This document shows positions 1 to 64,000 of a DNA stretch of 64,000 nucleotides, piece by piece; position 1 is the first letter of the stretch, and each line of letters opens with the position of its first letter. Under the pieces are notes generated by a model. That model had not been told where the DNA came from, made no database searches, and saw only the letters and a list, made by a program, of their open reading frames with translations. This DNA is from Rubrobacter tropicus. Lineage in GTDB: Bacteria > Actinomycetota > Rubrobacteria > Rubrobacterales > Rubrobacteraceae. Position numbers and translations under genes: made by a program. The stretch is taken from contig NZ_CP045119.1 of the NCBI RefSeq assembly GCF_011492945.1, forward strand, positions 1,612,001 to 1,676,000. The letters run 5' to 3'.

Positions 1-499
1 CCGTAACGCCCGAGAAGCCGGACCACGTGCCGATGGCCCTGCCGCGGTCGGCCTCGGAGAACGAGGCGCTTATGATGGCCAGAGAGCCCGGGATCATGAG
101 CGCCCCGCCGACGCCCTGGACGGCCCGCGCCGCTATGAGCTGCCCGGGGTTCGGCGCCAGGCCGCACCACAGCGAGGCGACCGTAAAGAGGCCGACGCCG
201 AACAGGAAGATCCTGCGCCGCCCGTAGTGGTCGCCCAAAGAACCGCCTACCAGGATCAGGGCCGCGAGCATCAGGGCGTAGGACTCGACGATCCAGAGCG
301 CGTCCACGGCGCTCGCGTTCAGCTCCTGCTGTATCCGGGGCAGGGCGACGTTCGTGATCGTGCCGTCCATGAACCCCATCCCGGAGGCCAGGATGGTCGC
401 GGCCAACACCCACGGCCCCGAGGACGCCGCGCACGGCGAAGCCCCGTCGCTTGACCTGATCACTCCTTCATCGCATGGCGGTCTGCCGGCGTAAGACAA
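1..499 (-). CDS. MFS transporter, DHA2-like (3' end cut by window)
   Basis: The minus strand reads a continuous MFS N-terminus. It contains the DGTITNVALP helix-1 motif, the loop GGSLGDHYGRRR (the MFS motif-A signature) and further helices, and then runs off the window edge. The family exports drugs or other small molecules using the proton gradient. I place the start at the TTG at 499 because GGAGG lies 8 bases upstream; a GTG at 463 is a later alternative with poor spacing. About 165 residues are visible, roughly a third of a normal transporter. The substrate cannot be told. It is transcribed away from the DUF924 gene next to it, with a 13-base gap. Confidence 0.85.
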   Translation of the reverse strand, partial: MSYAGRPPCDEGVIRSSDGASPCAASSGPWVLAATILASGMGFMDGTITNVALPRIQQELNASAVDALWIVESYALMLAALILVGGSLGDHYGRRRIFLFGVGLFTVASLWCGLAPNPGQLIAARAVQGVGGALMIPGSLAIISASFSEADRGRAIGTWSGFSGVT

Positions 500-512
500 A
501 AGCGTCTCCTCC

Positions 513-1091
513 TCAGTACGAAGACCCCGGCCGCGTCAGAAACTCCGCCTCCTCCGGCGTCGTCTCCCGACCCAGTAAGGCGTTCCTGTGCGGAAAACGC
601 CCGAACCTCTCCACGATGTCCCTGTGCCCGACCGCGTACTCGACCACGTCCGGCCCACCCGGCTCGCCCGCCAGCCCCTCGAAGAGCTCCACCGACCGTC
701 TCTGGTCCTCGACGCTTTCTGAGTGCATGAAGGGCATGTAGAGGAACATTCTTTGAAGAGCCGGCAGCTCCCGGTCCAGCGCGCGCCCGATGGCGTCCTT
801 CGCCGCGTCGAGGGCCTTCGCGTCCGTCGCGTGGGTCCTCGCGTCGCCGCGGAACATGTTGCGTGGGAACTGGTCGAGCGCGATGACGAGCGCCAGGCAG
901 CCCTCCGCCTCCTCGCGCCAGTGGTCCAACTTACCGGCGGCGGCCTGCTCGTACAGGTCTTCGAAGCGGTCCGTTACCTCGCGGTCGAAGGTTTCGTCCT
1001 TCCGGAACCACTCGCTCCTGAACTCGCCGTATCCCGGGTCTCCCTGCGTGCCAAACCAGAAAGCGAGGACTTCTAACGGGCTAGTCCGCAC
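513..1091 (-). CDS. DUF924 family protein
   Basis: This 192-residue protein matches the DUF924 family. It starts with the typical PLEVLAFWFG segment, has the signature ALVIALDQFPRNMFR around residues 68-82 and ends with a YMPFMHSE helix segment. The family is a helical, TPR-like fold of uncertain function. The GTG start overlaps the stop of the upstream DAC-domain gene by 11 bases, so it is probably the last gene of the signalling operon and translationally coupled to it. A role in signalling is only inferred from position. Confidence 0.85.
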   Translation of the reverse strand: MRTSPLEVLAFWFGTQGDPGYGEFRSEWFRKDETFDREVTDRFEDLYEQAAAGKLDHWREEAEGCLALVIALDQFPRNMFRGDARTHATDAKALDAAKDAIGRALDRELPALQRMFLYMPFMHSESVEDQRRSVELFEGLAGEPGGPDVVEYAVGHRDIVERFGRFPHRNALLGRETTPEEAEFLTRPGSSY

Positions 1092-1668
1092 GCGAGATCA
1101 CCGCCACCTCGTCGTCCCGGCGGGTGAGGGTCTGGCCTTCGACGCGGCTCCTGTAGCCCTCGATCATCCACAGCTCCGGGACTATCTCCGTGACGAGCTC
1201 CCCGTCGTCGAACATCCTGACCATCGAGCTTTCGGAGACGACGACCGCGACGGCGTCGGTCTGCTGGGAGATGGAGGCGCCCGCCATGTGGCGGCTGCCG
1301 AGCCCGAGGGGGACGTTCAGGCTGTCGGAGGCCGCGTCTATGTAGCGGGCCGCCGAGAGGACGACGCCGGCGTTCGAGACGACGAAGGCGCCGTCGAGCT
1401 GGGCCAGCTCCTTTATCGTCTCGCGCGTGTTCGGGTCGTCTATGTACTTGTCCTCGTCCGGGTGGCCCTGCAGGGGGTCCAGGATCATGGGCTTCGAGCG
1501 CCGCATCACCTCGCCCGAGTCGCCCACGACGAAGAGAGTCCCGATCTTGCGCCCCTCACGCCCCTCGCGCGCGATCTCGACCGCGAGCGAGACCACCTGC
1601 TCCAGCACCCGCGTGTTGACGTCCCGCCTCTCCGAGCAGATCTCCTCGTATATCCTCGATCTCGCCAT
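1081..1668 (-). CDS. Stand-alone DisA_N/DAC domain protein, probable diadenylate cyclase
   Basis: This 195-residue protein is essentially one DAC domain, which joins two ATP molecules into cyclic di-AMP. The two family signatures are present: DGAFVV at about residues 92-97 and GSRHMAG at about 124-130. The second is usually GTRHRAA, so the second basic residue is Met here. There are no transmembrane helices and no DisA-type DNA-binding C-terminus, so it should be soluble. The ATG at 1668 has an AGGA-rich leader and sits 4 bases after the stop of a histidine kinase; a longer frame reaches 1758 but would overlap that kinase. As penultimate gene of the kinase operon, it may be regulated together with it. 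Catalytic activity is inferred, given the altered RHR-type motif. Confidence 0.8.
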   Translation of the reverse strand: MARSRIYEEICSERRDVNTRVLEQVVSLAVEIAREGREGRKIGTLFVVGDSGEVMRRSKPMILDPLQGHPDEDKYIDDPNTRETIKELAQLDGAFVVSNAGVVLSAARYIDAASDSLNVPLGLGSRHMAGASISQQTDAVAVVVSESSMVRMFDDGELVTEIVPELWMIEGYRSRVEGQTLTRRDDEVAVISRAD

Positions 1669-1672
1669 TTCC

Positions 1673-3061
1673 TCATCCTCCGTTCTGCGTTTGAATCTCC
1701 AGCGGCAACCGCACGGCGAAGCGCGTCCGCCCCGGCCCGGTCTCCAGGTGGATCTCACCCCCGTGCCCGACGACGATCCGCCGAACCACGTCGAGCCCGA
1801 GCCCGGCCCCCGAACCGACCTCTTTGGTGGTGAAGAAGGGCTCGAAGACGCGGCCCTCTATCTCGGGCGGTATCCCGGGCCCGTCGTCCTCCACCTCCAC
1901 GACGACCGCGCCCCCGTCCCTGAAAGCCCGCACCCTGATGCCGCCCCCGCCCGCCACGGCGTCCGCGGCGTTGTCGAGCAGGTTGGTCCAGACCTGGTTC
2001 AACTCCCCGCCGCGGCCTGGCACCTTCGGCAGCCCCTCCTCGTACTCCCGCGCGACGGAGACGCCCCTTAGCTTGTGGCCGAGTACGGTGATGGTGTTCT
2101 CCAGGCCCCGCGCCACGTCCACCTCCGAGTGCGTCGCCCGGTCCATGTAGGTGTACTCTTTCATCGCGCCGACGAGCCGCGAGACGCGGCCGACGCTCAC
2201 CGAGAGCTCCCGCGTGAGCCCCGAGAGCTCCAGAGTTCCCGCGAGCCACCGGACGGCCCCCGTAAGCTCCCCCCCGGAAGAAGCGGACAGGCCTTCTAGA
2301 TCCCGTTCCTCCACGCCGGCCGCTGACAGCGGCGGGGCCAGGTCCCAGGAGTCCTCGACGCCGCGGTCTTCTAGCCAGGAGGCGAGGGCGTCCTCGGCGT
2401 CGCTCGAAGAGAGCGGGTCCCGCGTGGTGGCGGGGCGGGACGTGATCTCCCGCAGCAAGCCGGCGAGGCCCTCGCGGCCTTCGGCGGAGAAACGCGCGTC
2501 GTGTTCGAGGGCGCTGAGCTGGGCGGCGAGGATCGCGTCGCCGAGCTCCTCGGAGGCCCGGCTGGCCGCGGCGGCCGGGTTGTTGAGCTCGTGGGCGAGG
2601 CCCGCGGAGAGCTTGCCTAGCGCGGCGAGCTTCTCCTGCTGGCGGAAGGCCCGCTGCGTGACCCTCATGCGCTGCGCCAGGCCGGAGATGAAGGCGTCGC
2701 CCAACTCGGGCCTCTCGACGGCCAATCGCCGGAAGGTCCCGGCGTCTATCTCGATGACCCGGGTCGGGGCGTTGGCGCGCGCCCGGTGTATGGACCTCTT
2801 GCCGGTCAGGACCGCGAGGCCGCCCGTGAACTCGCCCGGTCCGTGGGTGACGAGCCTGGTCTCCTCCGCGCCGTCGAGGCGTGAGATCCCGACCTCCCCC
2901 TCGACCACGACGTAGAAGCTGTCGACGACACCCTTCTCGTCGAAAAGGTAATCGCCCTCCTCCAGCTGCAGCTCCCTCCCGTAGCCGGAGAGCACCCCGA
3001 GCTGCGCGTGGGTCAGGCGCTGCTCCTCCTGGTCGGCCCGCGTCTCGTTCGGGGCGCGCAC
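1673..3061 (-). CDS. Cyclic-nucleotide-binding-domain sensor histidine kinase (third of three)
   Basis: The protein has an N-terminal cNMP-binding (CAP-ED) beta roll, then a phosphoacceptor region with GLAHELNNP, then an ATPase domain. The N box is [18 protein letters not shown]1 is DDGPGIP, the F box is FEPFFTTK and G2 is GAGLGL. There are no membrane helices, so it is a cytosolic sensor. I chose the GTG at 3061, which overlaps the TAG of the preceding kinase by one base and has GGAGG upstream; a GTG at 3085 is an alternative. It is clearly paralogous to the next two kinases along the whole length. The beta roll lacks the Arg that normally binds the cyclic phosphate, so the ligand may not be cAMP. 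Confidence 0.88.
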   Translation of the reverse strand: MRAPNETRADQEEQRLTHAQLGVLSGYGRELQLEEGDYLFDEKGVVDSFYVVVEGEVGISRLDGAEETRLVTHGPGEFTGGLAVLTGKRSIHRARANAPTRVIEIDAGTFRRLAVERPELGDAFISGLAQRMRVTQRAFRQQEKLAALGKLSAGLAHELNNPAAAASRASEELGDAILAAQLSALEHDARFSAEGREGLAGLLREITSRPATTRDPLSSSDAEDALASWLEDRGVEDSWDLAPPLSAAGVEERDLEGLSASSGGELTGAVRWLAGTLELSGLTRELSVSVGRVSRLVGAMKEYTYMDRATHSEVDVARGLENTITVLGHKLRGVSVAREYEEGLPKVPGRGGELNQVWTNLLDNAADAVAGGGGIRVRAFRDGGAVVVEVEDDGPGIPPEIEGRVFEPFFTTKEVGSGAGLGLDVVRRIVVGHGGEIHLETGPGRTRFAVRLPLEIQTQNGG

Positions 3062-4515
3062 TATCGCCCGGCCTCCAGCGACCACTCGACGTCCAGCGCC
3101 TCGCCGCCGCCCGCCGGGCCTTTCACCGGCAGCCGGACCTCGAAGCGCGTGGCGCCCGGCTCGGAGACGACGTGTATGTCCCCGCCGTGGCGACCCACCA
3201 CGATCCTGTAGCCGACGTCGAGGCCGAGACCCGTGCCGGCGCCCACGTCCTTGGTGGTGAAGAAGGGCTCGAAGATTCGGCCCCTGATTGGTTCCGGGAT
3301 GCCCGGCCCGTCGTCGGAGATCTCAACCAGCACCCGGTCCCCCTCGCACGTCGTCCTGATCCCGACGCGCCCTTTGCCACCCTCGACGGCGTCGATGGCG
3401 TTGTCGAGGAGGGCGGTCCAGACCTGGTTTAGCTCGCCGCCGTAGGCCACTACCGGCGGTAGGTTGGGGTCCAGGTTTCGCCGGACTTCGATGCCGCCGA
3501 GCTTGTAGCCGAGCACGGAGAGGGTGTCCAGGAGGCTTTGGTTCACGTCCACGTCCTGCAGGGGCGCCCGGTCCATGTACGAGTAGCCCTCCATCGTGCG
3601 CACGATCTCGGAGACCCGCCCCGCGCTCCCCTCGACCTCGTCGAGCAGGCCCGAAACCCCGATAACCGCCCCCAGATACCGCAGCGCGTCGGCGCGTACC
3701 GCGGGCGGCACGCTTTCGGCGACGGAGTCGAGGTCCCCGGTGCCGAGCCCCGCGTCGACGAAGGTCGGCGCGAGCTCCCAGGCGTCGGGGAGCCCCGAAT
3801 CCTCCAGCCAGAGGGCCAGCTCGTCCTCCTTCTCGCTCACCTCCAGGGCGTCCAGGGGAGTCGAGGTCCTTGGGCCGGAAAGCCTGACGACCGCGGCTTC
3901 GAGCGCCTCCAGCGCGGAGGGGTTCAACCCGCCGCGGGCCGCGGCGTGGGCCAGGCGCCAGCCCAGGGAGCGCAGCCTGGCGAAGTTCTCGCGCAGTCCC
4001 TCCGCGGAGCGGCGGGTCGCGGAGGCGGGGTTGTTCAGTTCGTGGGCGAGGCCCGCCGCCAGGGTGCCGAGGGAGTCGAGCTTCTCGCGCTGGCCGGCGA
4101 CGGACTGGAGGAGCTGGACGCGCTCGGCCATGGTATGTAGGATCGTCTGGCTGAAAGGGCCGTTCTTCGTTAGCAGCCGACGGAAGAGGGCGTTCGGGAT
4201 CAGGAACATCCGGCAGTCCGTTAGCGCCCTTCCCGAGGCCATGAAGGGCGAGCCCGCCAGCAAGGGCACCTCGGCGAAGAAGCTCCCCGGCGTGTAGACG
4301 TTGAGGACCGTCTCCCCGCCGTCGGCGGTCTTTTTCGTGATCCTGAGGTCCCCCTCCAGGATCACGTACAGGTGCTCGACGGGCTCGCCCTCGCGGCCGT
4401 TCACCTCGCCGGCCCGAACGATTTTCTCCACGCCCTGCTCCAAAACACGCCCGAGCTCCTCGTCCGAGAGCCCGTCGAAGAGCGGCACCCGGCGCAGCTC
4501 CTCCAGCGTCGTCAC
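3061..4515 (-). CDS. Cyclic-nucleotide-binding-domain sensor histidine kinase (second of three)
   Basis: This 484-residue protein has the same layout as its neighbours: CAP-ED domain (about residues 10-130), His phosphoacceptor in [12 protein letters not shown] (His158) and a C-terminal HATPase with [35 protein letters not shown] and GTGLGL. It should autophosphorylate and pass the phosphate to a receiver domain, most simply the receiver of the fusion protein at the head of the operon. The GTG start overlaps the TGA of the upstream kinase (GTGA), suggesting coupled translation. In the phosphate-binding cassette, the usual Arg is replaced by a hydrophobic segment (AGSPFMASGRA). Confidence 0.9.
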   Translation of the reverse strand: MTTLEELRRVPLFDGLSDEELGRVLEQGVEKIVRAGEVNGREGEPVEHLYVILEGDLRITKKTADGGETVLNVYTPGSFFAEVPLLAGSPFMASGRALTDCRMFLIPNALFRRLLTKNGPFSQTILHTMAERVQLLQSVAGQREKLDSLGTLAAGLAHELNNPASATRRSAEGLRENFARLRSLGWRLAHAAARGGLNPSALEALEAAVVRLSGPRTSTPLDALEVSEKEDELALWLEDSGLPDAWELAPTFVDAGLGTGDLDSVAESVPPAVRADALRYLGAVIGVSGLLDEVEGSAGRVSEIVRTMEGYSYMDRAPLQDVDVNQSLLDTLSVLGYKLGGIEVRRNLDPNLPPVVAYGGELNQVWTALLDNAIDAVEGGKGRVGIRTTCEGDRVLVEISDDGPGIPEPIRGRIFEPFFTTKDVGAGTGLGLDVGYRIVVGRHGGDIHVVSEPGATRFEVRLPVKGPAGGGEALDVEWSLEAGR

Positions 4516-5921
4516 GACGCCCCCCGGGTGTCGGGCGCGATGGGCAGCCTGACCTGAAAACGCGTGTCGCCCGGCCGCGACTCGACCCGAATGTCTCCCC
4601 TGTGGTCATCGACGACCACCCTGCGGCTGATGTCCAGCCCGAGACCCGTTCCCTTGCCGACGTCCTTGGTGGTGAAGAAAGGCTCGAACATCCTGCTCCG
4701 TATCTCTTCCGGTATGCCCGGCCCGTCGTCGCCGACCTCCACCAGCACCCGGCCGTTCTCCCTGGCCGTCCGTACCAGGATCCTGCCGTGTCCCCCGACC
4801 GCGCCGATGGCGTTGTCGAGGAGGTTCGTCCAGACCTGGTTCAGCTCCCCCGCGTGCCCGCACACCGGGGGAAGCCCGGCCTCGTACTCGCGGACGACCT
4901 TTACGTCGCCCTTCTTGAGCTTGTGGCCGAGCATGACGAGGGTGCTGTCGAGGCCCGCGTGGACGTCGACCTCCTTTGAGGCGGCCTTGTCCATGTGGGT
5001 GTAGGTCTTGATGGCCCGCACCAGCTCGGAGATCCGGGACGAGCTCTCCTCGATCTCGCGGAGCAATCCGTCTCCGGACACCACGGAAGCGAGCCATCCC
5101 AGCACGTCCCCCAAGGCCTCCTGGGGCAACCGTCCGGACAACCCGTCCAGCCGCGCCACGTCCAGCCCCGCGCCGACGAGGGTGGGGGAGACGTCCCAGG
5201 CACCCTCTACCCCCCGGTCCTCCAGCCACAGCGCCACCTCGTCTTCGAGGTCGCTCCGGTCCAGGGAGTCGAGGGTCGGCGCGGGAAGTTCCGATACCCG
5301 AGTCGGCAGGTCGGCCACGAGCGACCGTTGTTCGGCGTCGAGCGGCAGGGCGCCGAGCTTCGCGGCCTTCTCCGATGAAAAGCGGAAGGTTTGCCTGGCT
5401 TCGGCGGCGGCACGGCTGATGGCGGCGGCGGGGTTGTTCAGTTCATGGGCGAGGCCCGCGGCCATGGTGCCGAGCGAGATCAGCTTCCCGTGCCGCTGGC
5501 TTACGGACTCGTGCAGCTCGGCCCGCTCGACCGAGGTCGCGAGGATGCCGCGCAGGACCTCGGGGCAGATCCTGAGCATCTCCCAGAACTCCGTCTTGTC
5601 CAGCTTGAGGAGCCTGGCATCCGTGACGGCGCGGCCCGTGGTCGGGTAGGGGGCGTCGAGCACCATTATGAGCTCCGCGAAGATCGCGCCCGGACCTAGC
5701 GCCACGACGAACGCTTCCTCCCGCCCTACCTTGCGGGTCCACTCCGTCTCGCCCTCCAGGATCACGTAGAACCCGTCGGGCGGGTCGCCCTGACGGGCGA
5801 TGACGTCGCCCGCCGCGAGCCGGACCTCTTGCGCGCGCTCCGCGATCCATTCGAGCCGCTCTTCCGGGAGATTTTGAAAGAGCCCTACGGTGCGCAGGCA
5901 GTCCAAAGCGCGCGTCTCCAC
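4512..5921 (-). CDS. Cyclic-nucleotide-binding-domain sensor histidine kinase (first of three)
   Basis: This 469-residue cytosolic kinase has a CAP-ED domain at about 10-130, His159 in [12 protein letters not shown], and an ATPase domain with [37 protein letters not shown] and GTGLGL. The region between phosphoacceptor and ATPase carries a segment, [13 protein letters not shown], that recurs in all three paralogues. The GTG start lies one base after the stop of the response-regulator/reductase fusion, which points to co-transcription and a cognate pair. The nucleotide pocket has APYPTTGRA where cAMP binders have an Arg-Ser/Thr pair, so cAMP binding is doubtful. Confidence 0.9.
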
Positions 5922-5922
5922 C

Positions 5923-7584
5923 CTAGATCTCCATCAAGTACTGGTGGACGAACTGGACGGCGATGGAGCCTTCCCCGACCGCGGAGGCGCAGCGTTTGAT
6001 CGAGCCGTGCCGCACGTCCCCCGCAACGAAGATGCCCGGCACGCTCGTCTCGAGCAAGAACGGGTCCCTGTCGGGCCGCCAGCCTTTCGGCCGCTTGCCG
6101 CCTGTCATGAGGTCCGGACCGGACAGGATGAAGCCCCGCCCGTCCCGCTCGACGGTGCCGTCGAGCCACCCCGTCTTCGGGACCGCCCCTATAAAGATGA
6201 ACAGCGAGTTCGCGGGCACGGTCTCGGTCTTCCCCGAGACGGAGTCGCTGATAGTGACCTTCTCCAGGTGCCCGTCGCCCTCGACGGCCGAGACGCTGCT
6301 GTTGGTTATGACCTCTATGTTCCCGGTCTCCTCTATCTGCTTTACCAGGTACTCGGACATGCTCTTGCGCAGGTCGCCCGAGCGGCAGAGAAGCGACACC
6401 TTGCTCGCCTGCCCGGAGAAGAACATCGCGGCCTGGCCTGCGGAGTTGGCCCCGCCGACTATGTAAACGTCCTCGTCCTTGCAGGAGAACGCCTCGGTCT
6501 GGGCCGCGCCGTAGTAGACGCCACGGCCGGTCAGGTTCTCCTCGCCCGGGACGTCGAGGCGGCGGTAGGAGACGCCGGTCGTGATGATGAGGGCGTAGCA
6601 GGAGATCTCCGTCCCGTCTGTCAGCGTGACTATCCTGTATGGGTCCTCCACCCGCACGTCGCTTACCTCCTGGGGCGTGAGGATCTCGACCTCGAACCTG
6701 CGGGCCTGGTCCACGGCCCGCCGCGCGAGATCCGCCCCGGACAACCCCCGCGGGAACCCGAGGTAGTTCTCGATGCGGCTGCTCGTCCCCGCCTGCCCCC
6801 CGGGCGCCTCCCGCTCCACGAGCACCGTGTTGAGCCCCTCGGAAGCCCCGTACACCGCCGCCGCCAGCCCCGACGGGCCGCCGCCCACGATCACGAGGTC
6901 GTAGAACTGCTGCTCGGCGCGGGTCTGGAGCCCGATCTTCTCCGCTATCTCCCGGTTCTCGGGCGCCTCCTCGTAGGACCCGTCCTCGTAAACCACGAGC
7001 GGCAACCTGGGCGATCCGTGGTCCGCGTTGGCCACGACCTGCCGCGCCTCCTCGGACGCCTCGACGTCCAGCCACCTGTAAGGAACGCGGTTTCGGGCCA
7101 GGAAATCTCTGGTCCGGTGCGACGACGGTGACCAGCGGTCTCCGACGACCCGGATCCCCTCGAACGGCGGCCTGTAGTCCGCCCGCCAGTCCTCGAGTAA
7201 CTCGTCCAGACTGGGATACAAGTTCTGATCCGGCGGGTCCCACGGCTTCTGCAGGTAGTAGTCGAGCCCGACCTCGTTTATGGCCCGGATGGCCGCCTCG
7301 GTGTCCGAGTAGGCCGTAAGCAGCGCCCGCTTGGCGTCCGGGAACCGCCCGATCGCCTCCTCCAGAAACTCCACACCTGTCATCCGCGGCATCCTCTGGT
7401 CGACCAGAAACAGCGCCACGGGATCCCCCCGCAGCTTCAGCTTTCCCAAAGTGTCGAGCGCCGACTCGCCCGAGTCGGCCCTCAAAACGCGGTAGTCCTT
7501 CGCGTACCGCCGCCTGAGGTCCCGCTCTACGGCCCGCAGGACCTGAGGGTCGTCGTCCACCGCCAGTATCACCGGCTTCGCCAT
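5923..7584 (-). CDS. Response regulator fused to a thioredoxin-reductase-like FAD/NAD(P) protein
   Basis: The first 120 residues are a receiver domain: acidic cluster DDD at 10-12, phosphoacceptor Asp62 in LFLVDQRMP, Thr90 and Lys113 in LQKPWDPP. A glutaredoxin-like segment follows (about 145-215, with WSPSS where a Cys pair would sit). The rest is a two-Rossmann flavoprotein: GGGPSG at 233-238 for FAD, GGANSAGQAA near 377 for NAD(P)H and a terminal GIFVAGDVR. The redox CxxC of true thioredoxin reductases is replaced by GAAQTE near 359-364, leaving only Cys368. It is therefore probably not a classical thioredoxin reductase. It heads the operon containing the three kinases, whose phosphate it likely accepts, possibly linking redox state to signalling. 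ATG start at 7584; a 200-base gap lies upstream. Confidence 0.9.
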   Translation of the reverse strand: MAKPVILAVDDDPQVLRAVERDLRRRYAKDYRVLRADSGESALDTLGKLKLRGDPVALFLVDQRMPRMTGVEFLEEAIGRFPDAKRALLTAYSDTEAAIRAINEVGLDYYLQKPWDPPDQNLYPSLDELLEDWRADYRPPFEGIRVVGDRWSPSSHRTRDFLARNRVPYRWLDVEASEEARQVVANADHGSPRLPLVVYEDGSYEEAPENREIAEKIGLQTRAEQQFYDLVIVGGGPSGLAAAVYGASEGLNTVLVEREAPGGQAGTSSRIENYLGFPRGLSGADLARRAVDQARRFEVEILTPQEVSDVRVEDPYRIVTLTDGTEISCYALIITTGVSYRRLDVPGEENLTGRGVYYGAAQTEAFSCKDEDVYIVGGANSAGQAAMFFSGQASKVSLLCRSGDLRKSMSEYLVKQIEETGNIEVITNSSVSAVEGDGHLEKVTISDSVSGKTETVPANSLFIFIGAVPKTGWLDGTVERDGRGFILSGPDLMTGGKRPKGWRPDRDPFLLETSVPGIFVAGDVRHGSIKRCASAVGEGSIAVQFVHQYLMEI

Positions 7585-7784
7585 GCCGCCCCGCCCTTCA
7601 AAATGCGATTGTTAAATGCTTGTTTCAGCCCCAAATCCGCGCCCTATCAGCGCTGAGAAAAATTGTAGCACCACTGGCAACCTAGCCATTCGGGTGGGTG
7701 TTGGCCGATTGCTGGGCATGGTTACAGGGGGTCGAGATCCACGTACCTGTTGGCGCGAAATGGTCTTAGTTCAGACTGGTCCGG

Positions 7785-8417
7785 TCATTGGACGGTTCGC
7801 GTGAGCCAGCCTCGTGCTTCTTCGAGCTCTTCGTAGGTGAGGGGGTGGCCTGTGTTCTTCCAGCGCAGGTCGAGGTTGGCGCCCGCTTGGCGCAGGATCC
7901 CGGCGAGGCGCTCGGTGTTGTCCGGCGGGATCATGGTGTCCCGCCTGCCGGCGGCCAGGAAGACCGGTACGCCGGAGAGGTCCGGCATCTCCTCCGGCTC
8001 GAAGGGGACCATCGCCCGGAAGAGGACGGCGGCGCGGAGCAGGTTCGGATGTAGCAGCATGAGGCTCGCGGCTATGTTGGCGCCGTTGGAGTAGCCGACG
8101 GCGACGAGCTTCGCGCTGTCGAAGCCGTACTGGTCTGCGGCTTGGCTTACGAAGTCCGCCAACTCGTGCGTCCTGAAGACCAGGTCTTCGTGGTCGAAGA
8201 CGCCCTCGGCGAGGCGGCGGAAGAAGCGGGGGGCGCCGTGTTCGGAGACCTTGCCCCGGGGGCTCAAGATCGCGGCGTCGGGGAGGAGTTGTTGGCCGAG
8301 CGGGATCAGGTCGTCCTCGTTCCCGCCCGTGCCGTGTAGAAGGAGAAGCGTAACGCCGGACCCGTCCCGCTCGCCCGGCAAATAGTTGTGAACAAAGCCC
8401 GCGATCTCGGCGCTCAT
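7785..8417 (-). CDS. Alpha/beta hydrolase, MhqD-like carboxylesterase
   Basis: This 210-residue esterase has the oxyanion-hole motif LLLHGTGGNEDDL near residue 25, nucleophile elbow GYSNG, acid residue in AAGRRDTMIPP and catalytic His in NTGHPLT near the C-terminus. This matches the phospholipase/carboxylesterase family to which MhqD belongs. Its start overlaps the stop of the glyoxalase-fold gene by 4 bases, the same pairing as mhqD and mhqO in Firmicutes. There the pair protects against quinones and catechols; that role here is inferred from family and pairing. The gene name is not certain. Confidence 0.85.
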   Translation of the reverse strand: MSAEIAGFVHNYLPGERDGSGVTLLLLHGTGGNEDDLIPLGQQLLPDAAILSPRGKVSEHGAPRFFRRLAEGVFDHEDLVFRTHELADFVSQAADQYGFDSAKLVAVGYSNGANIAASLMLLHPNLLRAAVLFRAMVPFEPEEMPDLSGVPVFLAAGRRDTMIPPDNTERLAGILRQAGANLDLRWKNTGHPLTYEELEEARGWLTRTVQ

Positions 8418-9361
8418 GCTTCCTCCTTGCCGGGTACCCGTATCGGGGCGAGCACGTCTTCTATCTCGCCTCTACGCTCTTCGAGCCAGGGCGGGAGCTT
8501 GAGCGCCTCGCCGAGGTGGTCCGGGTCCTCGTCGGCGGCGAAGCCCGGCGGGTCGGTGGCGATCTCGAAGAGGACGCCACCGGGCTCGCGGAAGTAGATG
8601 GACCGGAAGTAGTTCCGGTCGAGCACGGGCGTTACGTCGTGGCCGAGCCCGGCTACTTCTTCCCTTACTGCCAGGTGCGTCTCCTCGTCGGGCACGCGGA
8701 AGGCGATGTGGTGGACGGTGCCGACGCCCGTGCCGCCCCTCGGGAAGCCAGAGGCGTCCATCACGTCGACCAGGTTGCCGGGGCCGCCGTCGCCCGCCGC
8801 GAGGCGCACCCTGTTCTCGGCTTCGTCGATTTGCCTGAAGCCGAGGTGGTCCGTCATGAGCCTGACGGTTCGTTCGGCGTCGCGGACGGCAAGGGCGGCG
8901 TGGTGGAAGCCGCGGATGGAGTGCTCGGCAGGGGTCGGGCCGCCGTAGCCCGCCCGACGGTCTTCGGCAGCGACGATCTCCAGCCGCAGGCCGTCGGGGT
9001 CCTCGAAGGCGAGGACCGTGTCGCCGAAGCGGTCGCGGGGCTTCTCGAAGCGAACGCCGCTCTCGACGAGGCGTTCGGTCCAGTAGCCGAGGGAGGCCGA
9101 GGGTATCGAGTACGCGGTGGTGACGACCTGTCCAGAGCCCACGCGGCCCCGCGGGGCGCCCTCCCAGGGGAAAAAGGTCATGATGGTGCCGGGGTTCCCG
9201 CCGCCGTCGCCGTAGTAGAGGTGGTAAGTGCCAGGGTCGTCGAAGTTCACGGTCCTCTTGACCAGCCGGGTCCCCAGGACGCCCGCGTAGAAGTCCACGT
9301 TCCGCTGCGGCCCGCCGCTTATCGCGGTGATATGGTGAATACCCGATGTCCCAGTGCTCAT
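8414..9361 (-). CDS. Ring-cleaving dioxygenase, VOC/glyoxalase fold (MhqO-like)
   Basis: The 315-residue protein holds two VOC modules. The first starts with GIHHITAISGGPQRNVDFY and the second with IRGFHHAALAVRDAERT. Metal-ligand positions are visible as HH in IHHITA, HH in VHHIAFRV and Glu in LFEIATDPPGF. This is the pattern of bacterial ring-cleaving dioxygenases such as MhqO, which open hydroquinone rings with a divalent metal. The ATG at 9361 follows GGGAG by 4 bases. It is the first gene of a two-gene operon with the MhqD-like esterase. A nearby regulator was not found; the upstream gap is filled by repeats. Confidence 0.87.
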   Translation of the reverse strand: MSTGTSGIHHITAISGGPQRNVDFYAGVLGTRLVKRTVNFDDPGTYHLYYGDGGGNPGTIMTFFPWEGAPRGRVGSGQVVTTAYSIPSASLGYWTERLVESGVRFEKPRDRFGDTVLAFEDPDGLRLEIVAAEDRRAGYGGPTPAEHSIRGFHHAALAVRDAERTVRLMTDHLGFRQIDEAENRVRLAAGDGGPGNLVDVMDASGFPRGGTGVGTVHHIAFRVPDEETHLAVREEVAGLGHDVTPVLDRNYFRSIYFREPGGVLFEIATDPPGFAADEDPDHLGEALKLPPWLEERRGEIEDVLAPIRVPGKEEA

Positions 9362-9451
9362 CTATCTCCCGTCCATAGGTCTCTCTCGCGTCTGCCCGAT
9401 TCGCCGCAAGAATGTTAGCACCGACTTCTTCGACGAATTGCCAGGGAGTTA

Positions 9452-9780
9452 GCGTGTCAGCCCGCTCCGGCTTCGCCTCCGCTCTCAGCACGCTTGGGCC
9501 TGCTCCGCAGGCCTCGCTCTCAGCCTGTCAGCTCTCAGCCTGTCAGCTCTCAGCCTGTCAGCTCTCAGCCTGTCAGCTCTCAGCCTGTCAGCTCTCCGCC
9601 TGTCAGCTCTCCGCCATGCAGAACCCGACCGGGCCGCGCATCGCGAGGCGTTTCGGGTGTCGGAAAGCGTAACGTGCACAGACGACTGGCTGACAGGCTT
9701 AAAGCGGAAGCCGAAGGCTGGAGCGTGCTGACGAGGCGCGAAGCGCCGGGCTTAAAGCGGAGCCCTTAGGGCGCAGCGTG
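9452..9780. repeat. Large intergenic imperfect inverted repeat (dispersed family, copy 1)
   Basis: This gap of about 420 bases holds no gene. Its left part is CCGCTCCGGCTTCGCC-type sequence followed by a block at 9489-9533 that recurs at 55014 and 59533. That block contains a perfect 7-bp hairpin, GGCCTGC TCC GCAGGCC. A 15-bp tandem array follows, then a core at 9627-9699 that recurs at 59595-59668. The right arm has CTGACAGGCT, the complement of the AGCCTGTCAG words on the left. The element runs up to the stop codon of the ABC exporter gene at 9781. It looks like a REP/MITE-like mosaic; transposase and target-site duplications were not seen. Confidence 0.8.
9516..9615. repeat. 15-bp tandem repeat array
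   Basis: The unit GCTCTCAGCCTGTCA is repeated five times exactly from 9516 to 9590. A sixth copy (9591-9605) has one A-to-C change, and a partial copy ends at 9615. There are no spacers, so it is not a CRISPR array. It lies inside the larger dispersed repeat and appears to be a local expansion of one of its words. Confidence 0.95.
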
Positions 9781-11445
9781 CTACGAGGCCTTCTGGCCTC
9801 GTCGGTAGAGGTCAGCGTAGAGGCCGTTTTGCGCGAGGAGTTCGTCGTGGGTGCCGCGTTCGGCGATGCGGCCCTCCCTGACGGTAAGGATCTGGTCGGA
9901 CGTTCGGATCGTGCTCAGGCGGTGCGCTATGACCACGCTCGTCCTGCCTTTCAGGAGCGTGGCGAGCGCGTCCTGGATGACCTTCTCCGTCCGCGTGTCT
10001 ATGTTGCTCGTGGCCTCGTCGAGGATCAGGATGCGCGGGTCGGTCAGCACGGCCCTCGCGAACGAGAGCAACTGCCGCTGACCCTGGCTCAACGACCCGC
10101 CGCCCTCCCCGAGCTCCGTCTCGTAGCCTTCGGGAAGCTCGGTTATGAAGCCGTGGGCGCTGACGGCCCTCGCCGCGGCCTCCACTTCCTCCTGGGAGGC
10201 GTCGAGGCGGCCGTAGCGGATGTTGTCCCCGATGGTGCCGGAGAACAGGAACGACTCCTGCAACACCATCCCGATGTTCTCTCGAAGGTCCTTGCGGGCG
10301 TACTGCTCCACGTCCCGACCGTCGATACTTACCGTCCCCTCGGTCGCGTCGTAGAAGCGGGGGATGAGGTTCGCTATGGTCGTCTTGCCTGCGCCCGTCG
10401 GCCCGACGAGCGCGACGGTCTGGCCGGGCTGGATCTCGAAGCCCACGTCTTCGAGCACGGGGCGGCCGGGCTCGTAGGCGAAGGTGACGTTCTCGAAGGT
10501 TATGCGGCCTTCCACGGCGTCGACCTTGCGAGCCCGGGGCGGGTCGTCGGGTTCCGGTTCCTCGTCGAGGATGTTGTAGATGCGTTCGGCGCCGGCGAGG
10601 GCGGCCTGGGCCTGGGTATAGACCTGGGAGGCCAACTGGACGGGACGGAAGAATTGCTGGACGTAGATCAGGAACGCCGTAAGCACGCCCACGGAGACGG
10701 AGCCCGCGAAGACCAGGTAGCCCCCGTAGCCTATGACCAGCGCCGTCGCCAGCGTCGAGAGGACGTCTATGGCGGGGGCGAACGCGGAGGTGATCGCCAC
10801 CGCCTGCACGTTGGCGTCCCTGTTGGCGGCGTTGCGCTCCCGGAAGCGCGCGATGTTCCTCTCCGTCCGGTTGAACGCCTGCGCCTCCCGGACGCCCACG
10901 ATGTCCTCCTGCAGGCCGGCGGACACGTCCCCGACCGTCTCGCGGGTGAGGCGGAAGGCCTTGCGGGCCCGGCGGGCGAAAAACGACGTCGTCAGTAGCA
11001 TGATGGGGATGATGGAGAAGCAGGCGAGGGCCAGGTTCCACTGCAAGACGAGCATCGCCACCAGTATCCCGATCAGGCTAAACAGCGAACCGAGCAGCTG
11101 CGTGATCCCCTGCGAGAAGAGCTGGTTCAGGGTGTCGACGTCGTTGGTGACCCGGCTCATCACGTCGCCGACGGGCCGCCGGTCGAAGAAGCGCAAGGGA
11201 AGGTGCTGCAGCCGGTCGAAGATGCGCTCCCGCAACGAGGCCAGCAGCCGCTGCGACACGGACCCGACGCCGAAGACCTGCCCCCGCGAGGCGACGGTGC
11301 CGACCGCGTACACAGCCAACAGCAAGAGCATCGTCCGCGAGAGACCTGCAAAATCTCCCTCCAGGATGTAGAGGTCGATGGCGCGCCCGATCAGCCACGG
11401 CCCGCCCGCCTGCGCCACGGCCCCGAGCACCACGAGAACCATCAC
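9781..11445 (-). CDS. ABC exporter half-transporter, canonical ATPase (TMD-NBD)
   Basis: A transmembrane domain precedes an ATPase with Walker A GPTGAGKTT, signature LSQGQRQ, Walker B ILILDEATSNID and H-loop VIAHRLST, all catalytically competent. The first canonical start is the GTG at 11445, right at helix 1. However, the same frame is open back to about 11570 and reads like a normal ABC exporter N-terminus (RRLISELSPYKRTLPW) without any ATG, GTG or TTG. The true start may therefore be a rare codon such as ATC near 11560. The degenerate half-transporter two genes upstream makes a heterodimer likely, with this half supplying the catalytic Glu and His. The substrate is unknown (drugs, lipids or peptides). 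Confidence 0.88.
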   Translation of the reverse strand: MMVLVVLGAVAQAGGPWLIGRAIDLYILEGDFAGLSRTMLLLLAVYAVGTVASRGQVFGVGSVSQRLLASLRERIFDRLQHLPLRFFDRRPVGDVMSRVTNDVDTLNQLFSQGITQLLGSLFSLIGILVAMLVLQWNLALACFSIIPIMLLTTSFFARRARKAFRLTRETVGDVSAGLQEDIVGVREAQAFNRTERNIARFRERNAANRDANVQAVAITSAFAPAIDVLSTLATALVIGYGGYLVFAGSVSVGVLTAFLIYVQQFFRPVQLASQVYTQAQAALAGAERIYNILDEEPEPDDPPRARKVDAVEGRITFENVTFAYEPGRPVLEDVGFEIQPGQTVALVGPTGAGKTTIANLIPRFYDATEGTVSIDGRDVEQYARKDLRENIGMVLQESFLFSGTIGDNIRYGRLDASQEEVEAAARAVSAHGFITELPEGYETELGEGGGSLSQGQRQLLSFARAVLTDPRILILDEATSNIDTRTEKVIQDALATLLKGRTSVVIAHRLSTIRTSDQILTVREGRIAERGTHDELLAQNGLYADLYRRGQKAS

Positions 11446-11560
11446 CCAGGGGAGCGTGCGTTTGTAAGGAGAGAGCTCCGAGATGAGGCGCCTGGCCGTA
11501 TTGCGCCTGTCTTCGGCCTTCTCCTGCGGCGCCCCGGCGATGGACTGGATCCCCCTGATC

Positions 11561-11929
11561 TCAGGCCCCCTGTTTCATCTTATGTACCAACCAGTTTTTG
11601 CCGGCGCGGAAGATCGAGTATTTACCCTTGAGGCGTCTACCGTTGAAGGTGACGATCACCATATCCTCCCCGAACTCCTCGGCCTCGTACGTGCCACCGT
11701 CCCAGATGCTCTTCTTCACGGCCCCAGGCACGCCTTCGACCGGCGTCCCGTCCTCGACGATCAGGTGGGAGAGGTCGTGGTCATCGACGCGAATGGCGAG
11801 GCGGTTCTTTGTCGGGTCTTCCGGCATGCCTTTCGGGACGGCCCAGGAGACGAGGGCGCCGTCCCTTTCGAGGCGCAGGTCGAAGTGGTGGCTCGTTGCG
11901 TAGTGCTCCTGGACCACGAACCGCGGCAC
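11561..11929 (-). CDS. Stand-alone LigD-type 3'-phosphoesterase domain protein
   Basis: This 122-residue protein matches the phosphoesterase domain of bacterial LigD, which trims 3'-phosphate or ribonucleotide ends of DNA during repair. Visible motifs are FVVQEHYATSHHFDLRLE (two His, Asp and Arg of the metal site), SWAVPKG and VDDHDLSH (third His). The usual GEYGAG loop is replaced by EGVPGAVKK. I use the GTG at 11929, one base after the stop of the upstream ABC gene and preceded by GGGGAG; a longer frame from 11965 would overlap it. It sits between the two halves of an ABC exporter, a strange place for a repair enzyme. Confidence 0.82.
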   Translation of the reverse strand: MPRFVVQEHYATSHHFDLRLERDGALVSWAVPKGMPEDPTKNRLAIRVDDHDLSHLIVEDGTPVEGVPGAVKKSIWDGGTYEAEEFGEDMVIVTFNGRRLKGKYSIFRAGKNWLVHKMKQGA

Positions 11930-11930
11930 C

Positions 11931-13715
11931 CTAACCGTCGCTCCCCGTCGTGACCGCCTCCTCAACGAGCTGGGAGCCCAGGATCTCGTTGTACAGTTCG
12001 GAGTCGCGGCGCAGTTCTTCGTGCGTGCCCATCGCGCCGATCCTGCCCTCGTCGAGGACCAGGATCAGGTCGGCGTCACGAACCGTCGAGACCCGCTGGG
12101 CTATCACGAAGACCGTCCGGTGCTTCTCGCGCATCAGCCCGTCCAGGGTCTCCTGGATCGCCGCCTCGGTCTCCGCGTCGACAGCGGACGTGCTGTCGTC
12201 GAGGATGAGCAGGCGCGGGTCCACCAGGAGCGCCCGCGCTATGGCGATCCTCTGCCGCTGCCCGCCTGAGAGCCCCACGCCGCGTTCCCCGATCACGGTG
12301 TCGTACCCGTCGGACAGCCCCCGGATAAAACCGTCGGCCTGGGCGGCTTCGGCGGCGGCCCTGACCTCCTCGTCGGTGGCGTCGGGTTTGCCGAAGGCCA
12401 CGTTGTCCCGGACTGAGCCCGAGAAGAGACGGGCCTCCTGGAGGACCATCCCGATCTGGGACCGCAAGGAAGAGAGCGTAACGTCGCGCACGTCGTTCCC
12501 GTCGAGCCTGACGGCGCCGCCCGTCACGTCGTAGAACCGCGGCAGCAGGTTGACGAGCGTCGACTTGCCAGAACCCGTCGTGCCGAGGATGGCGACGGTG
12601 CTGCCCGGCTCGATCTCGAAGCTGACGCCGTCCAAAACTTCGCGCTCGCTCCCCGGATAACGGAACGAGACGTTGTCGAACTTGACCCTGCACTCGACGG
12701 GAGGCAGGGGGGAGGCGTCGGGTTTGTCCGTGACCTCCAGGGGCGCGTCCAGGATCTCGAACACCCGTGTGGCCGAAGCCCCGGCCCGCGAGATGCTCGC
12801 GGACAGGAAGCCTATCGTAAGTATCGGGAAGAGCATGAAACCTAGCAGGGTGTTGAACGCGACGAGCTCCCCGATGGAGAGCCCGCCGTTTATTACCTGC
12901 CAGCCGCCGAACCACACTATCGCCAGCGTCCCGACGTTGGCGAGCAAGAAGACGAAGGGGAAGTTGTTCGAGAAGACGCGGACGGTCTGGAGGTTCTTGT
13001 CGAGAAGCTCGTCGTTGACGGCCTTGTAGCGGGCGGTCTCGTAGTCCTCGCGTGCGAAGGCCCTGATCACGCGCACCCCCGAAAGGTCTTCTTGCAGCAC
13101 GGTGTTGAGCCTGCCCAGCGTCTGCTGGACCTGCCCGAAGAGTGGCCGAATGAGCCCCACGAACCGGACGAGCAGCAGGGCTATCAAAGGGACCACGGCG
13201 AGCGCGACGAGCGCCAGTTGCCAGTCCAGGTAAAAGAGCAGGGCCGCCGAGCCGACGAGCATTACCACCGCGTTGGCGAGTTGGACGACGCCGGAGCCTG
13301 CGAAGGACCTTATCTGCTCGACATCGTTGGTGAGCCGTTGGACGAGTTGGCCCGTCTGGACCCGGTCGTAGTAGCTGAACGAGAGCCGCTCCATCTGCCC
13401 GAACAGCGCGTCGCGCAAATCGTACGCGACCCCCTGGGAAGCCCTCTCGGCCAGGTATCCCTGCAAGAACGTGAACAGCCCTCGCGCCAGCGCCACCGCG
13501 ACGAGACCTGCCACCGCGTAGACGAGGACGTCGGCCCTCCGGGGGGCGATGCCCGTGTCGATCGCCCGGCCTACGAGGAGCGGGGCCACAAGGCTGGCCC
13601 CCGAGACGAGCATCAGGGCCAGCGCCGCGCCGATGCTCTCCCGCTTGTACGAGCGCAAAAAACCCAGCGCCCGCCTGAGCGCTCCCGGGCCCTGGGCTCG
13701 CTCCTCGCCGGCCAA
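11931..13715 (-). CDS. ABC exporter half-transporter with degenerate ATP site
   Basis: This 594-residue TMD-NBD protein has six helices, then Walker A GTTGSGKST, signature LSGGQRQ and Walker B LLILDDSTSAVD. The catalytic Glu after Walker B is Asp and the H-loop His is Gln (VIAQRVST). Such a half typically pairs with a canonical half in heterodimeric exporters of the TM287/288 or BmrCD type. The partner would be the exporter gene ending at 9781. An 8-base gap separates it from the PPOX-type gene upstream, so those may be co-transcribed. Export substrate is not predictable. Confidence 0.92.
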   Translation of the reverse strand: MAGEERAQGPGALRRALGFLRSYKRESIGAALALMLVSGASLVAPLLVGRAIDTGIAPRRADVLVYAVAGLVAVALARGLFTFLQGYLAERASQGVAYDLRDALFGQMERLSFSYYDRVQTGQLVQRLTNDVEQIRSFAGSGVVQLANAVVMLVGSAALLFYLDWQLALVALAVVPLIALLLVRFVGLIRPLFGQVQQTLGRLNTVLQEDLSGVRVIRAFAREDYETARYKAVNDELLDKNLQTVRVFSNNFPFVFLLANVGTLAIVWFGGWQVINGGLSIGELVAFNTLLGFMLFPILTIGFLSASISRAGASATRVFEILDAPLEVTDKPDASPLPPVECRVKFDNVSFRYPGSEREVLDGVSFEIEPGSTVAILGTTGSGKSTLVNLLPRFYDVTGGAVRLDGNDVRDVTLSSLRSQIGMVLQEARLFSGSVRDNVAFGKPDATDEEVRAAAEAAQADGFIRGLSDGYDTVIGERGVGLSGGQRQRIAIARALLVDPRLLILDDSTSAVDAETEAAIQETLDGLMREKHRTVFVIAQRVSTVRDADLILVLDEGRIGAMGTHEELRRDSELYNEILGSQLVEEAVTTGSDG

Positions 13716-13723
13716 GCGGTCTT

Positions 13724-14137
13724 CTACGCGCCCATCTGGGTAGTGTGACGCGGCCTCACGTGGACTACCACGCGCTCGTCGCCCGGCTGGTGGAACGGGT
13801 AGACGTCGCGGCCCATGTACTTCTTGGCCATCGCGTTTATGAAGTCGTTGTCCGGGTCCTCCTCGATGCGGTCCACCTCGCCCCGGATCTCCAGGTAGCG
13901 GTACGGGTTCTCGGGGTCAACGATAGAGAGGGCCAGCCGAGGCTCCCTGCCCAGGTTCCTGTACTTCTGGCGGGTCTTCGTCTGGCTGAACTGTATGTTC
14001 TCCCCGTCCCAGCCGAACCAGACGGGGTTGTTCTGCGGCTCGCCGTTGGGGCCGAGCGTCGCGACGTGGACCAGGGCCGTGCTCTCGAGCAGGTCCCTGT
14101 ATCCCTCGGGTATCCCGGTCCTTCCGTTCTCGGTCAC
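13724..14137 (-). CDS. PPOX-class flavin/F420-dependent enzyme
   Basis: The 137-residue protein has the split-barrel fold of pyridoxamine-phosphate-oxidase-like enzymes: VATLGPNGEPQNNPVWFGW, then FSQTKTRQKYRNLGREPRLAL and a C-terminal HVRPRHTTQMGA. This pattern is typical of F420-dependent PPOX proteins of actinobacteria, which reduce or bind small substrates with F420H2. F420 rather than FMN use is inferred from the family and from the LLM oxidoreductase next to it. It lies 31 bases downstream of that gene and 8 bases before the exporter gene. Confidence 0.85.
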   Translation of the reverse strand: MTENGRTGIPEGYRDLLESTALVHVATLGPNGEPQNNPVWFGWDGENIQFSQTKTRQKYRNLGREPRLALSIVDPENPYRYLEIRGEVDRIEEDPDNDFINAMAKKYMGRDVYPFHQPGDERVVVHVRPRHTTQMGA

Positions 14138-14168
14138 GCATACTCCTCTCTCGTTTTTTGCGTGAACC

Positions 14169-15074
14169 TCAAGAGTTTAGCCCGGCTCCGCGTTCGCGGG
14201 CCACGGCCTCCCGAACGCCGGGCACCACCTCGTTTGCGAAGAGCTCCACCTGGCGCCCGTGGTCCCGGTTCGGCCAGTACACGAACGTGTCCATGCCGTA
14301 TTCGAGGACGAAGCCAGCGAGCGTCTCGATCCACTTCTCGGCGGAACCTTCGAGCCGGCCTTCGCCCTCCGGGCCGATGTTGCCCGAGACGTTGTAGACG
14401 CGCTTTATCCCGGAGGGATCTCGTCCCGCTTCGGCGGCCCCTTCGTCTATCTTCTCGTGCATCCCAGGCAGGCGTCCGGGCGGGGAGAACCCGAGGGAGG
14501 GGACCCAGCCGTCCGCCTTGCGCCCGATCAGGCCGAGCATCCGCGGCCCGTAAGCCCCGACCCAGATGCCGATGTCGTGCGCCGGCGGCGGACCGGGACG
14601 CATCCCCTTTAATGAATAGAACTCGCCCTCGAAGCGCAGGCTGCGTTCCCCGCTCCAGACCATGCGCATCACTTCTATGGCCTCCTCGGTTGACCTGAGG
14701 GCTTCTCCGGGGCTACGGCGGGGGCCGCCCATGCCGACGACCGCGTCCCAGAAGGCGCCGGCCCCCAGCCCGACCTCGACCCTCCCGCCGGAGATAGCGT
14801 CGAGCGAGGCCGCGGCCTTCGCCAGCATCACGGGCGGCCTCAAGGGCAGGTTCGCGACGTCGGTAAAGAAGCGCACGTTCCCCGTGACGGGTACGAGGGT
14901 CGAGATGAGCGTCCACGTGTCCAGGAACCGCCGCTGGTAAGGGTGGTCCTGAATGCCGACGAGGTCCAACCCCGCGCGGTCGGCGGTAGTGGCCATCCTC
15001 GCCGCGAAGTCCGGGGGGTCCGCCAGCGGCTCCACGCTGACGCCGAACTCTAGCGCCCTGCCGTAATCAGGCAT
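14169..15074 (-). CDS. LLM-class (luciferase-like) F420-dependent oxidoreductase
   Basis: A 301-residue TIM-barrel luciferase-like enzyme. Family landmarks are LVGIQDHPYQRRFLDTW, the SGGRVEVGLGAG flavin/F420-binding strand, and a GIWVGAYGPRMLGLIGRKADGWVP segment. These enzymes use F420 or FMN to oxidise or reduce small organic substrates. The start overlaps the end of the MFS gene by 8 bases, so it is the last member of the MarR-controlled operon. The substrate is unknown; secondary-metabolite or xenobiotic turnover fits the neighbours. Confidence 0.87.
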   Translation of the reverse strand: MPDYGRALEFGVSVEPLADPPDFAARMATTADRAGLDLVGIQDHPYQRRFLDTWTLISTLVPVTGNVRFFTDVANLPLRPPVMLAKAAASLDAISGGRVEVGLGAGAFWDAVVGMGGPRRSPGEALRSTEEAIEVMRMVWSGERSLRFEGEFYSLKGMRPGPPPAHDIGIWVGAYGPRMLGLIGRKADGWVPSLGFSPPGRLPGMHEKIDEGAAEAGRDPSGIKRVYNVSGNIGPEGEGRLEGSAEKWIETLAGFVLEYGMDTFVYWPNRDHGRQVELFANEVVPGVREAVARERGAGLNS

Positions 15075-16545
15075 CTTTGCCCCCTTTCCCCCCTTTCCCT
15101 ACGCTTTTCTTGAGGCCGAAAGCGGCGACGAACGAGACGACCGTCGCGGCGGTCAGGAGCAGGAATGCGTCCGAGAACGGGGCTGAGCTCGCGACGAAGA
15201 GGGGGTTCAGCGCCCCCGATTCGGACCCCTGACGCACGGCAAGGAAGGTTGCGGCGACGGCCGGCCCGAACCCGCCGCCCAGAAAGAAGAGCATCTGGTA
15301 GATGCCGAGCCCGACCCCGCTCTCCTCGGGGGACAACGAGGCCGCCGCGGCGTTCGCGTTCGGCGAGTTGACCATCGAGAAGCCCACGCTCAGGCCGAGC
15401 ATCCCGACCGCCACGGCCACGGCAGAGGCCCCCGCGGCGAACGCGGAGACGGAGAAGGTCGAGAGCCCGATCACGACGAGCCCCACCCTCACCAGCGTCC
15501 GCGGCCCGAACCTGTCCGAGAGCCTGCCCGCGATGGGGGAGAGGACGGCAACGACGAGCGCCCCCGGCGCGAGCACCAGCCCGATGCCCGCCGCGGACAA
15601 CCCGTTGACCTCCGAGAGCAGCAGCGGCACGAGCACCAGGCTCCCCACGTTGCAGAACATCATGAAAAAGCCCGTGACCGAAGCCGCCAGAAATGCCTTG
15701 TTCCGAAACAGGTGGGGCGTGACGAACGGGTCCGAAGCCGCCCGGATGCGCCACGCGAAGAACGCGGCGAGGAACCCGGCCGCGACGAAGCTGCCCCAGG
15801 AGATCGGGGACGAGAACCCGACGACCTGTCCCTGCGTGACCCCGAAGAGCGCGAGCCCGGCGGCGAGCGCCAGCGAGAGGCCGCCCGGAACGTCGAAGTG
15901 CTGCACGGCCGCCATAAACCCTGCCGGCTTGGTCGATCCGCCATCGGCGGTGCCCGGCAGGGCGTAGAGGGCGCCCGGGATGAGCAGCGCGGCGAGCAAA
16001 AGGGTCAGGTAGAAGAGGACGTGCCAGCCGGTCAGCCCCGCCACGAAGCCGCCGAGCACGGGGCCTATGGCGGCCCCCGCCCCGACGCTCGAGGAGAGCA
16101 GGCCGAGCGCCGTGCCCCGGCTCCCGGGCGGCAGCGCCTTGGCTACGGAGGCGAAGCCCAAAGCCGGTATCGCCGACGCACCGGCGGCCTGCAGGACGCG
16201 TCCCGCGACCAGCAGCGGCAGGCTCGGCGCCAGCGCGCAGGCCAGCGAGCCGGCGGCGAGCAGCAACAGGCCCAGGGCGAACGTGTAGCGGAGGCTGTAG
16301 AGGTCGGCGATGCGCCCGTAGAGCGGGATGCCGACGGCGAAGACGAGGAGGTACCCCGTGATTACCCAGCCGGCCTGCCCCTGCGTCGCCCCGTAGTCCT
16401 GCCTGATGTCCGGGACGACGACGTTGACGAAGGTCTGGTTTAGAACCGAGATCAGGATAGCCGTCACGACGACGATGAGGAGCAGGCGCGTGTTCCTTTG
16501 CCCCGCCCGCTCCTCCGCGTCCATCGCCTGCCCGGCCGCGCTCAA
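15067..16545 (-). CDS. MFS transporter, DHA2-like multidrug efflux
   Basis: The 492-residue protein shows about 14 hydrophobic helices. It includes LNQTFVNVVVPDIRQDYGA in helix 1, GIPLYGRIADLYSLR (motif A), and VLQAAGASAIPALGFASVA and GALVVAVLSPIAGRLSDRFG in later loops. The family exports hydrophobic compounds by proton antiport. The TTG start overlaps the TGA of the FMN reductase gene by 4 bases; an ATG 7 codons later is an alternative. In an operon with MarR and flavin enzymes, efflux of a redox-active or aromatic compound is a reasonable inference. Confidence 0.9.
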   Translation of the reverse strand: MSAAGQAMDAEERAGQRNTRLLLIVVVTAILISVLNQTFVNVVVPDIRQDYGATQGQAGWVITGYLLVFAVGIPLYGRIADLYSLRYTFALGLLLLAAGSLACALAPSLPLLVAGRVLQAAGASAIPALGFASVAKALPPGSRGTALGLLSSSVGAGAAIGPVLGGFVAGLTGWHVLFYLTLLLAALLIPGALYALPGTADGGSTKPAGFMAAVQHFDVPGGLSLALAAGLALFGVTQGQVVGFSSPISWGSFVAAGFLAAFFAWRIRAASDPFVTPHLFRNKAFLAASVTGFFMMFCNVGSLVLVPLLLSEVNGLSAAGIGLVLAPGALVVAVLSPIAGRLSDRFGPRTLVRVGLVVIGLSTFSVSAFAAGASAVAVAVGMLGLSVGFSMVNSPNANAAAASLSPEESGVGLGIYQMLFFLGGGFGPAVAATFLAVRQGSESGALNPLFVASSAPFSDAFLLLTAATVVSFVAAFGLKKSVGKGGKGGKDA

Positions 16546-17165
16546 CCCGCGACCCCGACGAGCTCCGTCCCGGCCGGGCCGCCACGCGCCGCCAGCCCGC
16601 CGGCGAGGTCCACGACGAGCCCGCCCAGGCTATCCAGACGCCGGCCGTACGACTCGTCCGTCACCGCTCCGGAACCGTCGGTGCGCTGCCAGGCCTTCGG
16701 GATGGAGACCACGAGCGGCGCGACGACGCCCCGCAGCGCGTGGACCACGTGGACCATGGCGCCCGTAGCGTTTGCCCCGGCCTGCTCCCCGCCCGCGGTG
16801 GAGATGAGCCCCACCACCTTCCCGTCGAAGTACGGGTGCTCTCCGCCGGAGAGGAACTGGGCGAAGTCCAGCGCGTTCTTCGTGACGCCCGCCAGCGTCC
16901 CGTGGTAGGCCGCGGTGCTCACGATGACGGCGTCCGCCCCGCGCAGCGCCGCCACGAGGCGCTCCGCCCCGGGCCCGTGCTCTTCGAGCGGCAGGCCCGG
17001 CTCGTACATCGGCAGGTTCAGCTCCCGGAGATCCAGAATCTCCGTATCGGCGCCCGCCTCCCCCGCCGCCGCGAGCGCCCTCCCGAGCGCCCCGAGGCTC
17101 GCAGAACCCTCCCGCAGCGTGCCGCCTATGCCCACGACCTTCAAACGTCCTTCTCCCAATGCCAT
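16542..17165 (-). CDS. NADPH-dependent FMN reductase family protein
   Basis: A 207-residue flavodoxin-like protein with VVGIGGTLREGSAS (FMN phosphate loop, normally GS.R..S), DLRELNLPMYEP, and STAAYHGTLAGVTKNALDF, which is the FMN-ring binding segment. It reduces FMN, quinones or azo compounds with NAD(P)H. The ATG at 17165 follows GAGGGG. It lies 35 bases after marR and overlaps the MFS gene, consistent with one operon for sensing and removing a redox-active compound. Confidence 0.87.
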   Translation of the reverse strand: MALGEGRLKVVGIGGTLREGSASLGALGRALAAAGEAGADTEILDLRELNLPMYEPGLPLEEHGPGAERLVAALRGADAVIVSTAAYHGTLAGVTKNALDFAQFLSGGEHPYFDGKVVGLISTAGGEQAGANATGAMVHVVHALRGVVAPLVVSIPKAWQRTDGSGAVTDESYGRRLDSLGGLVVDLAGGLAARGGPAGTELVGVAG

Positions 17166-17200
17166 GCTCGTCCCCTCACCAAAATAATTCTCTCAAACGA

Positions 17201-17665
17201 CTAGTCTCTGATCGAGCCCAGGCCGGACCGCACCTTCGCGAGCAGCCTCCCGAACTCGCGGCGTTCGGCCGGGTCGAGCCCGGCGAACGTCTTCTCCTCG
17301 GCCCTCTCCCAGCACCCGAGCACGGGTTCCTCCAGAGCCCGTCCTGGCCCCGTCAGGTACACCCGGAAGCTGCGGGCGTCGGCGGGGTCTGGGCGCCTCT
17401 CGATGAGGCCCATGCCTTCGAGACGCCGGAGCATCTTGGTGACGGTCGGCGGCTCCACCCCGAGCCTGCAGGCGAGTTCGCCGCCGCGCAGCCCGTCGTT
17501 TTGCCAGAGCTCGATCAGGACCATCTCCTGCCCGACGTGCAACCCGAACTCCGCCAACAGGCCCGCGACGTTCCCCCTGTGCGCCTTGCAGACCTTCGCC
17601 AGCCCAAACCCGACCCTCTCCTTTACCGGATGGTTCGCCGCGACCGCCCGACCCACCCCGGTCAC
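17201..17665 (-). CDS. MarR family transcriptional regulator
   Basis: The 154-residue protein carries a winged-helix domain: GLHVGQEMVLIELWQNDGLRGGELACRLGVEPPTVTKMLRRLEGMGLIERRPDPADARSF spans the recognition helix and wing in the family pattern. MarR proteins repress adjacent genes until a phenolic or oxidising ligand binds. Its start overlaps the DUF5519 gene by 4 bases. The operon promoter region carries a perfect palindrome, TTAGCCGGCTAA, a likely target for this dimeric repressor. Confidence 0.92.
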   Translation of the reverse strand: MTGVGRAVAANHPVKERVGFGLAKVCKAHRGNVAGLLAEFGLHVGQEMVLIELWQNDGLRGGELACRLGVEPPTVTKMLRRLEGMGLIERRPDPADARSFRVYLTGPGRALEEPVLGCWERAEEKTFAGLDPAERREFGRLLAKVRSGLGSIRD

Positions 17666-17988
17666 GAAGCCTTGCCGCCCTTGCGCGACGTCAACCTCTC
17701 GTAGTTCAGCCTGAAAAGTTCCAGCGCCCCGGCCACGTCTTCCTCGCCCCGGATGCGGTAACTGACCCAGCCCGTCTCTGGCATCACGTGGTGCTCGGCG
17801 GCCTTGCCCGCGGCCACCAACTCCTCGCGTACCTTCACCGGGAACGGGAGGTCCGCCAGCCTGTCGCCGTGCAGGTGCCCGATCTCATGCCCGCGTACCC
17901 GAAACTCGACCCCGCCGAAACGGTGGTCCCGGCCCTCGACCCCTTCCCACCCCAATACCTCGCGCCCGATCTCCTCGCCAATGCCCAC
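17662..17988 (-). CDS. DUF5519 (luciferase-domain) family protein
   Basis: A 108-residue protein with the motif HEIGHLHGDRLADLPFPVKVRE and a C-terminal HHVMPETGWVSYRIRGEEDVAGALELFRLNYERL segment. This pattern is found in the DUF5519 family, named after a luciferin-binding domain of fungal luciferase; bacterial members have no assigned function. It is the first gene of the marR operon, with the palindromic operator just upstream of its GTG start. It may bind a small ligand, but nothing in the sequence proves it. Confidence 0.75.
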   Translation of the reverse strand: MGIGEEIGREVLGWEGVEGRDHRFGGVEFRVRGHEIGHLHGDRLADLPFPVKVREELVAAGKAAEHHVMPETGWVSYRIRGEEDVAGALELFRLNYERLTSRKGGKAS

Positions 17989-18012
17989 CGCCGCTCCTCT
18001 CCGCCGATTTCA

Positions 18013-18056
18013 TTAGCCGGCTAAGTAAATGGTACTACCGTAGTGCCGTCTTTCAA
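18013..18056 (-). promoter_or_regulatory. Promoter with MarR-type palindromic operator
   Basis: On the minus strand, TTGAAA (18051-18056) and TACCAT (18029-18034) are separated by 16 bases, a reasonable -35/-10 pair. Just downstream, at 18013-18024, lies the perfect 12-bp palindrome TTAGCCGGCTAA, covering the likely transcription start. It precedes the operon that encodes a MarR repressor, so autoregulation is inferred. Confidence 0.6.
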
Positions 18057-18200
18057 GCCTGCAAGGATTACCTCCTGGTCCGTTCTCCTACGCCCGAAGA
18101 ATACGGCGCGCCAAAGACCCCGACGACGAACGAAATAACGGTTTTCAACCCGTACCAGAGGACAGGTCCATCCAACACCCCACGCCAACAACCCCCGTAG

Positions 18201-18250
18201 GGGCGGGTTTCAAACCCGCCCGGGCACCCGCCCGGGCACCCGTCCGGGCG
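18201..18250. repeat. Perfect palindrome with adjoining short tandem repeats
   Basis: GGGCGGGTTT and AAACCCGCCC form a perfect inverted repeat around a single C (18201-18221). About three copies of CCCGGGCACCCG-like sequence follow directly, running to about 18250. It lies just downstream of the AEC permease stop codon, where it could form a terminator hairpin. A similar GTAGGGGCGGGTTT palindrome is, from memory, scattered through genomes of several phyla, so it may be a dispersed repeat instead. Confidence 0.75.
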
Positions 18251-18265
18251 CCGCGGCCGACCGCT

Positions 18266-19204
18266 TCAGCCCGGCGCCAGGACCAGCAGCAGCGCCGAGA
18301 CGGTGACGATCGAGACGGCCGTCGAGACGAGGACGGCGCCGGAGGCGCGGGCGACGTAGGTGTCGTACTGGCGGGCGACTATAAAGACGTTGGCGGCGAC
18401 GGGGAGGGCCGCGCCGAGGAGGGCGGCGGTCGCCCAGAGGGGGTCCACGTCGAAGACGACGGTGGTGGTGAGGAGGAGGGTGGCGGGGTGGACGAAGAGT
18501 TTCAGGGCTGTCATGTAGGAGATCTCGGCCGCCCCCCCCGCTACCGAACGGCCGGCAAGCGTGGCGCCGAGGGCGAAGAGGGCGCAAGGCCCCGCCGTAT
18601 CGCCGAGAAGGTCGAGGAAATTGTTTACGGGCGTCGGGGTAGTGACACCGGCCGCGGAGGCGGCCAGGCCGGCGAAGATAGAGATGATGAGCGGGTTTCG
18701 GAGAAGGTTGGGCAGGGTCGAGAGGGCCGAGCGGAGCGGGCCCGCGTCGCGGCCTTTCTCGGATTCGATGAGCAGGATGCCCAAGGGTATGAGCAGGATG
18801 CCGTCGAGCGTCAGGCCGACCACCAGTGGGACGGCCGCCTCGCGGCCGAAGACCGCCACGGCGAGCGGTATCCCCATGTAGCCCGTGTTCGGGAGAACGG
18901 CGGCGAGCCCCTGCACCGCCGCCTCCCCGCGCCCGACGCCGAAGAGGAGTTTGCCCCCAGCGGCGGCCAGGCCGAAGACGGCCAGGCTCGCGCAGACGTA
19001 GGCGCCTATGAACGGGACGTTCAGGACCTCGGCGATGGGGGAGGAGGACATGAGCGAGAAGAGAAAGGCGGGCAGGGCGAAGTAGAAGACGAACGTGTTC
19101 ACGCCCGCGGCGGCCGTGGTCGTGAGGAGGTTAAGGCGGCCCGCGCCGTAGCCGCAGAAGATCAGGGCGAAAAAGGGCAGCGCCGTGTTGAGGATAGATT
19201 GCAA
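18266..19204 (-). CDS. AEC (auxin efflux carrier) family transporter
   Basis: A 312-residue membrane protein with about ten helices in two five-helix halves. Recognisable family elements are ALPFFALIFCGYGAGRL at the start, VLPNTGYMGIPLAVAVFG in the first crossover region and ALGATLAGR in the second half. AEC proteins move small organic anions or related metabolites. ATG start at 19204. It stands alone between the marR operon and two small membrane proteins; its substrate is unknown. Confidence 0.9.
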   Translation of the reverse strand: MQSILNTALPFFALIFCGYGAGRLNLLTTTAAAGVNTFVFYFALPAFLFSLMSSSPIAEVLNVPFIGAYVCASLAVFGLAAAGGKLLFGVGRGEAAVQGLAAVLPNTGYMGIPLAVAVFGREAAVPLVVGLTLDGILLIPLGILLIESEKGRDAGPLRSALSTLPNLLRNPLIISIFAGLAASAAGVTTPTPVNNFLDLLGDTAGPCALFALGATLAGRSVAGGAAEISYMTALKLFVHPATLLLTTTVVFDVDPLWATAALLGAALPVAANVFIVARQYDTYVARASGAVLVSTAVSIVTVSALLLVLAPG

Positions 19205-19296
19205 GTCGACTCTCAGCTGTAGTAGCGGTCAGGCCTGGCCGGCGGGGCGTCGCCCGGCGGTGGTAACGCTACCAGACCTTCGCGCCGGCGGCCCCC

Positions 19297-19554
19297 TCAG
19301 CCATCGGCGTCGGTGGGAGGATCGCCGCGCAGGATCCTGACCACCGCCCACAGGCTGACCAGGGCCCACACGCCTTCGAGCAAGATGAAGCCCAGTTGGA
19401 CCTCGATCGCGGCGACGACCAGGAGGATTCCGGAGCCGGCGAGGTTGGCGAGTTGGTACGGGAGGTTGTCCAGCTCCACCCTGCCGAGCTGGTTGGCGGC
19501 GTAGGCGCCGAGCACGGCGAGCGCCCCGACCACCGAGATCGCTTGCAGCGCCAT
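19297..19554 (-). CDS. Small CBU_0592-like membrane protein, second of a tandem pair
   Basis: An 85-residue protein with three hydrophobic helices: [43 protein letters not shown] and [16 protein letters not shown]. The pattern resembles the small CBU_0592-type membrane family, which has no known function. The ATG at 19554 overlaps the TGA of the upstream paralogue by one base (TGATG), so translation is coupled. The two proteins align over their full length, indicating a tandem duplication. Confidence 0.75.
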
Positions 19555-19826
19555 CACGGTTCCTCCCCGCGCCTGCCGCCCCGGAGAGGCGAAGCCCCGC
19601 GGCTTCGCAAGATCGCCGCGGCGCCCCAGAGGCTGATGAGCGTCCAGGCGCCCTGCAGGAGGATGAATCCGATTTGCCGGTCGACGACCGCGACCACCGT
19701 CAACAGCCCGGCGCCCACGAAGTTCGCCAGCGCGTAGGAGAGGCGGGAGGGGGTGATCCAACCGAGCTGATCCGCCACGAAGGCGCCAAGCACCACCAAG
19801 GCCCCGATTATGGACACGATCTGCAA
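19554..19826 (-). CDS. Small CBU_0592-like membrane protein, first of a tandem pair
   Basis: A 90-residue protein with the same three-helix layout as its downstream neighbour: [43 protein letters not shown] and [16 protein letters not shown], then a basic tail. I use the TTG at 19826 because GGGAGG lies 8 bases upstream; a longer frame from 19892 has no comparable signal and adds a non-conserved leader. The two subunits may form a small heteromeric membrane complex, which is inference. Confidence 0.75.
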
Positions 19827-19981
19827 GTGACGAACCTCCCGAACGCTACCGCTTGACCCTGACCTTGCCGATGATCGCCCCGGATACCCCATCGGCCTTC
19901 GCCGAGCACCGCGTCAACCTTATGCGCCCTCGACGGTCCATCGCGCGGGAGTATATCGCCGGGCCGCGGTAACGGCGTTTC

Positions 19982-20010
19982 TTGACGCGGGTATGCGGCT
20001 CCGTTACGCT
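19982..20010 (+). promoter_or_regulatory. Likely sigma-70-type promoter of the glpK operon
   Basis: TTGACG at 19982-19987 and TACGCT at 20005-20010 are separated by exactly 17 bases. The pair lies about 160 bases before the glpK start, leaving a long 5' leader. The gap between the small membrane gene (start 19826) and glpK holds no gene and no other feature I can support. Confidence 0.55.
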
Positions 20011-20090
20011 CGGAATGGCAAAAGATAGCAAAGATGCATGGTGGCGGAAGGGAGAAGGTTCATCCTGTGGTCGCGCGTGCCCCGCGATAG

Positions 20091-21695
<1,605 letters not shown>

Positions 21696-21717
21696 AGAGA
21701 CCCCCGAAAGGAACCAG

Positions 21718-22719
21718 ATGAAGAAGCTCATCAACGCGCCCGAGAGGGTCGTCGGGGAGATGCTCCGGGGCATGGAGCTCGCCCACGGCGGCCTCCTCAG
21801 GCTGCTCCCGGAGAACGGCGTCGTCCTCAGGGCCGACGCCCCCGTCCAGGGCAAGGTGGCCCTCGTCTCGGGGGGCGGCTCGGGCCACGAGCCGACCCAC
21901 GGCGGCTTCGTAGGCCCCGGCATGTTGGATGCCGCGTGCGCCGGCTCCGTCTTTACGAGCCCCACCCCGGACCAGATGCTCGAGGCCACCAAGGCCGTCG
22001 ACGGCGGGGCAGGGGTCTTCTACGTCGTCAAGAACTACACCGGCGACGTCCTCAACTTCGAGATGGCCGGGGAGTTGGCCGAGGCCGAAGGCATCCAGAC
22101 CGACTACGTCGTCACGAACGACGACGTCGCGGTCGAGGACTCCACTTTCACGAGCGGGCGGCGTGGGATCGCGGGCACCATCTTCGTGCACAAGATCTGC
22201 GGCGCCGCCGCCGACGACGGTAAAGATCTGGCCGGCATAAAAGAGCTGGCCGAGAAGGTCAACGGCAACGTCCGGTCGATGGGGATGGCGTTGACCAGTT
22301 GCACCCCGCCGGAGAGCGGGGAGCCGATCTTCCAGATCGGGGACGACGAGATGGAGATAGGCATAGGCATCCACGGCGAGCCCGGCATCCAGCGCAAAAA
22401 GATAGAGCCGGCCGACAACATCGTGGACGAGATGCTCGACAAGATCCTCGGCGACTCCGTCGACTTCTCGGGCTCGGAAGTCGCCGTCATGGTCAACGGC
22501 ATGGGCGGCACGCCGCTCATGGAGCTCTACGTAGCCTACGCCCGCGTCGCCGACAGGCTCAAGGACGAAGGCGTGAACGTGTGGCGGATGCCTTACGTGG
22601 GCGACTACATGACCTCGCTCGAGATGGCCGGCTTCTCCATAACGCTGCTCAAGCTCGACGAAGAGATGAAGGGCTACCTCGCGGCGCCTTGCGACGTGGC
22701 CGCCGGCAGGCCGTTCTAG
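21718..22719 (+). CDS. dhaK: Dihydroxyacetone kinase, subunit DhaK
   Basis: A 333-residue substrate-binding subunit of the PTS-type dihydroxyacetone kinase. It shows VSGGGSGHEPTHGGFVGPGM at the start, KNYTGDVLNFEMA, and GIGIHGEPG, where the His forms the hemiaminal bond with dihydroxyacetone. DhaK works with DhaL (ADP carrier) and DhaM (phosphate donor). Those partners are encoded 22 kb downstream, not here. RBS GAAAGGA precedes the ATG. It lies between glpK and an aquaporin, so expression is tied to glycerol use. Confidence 0.96.
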   Translation: MKKLINAPERVVGEMLRGMELAHGGLLRLLPENGVVLRADAPVQGKVALVSGGGSGHEPTHGGFVGPGMLDAACAGSVFTSPTPDQMLEATKAVDGGAGVFYVVKNYTGDVLNFEMAGELAEAEGIQTDYVVTNDDVAVEDSTFTSGRRGIAGTIFVHKICGAAADDGKDLAGIKELAEKVNGNVRSMGMALTSCTPPESGEPIFQIGDDEMEIGIGIHGEPGIQRKKIEPADNIVDEMLDKILGDSVDFSGSEVAVMVNGMGGTPLMELYVAYARVADRLKDEGVNVWRMPYVGDYMTSLEMAGFSITLLKLDEEMKGYLAAPCDVAAGRPF

Positions 22720-22732
22720 GAAAGGGGACCAA

Positions 22733-23476
22733 ATGCAAGCATACCTCGCCGAGTTTATCGGCACCATGATCCTCATCATCTTCGGAGACGGGGTCGTCGC
22801 CGGGGTGCTTCTCAAGAACTCGAAGGCCGAGAACTCGGGCTGGATCGTCATTACCTTCGGCTGGGCGATGGGGGTCGCCATCGCCGTCTACTGCGTCGGC
22901 GCCATCAGCGGCGCCCACATAAACCCGGCCGTCACCATAGGGTTGGCCGCGTTCGCCGACTTCCCGTGGGCCGACGTGCCGGGCTATATCATCGCCCAGT
23001 TCCTCGGGGCGTTCGTGGGCGGCGTTATCGTGTGGCTGGCCTACCTGCCGCACTGGCGCCCGACCGAAGACCCGGGCCTCAAGCTCGGCGTCTTCTGCAC
23101 CGCGCCCGCCTACCGGGCGACGGGGCCGAACATCATCACGGAGATCATCGGCACCGCCGTCCTCCTCTTCGGCGTCCTCGGCATCGGCGCGAACGCGGGG
23201 GCCGTCCCCGGTGATCTCTCGGCGGTCATCGCGACGGGCCTCAACCCGCTCCTCGTCGGTCTCTTGGTCCTCGGTATCGGGCTCTCGCTCGGCGGGCCGA
23301 CGGGCTACGCGATCAACCCCGCCCGCGATCTCGGGCCGCGCATAGCCCACGCCGTTCTTCCCATAGCGGGCAAGGGTTCGAGCGACTGGGAGTACTCCTG
23401 GATCCCGGTCGTGGCCCCCATAATCGGCGGCATCCTCGGCGCCGGCCTCTTCGTCCTGCTCGGTTTCGGCGGCTAG
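22733..23476 (+). CDS. glpF: MIP-family aquaglyceroporin (glycerol facilitator)
   Basis: The 247-residue membrane channel has the two pore motifs HINPAVT and AINPARDLGPR. The Asp after the second NPAR is typical of glycerol-conducting GlpF rather than strict water channels. Six helices with two half-helices are apparent. It follows dhaK by 13 bases and completes a glycerol uptake and phosphorylation set. It also resembles aquaporins generally, but context favours glycerol or dihydroxyacetone. Confidence 0.93.
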   Translation: MQAYLAEFIGTMILIIFGDGVVAGVLLKNSKAENSGWIVITFGWAMGVAIAVYCVGAISGAHINPAVTIGLAAFADFPWADVPGYIIAQFLGAFVGGVIVWLAYLPHWRPTEDPGLKLGVFCTAPAYRATGPNIITEIIGTAVLLFGVLGIGANAGAVPGDLSAVIATGLNPLLVGLLVLGIGLSLGGPTGYAINPARDLGPRIAHAVLPIAGKGSSDWEYSWIPVVAPIIGGILGAGLFVLLGFGG

Positions 23477-23533
23477 ATAGGTCTGTTTTTCCGGAGGGGC
23501 GCCGCGCGCCCCTCCCGCGAGAGGGGGATACCG

Positions 23534-24301
23534 GTGGGCGTACTCGACGCCTTCGATCTTACGGGCAAGGTCGCCGTCGTCACCGGCGGCAACACGGGCC
23601 TCGGCGAGGCCTTCGCGAAAGCCCTCTCCGAAGTGGGGGCGAGCGTCGCCGTCGCCGCCCGCACCCGCGAGCGCTCCGAGAAGGTGGCGCGCGAGATCTC
23701 CGCCTCCGGCGGCCGGGCGGTCGCCGTCGACCTCGACGTGACGGACCCGGAGAGCGTCGAAGCCATGGTCGGGGCCGTGGGCGAGAGCCTCGGGACGATT
23801 GACGTCCTCGTCAACAACGCCGGCGTCTGCTACCACAGGCCGGCGGCCGAGGTTCCGCGCGAGGAGTGGCTGAGCACCTTCGACGTGAACGTCCACGGGC
23901 TCTGGTACTGCGCGCAGGCGGTGGGAAGGCGGATGATCGAGGCTGGCGGCGGGACCATAGTCAACGTCGGCTCGATCTCCGCGATGATCGTCAACCGGCC
24001 CCAGTGGCAGCCGGCCTACAACGCGTCCAAGGCCGCCGTCCACCAGCTCACGAAGTCCCTCGCGGCGGAGTGGGCGCCGCACAACATCAGGGTCAACGCG
24101 CTCGCGCCCGGCTACGTCAAGACGGAGATGGCGCCCGTGGACGAGCCCCGGTTCAGGCGGCACTGGATCGAGGACGCGCCCATGCAACGTTACGCCCTGC
24201 CGGAGGAGCTCGGCCCGAGCCTCGTCTACCTGGCGAGCGAAGCGTCGGGCTTCATGACGGGCTCCGTGCTCGTCGTGGACGGCGGGTACACGCTCTGGTG
24301 A
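23534..24301 (+). CDS. SDR family oxidoreductase
   Basis: A 255-residue classical short-chain dehydrogenase: cofactor loop TGGNTGLGEAFA, NNAG, catalytic Ser in NVGSISAMI, YNASK with the Tyr/Lys pair, and APGYVKTEMAP. Basic residues after the second strand (AARTRERS) suggest NADP(H). GTG start at 23534 behind GAGGGGGA. Downstream of glpF and followed by a second SDR, it may oxidise a polyol such as glycerol or an alditol; the actual substrate is unknown. Confidence 0.9.
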   Translation: MGVLDAFDLTGKVAVVTGGNTGLGEAFAKALSEVGASVAVAARTRERSEKVAREISASGGRAVAVDLDVTDPESVEAMVGAVGESLGTIDVLVNNAGVCYHRPAAEVPREEWLSTFDVNVHGLWYCAQAVGRRMIEAGGGTIVNVGSISAMIVNRPQWQPAYNASKAAVHQLTKSLAAEWAPHNIRVNALAPGYVKTEMAPVDEPRFRRHWIEDAPMQRYALPEELGPSLVYLASEASGFMTGSVLVVDGGYTLW

Positions 24302-24320
24302 GACAGGAAAAGGAGAAGTG

Positions 24321-25076
24321 ATGGAGAACGACAGGTTTTCGCTGGAAGGCAAGGTGGCGGTGATCACCGGCGCCGGGGGCGGCCTGGGGCATGAGATCTC
24401 GCGCCTGCTCCGGTCCGCCGGGGCCGAGATCGTGGCCTCCGACCTCAACGAGGGGCCGGGCCGGGCCGTGGCGGACGAGCTCGGGGGCACGTTCGTCCAG
24501 ACGGACGTGACAGACCCGGACTCCGTGCGGGCCCTGATCCGGTCCGTCCTCGACGCGCACGGGCGCGTGGACGTGATGGTCAACAATGCCGGCATCGCCC
24601 ACAACGTCCCCTCCGAGGAGGCCACGGACGAGGACTGGCGCAGGGTCGTCTCCGTCAACCTCGACGGCGTCTTCTGGTGCTGCCGCGAGGCGGGCAAGGC
24701 CATGCTGGAACGGGGCTCCGGTTCCATAGTCAACATCGCCTCGATGTCCGGGATGGTCTCCAACTACCCCCAGCCCCAGGCCGCGTACAACGCCGCCAAG
24801 GCCGGCGTCATCGTCCTTACCAAGTCGCTGGCGGGCGAGTGGGCCCAGCGCGGCGTCCGGGTCAACGCCATCTCCCCAGGCTACATAAGGACGAACATGA
24901 CGGCCGGCGGCATCGCCAACGAGGAGTGGTACAGGGTGTGGCTCGACAAGACCCCGATGGGCCGCGTCGCCGAGCCCCAGGAGATAGCGCCCGCCGCCCT
25001 CTACCTCGCCTCCGACGCCAGCAGCTTCACCACCGGCACGAACCTCGTGGTCGATGGGGGCTACACGTCCTGGTAA
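24321..25076 (+). CDS. SDR family oxidoreductase
   Basis: A second classical SDR of 251 residues, with TGAGGGLGHEIS, DLNEG after strand 2 (an Asp that favours NAD), NNAGIAHN, SMSGMVSNYP, YNAAK and SPGYIRTNMT. I prefer the ATG at 24321 (AGGAG five bases upstream) over the GTG one codon earlier. It follows the first SDR by 19 bases and is related to it. The family includes gluconate 5-dehydrogenase and polyol dehydrogenases, which fits the sugar-alcohol genes nearby. Its stop is followed in the same frame by a multicopper-oxidase remnant. Confidence 0.9.
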   Translation: MENDRFSLEGKVAVITGAGGGLGHEISRLLRSAGAEIVASDLNEGPGRAVADELGGTFVQTDVTDPDSVRALIRSVLDAHGRVDVMVNNAGIAHNVPSEEATDEDWRRVVSVNLDGVFWCCREAGKAMLERGSGSIVNIASMSGMVSNYPQPQAAYNAAKAGVIVLTKSLAGEWAQRGVRVNAISPGYIRTNMTAGGIANEEWYRVWLDKTPMGRVAEPQEIAPAALYLASDASSFTTGTNLVVDGGYTSW

Positions 25077-25079
25077 GGG

Positions 25080-25247
25080 CTGGCCCTCTCGACGGGGGAC
25101 CCCCTCACCGTCATCGCCTCGGACGGCGGGCTCATGCCCCGCCCCCGGCAGACCAGGATCGGGCAGGTCGAGCGCTACGAGATCGTCATAGACTTCGCCA
25201 GGTACGAGGTCGGGCAGCAGGTGGTCCTCCCGAACCTCCGTAACTCA
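25080..25247 (+). pseudogene. Multicopper oxidase fragment
   Basis: About 56 codons directly after the SDR stop, in the same frame, read like the middle of a bilirubin-oxidase/CotA-type multicopper oxidase: LALSTGDPLTVIASDGGLM, then VERYEIVIDFARYEVGQQVV and LPNLRN. No copper-binding HxH motifs and no start or remainder of the gene are present, so this is a relic left by deletion. The match rests on remembered family sequence, not a search. Confidence 0.65.
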
Positions 25248-25298
25248 TGGCCCGTTCGCGATGGGACCCATCCTTCCGCAAACCGCTGTATTGCCCCG

Positions 25299-26018
25299 CT
25301 AGCGCGCCTCCTGAGCATCCCCGTAAGCGGCCGATCTCTTGAGGGCCTCGATGTCTGTCACGTGGATCAGACGCCGCCTGAGCTCCACGACCCCCTTGTC
25401 CTGGAGCAGCCCGAAGGCGCGGGTGACGGCCACGCGGTTGGCCCCTATCATGGTGCCCAGCCTCTCATGGGTGTAGTGGACGGGAATCTTGTAGCCCGTG
25501 CCGCTCCTGACGCCCTCGCTCTCGACCAGGAGCAAGATGATGCCCGCCAGGCGGGCGTGGACGTCCTTCATGGTGGCGTCCTCGAGGCGCGACTCCTGGC
25601 GGCGCAGGCGCTCGCTAAGGACCCGCATTATCTGCAGGCCCACCTCCGGCTTCTCCAACACCAACTGCTCCAGGTCTTCCTTTAGTATCGTGGAGACCAT
25701 CGAGGGCTCGACCGCCTGGGCGTAGGCCCCCTCGGGCTGCAGGCCCGCGAGCGCCATCTCGCCGAACACGGTCCCGGACTCCACCACCGCGAGGGTGAAC
25801 TCCCGCCCGTCGGGGGCGGTCCTGAAGATCCTGGCCTTGCCCTTCTGGAGGATGAAGAGCCTCTCCGAGAGGTCCTGGGGTCCGTAGAAGATTTCGCCGC
25901 TTTCCACGTGGCGGTCGGGGAGCCGGCCGTCGAGGCGCTCTATCTCTTCTCCGGAGAGTGGCTCGAAGATGTCCACCAAAGAGAGGAGCCTAATCCTCTC
26001 CGCGCTTGGCTCCGACAA
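25299..26018 (-). CDS. Crp/Fnr family transcriptional regulator
   Basis: The 239-residue protein has an N-terminal cyclic-nucleotide-type beta roll (YGPQDLSERLFILQKGKARIF, GTVFGEMALAG), a long dimer helix and a C-terminal winged helix with RLGTMIGANRVAVTRAFGLLQDKGVV as recognition region. No Fnr-type Cys cluster is visible. I chose the TTG at 26018 because GGAGG lies 7 bases upstream; a frame from 26111 adds an unlikely leader. It converges on the glycerol/SDR operon and could regulate it, which is inference only. A 13-bp palindrome, AGAAGC A GCTTCT, lies at 26054-26066 upstream. Confidence 0.9.
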   Translation of the reverse strand: MSEPSAERIRLLSLVDIFEPLSGEEIERLDGRLPDRHVESGEIFYGPQDLSERLFILQKGKARIFRTAPDGREFTLAVVESGTVFGEMALAGLQPEGAYAQAVEPSMVSTILKEDLEQLVLEKPEVGLQIMRVLSERLRRQESRLEDATMKDVHARLAGIILLLVESEGVRSGTGYKIPVHYTHERLGTMIGANRVAVTRAFGLLQDKGVVELRRRLIHVTDIEALKRSAAYGDAQEAR

Positions 26019-26313
26019 AGCCGATCCTCCGCTTAACCTTCGTGACGATTTGCAGAAGCAGCTTCTCGATTCGCTCCCTACCATTCTAAGGGACGAAGAC
26101 TCGCGGCGCATCCTTTGGGAAAAGGAGGCCCCGCCCGGCGGGTACGGGAAGGAGACCGGGTGGGGCCGGCTCGACGCGTCCCCGACCAGGGTGCCGGGGT
26201 GTTTGGGAGGGCCGACGTCCTCGGGGAGACGGGATCTCTACAAACGCCCCGGATACAGGCTTAGAAGATAAACGCCTCTTCCACGAGCCAAAAGATTGGG
26301 GTAGGATGCGTGC

Positions 26314-26547
26314 ATGGCAGAGAGGTGGGCGAAGGTGGCCGTGGCCCCCAACGAAACCGACGCGCTGCTGATGGACGGCGTGCTGAAGGACGCCGGCATC
26401 CCGTCGCTGATCCAACGCGCGGCAGGCTTCGATGCGCCGGACTTCCTGGCTGCCGGTCCGAGGGACGTGCTGGTGCCGGGTTCGTTGATGGAAGAAGCCA
26501 GGCAGGTACTCGAAGACACCACGGGGCTCGGGTCGTACGCGCCGTAG
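26314..26547 (+). CDS. DUF2007-like small protein
   Basis: A 77-residue protein of the DUF2007 type (putative signal-transducing proteins): KVAVAPNETDALLMDGVLKDAGIPSLIQR, then VLVPGSLMEEARQVLEDT. The pattern, an N-terminal strand-helix sensing two subunits followed by VP..EEAR, is characteristic. An AGGA lies about 8 bases before the ATG. Function is unknown. It is isolated between two minus-strand genes. Confidence 0.75.
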   Translation: MAERWAKVAVAPNETDALLMDGVLKDAGIPSLIQRAAGFDAPDFLAAGPRDVLVPGSLMEEARQVLEDTTGLGSYAP

Positions 26548-26708
26548 CGGTGCTGCGGGAGACCTCCGACTAGACCCCGCCCGGTCGAAGTAGACGCGCA
26601 GCCTACCGTGGACCGAATAGCTCGTACCGATTTGCCGAGGTCGCCCCCTCCCACGAACGCCGGCTGCTTTCGGGGAAGCGGGTGAGGAGCTCTCCGGCTT
26701 TCTCGCCT

Positions 26709-27518
26709 TCATCCGGGCGAGGCCACCACGCACACGAGCGTCTCGACATCGTCCTTACCGGACACCGCGTTGTCCCTCCTGCCGGGGGCCGCTGCGACCG
26801 CGGTGAGGATCGCGTCCGCGACGACCTGTGGCTGCGAGATCATGATCACGTGGGAGCCCTCGATCTCGGTGATCGTGGCCCCGGCACGCTCGGCCATGGA
26901 ACGCACGACGTCGGAACCTGCCGCCTTGTCGCCGGTGGGGACCACGGCCCAGGACGGCAGGTTCTTCCAGGCGGGCACCCCGGACGGCTCGGAGAACGCC
27001 AGCTCGGCGACGGGGCGCTGGGTGGCGGCCATCACGGCGGTCTGCTCGCCGGGCAGGTCGGCGGCGAAGGCGTCGTGGAACTTCGCGGGATCGATGGCGA
27101 ACTCCACGGCCGTCTCCGCGCCCCGTCCCGTCGGGTACTGAAACGGGACCAGGGCCGCATTCAAGACGCTGTCCTTCGAGGTGCTTTCGATATCTGCCAG
27201 GCGCTCGCCTTCGTCCGGGGCGAAGGCGGCGATGTAGACCAGACCGCCGACGTTGTCGGCGTTGGCGGCGGCGTTGGTGATCACCGCGCTGCCGTACGAG
27301 TGGCCGACTGCGAGGACCGGGCCGGGGATCTGGTCGAAGAAGCTGGCGATGTAGGCGGAGTCGATGGAGATGCCGCGTAGCGGGTTCGCGGGGGCCGTAA
27401 CCCGTATCCCGCCCGCCTGCAGCCGCTCGACCACGCCGGCCCAGCTCGAAGCATCGGCAAAAGCGCCGTGCACGAGGACGACGGTGGGCCTGGATCCATC
27501 CTGCGGGCTCATGCTCAT
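26709..27518 (-). CDS. Alpha/beta hydrolase
   Basis: A 269-residue hydrolase with VVLVHGAFADASSW (oxyanion hole), nucleophile elbow GHSYG near residue 92, and a C-terminal GSHVIMISQP that supplies the catalytic His. The PTVVLVHGAFADASSW start is typical of the salicylate-esterase/hydroxynitrile-lyase-like group common in actinobacteria. Substrate unknown. No signal peptide, so cytosolic. It begins an accessory stretch of hydrolases with somewhat lower GC than the rest of the window. Confidence 0.88.
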   Translation of the reverse strand: MSMSPQDGSRPTVVLVHGAFADASSWAGVVERLQAGGIRVTAPANPLRGISIDSAYIASFFDQIPGPVLAVGHSYGSAVITNAAANADNVGGLVYIAAFAPDEGERLADIESTSKDSVLNAALVPFQYPTGRGAETAVEFAIDPAKFHDAFAADLPGEQTAVMAATQRPVAELAFSEPSGVPAWKNLPSWAVVPTGDKAAGSDVVRSMAERAGATITEIEGSHVIMISQPQVVADAILTAVAAAPGRRDNAVSGKDDVETLVCVVASPG

Positions 27519-27640
27519 CGTGTTGCCTCCCTGGTTCTCGTTTTCTCGACCGTTACCGGAGACCCCCCAAAGAAGCCTGCCAAGGGCGTGGCTCCTCGCC
27601 GTACTGCGTGTGTGATCGGGTGAAAAGCCTCTGCGGCGGA

Positions 27641-28651
27641 TCAGCCGAACGTGAACGCAAAAGCCTCCACGCCCGAATCGAGAAACTCGATCTCGAACCG
27701 TCGATCAGCGTTTGGCTTTGGTTGCCGGATCAGCTGATACAGCCGCTGTTCGGTGACCGTGCCGTTGCCCTGGTCGTCGACGTCGATTCCGTGGGCAGCT
27801 CCCGGCGGCTGTCCGTCGATGAGCACGCGAAACCGCGCGGTAGTTCCTCGCGCTGCCGGTCCCATGACGAGATGGAGATCGCGGGCGCGAAAGCGGTACG
27901 CGATCCGCCCGTTGGCCTCGTTCAGCACCGTGGCCTGTCTCTCCACCGTCCAATCACCCGAGAGGGCCCAATGATTTAGCCTCAACCGCGCCGGGAAAGC
28001 GTATACCCGACGCCTGTCCAATACCGCACCTCCGGGAGACGCGAAGTTCTCGGTGCGCTCATAGCCGACATAGTTCTCCGGAGACCCCAGGCTGCCCCAA
28101 TCGGCGGCGGCCTCAACACCACGGGCATCGACCGAAACCAGTTCGTGACCGACGCCGCCGTTTCCGGCCTCGGCCAGCAGTCGCTGAACGATCATCTCCG
28201 ACTGTTCGTATTCGCCCTCGCCGAATTGATGATGTCGAACATGCCCCTGCGCATCGACGAAATAGAGGGCGGGCCAATACCTGTTGTCGAAAGCACGCCA
28301 TATCGCATAGTCGCTATCGATCGCCACCGGATATTCCACCCTCATGTCCTTCGCGGCTCGGCGGACGTTATCGAAGTTTCTCTCGAATTCGAACTCGGGC
28401 GTGTGCACGCCGACCACCGCCAACCCTTGGTCCCCGTATTTCTGGGCCCAGGCGCGGACGTAGGGAAGCTGGCGCAGCCAATTGATGCAGGTGTAGGTCC
28501 AGAAGTCGACGAGGACGACTTTTCCGCGCAGGCCGGCCGCCGTCAACGGCTCCGAGTTGAGCCACCCGGTCGCGCCGCCGAGAGAAGGCAACTGGCCCTC
28601 CACGGGTAACCTGGGGTGTAGCGCAGCGAGCAAGAGCTGTCTTGCTTTCAC
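27641..28651 (-). CDS. Thioredoxin-like protein (DipZ C-terminal type) with altered CxxC
   Basis: The 336-residue protein has a TlpA-like thioredoxin domain (about 30-165) followed by a beta-rich domain with YVGYERTENFASPGG, as in the C-terminal part of DipZ/CcdA fusions. The active site reads FWTYTCINWLRQLPY: Cys55 is kept but the second Cys is Trp58. Related proteins normally have CINC. Without the resolving Cys, normal disulfide exchange is unlikely. No signal peptide or CcdA membrane part is present. The GTG start follows GAGAGG by 8 bases. Codon use seems richer in A/T than the neighbours, suggesting transfer. Confidence 0.82.
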   Translation of the reverse strand: MKARQLLLAALHPRLPVEGQLPSLGGATGWLNSEPLTAAGLRGKVVLVDFWTYTCINWLRQLPYVRAWAQKYGDQGLAVVGVHTPEFEFERNFDNVRRAAKDMRVEYPVAIDSDYAIWRAFDNRYWPALYFVDAQGHVRHHQFGEGEYEQSEMIVQRLLAEAGNGGVGHELVSVDARGVEAAADWGSLGSPENYVGYERTENFASPGGAVLDRRRVYAFPARLRLNHWALSGDWTVERQATVLNEANGRIAYRFRARDLHLVMGPAARGTTARFRVLIDGQPPGAAHGIDVDDQGNGTVTEQRLYQLIRQPKPNADRRFEIEFLDSGVEAFAFTFG

Positions 28652-28689
28652 GATGAAGGCCTCTCATCTGGTCGGACGTGTCGGCAACG

Positions 28690-28788
28690 TGCGTACCCAA
28701 CATCCGGGACGCCGGCATCGATCCGCTTCAGTACGCCGAACGGCGTGTTCATCCCCGGCTTAATCGTGGTCGCGATTCCTTGGGCCAT
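28690..28788 (-). pseudogene. N-terminal fragment of an alpha/beta hydrolase
   Basis: Thirty-three codons starting at an ATG with a GGAG upstream read MAQGIATTIKPGMNTPFG and then VLKRIDAGVPDVGYA. This resembles the start of haloalkane-dehalogenase-like hydrolases, which continue with an HGWP motif. Here the frame ends in unrelated codons within 15 residues and no hydrolase core follows. It is a probable truncated relic, recognised from memory. Confidence 0.5.
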
Positions 28789-28845
28789 TTGTCTTTCTCC
28801 AGCTTGATGGAAGCGATGTTGCCGCGTATTCCCACCACTCTCCAA

Positions 28846-30042
28846 CTAGCGCAGTGACCTGAACGCCGCTCGGACCTCGTCAGCGAAGAGCGCCGGCTCT
28901 TCCCACGCGGCGAAGTGGCCGCCCCTGTCGACCTCGTTGAAGTAGGTGAGGGTGCCGTACGACCCCCCGACCCAGCTGCGCGGGGCCGCCCAGATCTCAC
29001 CGGGGAAGGTGGTGAAGCCCACCGGGACCGAGACCTCGGGAGGAGGCTGGGCGGCCACGGCCGCGACGGCGGCGGCCCCGTAGCTCTCCCAGTACGACCG
29101 GGCCGCCGATGCCCCGGTGCCGGTCAGCCAGTACAGCGTGATGTTGTCGAGGATGTGGTCGCGGGTGAGATTGCCCGTCGGCTGCCCCTCGACGAAGGCG
29201 CGCGACATCTTGTAGTAGCTGTCCGTGTCGTGGTCGAGCATCCAGGCCGCCAGGGCGACGGGTGAGTCCAGCAGGGCGTAGCCGATCGTCTGCGGCCGGG
29301 TGGCCTGCTCCAGGAAGTAGGCGAAGCCGGTGGCCTGGAACTCGGCGAGCGCGGCCGCCGCCGCGCGTTCGGGCTCGGTGTCGGCCGGCTGGGGACCGCC
29401 CAGCGCCGTCACGAGCAGGTTCATGTGGATGCCGAGCAACCCCTCGGGCGCCTGGCGGCCCATCGCGTCGCTGACCCCGGCGCCCACGTCGCCGCCCTGG
29501 GCGACGTACCGGGGGTAGCCGAGGCGCCGCATCAGCTCCGCCCAGGCGCGCGCTACGCGACCGACACCCCAGCCGAGCTCGGTCGGCTCGCCGGAGAAGC
29601 CGTACCCGGGCAGGGACGGCAGCACGAGGTCGAACGCGTCCTCGGCGCGTCCACCGTGCGCGGTCGGGTCGGTGAGCGGGCCGACCGTCTCCAGCAGCTC
29701 GACGACCGAGCCGGGCCAGCCGTGCGTCATGATCAGCGGCAGCGCGCTCTCGTGCGGCGACCTGACGTGGATGAAGTGGATGTCGACCCCGTCGATCTCG
29801 GTCACGAACTGCGGCAGCGCATTCAGTCTCGCCTCGCCCTGGCGCCAATCGTAATCTGTGGCCCAGTAGCGTGCGAGCTCCTGCATCGTCGCGAGCTGCA
29901 CGCCCTGCGACCGATCTTCGACGAGCTCCTTGCTGGGCCAGCGCGTCGCGAGAATCCGTCGGCGGAGGTCGGCCAGGTCCTCCTCCGGAACGTCGATGCG
30001 GAATGGGCGGACTTCGACCCCTCCCCCAACTAGATGCGTCAT
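28846..30042 (-). CDS. Epoxide hydrolase family protein (EHN domain)
   Basis: The 398-residue protein begins with the epoxide-hydrolase N-terminal lid (FRIDVPEEDLADLRRRILATRWP), then an alpha/beta hydrolase core: MTHGWPGS oxyanion hole, nucleophile Asp in VAQGGDVGAG and a C-terminal GGHFAAWEEP for the catalytic His. It hydrolyses epoxides to diols; the physiological substrate is unknown. AAGGAG lies 7 bases before the ATG. It belongs to the accessory hydrolase stretch and follows no obvious operon. Confidence 0.92.
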   Translation of the reverse strand: MTHLVGGGVEVRPFRIDVPEEDLADLRRRILATRWPSKELVEDRSQGVQLATMQELARYWATDYDWRQGEARLNALPQFVTEIDGVDIHFIHVRSPHESALPLIMTHGWPGSVVELLETVGPLTDPTAHGGRAEDAFDLVLPSLPGYGFSGEPTELGWGVGRVARAWAELMRRLGYPRYVAQGGDVGAGVSDAMGRQAPEGLLGIHMNLLVTALGGPQPADTEPERAAAAALAEFQATGFAYFLEQATRPQTIGYALLDSPVALAAWMLDHDTDSYYKMSRAFVEGQPTGNLTRDHILDNITLYWLTGTGASAARSYWESYGAAAVAAVAAQPPPEVSVPVGFTTFPGEIWAAPRSWVGGSYGTLTYFNEVDRGGHFAAWEEPALFADEVRAAFRSLR

Positions 30043-30394
30043 GGTTGTCTCCTTTGCGTGGACCGCGCTTCTTTATGTGACGATCGCAGCGTACTCCTGC
30101 GCAAAGACGACGTATGTTCCGCACGGCACAAAGTATCGTGGTGCACAGCCGCTCCCCTTCGGAGAGCTTTTGGCGGTCGTAAGAACAGGCTTTGACGAGC
30201 TCCTTCGTCACCCCTCCCGACGAGCGGCTGATCCGGCATGCACCACATCGGGGGTCGGCCCGCAACTATCGTTCCGGTCTCTGCTTTGAAGAATGCGTCC
30301 TGAGAGCGGTGACGGTGGGGGTGTGATCCGCTTCACCCAGAACGCAAATCAACCCGCAGGATCTGTTGCGTGGACTGCTGGGGTCGAAAACCCC
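30043..30394. other. Gene-free stretch upstream of the epoxide hydrolase
   Basis: About 350 bases between the epoxide hydrolase start and the end of a small membrane-protein gene. I see no reading frame with family resemblance, no RNA gene and no strong inverted repeat apart from a weak GGGG/CCCC hairpin near 30380. It should hold the promoter of the hydrolase. Confidence 0.5.
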
Positions 30395-30721
30395 TTACCG
30401 GGACCGCAACGTCTCGTTGTTACGGTAGCGCCGGCGGGCTGCATCGTCCATAACGCCGCCTGAGAGCGTCACGTAGAGGAACAGGACGAGGGAGATGAGG
30501 AGCCCGATGACGAGCAAGACCGCCAGCAGCATGAACGTCAGCACAGGCTCCCCGAACTCGCCGTCCCTCGACGGTACGAGAACGGAATCAATCAAGAAGT
30601 AGAGCGCGAAGACGCCGAAGACCTTGCAGACCGTCGTCACGGCCCACAGGGCAGCCTCTCGGTGGTCCAGGAAGCGGCGGGGCTTTCCCGCCTCGTCCGT
30701 CTTGTAGAGCCATCGCCGCAC
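30395..30721 (-). CDS. Hypothetical membrane protein
   Basis: About 108 residues with two hydrophobic helices (AALWAVTTVCKVFGVFALYFLI and a long LTFMLLAVLLVIGLLISLVLFLYV) and a basic tail DDAARRRYRNNETLRSR. I do not recognise a family. The start is uncertain; the GTG at 30721 is chosen because the frame further upstream runs through a perfect palindrome that looks like a terminator. It lies downstream of the polyol dehydrogenase operon but probably is not part of it. Confidence 0.55.
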   Translation of the reverse strand: MRRWLYKTDEAGKPRRFLDHREAALWAVTTVCKVFGVFALYFLIDSVLVPSRDGEFGEPVLTFMLLAVLLVIGLLISLVLFLYVTLSGGVMDDAARRRYRNNETLRSR

Positions 30722-30745
30722 CCGCCCATCACCCCCGTTCGGGAC

Positions 30746-30769
30746 CCTGCCAGGGCCGGCCCTGGCAGG
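30746..30769. terminator. 24-bp perfect palindrome, likely terminator
   Basis: CCTGCCAGGGCC is directly followed by its exact reverse complement. It lies about 80 bases after the stop of the polyol operon. No T-run follows, as is common in high-GC actinobacteria. Alternatively it could be a protein-binding site. Confidence 0.5.
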
Positions 30770-30847
30770 CACATGGTGCCGAACCGGGGCGGGCCGCGCA
30801 TAGGACGGAAGTACCATCTTGCAGGCCGGGGGTATGATCTTCTCTGG

Positions 30848-31876
30848 TTACGCGCCCGCGTTCGGGACGACCATCGGTTTGACGTTTCCGGCGTCCTTGC
30901 GGCTGGCCTGGAGGGCGTCCGCGGCGTGGTCGAGGTCGAAGCGGCTGGTTACGAGCGCGTCGAGGTCGACCTTGCCGGTGGCGGCGAGCTCTATGGCGGC
31001 CGGATAGGTGTTGGCGTAGCGGAAGGTTCCGGTCACCCAGATCTCACGCGTCTGGACGAAAGCGAGCGGCACGCTCGTCTCCTCGTTCGGCCCCATACCG
31101 ACCACCACTGCCGTGCCCGCGGGCCGCAGGGATCGGATGCCGTCGCCGAGCGCCGTCGGGTTCCCGGAGCACTCTATGAGCGAGTCCGCCTCGATACCGG
31201 CCTCCTCCAGCGGCTCTTCCGCGACGTTCATGGTCCTCGTGGCCCCCATCTTGCGGGCCATCTCCAACCTCTCCGGGGCGACGTCTGTGACGGTAACCTG
31301 CGTGGCGCCCTCCGCGAGGGCTACCTGGAGGGAGACGAGCCCGATCGGGCCTGCCCCGGTCACGAGGACGTGGTCGCCGGCCTTCGTGCCGGCCTTGCGG
31401 TTGGCCCATATCCCGACCGAGAGGGGCTCCATGAGCGCGCCGGCGTCGTCTGAGAGTGTCTCCGGCAGCGCGAAGGCGAAGTCCTCGTGAATCGCCACGT
31501 AGTTGGCGAACGCGCCGTCTATCGGCGGGGTGGCGAAGAAGCGGACGTTGGGGCAGAGGTTGTAGCGCCCGGCGCGGCACTCCCGGCAGGTCCCGTCCGG
31601 TATGCCGGGTTCGAGGGTTACGCGGTCGCCTTCTTTGTGCCTGGTGGCCTCGCCGCCGAGCCCGACCACCGTGCCCATGGACTCGTGGCCCAGGATCATG
31701 GGCTCTTCCACGATAAACGAGCCGATGCGGCCTTCCTCGTAGTAGTGGACGTCCGACCCGCAGACGCCGACGGCCCGGATCTCGACCAGGACCTCCTTCG
31801 GCCCCGGCTCCGGGACCTCCCGCTCCTCGACGCGCACGTCGCGGGTTCCGTACATGACCGCCGCCTTGTTGTTCAT
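30848..31876 (-). CDS. Zinc-dependent alcohol dehydrogenase, sorbitol/polyol type
   Basis: The 342-residue medium-chain dehydrogenase shows catalytic-zinc motifs VGVCGSDVHYY and LGHESMG, the structural Cys region TCRECRAGRYNLCPN (three Cys visible rather than four), and the NAD loop VTGAGPIGLVSLQVAL. GRIGSFIVEEPMILGHE is characteristic of sorbitol/xylitol dehydrogenases, which oxidise polyols to ketoses. The ATG at 31876 follows AAGGAGA and overlaps the stop of the META-domain gene. It is the last gene of an importer operon, so the importer probably brings in its polyol substrate. Confidence 0.9.
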   Translation of the reverse strand: MNNKAAVMYGTRDVRVEEREVPEPGPKEVLVEIRAVGVCGSDVHYYEEGRIGSFIVEEPMILGHESMGTVVGLGGEATRHKEGDRVTLEPGIPDGTCRECRAGRYNLCPNVRFFATPPIDGAFANYVAIHEDFAFALPETLSDDAGALMEPLSVGIWANRKAGTKAGDHVLVTGAGPIGLVSLQVALAEGATQVTVTDVAPERLEMARKMGATRTMNVAEEPLEEAGIEADSLIECSGNPTALGDGIRSLRPAGTAVVVGMGPNEETSVPLAFVQTREIWVTGTFRYANTYPAAIELAATGKVDLDALVTSRFDLDHAADALQASRKDAGNVKPMVVPNAGA

Positions 31877-32376
31877 GCTTTCTCCTTCTCGAAGAGTAGG
31901 ATCTTCTCGCCCGCGCCGTTTTGGATCTCCAGCCGGTCCTCTACCAGCCGGTAGGAGGCGGCCTCGCCAAGGGCGCGCAGGTACCGTTGTTCTTGATCCA
32001 TCACCCCGCCCTCGGTCTTGCCGCAGGCCATCTCGGTAGCGCTGATCGTGGAGGTCTCCATGGTTCCATTGCCGAGCCTCACCTCGGCTGCTCTGTAGAA
32101 GTTGCACCCGGCGTTTCCGGCCAGGCCGTCATTTCGGAAGTTCAGGGTGATCTGCGTCCCCCCGATGAGCCCGCGTCCCTCTAGCTCCGTCAGCGCCCAC
32201 TTCGTGCCCGAGAGATCTACCCTTTCGTCGGCGCTGGCCGTCGTGTCGGCGTACGCGGTCGGTTCGCCCGAACTCTCCTCCCGAGCTTCGGTATTTCCGG
32301 TCGGGTCCGAAGCGTCGGTGTTGCCGCAAGCGGCGACGAGCGCCATTGCCGTGACCAACAATGCCCGAACCCACAA
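31873..32376 (-). CDS. META/HslJ-domain lipoprotein
   Basis: A 167-residue protein with a lipoprotein signal peptide (MWVRALLVTAMALVAACGN, Cys17), a Ser/Thr/Glu-rich linker and a META domain: LSGTKWALTELEGRGLIGG, FRNDGLAGNAGCNFYRA and TEMACGKTEGGVMDQEQRYLRAL. HslJ-like domains occur in envelope or motility proteins of unclear function. The TTG start is one base after the permease stop with GGGAG upstream. Its placement inside a polyol importer operon is unusual and its job there is unknown. Confidence 0.85.
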   Translation of the reverse strand: MWVRALLVTAMALVAACGNTDASDPTGNTEAREESSGEPTAYADTTASADERVDLSGTKWALTELEGRGLIGGTQITLNFRNDGLAGNAGCNFYRAAEVRLGNGTMETSTISATEMACGKTEGGVMDQEQRYLRALGEAASYRLVEDRLEIQNGAGEKILLFEKEKA

Positions 32377-32377
32377 G

Positions 32378-33202
32378 CTACTCTCCCGTGACCGCGCCGA
32401 GGGTCAGGCCCTTTACCAGGTATCGTCGGACGGCGAGCCCTACCAGGATCATGGGCGCGACGACGATGGTGCCTATGGCCGTGAGCTGTCCCCAGTTGAG
32501 GCCCGTCTGGGTGTTGAGCTGGGAGGCGGCTATGGGCAGCGTCTGGCTGTCGGGTCCCGCGAAGGTCACGGCGAAGGCGTAGTCGTTCCAGGAGAAGACG
32601 AGGCAGAGGATGGCCGTGGTCACGATGCCCGGCGCGGTCAGTGGGAGCGCGATGCGCCAGAACGCCTCGAACCGGGTGGCGCCCTCCACCATCGCCGCCT
32701 CCTCCAACGAGGGCGGCAGGTCGGCGAAGAAGGCGTTCATGATCCAGATCGCGAAGGGCAGGTTGAAGGTCAGGTACGCGATGATGAGGCCGAGCGTCGA
32801 GTCGAGCAGGCCCGCGTAGCGGAAGAGGATGAAGAGCGGCAGGATCACGGCGGCTATGGGTGCCATTCTGGTCGAGATGATCCAGAACGCCACGTGGTCC
32901 TTGCCCCGAAAGTGCGCCCGCGAGAGCCCGTAACCCGCCAGGCACCCTAAAGTGACGGCTATGATCGTCGAGATGCCGGCCGCGAGCAGGCTGTTCTGGA
33001 CGTAGCCCCACAGCCCGCTCTGGAACAGGGCCCCGTAGTGCTCGAGCGTCGGGGTGAAAAACAGCGACGGCGTGGTCGCCAGCAGGTCGTTCGGGGACTT
33101 GAACGAGGAGAGCACCATCCATACGAGTGGTACGACCGTCCACAGGAGGACGAGCGCGAGCGCCGCGTAGAGGAGCACTTTCGTTACGGTTCCGTGCCTC
33201 AT
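32378..33202 (-). CDS. ABC sugar/polyol permease, MalG type
   Basis: A 274-residue inner-membrane permease with six helices and the EAA loop EEAAMVEGATRFEAFWRIALPLTAPGI, where the ATPase docks. The start FKSPNDLLATTPSLFFTPTLEHY is typical of the second permease of carbohydrate importers. The ATG at 33202 overlaps the stop of the first permease (ATGA). No ATPase gene is in the cluster; a shared MsiK/MalK-type ATPase elsewhere is likely. Confidence 0.93.
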   Translation of the reverse strand: MRHGTVTKVLLYAALALVLLWTVVPLVWMVLSSFKSPNDLLATTPSLFFTPTLEHYGALFQSGLWGYVQNSLLAAGISTIIAVTLGCLAGYGLSRAHFRGKDHVAFWIISTRMAPIAAVILPLFILFRYAGLLDSTLGLIIAYLTFNLPFAIWIMNAFFADLPPSLEEAAMVEGATRFEAFWRIALPLTAPGIVTTAILCLVFSWNDYAFAVTFAGPDSQTLPIAASQLNTQTGLNWGQLTAIGTIVVAPMILVGLAVRRYLVKGLTLGAVTGE

Positions 33203-34101
33203 TTGGCGAGCCCCCTGTTCTTGAGGATGCGCATAAACAGGTTCGCGACGATTATGGAAAAGGCTAGCATGCCGAGTCCTATTGCCGCCGCGTAGCCCAG
33301 GTCGAAGAAGCGGAAGGCCGTCTCGTAGAGCCGGATCGGGATGATCTTGGTGGCGTTTCCAGGCCCCCCGTTGGTGGTCACGAAGATGATGTCGAAGTAG
33401 CGGATTGCGTCCATCGAACGGATCAACAGCGCCACTATGACCACCCCCGCTATGGAGGGCCAGACCATGTGCCGCAGCCGCTGCCAGTAGTTGGCCCCGT
33501 CTATGTTGGCGGCCTCGAGGACCGAGACCGGAACCGACGAGAGGCCCGCGAGGACTATGAGGGTGATCAAGGGCGTCCACTCCCACACGTCCATGAGTAT
33601 GACCGCGAGTAACGCCGAGCCCGGCGTGCCGAGGATGTCCTGGGTGTAGAGGCCCGTGGCGTTCAGGAAGTACGCGTAGAGGCCGTAGGTCGAGTCGGTC
33701 AGGAAGCGCCCGAGGAGGCCGACTATAACGGGCGCCACGAACATCGGCATGAGGATGAGGGAGAGGGCCGCGTAGCGTCCCGCGATGATCTCGTTCAGGA
33801 GCAGCGCGATGCCTACCCCAAGCACCATCTCGATACCTACGGTCGCTATAAAGTAGATAGCGCTCCGGGCCCAGCTCCCGAGCACGACGCTGTCGGTGAA
33901 CAGCCGCGTCCAGTTCTCCATCCCCGTCCACTCGAAGGAGATGCCTCCTATGAGCGAGACGGTGTTGAAGCTCATGAAGATTATGTAGACGAACGGGAAG
34001 AGGGAGAGGACCGCCAGTAGGACGAGCGCCGGCAACAGCATCTTCGTCTCCAGGGAGATCCCCCGCCGGCCGCCGCCCTTTTCGGTGGTGTTGGACGCCA
34101 T
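33199..34101 (-). CDS. ABC sugar/polyol permease, MalF type
   Basis: This 300-residue permease has LLPALVLLAVLSLFPFVYIIFMSF at the first helix and the EAA-loop region VLEAANIDGANYWQRLRHMVWPSI. It is the first permease of the importer and follows the binding-protein stop by one base. It pairs with the MalG-type permease to form the channel for the substrate delivered by the lipoprotein upstream. Confidence 0.93.
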   Translation of the reverse strand: MASNTTEKGGGRRGISLETKMLLPALVLLAVLSLFPFVYIIFMSFNTVSLIGGISFEWTGMENWTRLFTDSVVLGSWARSAIYFIATVGIEMVLGVGIALLLNEIIAGRYAALSLILMPMFVAPVIVGLLGRFLTDSTYGLYAYFLNATGLYTQDILGTPGSALLAVILMDVWEWTPLITLIVLAGLSSVPVSVLEAANIDGANYWQRLRHMVWPSIAGVVIVALLIRSMDAIRYFDIIFVTTNGGPGNATKIIPIRLYETAFRFFDLGYAAAIGLGMLAFSIIVANLFMRILKNRGLAK

Positions 34102-34102
34102 C

Positions 34103-35584
34103 TTAGGCCACGCCTCCTCTCCCGCTGGAGGCGAGGTTCTGGACCCGCGTGTTCGCCTCGTCGAAGCCCTGCTTGGCCGTCTTCATGGCCTCCTCGGGCG
34201 ACTTGCCGCTCACGAGCATGCTGGAGAGCTCCGTGAAGATTATGGTGTCGCACTCGTTCCAGGCCGGTATCTTGGGCCTGAGCCCGATGTTGTCTGGCTT
34301 CCAGGAAGTGGCGACGGCGTCGTAGGTGAGCATGTTCGGCATCTCCGAGGGCGGCTCCATCGCCTTCTTGACGTCCGGCCTCTCGTAGAGGGAGGACCGG
34401 GTGGGCGTCCCGCCGCCGACGTCGCTCTTGAGCCCCATGAGCTGCGTCTCCGGCGAGGTCGCCCACACCAGAAAGAGCCACGCCGCCCGCTGCTCTTCCG
34501 CGGGCGAGGCCCCGTTTACCGAGAGCCCCGTGCCGCCCCACATGCCTGACTGCCGCGCCGGGCCCTTCGGCAGCGGCGCGAAGCCGACGTCCTTGCCGAT
34601 AGAGGAGTCGACGATGCCGGCGGCGAACTCGTGCCAGTTGGGCGCCATCGCAACCTGCCCGGCCCTGAAGGCCTCGTCCAGCGCGTTCCAGTCCCAGGAG
34701 GTGCTGGAAGGGTGCGCGATCTCCAACAGCTTCTTGTAGAACTCCGCCCCCTCGACGGACTTCGGTTCGTCCAGGATGGAGGGACCCGGGTCGGAGGCGC
34801 CGAGGCTGCCGACGTTCGGGTTGTCGAAGTAGTCGCCGCCGTAGGACCAGAGGACGTTCGAGAAGTCGTTCATCAGGGAGTCGTGCTGCTTGGCCTGGTG
34901 GCCCGTCCCGTACGGGACCTCGTCGGCGTTGTCGTTGAACCACCTGGCGATCCGGAAGTACTCATCCCAGGTCGAGGATTCCGAGGGCATCGGGTCGAAG
35001 CCGAGGTCCTGGCGCATCCTTTCGCCGTGCTTCTCGAAGAGGTCCTTGCGGTACATCCAGATCATGGTCGGGCAGTCGTAGGGGAGGCCGTAGAGCGTCT
35101 TTTCGTCCTCGAAGCGTCCGGCCGCGGCGAGCTGCGCGGGGATGAAGTCGTCCACGCCGCGCTCGATGGAAGGGAGGTTCTCGTCGGCGTCGAACTCGTT
35201 GAGGTCGGCCAGGGCGCCGTGGTAGGGGGCCAGGATCTGGTACGGGTCGGCGTACAGGATCTGGTACGAACCGAGCCCGCTTCCTATGTCCAAAGCGACC
35301 TTCTGGACGAGGGAGGTGAGCTCCAGCTGGAGGATGTTTACCTTGATACCGGTCAGCTTCTCGAACTCGCCCAGGTTGGCCCCGATGGCCGAGGTCGGCG
35401 CGGTGTTCTCGGATACGAAGCTCAGCGTCGTGCCGGCGTATTGCTTCCACATGCCGGCACCGGCCCGCGCCCCGGTCGTGCCGCCGCCGCCGCATCCGGC
35501 GGCCCCCAAGAGCGAGGCCCCCGCCAGACCTGCTCCCGTCATCCTCAAGAAATCGCGCCTGGTAAGAGCGTGTCTCGAAGTCAT
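34103..35584 (-). CDS. Extracellular solute-binding lipoprotein, carbohydrate importer
   Basis: About 493 residues. The N-terminus has RRDFLRMTGAGLAGASLLG followed by AAGC, a twin-arginine signal ending in a lipobox (Cys31), so it is probably a Tat-exported lipoprotein. The mature part is a family-1 type binding protein: IGANLGEFEKLTGIKVNI, YGLPYDCPTMIWMYRKDLFE, and GTGLSVNGASPAEEQRAAWLF. I chose the ATG at 35584 for its GGGGG-containing leader; starts further upstream are possible. It heads the operon SBP-permease-permease-META-polyol dehydrogenase and captures a sugar or polyol outside the cell. Confidence 0.92.
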   Translation of the reverse strand: MTSRHALTRRDFLRMTGAGLAGASLLGAAGCGGGGTTGARAGAGMWKQYAGTTLSFVSENTAPTSAIGANLGEFEKLTGIKVNILQLELTSLVQKVALDIGSGLGSYQILYADPYQILAPYHGALADLNEFDADENLPSIERGVDDFIPAQLAAAGRFEDEKTLYGLPYDCPTMIWMYRKDLFEKHGERMRQDLGFDPMPSESSTWDEYFRIARWFNDNADEVPYGTGHQAKQHDSLMNDFSNVLWSYGGDYFDNPNVGSLGASDPGPSILDEPKSVEGAEFYKKLLEIAHPSSTSWDWNALDEAFRAGQVAMAPNWHEFAAGIVDSSIGKDVGFAPLPKGPARQSGMWGGTGLSVNGASPAEEQRAAWLFLVWATSPETQLMGLKSDVGGGTPTRSSLYERPDVKKAMEPPSEMPNMLTYDAVATSWKPDNIGLRPKIPAWNECDTIIFTELSSMLVSGKSPEEAMKTAKQGFDEANTRVQNLASSGRGGVA

Positions 35585-35658
35585 CTGTGCCCCCATCCTT
35601 GCGACGTGGCCCCTCGTACTTCCCCAGTACGCTGCCCCTTGCCGGGGCATTAAGCATC

Positions 35659-35687
35659 AATCTACGCGCGGGACCGGGGTATGTCAA
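35659..35687 (-). promoter_or_regulatory. Promoter of the first polyol importer operon
   Basis: On the minus strand TTGACA (35682-35687) and TAGATT (35659-35664) are separated by exactly 17 bases, close to consensus. It lies 75 bases upstream of the binding-protein start. No operator repeat was recognised around it. Confidence 0.7.
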
Positions 35688-35741
35688 CGATTCCTCCGGC
35701 GAGGGGAGGGAACGCGCCGCGCGGCCGCCGGGTCGGGCTCG

Positions 35742-37268
35742 CTATTCGGTCTCTTGCAGGCGATGGATGGCGTGGTGCAGGCCGCGGAGGGCGGGATAGG
35801 CCTGCCTGTAAGCCTGGCGGAAGAGGGCGTCGTAAAGTGGCACTTGATCTTGCACGGGATCTACGACCGTCTTCGCGTGGTGCAATTCTCCTAGCGCCGA
35901 GGGGATGTCCGCGTAGACTCCCGCGCCCACCCCGCCGAGGATGGCCGCCCCCAGGCTCGTGGCCTCCCTCGCTTCGAAGACCGTGATCGTTTGCCCGAGG
36001 ACGGTCGCCTTGATGCTCATGAGCAGACGGTTCTGGGTGACGCCACCTATGGCGTAGATATTCTTCGGCCTGGCGGCGTTGGAGTGATCCAGGAGCGGGT
36101 CGAGCGAGCTGCGGGACTCGAACGCCAGCCCTTCCAGCACCGCGCGAAACAGGGTGCCGCGCTTTGCGTCGGTGCTGAGGCCGACGAAGGCGCCGCGGGA
36201 CCTCGGATCGTCGTACGGCGGGTTCGCCAGCCGCAGGTGGGGGAGGAAAAGGACACCGAGGCTCCCGGCCGGGACGTTTTCGGCCTCGTCGATCAGGGCC
36301 TCGTAATCGTGCTTACTACCGAGCGCGTCCCTGAACCACTCGATGCTGGCGCCCGAGGTGTACTGGCCCCCCAGAACGTAATATCCGCCCGTGACGTGGG
36401 CCCCCTGCGTGTAGCCCTGGCGGCCGATTTCCGGGTCCGTCAGCGGGCGCTCCACGGGTAGGAAGAGCGCCTCGGCGGTGCCAATTGAATCGAGCATGGT
36501 CCCCGGCTCTACGACGCCGACGGCGAGGGCGCCGCAGACGTGGTCGTGCCCACCGACAGCCACCGTGGCGCCCTTCGGCAGACCTGTCTCCGCGGCGACC
36601 TCAGGCCTGACGGGGCCCAGGGCCGAACCGCTGGGCCGCAGGGGCGCGAAGAGGCCGGCCGGCACGTTTACCTCCCGCAAGAGCTCGTCCGCCCAGCGCA
36701 GCCGGGACAGGTCGAGAGCGAGGGTCCGGGAGGCCAGGGAGTAGTCCGTGGCGGCAACGCCCGAGAGGCGGAACGCCATGTAGTCGGTCACGTTCAACCA
36801 GGTTGCGGTACGCCCAAAGGCGTCGGGTTCGTTCTCCTTAAGCCAGAGCAGCTTGCACAGGCCGAAGATTGGCTGCAGCGAGAGGCCGGTCAGGCCAAAG
36901 AGCCGGTCCTTGCCGACCGTGCGGTCCAGCCACCCGGCCTGGGGTTGCGTTCGTTTGTCGAACCACGCGATGACGTCGCTGGTCGGCCGGCCCTGGCCGT
37001 CGAGGGGCACGGCGGCCTCGGAGAAGCTGGCGACGGCCACGCTGGCGATGCGGTTGGCATCTTCCAGCTGGCCGGTAACCTCTCGCAGTGCGGCCACAAA
37101 GCAGCGCCAAAGCTCCTCAGGATCGTGGTGCGCCCAGCCGGGGCGCGGGTAGTAGGTTGGCGTGGGGCTGCTTGCCTCGGCCACGATCCGGCCGTCGGGG
37201 CTGAAGGCCGCGACCTTTATGTTGGTGGTGCCGATGTCCGCCCCGACGAGGAGCGGTTCAGACGTCAC
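35742..37268 (-). CDS. FGGY-family carbohydrate kinase
   Basis: A 508-residue kinase with VGADIGTTNIKVAAFSPDG (phosphate loop 1), WFDKRTQPQAGWLD, VGGHDHVCGALAVGV and the C-terminal AIGGVTQNRLLMSIKATVLG and EATSLGAAILGG. It resembles xylulokinase/gluconokinase-like members, which phosphorylate ketoses or sugar acids after uptake. The polyol dehydrogenase nearby would supply a ketose. It lies downstream of the frameshifted SorC regulator gene with 24 bases between, likely co-transcribed. Exact sugar unknown. Confidence 0.9.
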   Translation of the reverse strand: MTSEPLLVGADIGTTNIKVAAFSPDGRIVAEASSPTPTYYPRPGWAHHDPEELWRCFVAALREVTGQLEDANRIASVAVASFSEAAVPLDGQGRPTSDVIAWFDKRTQPQAGWLDRTVGKDRLFGLTGLSLQPIFGLCKLLWLKENEPDAFGRTATWLNVTDYMAFRLSGVAATDYSLASRTLALDLSRLRWADELLREVNVPAGLFAPLRPSGSALGPVRPEVAAETGLPKGATVAVGGHDHVCGALAVGVVEPGTMLDSIGTAEALFLPVERPLTDPEIGRQGYTQGAHVTGGYYVLGGQYTSGASIEWFRDALGSKHDYEALIDEAENVPAGSLGVLFLPHLRLANPPYDDPRSRGAFVGLSTDAKRGTLFRAVLEGLAFESRSSLDPLLDHSNAARPKNIYAIGGVTQNRLLMSIKATVLGQTITVFEAREATSLGAAILGGVGAGVYADIPSALGELHHAKTVVDPVQDQVPLYDALFRQAYRQAYPALRGLHHAIHRLQETE

Positions 37269-37292
37269 AGGACATCCTCTCCCACTGCTCCC

Positions 37293-38250
37293 CTAAGCCG
37301 CCTCGACCATTCTGATGCACATGTTGGCCGTCTCTTCGTCGGTGACGAGCGAGTCGATCAACCCCGCCCGGGTCGCCCCGACGATGCCTGCCACTTTTTC
37401 GCGCCCGCCCGCCATGCCGATGGTCAGGGACGCTCGCCTCAAGCCGTCCCGGTCGATGGCCACCAGCCTCGAGTCGTACTTCTCAGCGGCCGGCCGGCCG
37501 GCCGCGTCGAAGTAGTGGGCGCAGACGTCGCCGACGGCCGTCGTGGTAAGCGTCTCGTCCCGCAGGTACTCGACCTCGTACAGGGGACCGATGGAAGGAT
37601 CCGGGGCCTGCCTATCCCACGATCGCGACGTCCAACTCCTGCCAGGCCTCCCAGACGGACCTTATGGGAGGCTCCTTGAGCAGGGTCTCTACCACCCGAC
37701 CGTCCGAGACCAACGCGGGGGCGTACAACAAACGCGCCCTGGCCCCGAGCGCCTCCGCGGCCCGGCGCACGATCTCGTTGGACTGAAAGACGCCGTGGCT
37801 CTGGCCCGAACCCCCGATCAAGGGCACCAACTCCACGGTGCTGCCAAGCAACAGGTGTCCCGGCTCCACGGCCTCCACGAACGCGAAGACGGACCTGCCC
37901 CATCCGAGCCCCATCCTTTTTACCTGCGTCGGGTGCCTGCCGAGCAACTCCAACGCCCCCCTCGCCAGCAGGATCTCCCTCGCACGCCCGCTCTTGAAGG
38001 ACCCCGGCACGACGACCGCCCCGTTCAACCCCAACGTATCGAGCAGGAGGGCCTCCAGGGCGGAATCCCGGCGCCCCGGCTCCCGGACCGATATACGCAC
38101 GATCCCCTCCTGCTGCGCCCGACCAAGCAGCCTCGAAACCGTGGGCCTCGAAATCCCCAACTCGACCGCGATCTCCTCCTGCGTCAGCTTTCTCTCGTAG
38201 TAGAGATGGGCCGCCACATACGCGGTGTTGATGTCGGGCTCTCTTGCCAT
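37293..38250 (-). pseudogene. SorC/DeoR-type sugar-binding regulator, frameshifted
   Basis: The first 212 codons give an intact SorC start: helix-turn-helix TQEEIAVELGISRPTVSRLL, then the sugar-phosphate-binding domain up to WQELDVAIVG, ending at a TAG near 37612. The family normally continues, and the missing part is present in another frame: PLYEVEYLRDETLTTTAVGD, then ACAHYFDAAGRP-like sequence and a terminus LIDSLVTDEETANM to a stop at 37293. A one-base indel near 37605-37615 would rejoin them. This is either a recent inactivation or a sequencing error. The truncated protein lacks much of its effector domain. Confidence 0.8.
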
Positions 38251-38258
38251 GGTAACGA

Positions 38259-38291
38259 AACTTTACGACTGTTCTAAAAAAATGTAAAGTT
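38259..38291. promoter_or_regulatory. Divergent operator/promoter between SorC gene and aldolase
   Basis: AACTTTAC (38259-38266) and GTAAAGTT (38284-38291) are perfect inverted arms 17 bases apart around an A-rich centre. The same bases form -35/-10-like pairs on both strands: TTTACG and TAAAGT 17 apart on plus, and TTTACA and TAAAGT on minus. So one site could drive and repress both directions. It is the expected target of the SorC regulator next to it. Confidence 0.6.
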
Positions 38292-38379
38292 CTTGCGATG
38301 CGAGGCGTATAAAGGCGCCGTCGCGCTTTTGGTTGGGCGCTTTTGGCGTGCGGCGGGTGGGAGTACATGAGGAGTCCGA

Positions 38380-39195
38380 ATGACCAGAGTGACCGATGGC
38401 AGAGAGCTATACGCCCGCGCTTACCGCGGGGGGTTCGCGATGCCCGCTTTCAACGTCTGCAACCTGGAGATGGCCCAGGGGGTCGTGGAGGCGGCGGAGG
38501 CGGAGCGGGCGCCCGTCATCTTGCAGACATATCCCGGCGACATCGCCCACGGTAGGCCCGCGTTGGCCCCGCTGTTGAACGCGTTGGCCGACGATGCGGG
38601 CGTGCCCGTCATGCTGCACCTGGACCACGGCGATGGGCTGGAGATGGCGGTCGCCTGCATGAAGCTCGGATACTCGTCCGTGATGTTCGACGGGGCCGAG
38701 CTTGGTCTCGAGGAGAACATCGCCCGGACCGGCCCCATAGTAGAGGCCGCCCACGAGTTCGGGGCCTCCGTGGAGGGCGAGGTCGGGCTCTTCGGCGGGG
38801 ATCACGGTTCGGTGGTCCTCACGGACCCGGACGAGGCCGCGCGCTTCGTCTCCGAGGCCGGCGCGGACACCCTGGCCGTCTCCGTCGGCTCTGAGCACGC
38901 CCAGAAGAGCCGGTTGAAGCTCGACCTTCTCAGGAGCGTCGCCGAGAGCACGGGCCACCCGCTCGTCCTACACGGCGGGTCCGGCATACATCCCGACGAC
39001 GTGCGCGAGGCCGTGACGCTCGGCGTCGTCAAGATCAACATAGGCAACGCGCTCTCCCAGGCCGTGCGGCAGGGCGCGCGCGATGCGCTAGAGTCGGGCC
39101 TCGACCACTACGGGATGCTCGCCGCGATCCGAGACGCGGTGCGCGAAGTCGCAAGAGCAAAGATCAAACTAATGGGAGCCTCAGGCCACGCGTAA
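38380..39195 (+). CDS. Class II ketose-bisphosphate aldolase
   Basis: A 271-residue zinc aldolase. LHLDHGD carries the catalytic Asp and first zinc His, followed by VEGEVGLFGGDHGSV, LAVSVGSEH and VLHGGSGI with the other zinc-site and phosphate-binding residues. NIGNALSQAVRQ closes the phosphate site. The family cleaves fructose-1,6- or tagatose-1,6-bisphosphate or fructose-1-phosphate into two trioses. GAGGAG lies 5 bases before the ATG. Being divergent from a SorC gene and FGGY kinase, it probably splits the phosphorylated product of polyol breakdown. FbaA, GatY and IolJ roles cannot be told apart here. Confidence 0.9.
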   Translation: MTRVTDGRELYARAYRGGFAMPAFNVCNLEMAQGVVEAAEAERAPVILQTYPGDIAHGRPALAPLLNALADDAGVPVMLHLDHGDGLEMAVACMKLGYSSVMFDGAELGLEENIARTGPIVEAAHEFGASVEGEVGLFGGDHGSVVLTDPDEAARFVSEAGADTLAVSVGSEHAQKSRLKLDLLRSVAESTGHPLVLHGGSGIHPDDVREAVTLGVVKINIGNALSQAVRQGARDALESGLDHYGMLAAIRDAVREVARAKIKLMGASGHA

Positions 39196-39304
39196 TGCAG
39201 TTTGCATTCTGCAAACCCCGCCATCAGCTATCGGTCCGCTCCGGCTCCGCCTCCGCTCTCAGCCATCAGCTTCTTGCTCTTGCTGAAAGCTGACCGCTGA
39301 TAGC
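39196..39304. repeat. Convergent intergenic inverted repeat (dispersed family)
   Basis: After the aldolase stop, GTTTGC and GCAAAC form a small hairpin (about 39200-39216). Then AGCTATC and GGTC words on the left recur inverted on the right as GACCGCTGATAGCT. In the middle, CCGCTCCGGCTCCGCCTCCG recurs with one change at 9462. The repeat runs into the stop codon of the permease at 39305. It could act as a two-way terminator. Confidence 0.7.
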
Positions 39305-40144
39305 TTACTTGACCGCGCCCGAGGTGAGGCCGCGGACGAGTTGCTTCTGGGTGAGCCAGCCGACGATCACGGGCACGATTATCGCGAGCGTCGTAAACGC
39401 CGAGAGTTGGGCCCAGAACTGGCCTCGCGAGGTCTGCTGCGCCGCGACGGCCACGGAGAGGGGTTGCCACTCGATGGCGGTGAAAGAGACGCTGAACAGG
39501 AACTCGTTCCAGGCGAAGATCACGCACAGCATCGCCGTGGACGCGATGCCGGCGCGGGTCAAAGGAATGACGATCTGCATGAGCATCTGCGAGAGGCTCA
39601 CCCCGTCTACCTGGGCCGCTTCCAGGATGCCCCGGGGGAGGTCCTTCATGAACTGGTACATCATCCAGACCACGATGGGCGTGTTCATCCCGACGAAGAC
39701 GATTATGAGGACCCAGACCGTGTCGAGCAGCTGGAGTTCGCGGAAGATGACGAAGAGGGGCACGAGCACCGCCACTTGCGGCAGGGCCTTCGTGGTGATG
39801 AACCAGAAGACTATGCCCTCGTTGCGCTTGTGCGCGTAGAAGCTCAGGGCGAAGGCCGCCGGGACGCCGAGGAGCAGGCAGATGGCCGTCGAGACGCCGA
39901 CGATGATCACCGAGTTCAAGAACGGCGTCCAGAAGCTCTCCAGCGCGCCGGCGTACTGCTCGAGGGTCGGGGTGAAAAGGAGCTTCGGCGGCAGGTCGTA
40001 GGCCGCCGCGTCCGTCTTGAAGCTCGTGACTATAAGCCAGAAGATGGGGCCGAAGATGACGACGACCGCCGCCCAGAGCGCCACGTTCTGCGCGTAGTGT
40101 CCCCACCGGATGGGGGACTTCCGCCTGGTCGATGCGCCGCTCAC
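39305..40144 (-). CDS. ABC polyol permease, MalG type
   Basis: A 279-residue permease with six helices and EAA loop ILEAAQVDGVSLSQMLMQIVIPLTRAGI. The beginning FKTDAAAYDLPPKLLFTPTLEQY is typical of the second permease of sorbitol/mannitol importers such as SmoG/MtlG. It begins 1 base after the stop of the partner permease. No ATPase is encoded nearby. Confidence 0.92.
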   Translation of the reverse strand: MSGASTRRKSPIRWGHYAQNVALWAAVVVIFGPIFWLIVTSFKTDAAAYDLPPKLLFTPTLEQYAGALESFWTPFLNSVIIVGVSTAICLLLGVPAAFALSFYAHKRNEGIVFWFITTKALPQVAVLVPLFVIFRELQLLDTVWVLIIVFVGMNTPIVVWMMYQFMKDLPRGILEAAQVDGVSLSQMLMQIVIPLTRAGIASTAMLCVIFAWNEFLFSVSFTAIEWQPLSVAVAAQQTSRGQFWAQLSAFTTLAIIVPVIVGWLTQKQLVRGLTSGAVK

Positions 40145-40145
40145 G

Positions 40146-41066
40146 TCAGACCTCCTTCACCACGGCGTTCGCCGCCCGCATCAGGCCCGTCAGGATCACG
40201 AGGGTGATGATCAAAGTACCCACCCCGATCGCGGAAGCCGCCCCGACCTGCGTCCCGACCACGGCCGTGTCGTAGGTCAGGTACTGAAGGTTCATCGAGC
40301 TCGTGCCCGGGCCGCCCGCGGTGCCGACGTAGATCTCGCCGAAGGCCTGCAAGATAAAGATCGTCCCGAGCAAGATGACCATGCGGTAATACGGGAGCAG
40401 GTAGGGCAGCTCGATGTGCCAGAACACCCCGAACCTGGTGCACCCGTCGAGCCTCGCCGCCTCCTTCTCCTCCTCGGGTATCGCCTGCAGCCCCGCGAGC
40501 AGGACCAGCATGAACAGCGGCTCCCACTGCCAGGCGATCATGGTGGAGACCATGAACAGCGCCTGGTTCGCCATGGGGTTGAAGCCCTCTATCCCGACGA
40601 CGCCGGCCAGCCACGTCAGGATCCCGAAGTTCGGGCTGAACAGCTCGTTCTTCCAGATCAGGCCCGTGACGACCGGCATGACGAAGAAGGGCGTGACGAG
40701 CAGGGTCTGGACGAGCCCCTTGCCGAAGAAGTCGCGGTTCAAAAGCAACGCCAGGACCAGCCCGACCGCGCAGCAGATGACGAGCGAGATAGCGGTGATG
40801 GCAAGCGTCTGGAGCAGGATGGCCCCGAACTCCGCCGAGAGCACCTCCGTGGCGTAGTTGCCGAACCCGGTGAAGACCCGCCCGAGGTCGGGGCGGGTCA
40901 GGTTCCAGGACTGGAAGCTGAGGTAGATGGTCAGCAGGAACGGTATCTGCGTGATTATCGCGACGACTATGAGCGTCGGATAAAGCAGCGCACGCCGCTG
41001 CCGCCCCGCCGAGGTCGGCCTCATGCCGCCCCGGCTCTTACCGCCCGCCGCGCTGCCAGCAGCCAC
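40146..41066 (-). CDS. ABC polyol permease, MalF type
   Basis: A 306-residue permease: helix 1 region LLYPTLIVVAIITQIPFLLTIYLSFQSWNL, EAA loop EEKEAARLDGCTRFGVFWHIELPYLLPY, and LQAFGEIYVGTAGGPGTSSM. These fit the MtlF/SmoF type. It lies 50 bases after the binding-protein gene and forms the channel with the downstream permease. Confidence 0.92.
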   Translation of the reverse strand: MAAGSAAGGKSRGGMRPTSAGRQRRALLYPTLIVVAIITQIPFLLTIYLSFQSWNLTRPDLGRVFTGFGNYATEVLSAEFGAILLQTLAITAISLVICCAVGLVLALLLNRDFFGKGLVQTLLVTPFFVMPVVTGLIWKNELFSPNFGILTWLAGVVGIEGFNPMANQALFMVSTMIAWQWEPLFMLVLLAGLQAIPEEEKEAARLDGCTRFGVFWHIELPYLLPYYRMVILLGTIFILQAFGEIYVGTAGGPGTSSMNLQYLTYDTAVVGTQVGAASAIGVGTLIITLVILTGLMRAANAVVKEV

Positions 41067-41116
41067 CTGAGATCACCACGCTTTCTCTGTCGGGGACGCG
41101 ACCGGCCTGATACTCC

Positions 41117-42532
41117 TCAGCTCTTGAGGTACTTGCCCTGTTTGGCGACCTTGAGGGCCTCGTCCTGCGCCCTCTGCTGCATCTCGTCGATTGTCAGGTC
41201 GCCCGTGACCACGCTCGCAGACAGCCTCCCGACGGCGTCCCCGAGCTGCTGCCACTCGGGTATCGGGATGTACTGGATGCCCTTGTAGGGCACCGGGTCC
41301 CTGGTCGGGTTGTCAAGGTCGGCCGTCTCGATGGAGGTGAGCTCGACCTCCGTCCACGGGTTCTCGCCGTAGGGCGTGTCGTAGGTGGAGTTGCGCGTGC
41401 CTGGCGGCACCCGGTTGTAGCCCAGCTCCTCGCCCACGAGCTTTATGTAGTCCTTGCTCGTCGCCCACTTGAGGAACTCGAAGGCCGCCTCCTTGTTCTT
41501 GCTTGCGGCCTCTATACCCAGCGACCACGCCCACAGCCAGTGGGACCCGTTTGGGGTGACGGCCGTCGGCGCGTAGGCGAAGCCGACGTTGTCCGCGACC
41601 TCCGACTCCTTCGGGTCGCTCACGAGGCCGCCGGCGACGGTGGCGTCGCTCCACATGGCAGCCTTGCCGGAGGAGAAGAGCGTCAGGCACTCGGGGAAGT
41701 TGTCCGAGTTGATGCCGGACTGGGCGTACTTTGTGGCCAGCTCGGTGTGCTGTTCGAGGGCGGCCTTCACCTCGGGGGTGGTCAGTTGCGGCCGCCAGTC
41801 CATGTCGTACCACCGGCCGCCGAAGGTGTTTATCATGATCATGATGTTCGCCATGTTCGCCCCCCAGCCGGGCAACCCGCGCTGGGCGATGCCGCTGACC
41901 CCACTCTCCGGGTCGTTCAACTCCCTGGCGAAGTTGGTGACCTCCTCGTAGGTCGGGCGCATGGGCATCTTCAGGCCCGCCTCCTCGAAGAGGTCCTTTC
42001 TGTAGAACAGGCAGGAGCTCTCGCCGTAGAAGGGCAGCGAGTAGAGCTGGTCTTCGTAGGAGAGGGCGGTGCGCCACGTGGGGAGCACGTCTTCGAGGTC
42101 GTAGGTGTTGCTCTCCTTCTGGCTCATCTCGTCGAAGAACGGGTTTAGGGGCTCCAGCCACTGGCTCTGCGCCCAGATCGGGGTCTCGTACGCGCCGACC
42201 ATCACGATGTCGAAGTTGCCGGCGTTGAGCGAGACGTCCTGGGTAACCTTCTGACGCAAGTCGTTTTCGGGCAAGAACTGGAACCTGGCCGTTATGCCCG
42301 TCTTCTTCTTGAAGTCGTCCGCCAGGCTCTGCATGTCTTCCATCTGCGGGTTGTTGACGGCCGCGATCGTGATCTCACTCCCGGAGAGATCCCCGCCGCC
42401 ACCCCCGCACCCGGCCAGCCACGGCGCCGCCACCGAACCCGCCGCCAACGCGCCACCCATCCTCAAGACTTGCCCACGGGTAAACTTTCTTCCCACGCCA
42501 ACGCCGGACGACGCTCCCAAATCTCTGCCCAT
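41117..42532 (-). CDS. Sugar-alcohol ABC importer, solute-binding lipoprotein
   Basis: A 471-residue lipoprotein with signal FTRGQVLRMGGALAAGSVAA and lipobox Cys42 (LAGC). The mature part has LPFYGESSCLFYRKDLFEEA, GLPGWGANMANIMIMINTFGG and a C-terminal NPTRDPVPYKGIQYIPIPEW, close to what I recall of mannitol/sorbitol binding proteins (MtlE/SmoE). ATG start behind AAAAGGAGG. It heads an SBP-permease-permease operon, divergent from a SorC regulator, and probably binds mannitol, sorbitol or a related polyol. Confidence 0.93.
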   Translation of the reverse strand: MGRDLGASSGVGVGRKFTRGQVLRMGGALAAGSVAAPWLAGCGGGGGDLSGSEITIAAVNNPQMEDMQSLADDFKKKTGITARFQFLPENDLRQKVTQDVSLNAGNFDIVMVGAYETPIWAQSQWLEPLNPFFDEMSQKESNTYDLEDVLPTWRTALSYEDQLYSLPFYGESSCLFYRKDLFEEAGLKMPMRPTYEEVTNFARELNDPESGVSGIAQRGLPGWGANMANIMIMINTFGGRWYDMDWRPQLTTPEVKAALEQHTELATKYAQSGINSDNFPECLTLFSSGKAAMWSDATVAGGLVSDPKESEVADNVGFAYAPTAVTPNGSHWLWAWSLGIEAASKNKEAAFEFLKWATSKDYIKLVGEELGYNRVPPGTRNSTYDTPYGENPWTEVELTSIETADLDNPTRDPVPYKGIQYIPIPEWQQLGDAVGRLSASVVTGDLTIDEMQQRAQDEALKVAKQGKYLKS

Positions 42533-42556
42533 TCGATTCCTCCTTTTCCTGCCGGC

Positions 42557-42619
42557 AGTCTAGCCCCGACCCGACGTTTGTGTCAATAGTGCAAAACTTG
42601 CACATTTGTGCAAAACTTG
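42557..42619. promoter_or_regulatory. Promoter and operator repeats, second polyol importer/SorC divergon
   Basis: On minus, TTGACA (42581-42586) and TAGACT (42557-42562) sit 18 bases apart and should drive the importer. Just upstream of that -35 lies GTGCAAAACTTGCAC (42589-42603, inverted arms GTGCAA/TTGCAC), and GTGCAAAACTTG recurs at 42608-42619, 19 bases further. The direct repeat over two helical turns looks like a binding site for the divergent SorC regulator. Confidence 0.7.
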
Positions 42620-42670
42620 TTCGGGTCCGCGGGGTGTTCGGGTCTAGTCGTGGGCGGGGAGGACGGTCGG

Positions 42671-43660
42671 TTGAGGCTTCAGCGCAAGGGACCGGGGTCT
42701 TTCGAGGATCGGGCTTTGACGCTGGCCGAGGTGGCCCGGCTCTACTACCTGGAGGATTTCACGCAGGAGCGGATAGCGCGCCGCCTCGGGTTTTCGCGGT
42801 CGAACGTCTCGCGGATGCTCAAGGAGGCGCGGGAGTCGGGGCTCGTGGAGATCCGCATCCGGTCGCCGCTCGAGGTGGCCGACGGTGTGGGGCGGGAGTT
42901 GCGTTCGAGGTTGGGTCTGCGGGAGTGTCTGGTCCTGGCGTCTTCGCGCCGGGGTGCTTCGGGCGATTTCCGGGGCGACCTCGGGGCCTTCGGCGCCGGG
43001 TATCTACGGGAGAAGATCTCGGACGGGGACGTGGTCGGGATCGGGTGGAGCAGCGCCGTGTACGACGTGGTGCGCAGCGGACGCCTGCACGAGAAAAACG
43101 GCGTTACCGTGGTGCAGCTAATAGGGAGTTTGGGCGGCGCCGTGCCGGATCTCGACGGGGCGTCCATCGCCGGCGGTCTGGCGCGGGCGCTCGGGGCGCG
43201 CGAGTACTTCCTGCAGGCGCCCATACTCGTCGCCGACGCGTCGGTAAGGGAAGGGTTGCTGCGAGACCTTCACATCTCCAGGACCCTGGAGCTCGCCCGG
43301 AAAGCGGATATAGCGGTTGTGGGGGTCGGGACCATAAACCGCGACTCCGGGCAGTACAGGGCCGGCTACCTGGACGACGCGGACCTCGAGCACATCGGGA
43401 GGCGGGGGGCCATAGGCGAGATCTGCGGCTCGTATTTCACGCGCGAGGGGGACCCCGTGCCGCTCGAGATGGAGGCGCGGACCATAAGCCTCGGGCGCGA
43501 GGACCTCGTGCGCGTACCGATCCGCGTCGGCATGGGGTGGGGGGCGAAGAAGGCGCTGGCCAACATCGGGGCCGCGCGGTCCGGGATCTTGAACGTCCTG
43601 ATCACGGACGAAGCCACGGCCAGGGAGATGCTCGAAATCCTCGACGCCGAACAGGGGTAA
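42671..43660 (+). CDS. SorC/DeoR-type sugar-binding transcriptional regulator
   Basis: The 329-residue regulator has the helix-turn-helix FTQERIARRLGFSRSNVSRMLKEARESGLV and a complete sugar-phosphate-binding domain, with VVGIGWSSAVYDVV, VTVVQLIGSLGG, IAVVGVGTINRDSGQYRAGYL and a terminal LITDEATAREMLEI. SorC proteins sense phosphorylated sugars or polyols. I chose the TTG at 42671 (GGAGG 8 bases upstream); a longer frame would begin inside the operator repeat at 42608. It is divergent from the polyol importer, its likely target, and precedes dhaL and dhaM. Confidence 0.92.
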   Translation: MRLQRKGPGSFEDRALTLAEVARLYYLEDFTQERIARRLGFSRSNVSRMLKEARESGLVEIRIRSPLEVADGVGRELRSRLGLRECLVLASSRRGASGDFRGDLGAFGAGYLREKISDGDVVGIGWSSAVYDVVRSGRLHEKNGVTVVQLIGSLGGAVPDLDGASIAGGLARALGAREYFLQAPILVADASVREGLLRDLHISRTLELARKADIAVVGVGTINRDSGQYRAGYLDDADLEHIGRRGAIGEICGSYFTREGDPVPLEMEARTISLGREDLVRVPIRVGMGWGAKKALANIGAARSGILNVLITDEATAREMLEILDAEQG

Positions 43661-43751
43661 CCTCCGGGGGCTCTCCCCGTTGAGCCGGGTTCGGCCCGGT
43701 TGTACTCTTACGCCACCCGGAAGCAGTTCAGAGTTCAGAGAGGATGGGTTT

Positions 43752-44387
43752 TTGAGCAGCGTAGAGGCCACGACGAAGATCATCGAGCGAATGGCAGCCT
43801 CGATGGAGGAGAACCGAAAATACCTGACCAAGCTCGACTCCGAGATAGGCGACGGCGACCATGGCAACAACATGCGCCGCGGCTTCGCCGCCGCGCTCGA
43901 ACGCCTGGAAGGGACCAGCCCTTCCTCCCCGGCGGACGTCCTGAAAGCCGTCTCGATGGCCCTCATAGGGAAGGTCGGCGGAGCCGCGGGCCCCCTCTAC
44001 GGCACGGCGTTCCTGCGCGCGGCCACGGTCCTCTCCGGCGACGAGGTCTCCCCCGAAGACGCGGCTTCCGCCCTGGAGGCGGCGCTCGGCGGGGTCAAGC
44101 AGCGCGGCAAGGCCGAGGTGGGGGACAAGACCATCGTCGACGCCCTGACGCCGGCCGTCGAGGCGGCGAAGGAGGTCGCCGGGTCCCCTGAAGCCACCGT
44201 CGCGGCCGTCTTCAGGGCCGCGGCGGAGGCCGCCGCGGTGGGGGCCGAGTCGACCGTGCCGCTCACCGCGAGGAAGGGCCGGGCGAGCTACCTCGGCGAG
44301 AGGGCCCAGGGCCACAGGGACCCGGGCGCGACCTCGACGCAACTCCTGCTCGACGCGGCCGCCCGCTCGCTCGAAGGGGCCGGGTAG
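43752..44387 (+). CDS. dhaL: Dihydroxyacetone kinase, ADP-binding subunit DhaL
   Basis: A 211-residue DhaL: LDSEIGDGDHGNNMRRGF holds the Asp residues that bind the two magnesium ions of the fixed ADP, GGAAGPLYGTAFLRA is the nucleotide-capping loop and a terminal GRASYLGERAQGHRDPGATS matches the family. It transfers phosphate from DhaM to dihydroxyacetone held by DhaK. The TTG at 43752 is used since homology starts there. dhaM follows with a one-base overlap; dhaK is encoded 21 kb upstream. Confidence 0.95.
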   Translation: MSSVEATTKIIERMAASMEENRKYLTKLDSEIGDGDHGNNMRRGFAAALERLEGTSPSSPADVLKAVSMALIGKVGGAAGPLYGTAFLRAATVLSGDEVSPEDAASALEAALGGVKQRGKAEVGDKTIVDALTPAVEAAKEVAGSPEATVAAVFRAAAEAAAVGAESTVPLTARKGRASYLGERAQGHRDPGATSTQLLLDAAARSLEGAG

Positions 44388-44788
44388 TGGTAGGCCTCGT
44401 GCTCGTCTCGCACAGCCCCAAGATCGCCGAGGGGACGGCCGACCTCGTGCGCCAGATGGCCGGAGAGGTCGAGATCGCCACCGTGGGGGGCGACGCCGAG
44501 GGCGGCTTCGGCACGGACCCCGAGGGCATAGAGGCGGCCATAAAGGGGATGGAGGCGGACGAAGTACTCGTCTTCATGGACCTCGGCAGCGCCGTGCTCT
44601 CCGCCGAGACGGTGCTCGAGATGCTCCCAGAGAAGGACCGCGCCAGGACCACCCTCGTGGACGCGCCCTTCGTGGAGGGGGCCTTCGCGGCCGGCGTCTC
44701 GGCCTCCGCCGGCTCCGACGCCGAGGAATGCGTCGAGGCGGCGATGGAGGCCCGCACCGAGCCGAAGCTGCAGGACGAAACGTCGTGA
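44387..44788 (+). CDS. dhaM: DhaM, EIIA-type phosphocarrier of dihydroxyacetone kinase
   Basis: A 133-residue PTS EIIA(Man)-like domain starting VGLVLVSHSPKIAEGTADLV, where the His of SHS is the phosphoacceptor, with VLVFMDLGSAVLSAETVLEML typical of DhaM. Only this domain is present; the HPr and EI-like domains of E. coli DhaM are absent, so general PTS proteins from elsewhere must phosphorylate it. The GTG start shares its G with the dhaL stop. Confidence 0.93.
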   Translation: MVGLVLVSHSPKIAEGTADLVRQMAGEVEIATVGGDAEGGFGTDPEGIEAAIKGMEADEVLVFMDLGSAVLSAETVLEMLPEKDRARTTLVDAPFVEGAFAAGVSASAGSDAEECVEAAMEARTEPKLQDETS

Positions 44789-44830
44789 GGCCGGCCGCGT
44801 AGACTTGGGGACCCGATAGGAGGAGAGAGC

Positions 44831-45691
44831 ATGGGCGCCACGGCGGCAAGAGGCTCGGACCTTGGACGCACCACCCACGTCGTGCCCGGCATGACCGAGG
44901 AGCAGGCGGCCAAGGCCCGCAGGCTCGACGCGCCCACCGTCGTCGTGGTCCTGCTCGTGATCCCCGCGCTCGTCCTTCATTTCTCGGAGCCGCGGGGGGC
45001 GCTCGCCGTGGCGAGCGCGGCGCTAAACTGGGCGATCTACGCCTGGTTCTTCTTCGAGTTCGTCTACATGCTCCGCCTCGCCCCGGACAACCGGGAGTTC
45101 CTGCGCCACAACAAGCTCGACCTGACGGTGCTCGTGCTCACCGTCCCTCTGCTGCCGGGGGTGCTCCAGGCGCTGTGGGTGCTGCGGCTCCTCAGGCTCA
45201 TCGACATGATGCCCGCCGTGCTCGGGCGTTTCGTCAACATCACGTTGCTTCCCTACGCGGTCGTGCTCGCGTTCATAGCCGTCTTCGGCGGCGGGCTCGC
45301 CTTCGCCAGGCTCGAAGGCGTCAGCGTCTTCGACGGGGTGTACTGGGCGAACACCACCGTAAACACCGTCGGGTACGGGGACATCTCGGCCCAGACGACG
45401 GAGGGGAAGGTCCTCTCGATGGTGTTGCAGTGGACCGGGAACGTGATCCTGGCGATGCTAATAGGCGGGGTCGCCGCTTTTGCGCAACAATTGCTTCTGG
45501 GTGAGGACGTCGAGGAATTAGAGAAAGAAGTGGACGAGTTGGAAGAAGACGTCGAGGAGGTGGAGGAGGACGTCGAGAGCCTGCTGGAGAACGTGCGGGG
45601 GATGTCGGCGACGGACCGCGTAGTCCTGCAAGAGTTGGCACACATAAGGGCGCGGCTCGATGAAGTACAACCAGGGGACCAAAGGTCCTAG
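44831..45691 (+). CDS. Two-pore-helix-type potassium channel with coiled-coil tail
   Basis: A 286-residue membrane protein. Several helices lead to the pore segment YWANTTVNTVGYGDISAQTTEG with the potassium filter TVGYGD. LRLLRLIDMMPAVLGRF before it may be a degenerate S4-like helix. The C-terminal 70 residues are a very acidic heptad region (VEELEKEVDELEEDVEEVEEDV), probably a tetrameric coiled coil. GGAGGAG precedes the ATG. It sits between dhaM and glpD, 14 bases before the glpD start. A role in osmotic balance during polyol uptake is only a guess. Confidence 0.88.
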   Translation: MGATAARGSDLGRTTHVVPGMTEEQAAKARRLDAPTVVVVLLVIPALVLHFSEPRGALAVASAALNWAIYAWFFFEFVYMLRLAPDNREFLRHNKLDLTVLVLTVPLLPGVLQALWVLRLLRLIDMMPAVLGRFVNITLLPYAVVLAFIAVFGGGLAFARLEGVSVFDGVYWANTTVNTVGYGDISAQTTEGKVLSMVLQWTGNVILAMLIGGVAAFAQQLLLGEDVEELEKEVDELEEDVEEVEEDVESLLENVRGMSATDRVVLQELAHIRARLDEVQPGDQRS

Positions 45692-45704
45692 AAAGAGAGG
45701 CCCC

Positions 45705-47453
45705 ATGAACCGCCAGATCCCCAACGACATAGGCGATTATCCCTTCGACCTCGTCGTGATCGGGGCCGGCATCAACGGCTCCGGCATCGCCCGCGACGCC
45801 GCCATGCGCGGCCTGAAGGTCCTGCTCCTCGACAAGGGCGACATCTCCGACGGCACGACCCAGTGGTCCACCCGTCTCATCCACGGGGGCCTGCGCTACC
45901 TGGAGCACTACGAGGTCCATCTTGTCAGGGAGTCCCTGGCCGAGCGGGAGAAGCTCCTTCACATAGCGCCGCACCTGGTCAAGCCGCTCCGGTTCGTGGT
46001 TCCGATCTACGAGAGGAGCAAGCGCGGGCCCGGCCTTATACGCCTCGGCATGATCGGCTACGACACCCTCTCCTTCGACAAGTCCGTACCGAACCACAAG
46101 ATGCTCTCCCGCGAGGAGGCCCTCGAACGCTACCCCGGCCTGAACCCCGAAGGCCTCCTGGGCGCCGCCACCTACTACGACGGGCAGGTCGAGTACGCCG
46201 AACGCATAGCGGTCGAGAACGCCGTGAGCGCCCGCGAGCACGGCGCCACGGTCATTACCCACGCCGAGGTCAAGCGCCTGCTCTTCGACGCCCCGGCGAA
46301 CGGCGGGCTTCCGCGGGCGGCCGGCGTCGAGTTCGAGGACGGCCTGAACGGGGGCGTGTACAAGGCCTTCGCGCCCGTGACGGTCAACGTGGCCGGGCCG
46401 TGGGTCGACCGGGTGCTCGCCGGCTCGGGCACGTTCGGGATGGACCCGCAGGAGAGCAAGGAGGACGAGGGGAAGATGATCGGGGGCACAAAGGGCTCGC
46501 ACCTGATAGTCGACCCCTTCCCCGGCGCCCCCCAGGACGCCCTGTACGTCGAGGCCCGCCGGGACGGGCGGCCTTACTTCATAGTCCCGTGGAACGGCCG
46601 CTACCTCATCGGCACCACCGACTTCCGCTACAGGGACGACCTCGACCACGTCTCCGCCAACGACGAGGAGATGGACTACCTCATAGACGAGACGAACGCC
46701 GTCGTGCCGACGGCCAACCTGACCAGGGAGAACGTGCTCTTCACGTACTCGGGCGTCAGGCCGCTCCCGTTCAAGCCCGAGGGTTCGGAGAGTTCGATCA
46801 CGCGCAGCCACGTCGTCTACGACCACGCCACGGGCCGCTCCGCCGCCGGCGGCCGGCTCACGGTCGAGGGCGCCGGCCCCAAGGCCGACGGCCTCGTCTC
46901 CATAGTAGGTGGCAAGCTGACGACCTACCGGAACCTCGCCCGCCAGACGGTCGACGTCGCCTACAAGAAACTCGGCCGGAGCGCCCCCGCCTGCGTCACC
47001 GACAAGGTCCCGCTCCCCGGCGGGGCCGTCGACGACTTCGAGAACTTCTCCGCCGAGTTCAAGGCGACGAGCGGGCTCACCGATGAGCTCTCCGAGAGGC
47101 TCCTCAGGCTCTACGGCGTCCGCGCGCCCGAGGTGCTGGACGAGGCCGGCGACGACCCGTCCCTCCGCGTCTCGCTCGCCCCCGACCCGGCCGTCGAGAC
47201 GGGCCTGATGGGGTGCGAGGTCCTCTACGCCTTCAGGCGGGAGATGGCCGAGACCCTGGCCGACGCCCTTCTCAGGCGCACCATGGTGGGCCTCGGCCCG
47301 AACGTGGCGCTGGACGTGGACGAGGCGGCGGCGAAGGTCGCGGTCGAGCACCTCGGCTGGACCGAGGATCGCGCCAGAGAGGAGGTCGAGAACTACCGTA
47401 GGTACATCGAGCGCTACAGACCCAAGCGTTTCCGCGAGCGAGAGCCGGCGTAA
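45705..47453 (+). CDS. glpD: FAD-dependent glycerol-3-phosphate dehydrogenase
   Basis: The 582-residue flavoenzyme oxidises glycerol 3-phosphate to dihydroxyacetone phosphate and passes electrons to the quinone pool. FDLVVIGAGINGSGIARDAA is the FAD loop, then SDGTTQWSTRLIHGGLRYLE, VNVAGPWVDRVL, GTTDFRYRDDLDHV and VSIVGGKLTTYRNLA, all typical of GlpD/GlpA. The ATG at 45705 follows GAGAGG; an earlier in-frame start would overlap the channel gene. It completes the glycerol route begun by GlpF and GlpK in region 3. Confidence 0.96.
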   Translation: MNRQIPNDIGDYPFDLVVIGAGINGSGIARDAAMRGLKVLLLDKGDISDGTTQWSTRLIHGGLRYLEHYEVHLVRESLAEREKLLHIAPHLVKPLRFVVPIYERSKRGPGLIRLGMIGYDTLSFDKSVPNHKMLSREEALERYPGLNPEGLLGAATYYDGQVEYAERIAVENAVSAREHGATVITHAEVKRLLFDAPANGGLPRAAGVEFEDGLNGGVYKAFAPVTVNVAGPWVDRVLAGSGTFGMDPQESKEDEGKMIGGTKGSHLIVDPFPGAPQDALYVEARRDGRPYFIVPWNGRYLIGTTDFRYRDDLDHVSANDEEMDYLIDETNAVVPTANLTRENVLFTYSGVRPLPFKPEGSESSITRSHVVYDHATGRSAAGGRLTVEGAGPKADGLVSIVGGKLTTYRNLARQTVDVAYKKLGRSAPACVTDKVPLPGGAVDDFENFSAEFKATSGLTDELSERLLRLYGVRAPEVLDEAGDDPSLRVSLAPDPAVETGLMGCEVLYAFRREMAETLADALLRRTMVGLGPNVALDVDEAAAKVAVEHLGWTEDRAREEVENYRRYIERYRPKRFREREPA

Positions 47454-47580
47454 GGAGGCTTCGGGTTACGGGCATCAGGCCGCCTCCTCCGGAGGCTCTC
47501 GGCTTCAGAGATGGGAGGTCGGGACCTCGTCCCGAACGCTGCCCCCGTAGCCTGAAACCTGATGCCTTTCAGTTCACGTT
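47454..47580. repeat. Intergenic inverted repeat with long arms
   Basis: TACGGGCATCAGGCC (about 47467-47481) is echoed in inverted form by GTAGCCTGAAACCTGATGCC (47548-47567). Between them GCCTCCTCCGGAGGC forms a small hairpin and GGGACC/GGTCCC-like words occur. It lies between glpD and the ferritin-like gene and could terminate glpD transcription. Its words differ from the TCAGC-type family. Confidence 0.6.
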
Positions 47581-47648
47581 TATCCGGGGGCCGCGGGGGT
47601 ACGATTGGACCGTAACGCCCGAAACGTTCTAGCAGGAGGTTCCGACCA

Positions 47649-48158
47649 GTGGAGACCAATCGAGGCAGCGAGGGCATCCTCTCTGAGGAGCTCGCCGACA
47701 GGCGCGACGCAATCGTCGAGCTTCTGAAGACCGCCTACTTCATGGAGCTCGAGACGGTGATGAACTACGTCACCAACTCCATCAACCCCGACGGTGTGCG
47801 GGCGCAGGAGGTCAAGGAGAACATCGAGGAGGACATCCAGGAGGAGCTGGGGCACGCGCAGCAGATCGCGGCGCGCATCAAGGAGCTCTACGGCGTGGTG
47901 CCGGGCTCGATGGACTTCAAGGCCGTGCAGGAGAAGCTGCAGCCGCCGGAGGACCAGATCGACGTGGTCCACGTCATAAAGGGCGTCATCGACGCCGAAG
48001 ACGGGGCCATCCAGCACTACACCCGCATCGTCGAGGAGACGGAGGAGGTCGACCCCGTCACCAACGACATGTTTATCGCCATCCTCCACGACGAGCAGGG
48101 TCACCGCCGCCTCTTCGAGGGCTTCCTGCGCGAGTACGAGGCCGAAGGGCTCGCGTAG
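47649..48158 (+). CDS. Ferritin-like / bacterioferritin-type protein
   Basis: A 169-residue four-helix protein with iron-ligand positions in each helix: FMELETVMNYV, EEDIQEELGHAQQIAARI, IDAEDGAIQHYTRIVEE and LHDEQGHRRLFEGFL. The E..H pairs form a diiron site as in bacterioferritin or Dps-like rubrerythrin relatives, for iron storage or peroxide removal. GTG start with AGGAGG upstream. It is monocistronic, with a strong hairpin after the stop. Confidence 0.85.
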   Translation: METNRGSEGILSEELADRRDAIVELLKTAYFMELETVMNYVTNSINPDGVRAQEVKENIEEDIQEELGHAQQIAARIKELYGVVPGSMDFKAVQEKLQPPEDQIDVVHVIKGVIDAEDGAIQHYTRIVEETEEVDPVTNDMFIAILHDEQGHRRLFEGFLREYEAEGLA

Positions 48159-48189
48159 AGGCGCCCGAAAACTCCGAGGGCACCACCCG

Positions 48190-48220
48190 GGGGGCCCGGC
48201 CGTGATGCGGCCGGGCCCCC
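48190..48220 (+). terminator. Strong intrinsic-type terminator hairpin
   Basis: GGGGGCCCGGCC and GGCCGGGCCCCC form a perfect 12-bp stem around a 7-base loop, about 30 bases after the ferritin-like gene stop. No run of T follows, but such GC-only stems are usual terminators in this kind of genome. Confidence 0.8.
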
Positions 48221-48347
48221 TCGTCGTGGGCGGGTTTCGCGGGGATGGGGGGCTGCGATATAATCCGGTTCGTCACGTGATGGAAGAGATTTATCCGAAC
48301 CGGCCTCTACCCGCCCCGCGTACCCGCGCCGGGACGAGAAAACACAC

Positions 48348-49652
48348 TTGGACGAAACCCTCTTAACCTGGCTTAACCTCTTAACGGCCCTGGTTCTCGT
48401 GGGCCTCAACGCCTTTTTCGTCGCGGCGGAGTTTGCCCTCGTCAGGGTGCGGGAGTCGCGCATCGTACAGTTGGAGCAGGAAGGTAGCGCGCGGGCCGGG
48501 GTCGTGCGCCAGACCTTGAGGGATCTGGACTCCAACCTCTCCGTCTGCCAGGTCGGCATCACCGTCGCCTCCCTCGCTCTTGGCTGGGTCGGCGAGCCCG
48601 CGGTCTCGCACCTCATAGAGCCGGTACTGCGCAACATCGGCGTCGCGAGCGACAGGGTCGTAACGGTCGTCTCGGTAATCGTCGGGTTCGGGGTCATAAC
48701 CTACGCCCACCTGGTCTTCGGGGAGCAGGCGCCCAAGTACTTCTCCATCCAGAAAGCGGAGAGGGTCTCGCTCTGGATCAGCCGCCCCCTCAACTTCTCG
48801 CGGCTCCTGCTGCGGCCCGTGGTCTGGGTCGTCAACACCTCGACGAACTTCGTTCTGAAGCCCTGGGGCATCAGGCTCGGCGAGGAGATGGAGGCCCACT
48901 CGGAGGAGGAGCTGCGCATCATGATCTCCTCGTCCACCGCCTCGGGCGTTCTGGACCCGGAAGAGCGCGAGTACCTGAACAACGTCTTCGACTTCGGGGA
49001 CCGGGTGGCGCGCGAGATCATGGTCCCCAGGCCCGACATAGAAGCCCTGCCGAGCAACGCCCCACTCGCCGAGCTGGCCGAGAGGGCAGCCTTCGGCCGC
49101 TACACGCGTTACCCGGTCTTCGAGGAGGATCTGGACAACATCCTGGGCGCCGTCCACGTCAAGGACCTGTTCCGGGCGGCGGGTGAGGACCCCAAGGGCT
49201 TCGACATCAGGGACGTGATCCGGGAGTGCCTCGTCGTCCCGGAGAACAAGCCCATCGAGCAGATCCTGCGCGAGTTTCAGACCCGCAACCTCCAGATGGC
49301 GATTGTCATAGACGAGTGGGGCTCCGTCGAGGGGCTCATCACCATAGAAGACATCATCGAAGAGATAGTGGGGGAGATCCAGGACGAGTTCGACGAGGGC
49401 GAGGCCGCCATCGAACCCATCGGCGAGGGCCTCTTCGCCATAGACGGCCGCATCCCGATTACCGACGTGAACGAGCATTTCGACCTCGACCTCCCGCACG
49501 AGGACTTCGAGACCATCGGCGGCTACGTCCTCGGTTCCCTGGGGCGCCCGCCCGAGGCCGGCGACTCCGTCGAGGCCGACGGCGCCACCTTGCACGTCAA
49601 GAGCGTGGACGGCCAGCGCGTCTCGATGCTCACCCTGCGCCGCGAGGGGTGA
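48348..49652 (+). CDS. CNNM/CorC-type membrane protein with CBS domains
   Basis: A 434-residue protein of the hemolysin C/CorC group: DUF21 membrane domain (helices from residue 8 to about 170, GLNAFFVAAEFALVRVRESR), two CBS domains (about 205-330, with REIMVPRPDIEALP and MAIVIDEWGSVEGLITIEDI) and a C-terminal CorC_HlyC domain ending LTLRREG. These proteins are linked to magnesium or cobalt homeostasis. The TTG start at 48348 has only a weak ribosome site. Monocistronic. Confidence 0.92.
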   Translation: MDETLLTWLNLLTALVLVGLNAFFVAAEFALVRVRESRIVQLEQEGSARAGVVRQTLRDLDSNLSVCQVGITVASLALGWVGEPAVSHLIEPVLRNIGVASDRVVTVVSVIVGFGVITYAHLVFGEQAPKYFSIQKAERVSLWISRPLNFSRLLLRPVVWVVNTSTNFVLKPWGIRLGEEMEAHSEEELRIMISSSTASGVLDPEEREYLNNVFDFGDRVAREIMVPRPDIEALPSNAPLAELAERAAFGRYTRYPVFEEDLDNILGAVHVKDLFRAAGEDPKGFDIRDVIRECLVVPENKPIEQILREFQTRNLQMAIVIDEWGSVEGLITIEDIIEEIVGEIQDEFDEGEAAIEPIGEGLFAIDGRIPITDVNEHFDLDLPHEDFETIGGYVLGSLGRPPEAGDSVEADGATLHVKSVDGQRVSMLTLRREG

Positions 49653-49787
49653 TCCTCCGCGCCCGCGGCGTAGCCGGACCGTTACACCCGCGTCGCCCTT
49701 CTGCAACCTTCGTCCCGTAGAGTAGCCGCGCGCCCTGGAATAGTGGCGCCGCCGGAGGTGGATACGACAGGAGAGGGAGGTGACCCG

Positions 49788-50186
49788 GTGTACTACGTCC
49801 CCTGGTGGCTGCTCGCCATCTGCCTGCCTGCCGCCGCCCTGGCCGTGTACCTGGCGCTGCGCGGCACGAACCGCTCACGCCGGAGCCTTTACGTCCTTTC
49901 GGCCGTCCTCTCCCCGGTGCTCCTGATCGGGGCCGCGGTCGTCGCCGTCGTGCTGTCCACGGTCCTTTTCGCGGTCTTCGAGCCCGCGCCGGAACCGCCC
50001 ACCCAACCCGTAAGGACGGAACCGACGACTCCCGAGCCCGCAAGCCCCACGCCGACCCCCGGGGAGACGACCACCCGGACGCCCGGGCCGACATCCTCCC
50101 CTTCGGCCTCTCCGTCGGCCTCGCCGGCCGCCTCCCCCTCGGCCTCTCCGGCGGCATCCTCCGCGTCCCCCGCGGCCGGTGGGTAA
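49788..50186 (+). CDS. Hypothetical membrane protein with Pro/Ser/Thr-rich tail
   Basis: A 132-residue protein with two N-terminal hydrophobic helices (WLLAICLPAAALAVYLAL and LLIGAAVVAVVLSTVLFAVF) and a low-complexity tail of PTTPEPASPTPTPGE and SASPSASPAASPSASPAAS. The tail would be outside the cell and disordered or glycosylated. I use the GTG at 49788 (GGAGG 7 bases upstream); a longer frame starts at 49743. No family recognised. Confidence 0.65.
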   Translation: MYYVPWWLLAICLPAAALAVYLALRGTNRSRRSLYVLSAVLSPVLLIGAAVVAVVLSTVLFAVFEPAPEPPTQPVRTEPTTPEPASPTPTPGETTTRTPGPTSSPSASPSASPAASPSASPAASSASPAAGG

Positions 50187-50313
50187 AAGCCGGGCATTCG
50201 TCCGGCCCTCTGATAACATTGCACGGTTGTTTGACCCTGAATCTCTGGCTGGATCGGCGGGTGCGTTGGAGACGGAGCGCAAGAGAGGAATAGAAGCCCT
50301 TACGACCGGGGCC

Positions 50314-51093
50314 ATGACGGACGTCTGGAGGTGGGTGCGGGGCAAGATTCCTCCCGGCGTCGAGGTCTTCGACGCCCACGCGCACATAGGCGCCGACGTG
50401 GACGGCCGGACGGTGACCGCGGAGAGCATGCGCGAGCAGATGGAGGCCGCCGGCGTCGCGAAGAGCATAGTCTTCCCGCTCAACGATCCCAACGCCCGCG
50501 ACGACTACTCGGGCCCCAACGATGTGATCTGGGCCGCCCACGAGGAGTACCCGGGCTCTTTCGTCCCCTTCTTCCGCCTCAACCCGCACCTCGACTACGA
50601 CAGGGAGTTCGATAGGTGCGTTGAGCGGGGCTTCATGGGGCTCAAGCTGCACCCCGTCTCCCAGCAGTTCGAGCTGGACGACCCGCGGGCCGTCAGGCTC
50701 TTCGCGAAGGCGGCGGAGGCCGACCTGCCGGTCCTGATACACGCCGGTTTCGCGATGCAGCGGATCGTCGAGCCCCTGCTGCCGACGATCGAGGCCCACC
50801 CCGAACTGCGCCTGATCCTGGGCCACGCCGGGATGGTCGAGATACTGGAGGCGGTGCGCGCCTTCGAGGACCACCCGAACGTGCACTTCGAGACGTCGGT
50901 GGTCCGGGCGAAGGACCTCTACGTGCTCTTCTCGACGCTCGACCCCTCGCGCATAAGCTACGGCTCGGACATCCCTTACGGGGATTTGCCTTCGACGCTG
51001 CACGGCACCCTCGCCGCGGCCGAGGCGGCGGGCGTGCCCGACGAGGCGCTGCCCGGCATCCTCTCGGAGAACATCCGGCGGTGGTTTTCGTGA
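50314..51093 (+). CDS. Amidohydrolase-family metal-dependent hydrolase
   Basis: About 259 residues of a TIM-barrel amidohydrolase (amidohydro_2 type): FDAHAHIG gives the first two His ligands, GLKLHPVSQQF, LIHAGF, LILGHAG and YGSDIPYG follow with the further His and the Asp. The family includes decarboxylases and lactonases. The start is uncertain: the ATG at 50314 is used, but the frame is open back to 50179. The GTGA overlap with the next small gene indicates an operon of four to six genes with the asparaginase and methyltransferase. Confidence 0.85.
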   Translation: MTDVWRWVRGKIPPGVEVFDAHAHIGADVDGRTVTAESMREQMEAAGVAKSIVFPLNDPNARDDYSGPNDVIWAAHEEYPGSFVPFFRLNPHLDYDREFDRCVERGFMGLKLHPVSQQFELDDPRAVRLFAKAAEADLPVLIHAGFAMQRIVEPLLPTIEAHPELRLILGHAGMVEILEAVRAFEDHPNVHFETSVVRAKDLYVLFSTLDPSRISYGSDIPYGDLPSTLHGTLAAAEAAGVPDEALPGILSENIRRWFS

Positions 51094-51404
51094 GCGCAGG
51101 AAAGAAGCCCGACGGGCGGTTGCGGGCGGCGTACCTGCTCAGGATCCACAGCTACGTGGACATCGCGGTCATCTCGATGTGGACGAACAACCCCCGCGTG
51201 GACGTGATGCTCGGCATGGTCGAGGCCAGCCTGCGCGGCGGGAGCCCCGGAGGCGCCGACGACGCGGTGCTCGAGGCCGTGCGTCCCCTCGTCAGCGAGG
51301 CGCGGGCTTACCTGGCGGACGGGGAGTTCCTCGCCGCGATGGGCAGGATGCGCGTCGCGCACGACACGCTTGCGCTGTACGTGATCCAGCTCGCCGATGA
51401 CTGA
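51090..51404 (+). CDS. Hypothetical protein in amidohydrolase-asparaginase operon
   Basis: A 104-residue, mostly helical protein (YLLRIHSYVDIAVISMWTNN, DVMLGMVEASLRGG, EARAYLADGEFLAAMGRMRVAHD). I do not recognise a family. Its GTG overlaps the TGA of the amidohydrolase and its stop overlaps the start of the asparaginase by 8 bases, so it is surely translated with them. The heptad-like helices suggest a small helical bundle or an adaptor. Confidence 0.7.
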   Translation: MSAGKKPDGRLRAAYLLRIHSYVDIAVISMWTNNPRVDVMLGMVEASLRGGSPGGADDAVLEAVRPLVSEARAYLADGEFLAAMGRMRVAHDTLALYVIQLADD

Positions 51405-52395
51405 GCTGCCAGAGAACGAAGCGGGTCTCCCGGAAGATCTCCCACTCGTGGCCATCCGGCGCGGGGCCATCGTCGAGAGCGTCCACAGGGGCCGCTTCGT
51501 CTTCTGCGACCCCTCGGGGAATGTTCTGGACGCGGCGGGCGACCCGGATGCCTACGTCTACGCGCGCTCCTCGGCCAAGCCTTTCCAGGCGCTCCCGCTC
51601 CTCCTTTCTGGCGCGGCGGACACCTTTGGCCTCTCGGACGCTGAGTTGGCCGTCGCCTGCGCCTCCCACAACGCCGAGGAGCCGCACCTCGAAGCCGTGC
51701 GTTCTTTGCTCCAGAAAGCGGGGCTCTCAGAGGACGACCTCCAGAGCGGCGCCCACCCGCCGATGTACGCGCCGGAGGCGGCGAAGCTGACCCGGGCGGG
51801 GGACGAGCCGCGTCCGATCCACGGCAACTGCTCGGGAAAGCACGCGGGTATGCTCGCCGTCTGCGCCCACGAGGGGCTCGCGACTGGCGGCTACCGTAGC
51901 CCGGATCACCCCCTCCAACTCCGCATCCTGGAACTCGTGGCCGAAGTCTGCGGCCTGCGAAACGATGAGGTGCTGGTGGCCGGCGACGACTGCGGCGTGC
52001 CGGCCTTCGCGTTGCCCCTGAAGAACCTCGCCACCGGCTTTGCCCGGATCACGACAGGAGATGGGCTCTCCGATGAGGTCGCCGCCGCCGCGGCGAGGGT
52101 TTGGCGCGCGATGCGGGCCCACCCCTTCATGGTCGCGGGTACCGGCCGCCTGGACACGGAACTGATGGGGTCTACCGACCTCGTGTGCAAGAGTGGCGCT
52201 GAGGGCGTGTTCGCCGCCGGCAGTTCGGATGGCTGGGGGCTTGCGATCAAGATTTCGGACGGCGGGGGACGTGCCGTCCGTCCCGCGGCCGTCGCCGCCC
52301 TCGGAGGCCGCGGGGTGGGGGTTACGGGGGACGAGCGGCGTGCCACGCGCGGCCTGCACGGCGAGGTGGTGGGGGAGATCGGCCCGCTGTTTTGA
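51397..52395 (+). CDS. Asparaginase, Rhizobium etli ReAV (type 3) family
   Basis: A 332-residue enzyme with the signature of the asparaginase class first known from Rhizobium etli: RSSAKPFQALPLL (Ser-Lys pair), VACASHNAEEPH, HGNCSGKHAGMLAVC, AGDDCGVPAFALPL and DLVCKSGAEGVF. The conserved Ser/Lys pairs and Cys residues of the zinc site are all seen. It hydrolyses L-asparagine to aspartate and ammonia. The ATG overlaps the preceding small gene. C-terminus ends normally. Confidence 0.93.
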   Translation: MTELPENEAGLPEDLPLVAIRRGAIVESVHRGRFVFCDPSGNVLDAAGDPDAYVYARSSAKPFQALPLLLSGAADTFGLSDAELAVACASHNAEEPHLEAVRSLLQKAGLSEDDLQSGAHPPMYAPEAAKLTRAGDEPRPIHGNCSGKHAGMLAVCAHEGLATGGYRSPDHPLQLRILELVAEVCGLRNDEVLVAGDDCGVPAFALPLKNLATGFARITTGDGLSDEVAAAAARVWRAMRAHPFMVAGTGRLDTELMGSTDLVCKSGAEGVFAAGSSDGWGLAIKISDGGGRAVRPAAVAALGGRGVGVTGDERRATRGLHGEVVGEIGPLF

Positions 52396-52402
52396 GCCTG
52401 CC

Positions 52403-53377
52403 GTGAACTACACGGAGCTCGACTGGCGGTGGGCGATCCTGCTCGGTGCGGCCCTGCGAGACGGGCTGCTCGAGGCCGTCGCCGAGCGTCCGTCTTCGTC
52501 CGCCGACGTTGCCGGCGACCTCGGTCTCGACGCGCGGGCCGTCCACGTCGTCCTCTCGGCCCTCGCCGAGCTCGGGGTGTTGGTCGAGGGTGACGACGGT
52601 TTCTTGCTGGGCGAGGAGCACAGGGGGCCGCTTCTGGTGGCGGAGCATCCCGAATACGTGGGGCAGAGCGTGGTGCATCGGTTCGAGTTGATGGGGAGCT
52701 GGAGTCGGCTGCCCGAGGTCCTGCGCACCGGCAGGCCCATCGAGGATCGGACCGCGCCCGACTTCGGCGGCGCGGCGACGTTTATAGCGGCCATGCGGCG
52801 CGGGGCCATGCCCGGAGCCGAGGCCGTTGCCGCCTCCGTTCTGCCCCGGTTGCCGGAAGGGGCGCGGATACTCGACGTGGGCGGTGGGCCCGGCACCAAC
52901 GCCGAGGCGTTCGCGCGTGGCGGGGCGCGTGTAACGGTTCTGGACCGTCCAGTAGTCATAGACCTTATGCGGAGCACCCTACACGCGGCGGGCGTCGAGA
53001 CGGTCGCGGGCGACATGAACGAGGGGCTTCCCGAGGGGCCCTTCGACGCGGTCTACTTCGGCAACACCTCCCACATGTACGGGCCGCGGGAGAACCTGGC
53101 GCTCCTCGCCAGGATGCGCGGCTCGCTCGCGCCTGCCGGCCTGCTGGTGGTCAGGGAGTTCGTGCGGGGCCTGGGCGAGGACGCCGCCCTCTTCGCGGTC
53201 AACATGCTCGTGACGACCGCGCGCGGCAACACGTACACGGCCGAAGAGTACGAAGGCTGGCTCGCGCGGGCCGGGTACGAGGGCGTCGAGTTCGAGCCCG
53301 TTCCGGGCAGGAGCACGCACCTGATCTTCGCCCGCAAAACCCGTCCGACCTCGACGGAGGAGCCGGCGCGTGCGTGA
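52403..53377 (+). CDS. SAM-dependent O-methyltransferase (winged-helix type)
   Basis: A 324-residue methyltransferase with an N-terminal dimerisation winged helix (LDWRWAILLGAALRDGLLEAV... to LLGEEHRGP) and a Rossmann domain: ILDVGGGPGTNAEAFARGG binds SAM, then VTVLDRPVVIDLM and GLLVVREFVRG. This is the family-2 O-methyltransferase fold of secondary metabolism. GTG start at 52403, 7 bases after the asparaginase stop. It overlaps a NHLP-like small protein by 8 bases. Substrate unknown. Confidence 0.85.
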   Translation: MNYTELDWRWAILLGAALRDGLLEAVAERPSSSADVAGDLGLDARAVHVVLSALAELGVLVEGDDGFLLGEEHRGPLLVAEHPEYVGQSVVHRFELMGSWSRLPEVLRTGRPIEDRTAPDFGGAATFIAAMRRGAMPGAEAVAASVLPRLPEGARILDVGGGPGTNAEAFARGGARVTVLDRPVVIDLMRSTLHAAGVETVAGDMNEGLPEGPFDAVYFGNTSHMYGPRENLALLARMRGSLAPAGLLVVREFVRGLGEDAALFAVNMLVTTARGNTYTAEEYEGWLARAGYEGVEFEPVPGRSTHLIFARKTRPTSTEEPARA

Positions 53378-53702
53378 GGCCATCCTGCGTAACCTGGCCG
53401 CCAGGGCCGCTTCCGACCCGGCCTTTCTATCCGGCATAAGAAAGGACCCCGAACGCACCCTCGCCGCGTACGGTTACGACCTCACCCCGGAGGAGTTGAA
53501 GACGGTGCTCGACCTCCGTCGGAGGACGGCCCTACTGGGTAACCGGACGCTTGCCGCGCTGCTCGCCGGCGGGCTCGAAAAGCGGACGGGCGGCCCGCCT
53601 GTAAGGCCCGCCACCCCCGGAGGACCGGGCGATGGTCCCACGAGGCCCGGCCCCCCGGGCGGCATGAGAAGGGGGAGTTCGGGTGGGGATCAGCGGGGTT
53701 AG
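53370..53702 (+). CDS. Small protein with NHLP/Os1348-like leader domain, possible RiPP precursor
   Basis: A 110-residue protein. The first 55 residues (LRNLAARAASDPAFLSGIRK, then DPERTLAAYGYDLTPEELKT) show the DP.F...L..DP..AL..YG..L(S/T).EE pattern of nitrile-hydratase-like leader peptides and the Os1348 group. The rest is Gly/Pro/Arg-rich (GGPPVRPATPGGPGDGP) without Cys. It overlaps the methyltransferase gene by 8 bases, so the two are co-translated. Some such proteins are precursors of modified peptides; here only the methyltransferase is nearby, so this is tentative. A hairpin follows the stop. Confidence 0.6.
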   Translation: MREAILRNLAARAASDPAFLSGIRKDPERTLAAYGYDLTPEELKTVLDLRRRTALLGNRTLAALLAGGLEKRTGGPPVRPATPGGPGDGPTRPGPPGGMRRGSSGGDQRG

Positions 53703-53703
53703 G

Positions 53704-53721
53704 CGGCCGGAGATCCGGCCG
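53704..53721 (+). terminator. Hairpin at end of amidohydrolase-methyltransferase operon
   Basis: CGGCCGG and CCGGCCG pair perfectly around AGAT directly after the stop of the NHLP-like gene. No T-run. Probable operon end. Confidence 0.5.
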
Positions 53722-53828
53722 GTGTTGTAGACTCGTCAGAACCTTCGGGATCATCCGGGGGCCCAATCGGTTAGTATTGCCCGTCGAAAGTAAGACCGCA
53801 GGGGCGCAGGCTCACCCGTCATCGAGGT

Positions 53829-54989
53829 GTGGAGGGCAGTCCCCGGTCCCCGAGAAGTTCGGAGAAGAGAGAAGGCTTGTACCGAAGAGAAGATCAATAT
53901 CGTTCCATCGAGGACCAGCTCCGGTCCGCCGGCCGGACGCAACGGAGCAAGGTGTACCGCAGGCGCCGGTGGCTCGCGGTATTCGTGGTCCTTGTTGGCG
54001 CGATGCTCGGCCTGGGTATCCAGGCCGGGGTCTCGCTCCCGGCCTTGCTCCCCCAGAACGAAGACCTCGCCGGCGGGGGGGTGGGCTCCGGCGGTACGGC
54101 GACGGACGGGCGCTCCGGGCCGCTCGACGCGCTGGGCGAACGGACGGAGCTCCCCAAAGAAGAGACCGGCTCCGAGGATGCCGGCCCCGGGTCCGACTCG
54201 TCAGGTAATACCGAGATGGAGGAGAAAGAGAAGCCGGAACCCCCGCCCGCTTCCGAAGAGCCCCTGAACGTGCTCCTGCTCGGGGTCGACCGCAGGCCGA
54301 GCGCGGCGGAGGGTTCTTCCAGCCGCTCGGACACCATCATGCTGGCGCAGGTCACGCCGGGGACCGGGCGCGTCGAGCTACTGTCCGTGCCGAGGGACCT
54401 GTTCGTCGAGGTCGAGCCGGGCGTGGAGGACCGGATCAACACGGCCTACGCCTACGGCGGGGTGGAGCAGGCGAAGGCGGCGATGGAGGGCCTCACGGGC
54501 GTCCCCATAGACGCCCACGCGATCGTAGACTTCGAGGGTTTTGAGGACGTCATAGAGGCCCTCGGGGGGGTCAAGGTGAAGATCGAGCCCGGCGAGTTCC
54601 CCGAGAAGTGGCACATGGGCGAGGGGGTGGAGAGGCTCGGCGGGCGCAAGGCCCTCTACTACGCGCGCTACCGTGGGTCGGCCGGCGGGGACCTCGACCG
54701 CATAGAACGCCAGCAGAAGCTGCTCACCGCCCTCCGCTCCAAGATGCTCGCGTGGAACACCGTCACCAAGATGCCGGCCATGCTCAAGATCGCGAACGAA
54801 AACATGGACACCGACCTGGGGCTCCTGCAGGCGATCTCCCTGGGTCGCGCCCTCGCCACGAACGGCGGCAAGGGCGACCTGAAGGCCGTCCAACTGAAGG
54901 GCTACCCCGAGACGCTCTCTAGCGGGGCGCAGGTGCTCATACCAGACCAGGAGGCGAACGAGGCTATCCTCGCGACTTTCCGCGAGTAG
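53829..54989 (+). CDS. LytR-CpsA-Psr (LCP) family cell-wall ligase
   Basis: A 386-residue protein: basic cytosolic tail, one transmembrane helix (WLAVFVVLVGAMLGLGIQAGV, about 49-69), an acidic linker and an external LCP domain with LNVLLLGVDRRP, SRSDTIMLAQV, LLSVPRDLFVEV, RINTAYAYGG and LYYARYRGS. The Arg and Asp residues bind lipid pyrophosphate. LCP enzymes attach glycopolymers to peptidoglycan. Start uncertain: GTG 53829 or TTG 53877, both before the membrane helix. Confidence 0.92.
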   Translation: MEGSPRSPRSSEKREGLYRREDQYRSIEDQLRSAGRTQRSKVYRRRRWLAVFVVLVGAMLGLGIQAGVSLPALLPQNEDLAGGGVGSGGTATDGRSGPLDALGERTELPKEETGSEDAGPGSDSSGNTEMEEKEKPEPPPASEEPLNVLLLGVDRRPSAAEGSSSRSDTIMLAQVTPGTGRVELLSVPRDLFVEVEPGVEDRINTAYAYGGVEQAKAAMEGLTGVPIDAHAIVDFEGFEDVIEALGGVKVKIEPGEFPEKWHMGEGVERLGGRKALYYARYRGSAGGDLDRIERQQKLLTALRSKMLAWNTVTKMPAMLKIANENMDTDLGLLQAISLGRALATNGGKGDLKAVQLKGYPETLSSGAQVLIPDQEANEAILATFRE

Positions 54990-55060
54990 CCGATCAGCAC
55001 TTCAGCCGGTCGGCACGCTTCGGGCCTGCTTCTCAGGCCCCCGCTTTCAGCCCGTCAGCT
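54990..55060. repeat. Convergent intergenic repeat (dispersed family)
   Basis: The block at 55014-55060 matches those at 9489 and 59533: CACGCTTCGGGCCTG, then CAGGCCC and CGCTTTCAGCCCGTCAGCT. GGGCCTG/CAGGCCC pair as a hairpin although bases differ from copy 1, so pairing is kept. The stop codon of the minus-strand DUF1499 gene (55055-55057) lies inside the GTCAGCT word. Confidence 0.75.
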
Positions 55061-55396
55061 TCGGGGATGGGGGGCCTCGCGTTCCACTGCCCGGAGGAGC
55101 TCTTTGAGGTTGCGGGGGTTCTGGCCGAGGTCGCCTTTGCCTATTCTGGAGGCGCTCGTGAGGTCCGCCCTGGAGCCGGTTTCGTCGGCGCTGATTTGGA
55201 TCTTTACGTCGTCCCGGAAGCGGAAGAGGCGCGTCTTGCGGACGGCCTTTAGTTCGCTCTTTTCGGAGGGTCCCACGGTCCAGCGGGGTAAAGTTTCGAT
55301 GGCGTTTTGGAAAGCGGCCAGCAGGAGCTCGGGGGCGATGGGGTACGTCACGGTGGCTCGGGCCGAGTTGGACGTGGGGCGCTCTATCTGGGTCAT
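55055..55396 (-). CDS. DUF1499 family protein
   Basis: A 113-residue protein with ELLLAAFQNAIETLPRWTV, an FRDDVKIQIS strand and the family hallmark SRIGKGDLGQNPRNLKELL. DUF1499 proteins are small and of unknown function, some lipoproteins; this one has no signal peptide. It converges on the LCP gene and is divergent from aat. Confidence 0.82.
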   Translation of the reverse strand: MTQIERPTSNSARATVTYPIAPELLLAAFQNAIETLPRWTVGPSEKSELKAVRKTRLFRFRDDVKIQISADETGSRADLTSASRIGKGDLGQNPRNLKELLRAVEREAPHPRS

Positions 55397-55440
55397 GGGG
55401 GTTCATTCTAAAGCGGTTTGCAAAGAGACGGAACCTGTTC

Positions 55441-55540
55441 GCGAAGCCGTCAGCTATCAGCTTTCAGCCAAAAACAAAAGGCTGACAAGCTGAAAGCGGA
55501 GGCGAAGCCGAAGCGCGCTGACCGCTGACCGCTAATGGGC
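55441..55540. repeat. Inverted repeat between DUF1499 and aat genes
   Basis: GTCAGCTATCAGCTTTCAGCC on the left recurs inverted as GGCTGACAAGCTGAAAGC around a short A-rich loop, followed by GGAGGCGAAGCCGAAGCG and a doubled CGCTGACCGCTGACCGC. It is the same word set as the other TCAGC-type elements. It lies in a divergent gap, about 20 bases before the aat start. Confidence 0.75.
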
Positions 55541-55561
55541 CGGCGGCTGTAATATGGCGGC

Positions 55562-56134
55562 GTGAGGTTGACGGTTGAGATGTTGGAGGCTTGCTACCGG
55601 GCCGGCGCGTTCCCGATGGCCGACGGTTATGGACGCATAGAGTTCTACCGCTCGGATCCTCGGAGCATACTGGAGTTCAGAGACTTGCGGGTAGCGAAGT
55701 CTTTGGGGCGTGTGATCCGCAAGGGCACCTACGAGGTAAGGGTGGACGAGGACTTCGAGGGCGTAATACGGGCCTGCGCACAGAGGGAGGAGACCTGGAT
55801 CAACGCCGAGATCATCGCTGCTTACACGCGGCTGCACCGGGCGGGCAAGGCCCACAGCGTCGAGGCTTACAGGGAGGGAGAGCTCGTCGGCGGGCTCTAC
55901 GGGGTCTCTCTGGGCGGGGCGTTCATGGGGGAGTCCATGTTCACGCGGGCGCGCGACGCCTCCAAGGTCTGCTTCGTGTATCTGGTGAGGCGGCTCGAAG
56001 AGCGCGGGTACGAGTTGCTCGACTGCCAGATCCAGAACGACCACCTCGCCAGCCTCGGGGCAAAAGAGATCCCCGCCCGGGAGTACGACCGGCGCCTGGA
56101 GAGAGCCCTGAGGCTCGACCGGAGCTTTCTCTGA
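55562..56134 (+). CDS. aat: Leucyl/phenylalanyl-tRNA-protein transferase
   Basis: A 190-residue transferase that adds Leu or Phe to protein N-termini for N-end-rule degradation. It shows ACYRAGAFPMADGYGRIEFY, ETWINAEIIAAYTRLHRAGKAHSVEAY, GELVGGLYGVSLGGAFMGESMF and LDCQIQNDHLASLGAKEI. It is shorter than the E. coli enzyme (234), missing mainly the N-terminal extension. GTG start. Monocistronic, with repeats directly upstream. Confidence 0.93.
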   Translation: MRLTVEMLEACYRAGAFPMADGYGRIEFYRSDPRSILEFRDLRVAKSLGRVIRKGTYEVRVDEDFEGVIRACAQREETWINAEIIAAYTRLHRAGKAHSVEAYREGELVGGLYGVSLGGAFMGESMFTRARDASKVCFVYLVRRLEERGYELLDCQIQNDHLASLGAKEIPAREYDRRLERALRLDRSFL

Positions 56135-56227
56135 CCGATCTCCCGCCGGGTAAGATCTAATACCCCCCGGTCCGCCGGCGCTGTTAGAATGCTGCGGTCG
56201 CAACCGGGATAACTTGGAGTGTGTAAT

Positions 56228-57397
56228 TTGGGAACCACCGCGGGACGAGGCGGCGCCTCGATTCTTCATGCGCCCTCCGCAAAGCATGGGTTCGCAAAGC
56301 TGTTCGCGGCGCTGTTCATCTCGCTGGCAGTCTCGTTCGGCCTTTTGTTCGCGGCTGGTGGGATCGAGGCGAAGGCGGTCCGGGGTTTCACCCAGGCGAA
56401 GTTCGTCGGGGGGTTGAACGGGCCGACCGCCATGACCTTCGCGCCGGGCGGCAGGATATTCGTCGCCCAGCAGGGCGGCAACCTCCGGGTGGTAAAGGAT
56501 GGGCGCCTGCTCCCGCGGCCGTTCGTTTCGCTCAACGTGGATTCGCGGGGAGAGCGCGGCCTGCTCGGCGTGACCCTCGACCCCGACTTCGCCGACAACC
56601 GCTACGTCTACGTCTACCACACCGTAAAGAGCCCGAGGGTCCACAACCGCGTCACCCGCTTCACGGCGTTCGGGGACCGCGCGGCGGCCGGCAGCCGGCG
56701 GACCATCCTCGACCTCGACAACCTTAGCGCCAGGACCAACCACAACGGCGGGGCCATGCACTTCGGGACGGACGGCAAGCTCTACGTCGCCGTCGGGGAG
56801 AACGCCGAGGCCTCCAACGCCCAGACCTTGCGCAATTTGAAGGGCAAGATGCTCAGGATAAACAAGGACGGCACCATCCCCGCCGACAACCCGTTCTATG
56901 GGGCTGCGGCCGGCAAGAACCGGGCCATCTGGGCGCGGGGCTTGCGCAACCCCTTCTCCTTCGCCATACAGCGGGGGACGACGAAGATGTTCATAAACGA
57001 CGTCGGGCAGAGGACGTGGGAGGAGATCAACCGCGGCGCCAGGGGCGCCAACTACGGCTGGCCGCGCCACGAGGGGCCGGAGTCGGACCCGAATACCCAG
57101 GGCCCGCTCTTCGCCTACAGGCACGGCAACACCAGCGCGACCGGGTGCGCCATCACCGGGGGCACCTTCTACGCCCCGGCCCGAAACCAGTTCCCCCAGT
57201 CCTACGTCGGCGACTACTTTTTTGCGGACTTCTGCAACGGTTGGATCCGCAAGCGCGACGCCCAGACCGGCCGCGTGACGCCCTTCGCCACCACGGCCGG
57301 CGGCACGGTGGACCTCGACGTCGGCCCGGCCGGTAGCCTCTACTACCTCTCCCGCGGCACGAACTCCATCAACATAATCCGCTACAGGGGAGGGTGA
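56228..57397 (+). CDS. Secreted glucose/sorbosone dehydrogenase-like beta-propeller, first of a pair
   Basis: A 389-residue protein with a signal peptide (about residues 20-45, LFAALFISLAVSFGLLFAAGG) and a GSDH six-bladed propeller: FTQAKFVGGLNGPTAMTFAP, GERGLLGVTLDPDF, NHNGGAMHFGTDGKLYVAVGE, WARGLRNPFSFAIQ, GANYGWPRHEG and FADFCNGWIRK. The family oxidises sugars with PQQ outside the cell, though many members' cofactor is unproven. The TTG at 56228 has GGAG 8 bases upstream. A paralogue follows after 3 bases. Confidence 0.87.
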   Translation: MGTTAGRGGASILHAPSAKHGFAKLFAALFISLAVSFGLLFAAGGIEAKAVRGFTQAKFVGGLNGPTAMTFAPGGRIFVAQQGGNLRVVKDGRLLPRPFVSLNVDSRGERGLLGVTLDPDFADNRYVYVYHTVKSPRVHNRVTRFTAFGDRAAAGSRRTILDLDNLSARTNHNGGAMHFGTDGKLYVAVGENAEASNAQTLRNLKGKMLRINKDGTIPADNPFYGAAAGKNRAIWARGLRNPFSFAIQRGTTKMFINDVGQRTWEEINRGARGANYGWPRHEGPESDPNTQGPLFAYRHGNTSATGCAITGGTFYAPARNQFPQSYVGDYFFADFCNGWIRKRDAQTGRVTPFATTAGGTVDLDVGPAGSLYYLSRGTNSINIIRYRGG

Positions 57398-57400
57398 CCC

Positions 57401-58567
57401 GTGAAAGGAACGGTTGTGAGCGAGCATCGGTCCGCGGCGCGCCGGGGTGTGCTAACAATCTGCGCGCTGGTACTGGCGACGGCGCTTGCGGCCCTGGCGC
57501 TTTCTGCCGGGGAGGCCGGGGGGGCTGGAAGCGTGCCCCAGGGTTTCACCCAGGCCAGGCTCGCGGCCGGCCTGAGCGATCCGACAACCATGGCCATGGC
57601 CCCAGACGGGCGGATCTTCGTCGCCCAGCAAACCGGCCAGCTCAAGGTCATCGAGGACGGAAAGCTCGTCGGGAGATCGGCCATCGACCTCTCGGCCAGG
57701 ATCGACGCCAGGGGGGAGCGCGGGCTGCTCGGGATCGCCTTCGACCCGGCGTTCCGCAGCAACCGTTGGATCTACCTGTACTACACCCAGCGGGCTACGG
57801 ACACGATGGCGGCCCACAACCGCGTCGTTCGCTTCGCCGCGAGCGGCGACCGGCTCATAGCGCGCAGCCAGAAGGTCATCCTCAGGCTCGACGATTTGGG
57901 CACGGCCACCAACCACAACGGCGGCGCGATCCGCTTCGGGAATGACGGCAAACTCTACGTGGCCGTCGGGGAGAACGCGACCGCGGAAAACGCCCAGAAC
58001 TTCGGCAACCGGCTCGGCAAGATGCTCAGGATAAACAAGGACGGCACCATCCCCGCCGACAACCCTTTCGCCGACCGGACGCAGGGCGAGAACAGGGCCA
58101 TCTGGGCGATGGGGCTGCGCAATCCTTACACCTTCGCCGTGCAGCCGGGCAGCGGGCGTATCTTCATAAACGACGTAGGGGCCCAGTCGTGGGAGGAGAT
58201 CAACGTCGGCATAAAGGGGGCGAACTACGGCTGGCCCGTCCACGAGGGACCCGAGTCAGACCCGATGTACAACCCGCCGCTCTACGCCTACGGGCACGGC
58301 ACCGGCAAGAACCTCGGGTGCGCCGTCACCGGCGGCGCCTTCTACAATCCGGGTACCGTTACCTACCCGCGCACGTTCGTCGGCGACTACTTTTTCGCCG
58401 ATTTCTGCGGGGGTTGGATCCGCCGCTACGACTCCAGGGACAAGACGGTCATCACCTTCGCCACCGGCATAGACCGGCCCGTGGACTTGATGGTCGGCGG
58501 GGGCGGAAGCCTCCACTACCTGGAGCGCGCCACAGGCTCCGTGTACCGGATCTCGCATCCGGGCTAG
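57401..58567 (+). CDS. Secreted glucose/sorbosone dehydrogenase-like beta-propeller, second of a pair
   Basis: A 388-residue paralogue with signal peptide (VLTICALVLATALAALALSAG) and the same propeller landmarks: FTQARLAAGLSDPTTMAMAP, GERGLLGIAFDPAF, NHNGGAIRFGNDGKLYVAVGE, MGLRNPYTFAVQ, GANYGWPVHEG and FADFCGGWIRR. The GTG follows GGAGG by 7 bases. Tandem duplication and co-transcription with the first copy are evident. A role in extracellular sugar oxidation is family knowledge. Confidence 0.87.
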   Translation: MKGTVVSEHRSAARRGVLTICALVLATALAALALSAGEAGGAGSVPQGFTQARLAAGLSDPTTMAMAPDGRIFVAQQTGQLKVIEDGKLVGRSAIDLSARIDARGERGLLGIAFDPAFRSNRWIYLYYTQRATDTMAAHNRVVRFAASGDRLIARSQKVILRLDDLGTATNHNGGAIRFGNDGKLYVAVGENATAENAQNFGNRLGKMLRINKDGTIPADNPFADRTQGENRAIWAMGLRNPYTFAVQPGSGRIFINDVGAQSWEEINVGIKGANYGWPVHEGPESDPMYNPPLYAYGHGTGKNLGCAVTGGAFYNPGTVTYPRTFVGDYFFADFCGGWIRRYDSRDKTVITFATGIDRPVDLMVGGGGSLHYLERATGSVYRISHPG

Positions 58568-58609
58568 CCGGGACTCTAGCCGCGGGATGGGTCGTGGTAA
58601 GCTAGCCCC

Positions 58610-59494
58610 ATGGCTAATAGATACGTTAAATTAGATCGGATACCAGAGTTGGAGCGGCCCATCCTGATAGCCGGTTTCACGGGATGGAACGATGCCGCGG
58701 AGGCTTCGAGCCTCGCCGTGGGCACGCTGAACGACGCCTGGGAGGCGCGGCGGTTCGGTGCCTTCGACGCCGAGGAGTTTTTGGACTACCAGTCCACGCG
58801 GCCCCAGATCATGCTGTCCGACGGCGTCACGCGCACGATAGAGTGGCCCGAGAACGCCCTGAGCGCGACGGCGCCTTCCCTCGACGCGCTGGGTGGCCGC
58901 GGCGCGGTGCTTCTCTCCGGCCCTGAACCGAACTTCCGCTGGAGAACGTTCTGCGACGCGGTGGCCGAGACGGCGAAGGAACTCGGGGCCGAGATGGTTA
59001 TAACGATGGGAGCCCTGCTCGCGGACGTGCCGCACTCGCGTCCGGTCTCCGTGGCCGCCAACTCCCAGGACCCCGCCCTCGTGGAGAACCTCCACCTCTC
59101 GGCCTCGCGCTACGAGGGGCCGACCGGCATCACCGGCGTGCTCCACCGCGTCTGCGCGGAGGCCGGCCTCCCGTCGGTGAGCCTCTGGGCCTCCGTCCCG
59201 CACTACCTTCCGGCCGTGCCATCGGCCCCCGCGGCCCTGGCCTTGCTCCAGAGCCTCTCCGTCCTGTTGAAGATGGACGTTGACACCTCCGAGTTGGAAG
59301 AGACCGCATCGAGCTACCAGGAGCAGGTCTCCGTCGCCGTCTCCCAGGACTCGGACCTCTCCTCCTACGTCCAGATGCTGGAAGAACGCTTCGACTCGCA
59401 GGTGGAGGGCGGCGAACGCAACCTCCCCACCGGGGACGACCTCGCCCAGGAGTTGGAGGGGTTCCTGCGCGAGCAACGCCACGACGAAGAGTAG
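58610..59494 (+). CDS. PAC2 family protein
   Basis: A 294-residue protein of the PAC2 (proteasome-assembly-chaperone-like) family: ERPILIAGFTGWNDAAEASSLAV, FDAEEFLDYQSTRPQIML, AEMVITMGALLADVPHSRPV and GPTGITGVLHRVC, with a helical, acidic C-terminus. Actinobacterial PAC2 proteins are linked to proteasome assembly or carboxylate metabolism, but this is not settled. No proteasome genes are in the window. Confidence 0.88.
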   Translation: MANRYVKLDRIPELERPILIAGFTGWNDAAEASSLAVGTLNDAWEARRFGAFDAEEFLDYQSTRPQIMLSDGVTRTIEWPENALSATAPSLDALGGRGAVLLSGPEPNFRWRTFCDAVAETAKELGAEMVITMGALLADVPHSRPVSVAANSQDPALVENLHLSASRYEGPTGITGVLHRVCAEAGLPSVSLWASVPHYLPAVPSAPAALALLQSLSVLLKMDVDTSELEETASSYQEQVSVAVSQDSDLSSYVQMLEERFDSQVEGGERNLPTGDDLAQELEGFLREQRHDEE

Positions 59495-59724
59495 CTAGTC
59501 AGCACGCTCCGGCCTAGGGCCTCCGCTTTCAGCACGCATCGGACTGCTCCGCGGGCCTCGCTCTCAGCCTGTCAGCTTTTGGCGTTAGAGGCGTGACCGG
59601 GCCGCGCTTTGCGCTGCCGTTCGGACGTCGCGGAAGCGTAGCGCGCCCGGGCGACTGGCTGACAGGCTGAGAGCCCTCGAAGAGGGCGTGCTGAAAGGCG
59701 CGAAGCGCCGGGCCGACAAGCTGG
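59495..59724. repeat. Large convergent intergenic inverted repeat (dispersed family, copy 2)
   Basis: It starts right after the PAC2 stop (AGTCAGCACGCT) and ends at the DUF456 stop codon. 59533-59577 matches the block at 9489-9533. The core 59595-59668 matches 9627-9699, roughly three quarters identical by eye, both ending GACTGGCTGACAGGCT. Arms AGCCTGTCAGCT and CTGACAGGCTGAGAG are inverted. GAGCCCTCGAAGAGGGC and GGCGCGAAGCGCC hairpins close the right part. No gene in it. Confidence 0.85.
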
Positions 59725-60300
59725 CTACAACGCCAGCAGGAAGATGATGACGCTCGCGAGGCCGAGGACGCCTTGCGCTATGGCGGAGATGAGGTAACCG
59801 ACGAAGACGCCGCCTGCTGCGCGGCCGGTGCGTCTCCAGTCTCCCTGGTTCGTGCGGGCGGGCTCGACCCTGGGTTGTTCGGTGCCGGGGTCCCTCGTAC
59901 CTTGCCTGCGGCGTTTCAGGTATTCGCCGAGAAAGACGCCGCCTACGGAGCCGAGGATGAGGCCGAAGAGGGAGCCGATGCCGAGGAAGAGGAGGCCCGC
60001 GAGGGCGCCGAGGATGCCGCCTATGGCGCCGCCGGCGGTGCCCCAGTTGCTCGCCCCGAAGCGTCGGGCGCCGTAGCTGGTTCCTATGAAATCGGCGACG
60101 AGGGCGAGGGCGGCGAAGAGGCCGAGGAGGGCTATCACCCAGCCGCCGACCGCCTCGAAGCCGGTGAAGTAGGCGTAGACGAGGGCCGAGATAAAGATCA
60201 GGGTGACCCCCGGCAGGGCCGGGAGGACGCTTCCTACGAGCCCGACGAACATGGCGATCAGGGTGACGACGAGAAGCGTGCCCTCGGGGAGATCCGGCAT
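59725..60300 (-). CDS. DUF456 family membrane protein
   Basis: A 191-residue membrane protein: EGTLLVVTLIAMFVGLVGSVLPALPGVTLIF, LVADFIGTSYGARRFGASNWG and GAIGGILGALAGLLFLGIGSLFGLILGSVGGVFLGEYL, the DUF456 pattern of small glycine-rich helices. Function unknown. The ATG at 60300 overlaps the larE stop by one base (TGATG), so the two are coupled. Confidence 0.88.
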   Translation of the reverse strand: MPDLPEGTLLVVTLIAMFVGLVGSVLPALPGVTLIFISALVYAYFTGFEAVGGWVIALLGLFAALALVADFIGTSYGARRFGASNWGTAGGAIGGILGALAGLLFLGIGSLFGLILGSVGGVFLGEYLKRRRQGTRDPGTEQPRVEPARTNQGDWRRTGRAAGGVFVGYLISAIAQGVLGLASVIIFLLAL

Positions 60301-61151
60301 CAGGAGATCACAGGCAAAGACTTCTTGCCCTTCTTGAGGGCTGCGTTGAGGCTGCCGGACTTGTAGCCGGCGAGGTCGAGCGTGACGTAGAGGAAGCCCG
60401 CGTCGAGAAGCTCGGCCGTGATCTTCTCCCGCTCGGCGAAGGCCCGCTCGAGCTCCGTAGGTCCGACCTCCAGGCGGGCTATCTCCCCGTGGTGCCTGAC
60501 CCGGACCTGCCTGAAGCCCTCGCGGCGCATGAACTCCTCTGCGCGGGCGACCTGGGTGAGCTTCTCGGGCGTGATCTCCTGCCCGTAGGGGAACCTGCTG
60601 CTGAGGCAGGCGAGCGCCGGCTTGTCCCAGCTCGGCAACCCGAGCCGCTTCGCCATCTCCCTGACCTCGTCCTTGCCGACCCCGGCCTCGGAGAGCGGCG
60701 AGACCACGCCGAGCTCCTTCGCCGCCTTCCTGCCGGGCCTGTAGTCCCCCTCGTCGTCCTTGTTGGCCCCGTCCACCACGCACGCGTAGCCCTTTTCTTC
60801 GGCCAGCTTCGCCAGGTCCGAGTAGAGGGTGCTCTTGCAGAAGTAGCAGCGGTTTGTCGGGTTCGAGGCGTAGTTCGGGTCGTCGAGCTCGCGGGTGTTG
60901 ACCACCAGGTGTTCGACGCCGAGGGAGGCGGCGAAGTCCCGGGCGAGGTCCAGCTCCGACGGAAGGTAGGTCTCGTTGTTCGACGTGACGGCGAGCACCC
61001 TGCCCTCCGGCAGCGCCCTTGCCGCTATCGCCAGGGCAAGCGAGGAGTCAACGCCGCCGGAGAAGGCGACGAGCGCGCTCCCGCGCGGGGCGACTATCTC
61101 TTCGAGTTCCCTGATCCTCTCTGAGACGGGGTCGGCTGAGACGCTCTGCAC
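60300..61151 (-). CDS. larE: LarE-type ATP-dependent sulfurtransferase
   Basis: A 283-residue PP-loop enzyme: LVAFSGGVDSSLAL binds ATP, NPTNRCYFCKSTLYSDL and KPALACLSSRFPYGQEI carry three Cys in all. LarE proteins insert sulfur into the nickel-pincer cofactor precursor. Members with a CxxC plus a third Cys are reported to use a 4Fe-4S cluster instead of sacrificing a Cys. The GTG at 61151 follows AGAGG by 8 bases. larB, larC and lactate racemase are not in the window, so the true acceptor could differ. Confidence 0.88.
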   Translation of the reverse strand: MQSVSADPVSERIRELEEIVAPRGSALVAFSGGVDSSLALAIAARALPEGRVLAVTSNNETYLPSELDLARDFAASLGVEHLVVNTRELDDPNYASNPTNRCYFCKSTLYSDLAKLAEEKGYACVVDGANKDDEGDYRPGRKAAKELGVVSPLSEAGVGKDEVREMAKRLGLPSWDKPALACLSSRFPYGQEITPEKLTQVARAEEFMRREGFRQVRVRHHGEIARLEVGPTELERAFAEREKITAELLDAGFLYVTLDLAGYKSGSLNAALKKGKKSLPVIS

Positions 61152-61164
61152 TCGTATCACCTCT

Positions 61165-61737
61165 CTAGTCGCTTGCACGCGCGGAGAGCCACCGGACAAC
61201 GCTCTCCGCGCTCTCGTTTGGCGGGAAGACGGGGTAGAAGACCTTCTCGATCCGCCCGCCCTCCAAAATCATGGTGAGCCTTTTGGTGAGCACGCTCCCC
61301 TCGACCTCGAAGGTGGGGAGCCCGGCTTTTTTCGCGAAGCCAAGACCCTCGTCGCTCAAAAGCTCGAACGGCAGATGCAGCCGTTCGACCGCCTCCTGCT
61401 GGTACGCGGTACTTTGCGTGCTGAGGCCGAAGACTGTGGCGCCGAGGGCCCGGAGCTCCCCGTGGTGGTCCCGGAACGAGCAAGACTGTGGCGTACACCC
61501 GCGGGCGCCGGGGATCTCATCCCAGCCCACTGGAAGATCCCGGTCGGGCCGGCCCGTCATCGGGTAGCAGTAGACAACCGTCGTGCCGGGGAGCGCCGAG
61601 AGGTCCACCGTCCCGCCGCCAGTGGAAAGCAGGGGGACCGGCGGCAGGGCCATCCCCGGCAGGTGGTCGGCCGCGCCGTCGTCGGCGGGTTCGGGTAGGC
61701 CCGCCGGGAGGCTTTGGAAATTTTCTGTTTCGGACAA
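61165..61737 (-). CDS. Peroxiredoxin, PrxQ/BCP-like
   Basis: A 190-residue thioredoxin-fold protein with GARGCTPQSCSFRDHHGEL, the PrxQ motif with peroxidatic and resolving Cys five residues apart, then LGATVFGLSTQSTAYQQEAVERLHLPFELLSDE. It reduces hydroperoxides using thioredoxin. The insert before the Cys (PMTGRPDRDLPVGWDEIP) is characteristic of a subgroup. TTG start, 2 bases after the fabF stop and 14 bases before larE, so it is in an operon with them. Confidence 0.87.
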   Translation of the reverse strand: MSETENFQSLPAGLPEPADDGAADHLPGMALPPVPLLSTGGGTVDLSALPGTTVVYCYPMTGRPDRDLPVGWDEIPGARGCTPQSCSFRDHHGELRALGATVFGLSTQSTAYQQEAVERLHLPFELLSDEGLGFAKKAGLPTFEVEGSVLTKRLTMILEGGRIEKVFYPVFPPNESAESVVRWLSARASD

Positions 61738-61739
61738 AC

Positions 61740-62981
61740 CTACGCCCGTTCCAGGACCACGGCCGCGTTGTGGCCGCCGACGCCGAGGTTCGCGCAGAGG
61801 GCGGCCTTAAGGTCGGGGGCGTCGCGGGGTTCGTTGACCACGTAGTCCAGGTCGGCGCAGCCATCGGCCAGGGAGTCGAGGTTGCGCATGGGGGGGACGG
61901 TCTTCTCCTTCAGGGCGAGGGCGCAGATCGCGGTCTCTATGGCGCCCGAGGCGCCCAAAGAGTGCCCCAGCGTGGACTTCGTCGCGGAGACCATGGCGTT
62001 CGGGTTGATCTGGGCCATCGCCTGGGACTCCGGGCCGTCGCCGGCCACCGTGCCCGTGCCGTGGGGGTTGATGTAGTCGATCTGATCCTCTTCGAGACCC
62101 GAGGCCTTGACGGCGAGCCGCATGGCCCTCAGGATGCCGCGGCCCTTAGGGTCCGGGTCCGTCAGGTTGTGGGCGTCCGTGCTGCGGCCCACGCCGGTGA
62201 TCCTGGCGTACGGCTCGGCCCCGCGGCGCTCGACGGACTCCGCGCTCTCAAGCAGCATCATCGCGCAGCCTTCGCCTATCAGGAAGCCCGAGTGGTTCGA
62301 GTCGTAGGGGCGGCAGGCGCCCTCGGGGTCGTCGTTGCGGCGGCTCATGGCGCGCATGGCTATAAAGCCGGCGACAATGACGGGGGTAATGGAGGCTTCC
62401 GAGGCCCCGCAGAGGACCATGTCGGCGTCGCCGCGCCGGATCAGGTCGAAGCCCAAAGCCATCATGTCCGTCCCGCAGGTGCAGGCAAGGGCACCGGTAA
62501 TGGAAGGCCCCTGCACGCCGAGCTGGATGCCGACGTGGGCGGCGGCGGAGTTCGGCATGATCTTGGTGACCGAGAACGGGTTGACCCGCGTCGGGCCCTT
62601 GCTGTCTATGGTCGCCTGGGTCGTCTCCATGCTGGTGACGCCGCCGATGCCGCTGCCTAGGATCAGGCCCACCCTTTCGGGGTCGTTGTTGAGGGTGTCC
62701 CAGGCGTCCCCGTCTTCGAGGGCGAGCTTGGAGGAGGCGAGGCCTATCTGGGCGAAGCGGTCTGTGCGGGCCGCGACCTTGCGGTCCATGAAGTCCGTAG
62801 GCTCGAAGTCGTTGCACTCGGCGGCGATTCTGACGTCGAACCCGTCCGGGTCGAAGAGCGAGATCGGGCCGGCCCCGCTCTTGTTGGCGAGCAGCGAGCT
62901 CCAGAAATCCTTCCGGCCGACCCCGACCGGGCTGACCACGCCGATTCCGGTTATGTAAGCCTCCGGGCGTCCGTTCTCCAT
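61740..62981 (-). CDS. fabF: Beta-ketoacyl-ACP synthase II
   Basis: A 413-residue thiolase-fold enzyme that elongates acyl-ACP with malonyl-ACP in fatty-acid synthesis. Cys167 lies in GALACTCGTDMM, and the two His lie in NPHGTGT and STLGHSLGASGA. GSGIGGVTSMET and FSVTKIMPN are typical of FabF. I use the ATG at 62981 (GGAGG 5 bases upstream); a GTG at 62993 is an alternative. No other fatty-acid gene is next to it. Downstream genes encode a peroxiredoxin, LarE and DUF456. Confidence 0.93.
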   Translation of the reverse strand: MENGRPEAYITGIGVVSPVGVGRKDFWSSLLANKSGAGPISLFDPDGFDVRIAAECNDFEPTDFMDRKVAARTDRFAQIGLASSKLALEDGDAWDTLNNDPERVGLILGSGIGGVTSMETTQATIDSKGPTRVNPFSVTKIMPNSAAAHVGIQLGVQGPSITGALACTCGTDMMALGFDLIRRGDADMVLCGASEASITPVIVAGFIAMRAMSRRNDDPEGACRPYDSNHSGFLIGEGCAMMLLESAESVERRGAEPYARITGVGRSTDAHNLTDPDPKGRGILRAMRLAVKASGLEEDQIDYINPHGTGTVAGDGPESQAMAQINPNAMVSATKSTLGHSLGASGAIETAICALALKEKTVPPMRNLDSLADGCADLDYVVNEPRDAPDLKAALCANLGVGGHNAAVVLERA

Positions 62982-63159
62982 CTCGCCCTCCACGAATGTA
63001 TAGCATTAGACCTTATAGGAACCCCCGCATCTTAGCACCGTCGCCGCGCGAAGAGGCACGGTCCGCCGTCTTCGGGTGGCCGTGAAGGCGGGTACGTTCG
63101 TATTCGGCGCCTGTGCTATAAACGGGAGAGCAATCCGGGAAGGAGCACCGCTGGCGTCC

Positions 63160-63468
63160 GTGATCTTCTACTCCGCCTCGATCCTGTTCGGGCTCAACTT
63201 CGCCCTCGGCGTGCTCGTGCAGTTCGGCATCGTAGATACCAAGCCTTTTCGCTGGCTTCACCACGCGCTCTTCTTCGCCGTCTTCGCCTCCGCGGCCCTG
63301 GCCGTGGCGGTTGGCTTCTGGCAGGGTGAGCCCTACCGCTGGGCGCTCCTGCCGGTCCTCGCCCTGTACGTGGTCCTGCCAAGGGTGCGGGCCGGGACCG
63401 CCGGGCACGCGGCGCTGGCGGGGGCCGCGTTGGTCTTTTACGCAACCGGGCTCGTGTTCTCCCTGTAG
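63160..63468 (+). CDS. Hypothetical four-helix membrane protein
   Basis: About 102 residues almost wholly hydrophobic: FYSASILFGLNFALGVLVQFG, WLHHALFFAVFASAALAVAVGFW, LLPVLALYVVLP and AALAGAALVFYATGLVFSL. No family recognised. The start is uncertain; GTG 63160 is chosen at the first helix, but a GTG at 63076 or a CTG at 63151 behind AAGGAG could serve. The nitroreductase follows after 9 bases, so they are probably co-transcribed. Confidence 0.6.
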   Translation: MIFYSASILFGLNFALGVLVQFGIVDTKPFRWLHHALFFAVFASAALAVAVGFWQGEPYRWALLPVLALYVVLPRVRAGTAGHAALAGAALVFYATGLVFSL

Positions 63469-63477
63469 GAGGGTTTG

Positions 63478-64000
63478 TTGGATTTTCTCGAAGTCGTGAG
63501 GCGCCGCAGGACCACGAACGGCCCCTTTCTGCCCGACCCCGTAAAGCCGGAGCACCAGCGGCTGCTCGTGGAGGTCGGCGGCATGGCGCCGTCCCACTTC
63601 AACAGCCAGCCCTGGCGCTTCGTGCTCGTCGAGGACAGGGAGAAGATCGAAGAAGTAGCCCGCATAAGCGGCGACAGCATGAGGCAACTCCTGGAAGAGG
63701 GCACGTTCTGGAAACGCTACCGCCCGTACTTCCGCTTCTCCGAGGCCGAGATGGAGGAGCGGCGCGACGGTATCTTCTTCGACCAGATGCCCTCGGTCCT
63801 GAAGCCCTTCTCGCGCCAGGTCTTCTCGAACACCGGCCAGGCCGTGATGAACCGCTTCGGCGTCCCGAAGACTCTCGGGGAGGACAACCGCAAGCTGGTC
63901 GCCGGCTCCCCGCTTCTGCTCGCCGTGCTGCTGGACAAGACGGAGTACCGGCCGGGCGAGCTCTCGGGCTTCTACTCGGTCTTCGGGATGGGGGCCGCGA
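63478..64000 (+). CDS. Nitroreductase family protein (3' end cut by window)
   Basis: About 174 residues are visible: [15 protein letters not shown] with the FMN-binding Arg pair, then [18 protein letters not shown], the typical nitroreductase motif (usually APS..N.QPW), and [11 protein letters not shown] near the cut. These FMN enzymes reduce nitro groups, quinones or dehydrogenate substrates. The TTG follows AGGAGG by 5 bases. The C-terminus is outside the window. Confidence 0.85.

Follow-up and report, generated by a model that had tools for sequence, protein, structure and literature searches.

Three histidine kinases with CRP-like domains lacking the cyclic-phosphate arginine share an operon with one receiver-flavoreductase in Rubrobacter tropicus

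Rubrobacter tropicus encodes, in one operon, a response regulator fused to a flavoreductase and three histidine kinases (K1, K2 and K3) whose cyclic nucleotide-binding (CNB) domains lack the cyclic-phosphate Arg. Since the CRP fold is kept and the phosphate clamp is gone, the signal is most likely something other than cAMP or cGMP, and we consider it probable that the kinases, which belong to three classes, each sense such a signal and phosphorylate the shared receiver. The operon lies in a 64,000-nucleotide stretch of contig NZ_CP045119.1, hereafter the window.

Results

Kinase genes and the shared receiver

The three kinases are intact reading frames in the same operon as a single receiver gene:

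4512..5921, minus strand: K1, CNB-domain histidine kinase (Pfam cNMP_binding, E 3.9e-19; HATPase_c)
3061..4515, minus strand: K2, CNB-domain histidine kinase (Pfam cNMP_binding, E 9.7e-21; HATPase_c)
1673..3085, minus strand: K3, CNB-domain histidine kinase (Pfam cNMP_binding, E 2.6e-14; HATPase_c)
5923..7584, minus strand: response regulator with REC, glutaredoxin-like and pyridine-nucleotide reductase parts, presumed common receiver (Pfam Response_reg, 1.7e-15; Pyr_redox_2, 2e-35)

The start codon of K3 is either GTG 3085 or GTG 3061, and the H, N, G1, F and G2 boxes were found in all three kinases. The 'HisK' family of CNB domains (family 15 of Kannan et al., 2007, PMC2246266) likewise joins a CNB domain to a downstream histidine-kinase-like ATPase, although the family consensus cassette given there, GELSLLTGGPRSATVRA, has the Arg and K1-K3 do not. 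A viral scan with K1 as query found no relative.

In the receiver, the REC residues D62, T90 and K113 are conserved. The reductase is TrxR-like, scoring 230 against a cut-off of 343 for the NCBIfam thioredoxin-disulfide reductase family, and lacks the redox-active CxxC of the NADPH domain that is a feature of those enzymes; in none of 110 aligned rows is there a Cys in this stretch (104 rows with letters there, 6 without). The same fusion of REC to a TrxR-like flavoenzyme is described as the 'Mycobacterium-like' combination of REC-thioredoxin reductase regulators in PMC5847659, whose account of it gives the fusion only; the kinases, their pockets and the missing CxxC are additions of this analysis. 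Between one and three kinases were found at each receiver locus, so the system can evidently dispense with three inputs.

Fold and phosphate cassettes of the CNB domains

All three domains have the CNB fold of a jelly-roll plus C-helix, as judged by Pfam for K1-K3, by models for K1 and K3, and by sequence for K2. The K1 model (pLDDT 87.6) aligns with 4ev0 over 134 residues (Z 19.6, rmsd 1.3), and the AF2 model of K3 (pLDDT 85) with CRP 1i6x over 133 residues (Z 16.6, rmsd 3.5). The cassette regions are as follows:

5628..5681, minus strand: K1 phosphate-cassette region; Tyr at the PKA Arg209 place, Glu kept
4225..4278, minus strand: FAEVPLLAGSPFMASGRA, the K2 cassette, which retains the Glu and has Phe at the Arg209 place
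2774..2830, minus strand: K3 cassette, FTGGLAVLTGKRSIHRARA; Ser at the Arg209 place in the gap-free family alignment, Gly at the Glu200 place, and a class-invariant Arg three residues later

An earlier note, made by eye, held that none of the three pockets keeps the cyclic-phosphate Arg and that they differ from one another. Both observations were confirmed: the place of PKA Arg209 (CRP Arg82) is taken by Tyr in K1, by Phe in K2 and by Ser or a neighbour in K3, within cassettes that are specific to each class. For K1 and K2, gap-free alignments to solved PKA-type domains set Tyr92 and Phe91 against the phosphate Arg, which excludes chance or misalignment as the source of the missing residue. 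Like K1, the CNB domains of family 22 (GERALLAGGPYSLTARA; PMC2246266) are described with a Tyr in the position of Arg209, but they are joined to CBS domains.

The sequence alignments of K3 conflict, with 5h5o placing Ile99 and 6rsx placing Ser98 at the Arg, and 2pqq sliding Arg97 of 'GKRS' onto it. NtcA, a transcription factor with 2-oxoglutarate and not a kinase, is among the best matches of the domain both by sequence (2xgx) and by Foldseek (2xko, 2xhk); in the HMMER alignment a gap of two residues falls in K3 right after Arg97-Ser98. The K3 model was aligned to CRP structures. Against 1i6x the alignment takes in 133 of 133 model residues with none passed over, spanning chain 7-141 and skipping two residues of the chain; against Mycobacterium tuberculosis CRP 4a2u it takes in 131 of 131 and skips one chain residue. 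By arithmetic from the end offsets of the aligned ranges, rather than from residue-by-residue output, both structural alignments allow CRP Arg82 to face only Ser98, Ile99 or His100 of K3 (P0003 numbering), and not Arg97. The Arg97 place, one residue ahead of Ser98, is also unconserved among eight orthologues (Arg 3, Gly 2, and one each of Thr, Val and Ser). The structural ranges and this poor conservation together reject a misalignment hiding an Arg in K3.

Other pocket positions differ as well. At the place of PKA Gly169, in the beta2-beta3 loop, K1, K2 and K3 have Pro, Val and Val and no Gly, and at that of PKA Ala202 they have Ile, Pro and Ala. The cassette Glu (PKA E200) is present in 11/11 members of the K1 class and 6/6 of the K2 class and absent from all eight of the K3 class (Gly in six, Gln in two). 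In cAMP sites this Glu contacts the ribose 2'-OH; since K1 and K2 keep it, these two may still take a nucleotide-like ligand.

Arg loss among related kinases

The loss is ordinary in this kinase family, because only two of 70 gap-free cassettes keep the Arg in a table of 98 rows of related kinases, K1-K3 included. Left out of this table are short rows without a cassette, together with L095-L099 and L101, which duplicate the places of L115-L121; retained are L110, an additional kinase with an apparently shifted cassette frame, and L119 and L100, pieces of one genome. The two Arg-keeping rows, L108 and L109, have the full cassette and the loop Gly. Among 40 further actinobacterial kinases (excluding L205, a repeat of L108), seven have the Arg in gap-free cassettes and one more with an insertion. 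The absence is common within the genome of R. tropicus too, where only three of 14 CNB domains, K1-K3 included, read as Arg-bearing.

Kannan et al. (2007; PMC2246266) describe the loop Gly as co-varying with the phosphate Arg. Here the link is loose: five of the eight further Arg-bearing actinobacterial kinases have the Gly and three do not, and Gly without Arg occurs in one row among the further actinobacterial kinases and one in the 98-row set. Across two Arg-bearing Rubrobacteraceae genomes, possession of the Arg showed no link to class III cyclases (two cyclase hits in G014, none in G015).

Three separate classes

A recent triplication of the kinases is ruled out by their divergence (K1 shares 48% identity with K2 and 45% with K3) and by their places in separate clades. 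In a quick tree built without the cassette columns and supported by SH-aLRT values only, K1 groups with six cyanobacterial kinases that share the motif YPT[TS]G (support 99), and K2 (six rows) and K3 (eight rows) form distinct Rubrobacteraceae clades (100 each) with cassettes of their own. The K1 class thus spans Rubrobacter and cyanobacteria under the signature AE…YPT[TS]G; seven of the 12 cassette positions counted are invariant in its 11 members, six of which are cyanobacterial. K3 is joined to a 19-row cyanobacterial sister group at a node supported at 81 in a tree with long branches. Relative to these sisters, the K3 pocket is derived, with the Glu lost in 8/8 members against Glu, Asp or Asn in 19/19 sisters, and a new Arg at cassette position 20 in 8/8 against 0/19.

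The note had gone on to read the operon as three sensors with different, non-cAMP ligands feeding one receiver rather than as simple redundancy. The distinct and separately conserved pockets, the single receiver in the operon and the want of a canonical cyclic-nucleotide signature speak for this; the Arg loss itself is not peculiar to these three. Three different sensors are the stronger part of that reading and are partly supported. Ligand binding does not follow from a missing Arg, so that different ligands are something we infer.

Discussion

Proposed mechanism and alternative explanations

We propose that each CNB domain would respond in its own way to something besides cAMP or cGMP, that K1-K3 would hand phosphate to the shared receiver, and that the phosphorylated receiver would switch an NAD(P)H-flavin reductase that works without the thioredoxin-reductase disulfide. 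Three parts of this scheme we infer: phosphorylation of this receiver by the kinases (from the shared operon), the presence of a ligand in every pocket, and a difference among these ligands.

A rather unlikely alternative, though one to be weighed seriously, is that the CNB domains are ligand-free structural or protein-contact modules, like some FNR/CRP relatives. The loss of both the Arg and the coupling Gly would suit such a role, for which PMC12937710 offers a parallel in describing several FNR/CRP factors that take the DNA-binding form with the cavity occupied by salt bridges. Against it, the class-specific cassettes kept across the distance between Rubrobacter and cyanobacteria suggest a constrained pocket, although packing could do likewise.

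Directly downstream of K3, just beyond positions 1673-5921, stands a gene for a diadenylate cyclase (DAC) domain, and the kinase cassette as a whole lies between this gene and an upstream esterase-glyoxalase pair:

1081..1668, minus strand: DacZ-like diadenylate-cyclase-domain gene (Pfam DAC, 1.4e-21), its ATG 4 bases past the K3 stop
513..1091, minus strand: DUF924 gene, a frequent partner, adjoining the DAC gene in 20/34 listed DAC loci, including all 12 that are kinase-linked
7785..9361, minus strand: MhqD-like esterase (176 bits, below the cut-off of 325) and two-domain glyoxalase genes

A special case of our preferred explanation is that K3 is a c-di-AMP receptor kinase, the adjacent cyclase making the ligand and K3 signalling its level to the reductase. 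As a claim of its own we hold this to be unlikely, yet our best single guess at a ligand is that K3 reads c-di-AMP or some related compound made by the next gene's diadenylate-cyclase-like protein. The gap from kinase stop to DAC start is 2-5 bases at 12/12 junctions examined (at three of them, L095, L096 and L103, the DAC gene could also start earlier and overlap), and most of these kinases are nearest K3: it is the best match of all eight full-length ones and of two of the four fragments, the other two being slightly nearer K1. The derived K3 pocket fits this reading, as do the cyanobacterial sisters, in whose fetched flanks the DAC sequence from the window found no match. CLP (3iwz), a CRP-type protein titled c-di-GMP-responsive, is among the fold matches of K3, and the R. 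tropicus genome (97.7% complete) has three DAC domains and, in a search covering class III cyclases, none of those. On the other side, the association amounts to a single evolutionary event, and 21/34 listed loci have the DAC gene but no kinase (some of these end at a contig edge or hold a second DAC gene). The protein, of about 195 residues, shares the DAC domain and DGA motif with DacZ of Haloferax as described in PMC6741144, and DacZ is its best NCBIfam match; with a query starting at 1656, four residues short, as also used for Pfam, it reaches 148 of the 430 bits of the equivalog cut-off.

The second catalytic motif of diadenylate cyclases is RHR. The R. tropicus protein has RHM in its place, DacZ-like rows show RHM, RHV or RHW, and the RHR benchmark comes from CdaA rows. 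We know of no CNB domain that binds c-di-AMP. The fuller scheme, in which K3 would be a c-di-AMP-gated kinase with a CRP-type pocket remade for a cyclic dinucleotide and translationally coupled to its own cyclase, setting one REC-flavoreductase together with two more non-cAMP CNB kinases, we regard as quite unlikely when taken as a whole.

It is quite unlikely that aromatic compounds, quinone-like molecules or other redox-linked effectors occupy the pockets in the manner of CprK, which with chlorophenolacetic acid is among the fold matches of K3. The esterase-glyoxalase genes directly upstream and a flavoreductase as output would suit such effectors, but the pair also precedes the DAC gene where the kinase cassette is missing (seven loci) and lies beside the cassette in only 3/12 kinase-linked loci, several of whose contigs end there. 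The ten neighbours at nine cyanobacterial loci are mixed (two single-domain glyoxalases, two PsiE, one LtrA and five without a Pfam match).

Weak cAMP or cGMP binding through the Glu and the main chain is highly improbable. K1 and K2 retain the Glu, the related kinases L108 and L109 have the full cassette, and the best PDB sequence match of K3, 5h5o, comes from a cGMP-signalling paper; yet the genome search found no class III cyclase domain, and in PKA the change of Arg to Lys alone brings a nearly ten-fold loss, as reported in PMC2246266. A nucleoside pocket of the kind described for trypanosomatid PKA-R (PMC10959531), whose CNB domains also lack the Arg, is rejected, as K1-K3 lack the signature Glu gained there at PKA Ala202.

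Implications

Routine annotation takes CNB domains to bind cyclic nucleotides. In most of the sampled actinobacterial and cyanobacterial kinases the phosphate Arg is missing, and each class lacks it in its own way. In this operon such kinases accompany a receiver that bears an enzyme and not a DNA-binding domain. Beyond the preferred reading of non-cAMP, non-cGMP sensing, the coupling of K3 to the DAC gene supplies a concrete first ligand candidate, and L108, a sister kinase that keeps the Arg and stands next to a related receiver, can serve as a cyclic-nucleotide positive control.

Locus organization and kinase architecture

The three histidine kinases with an N-terminal cyclic-nucleotide-binding (CNB) domain, K1, K2 and K3, are followed by a diadenylate cyclase (DAC) domain gene that starts 4 bases past K3:

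9361-8414, minus strand: glyoxalase, first in minus-strand order
8417-7785, minus strand: esterase
7584-5923, minus strand: REC-glutaredoxin-like-reductase protein (REC-reductase), the presumed common receiver
5921-4512, minus strand: K1 kinase (Pfam cNMP_binding, HATPase_c)
4515-3061, minus strand: K2 kinase (Pfam cNMP_binding, HATPase_c)
3085 (or 3061)-1673, minus strand: K3 kinase, two possible starts (Pfam cNMP_binding, HATPase_c)
1668-1081, minus strand: DAC-domain gene, DacZ-like (Pfam DAC, 1.4e-21)
1091-513, minus strand: DUF924, last in minus-strand order

K1-K3 share one domain plan, cNMP_binding followed by HATPase_c, and the usual kinase catalytic boxes; Pfam HisKA matches K1 and K2 below its cut-off and gives no match in K3.

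The phosphate-binding Arg

The earlier note held that all three CNB pockets lack the phosphate-binding Arg (PKA Arg209, CRP Arg82), and this was borne out, for K1 and K2 by gap-free alignment and for K3 by structure ranges and poor conservation. In HMMER alignments with gap-free cassettes (the phosphate-binding stretch), K1 Tyr92 lies opposite Arg209/Arg333 of PKA RI-alpha and K2 Phe91 opposite the Arg of 5j3u. In the GKRS stretch of K3, Arg97 sits one place early, and HMMER alignments conflict: Ile99 stands at the Arg place against 5h5o, the top hit, and Ser98 against 6rsx, and a shifted alignment with 2pqq pairs Arg97 with the Arg. Because of this conflict we modelled K3 (pLDDT 85, from 50 family sequences). 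VIA-align placed all 133 model residues, 13-145, against chain residues 7-141 of CRP 1i6x; since every residue is used, the offset can only be -6 to -4, and Arg82 faces model residues 86-88 (Ser98, Ile99, His100). The Arg of Mtb CRP 4a2u, which we take to be number 89, faces model residue 86 or 87. These placements are arithmetic on printed alignment ranges (VIA-align prints no residue pairs), and in neither alignment can Arg97 fall at the Arg place. The Arg97 place is R in 3 of 8 K3 orthologues.

Arg absence among relatives

A named-genome scan with the REC-reductase gave 184 relatives, of which the best 80 were kept (68 cyanobacterial by title). Kinase matches above 150 bits occurred in 61 of these 80 loci (one frame in 37, two in 17, three in 7), many contigs being cut short. 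Adding the Rubrobacteraceae loci and the window brought the set to 98 kinase rows in which the cassette could be read. It is gap-free in 70, only two of which carry the Arg (L108 and L109, both Rubrobacteraceae); 14 have one extra residue, with an Arg one step off in two (L151, L165), 12 are shorter by one residue and 2 are longer. Among 40 further actinobacterial kinases (41 loci minus the repeat L205), seven carry the Arg gap-free, plus L231 with an insertion, and 3 of 14 CNB domains in the Rubrobacter tropicus genome read as Arg-bearing. Arg absence is thus common among the sampled relatives, and the novelty of the missing Arg is smaller than first thought.

A published survey describes several non-canonical CNB families and finds that a Gly in a loop (PKA G169) varies together with the Arg (PMC2246266). 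The first set has this Gly in 4 of 98 rows (Arg-bearing L108 and L109, L110 in a shifted frame, and Arg-less L149); in the second it is present in five of eight Arg-bearing rows, absent in three, and present in one Arg-less row (L223). In these sequences, then, the link is genuine but loose. The sister kinases L108 (1000-2394) and L109 (1391-2794) have the full canonical cassette (PRNAS, PRSAS) with the loop Gly, and the L108 kinase adjoins a REC-reductase 67% identical to that of the window. L110 (3915-5381) is an extra CNB kinase in genome G006, its cassette stretch apparently frame-shifted, with Guanylate_cyc matches on the same contig.

Three kinase classes

In a quick tree of 96 kinases, cassette columns left out (SH-aLRT support in brackets), the K1 clade (99) holds six cyanobacterial kinases and four more from Rubrobacteraceae, and every member shows A-E and YPT[TS]G. 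K2 falls in a six-row Rubrobacteraceae clade (100) and K3 in an eight-row one (100), to which 19 cyanobacterial rows form the sister class (81). At the place of PKA E200 the K3 class has lost Glu (Gly 6, Gln 2), whereas the sister class reads E15 D2 N2; cassette position 20 is Arg in 8 of 8 versus 0 of 19. Separate clades with class-specific cassettes mark K1-K3 as long-separated types rather than spare copies, which supports distinct signals without proving ligands. The proposal of three sensors rather than redundancy is reasonable; the missing Arg is not special to these three, as most sampled relatives lack it. At one cyanobacterial REC-reductase locus an LtrA gene lies between two CNB kinases (L156, 13538-14734).

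The REC-reductase output

REC residues D62, T90 and K113 are conserved. A Cys at the thioredoxin reductase CxxC place is absent from 110 of 110 REC-reductase rows (104 with letters there), so that "thioredoxin reductase" names it poorly; a flavin reductase acting on a different acceptor seems likelier. The glutaredoxin-like part reads S-P-x-S in most rows, with Ser rather than Cys, and Cys368 is kept in 91.

The DAC-domain neighbour

The DAC-domain protein is closest to DacZ, with a score below that family's cut-off. It keeps the DGA motif, and its second motif is RHM (RHM, RHV or RHW in other rows of its type). At all 12 kinase-DAC junctions examined in Rubrobacteraceae, a DAC start follows the kinase stop by 2-5 bases; three of these junctions also allow an earlier, overlapping start. 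Eight of the 12 junction kinases are full-length, with K3 as best match; of the four fragments, two are nearest K3 and two slightly nearer K1.

Among the 34 DAC loci listed, 12 have a kinase, one a decayed kinase tail and 21, including contig-end cuts and second DAC genes, none, which counts against a strict kinase-DAC unit. Seven of the 21 run glyoxalase-esterase-DAC directly, the same site without the kinase/receiver block. The occupied order is glyoxalase-esterase-[block]-DAC-DUF924 (window 513-1668 and 7785-9361), versus glyoxalase-esterase-DAC-DUF924 when empty (L077, L080, L081, L091). The decayed tail adjoins DAC in a Rubrobacteraceae genome (L114, 3148-3623), which suggests loss of the block in at least one lineage.

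The R. tropicus genome has three DAC domains and no match to a class III cyclase domain, the one nucleotide-cyclase class searched. A second DacZ-like gene lies away from the kinases (L075, 3727-4881), with related copies in L085-L087. We found no description of a CNB histidine kinase with c-di-AMP in open-licence PMC papers.

Proposed mechanism

Most likely, each CNB domain would set the activity of its own kinase via its C-helix, the three kinases would share one REC, and REC phosphorylation would switch the flavoreductase. Alternatively, the CNB domains may be purely structural, or redox or aromatic effectors may occupy the pockets. The signals are probably other than canonical cyclic nucleotides; for K3, the first candidate ligand would be c-di-AMP, or else a related molecule made by the coupled DAC-like protein, and we regard this coupling as a more interesting lead than the missing Arg.
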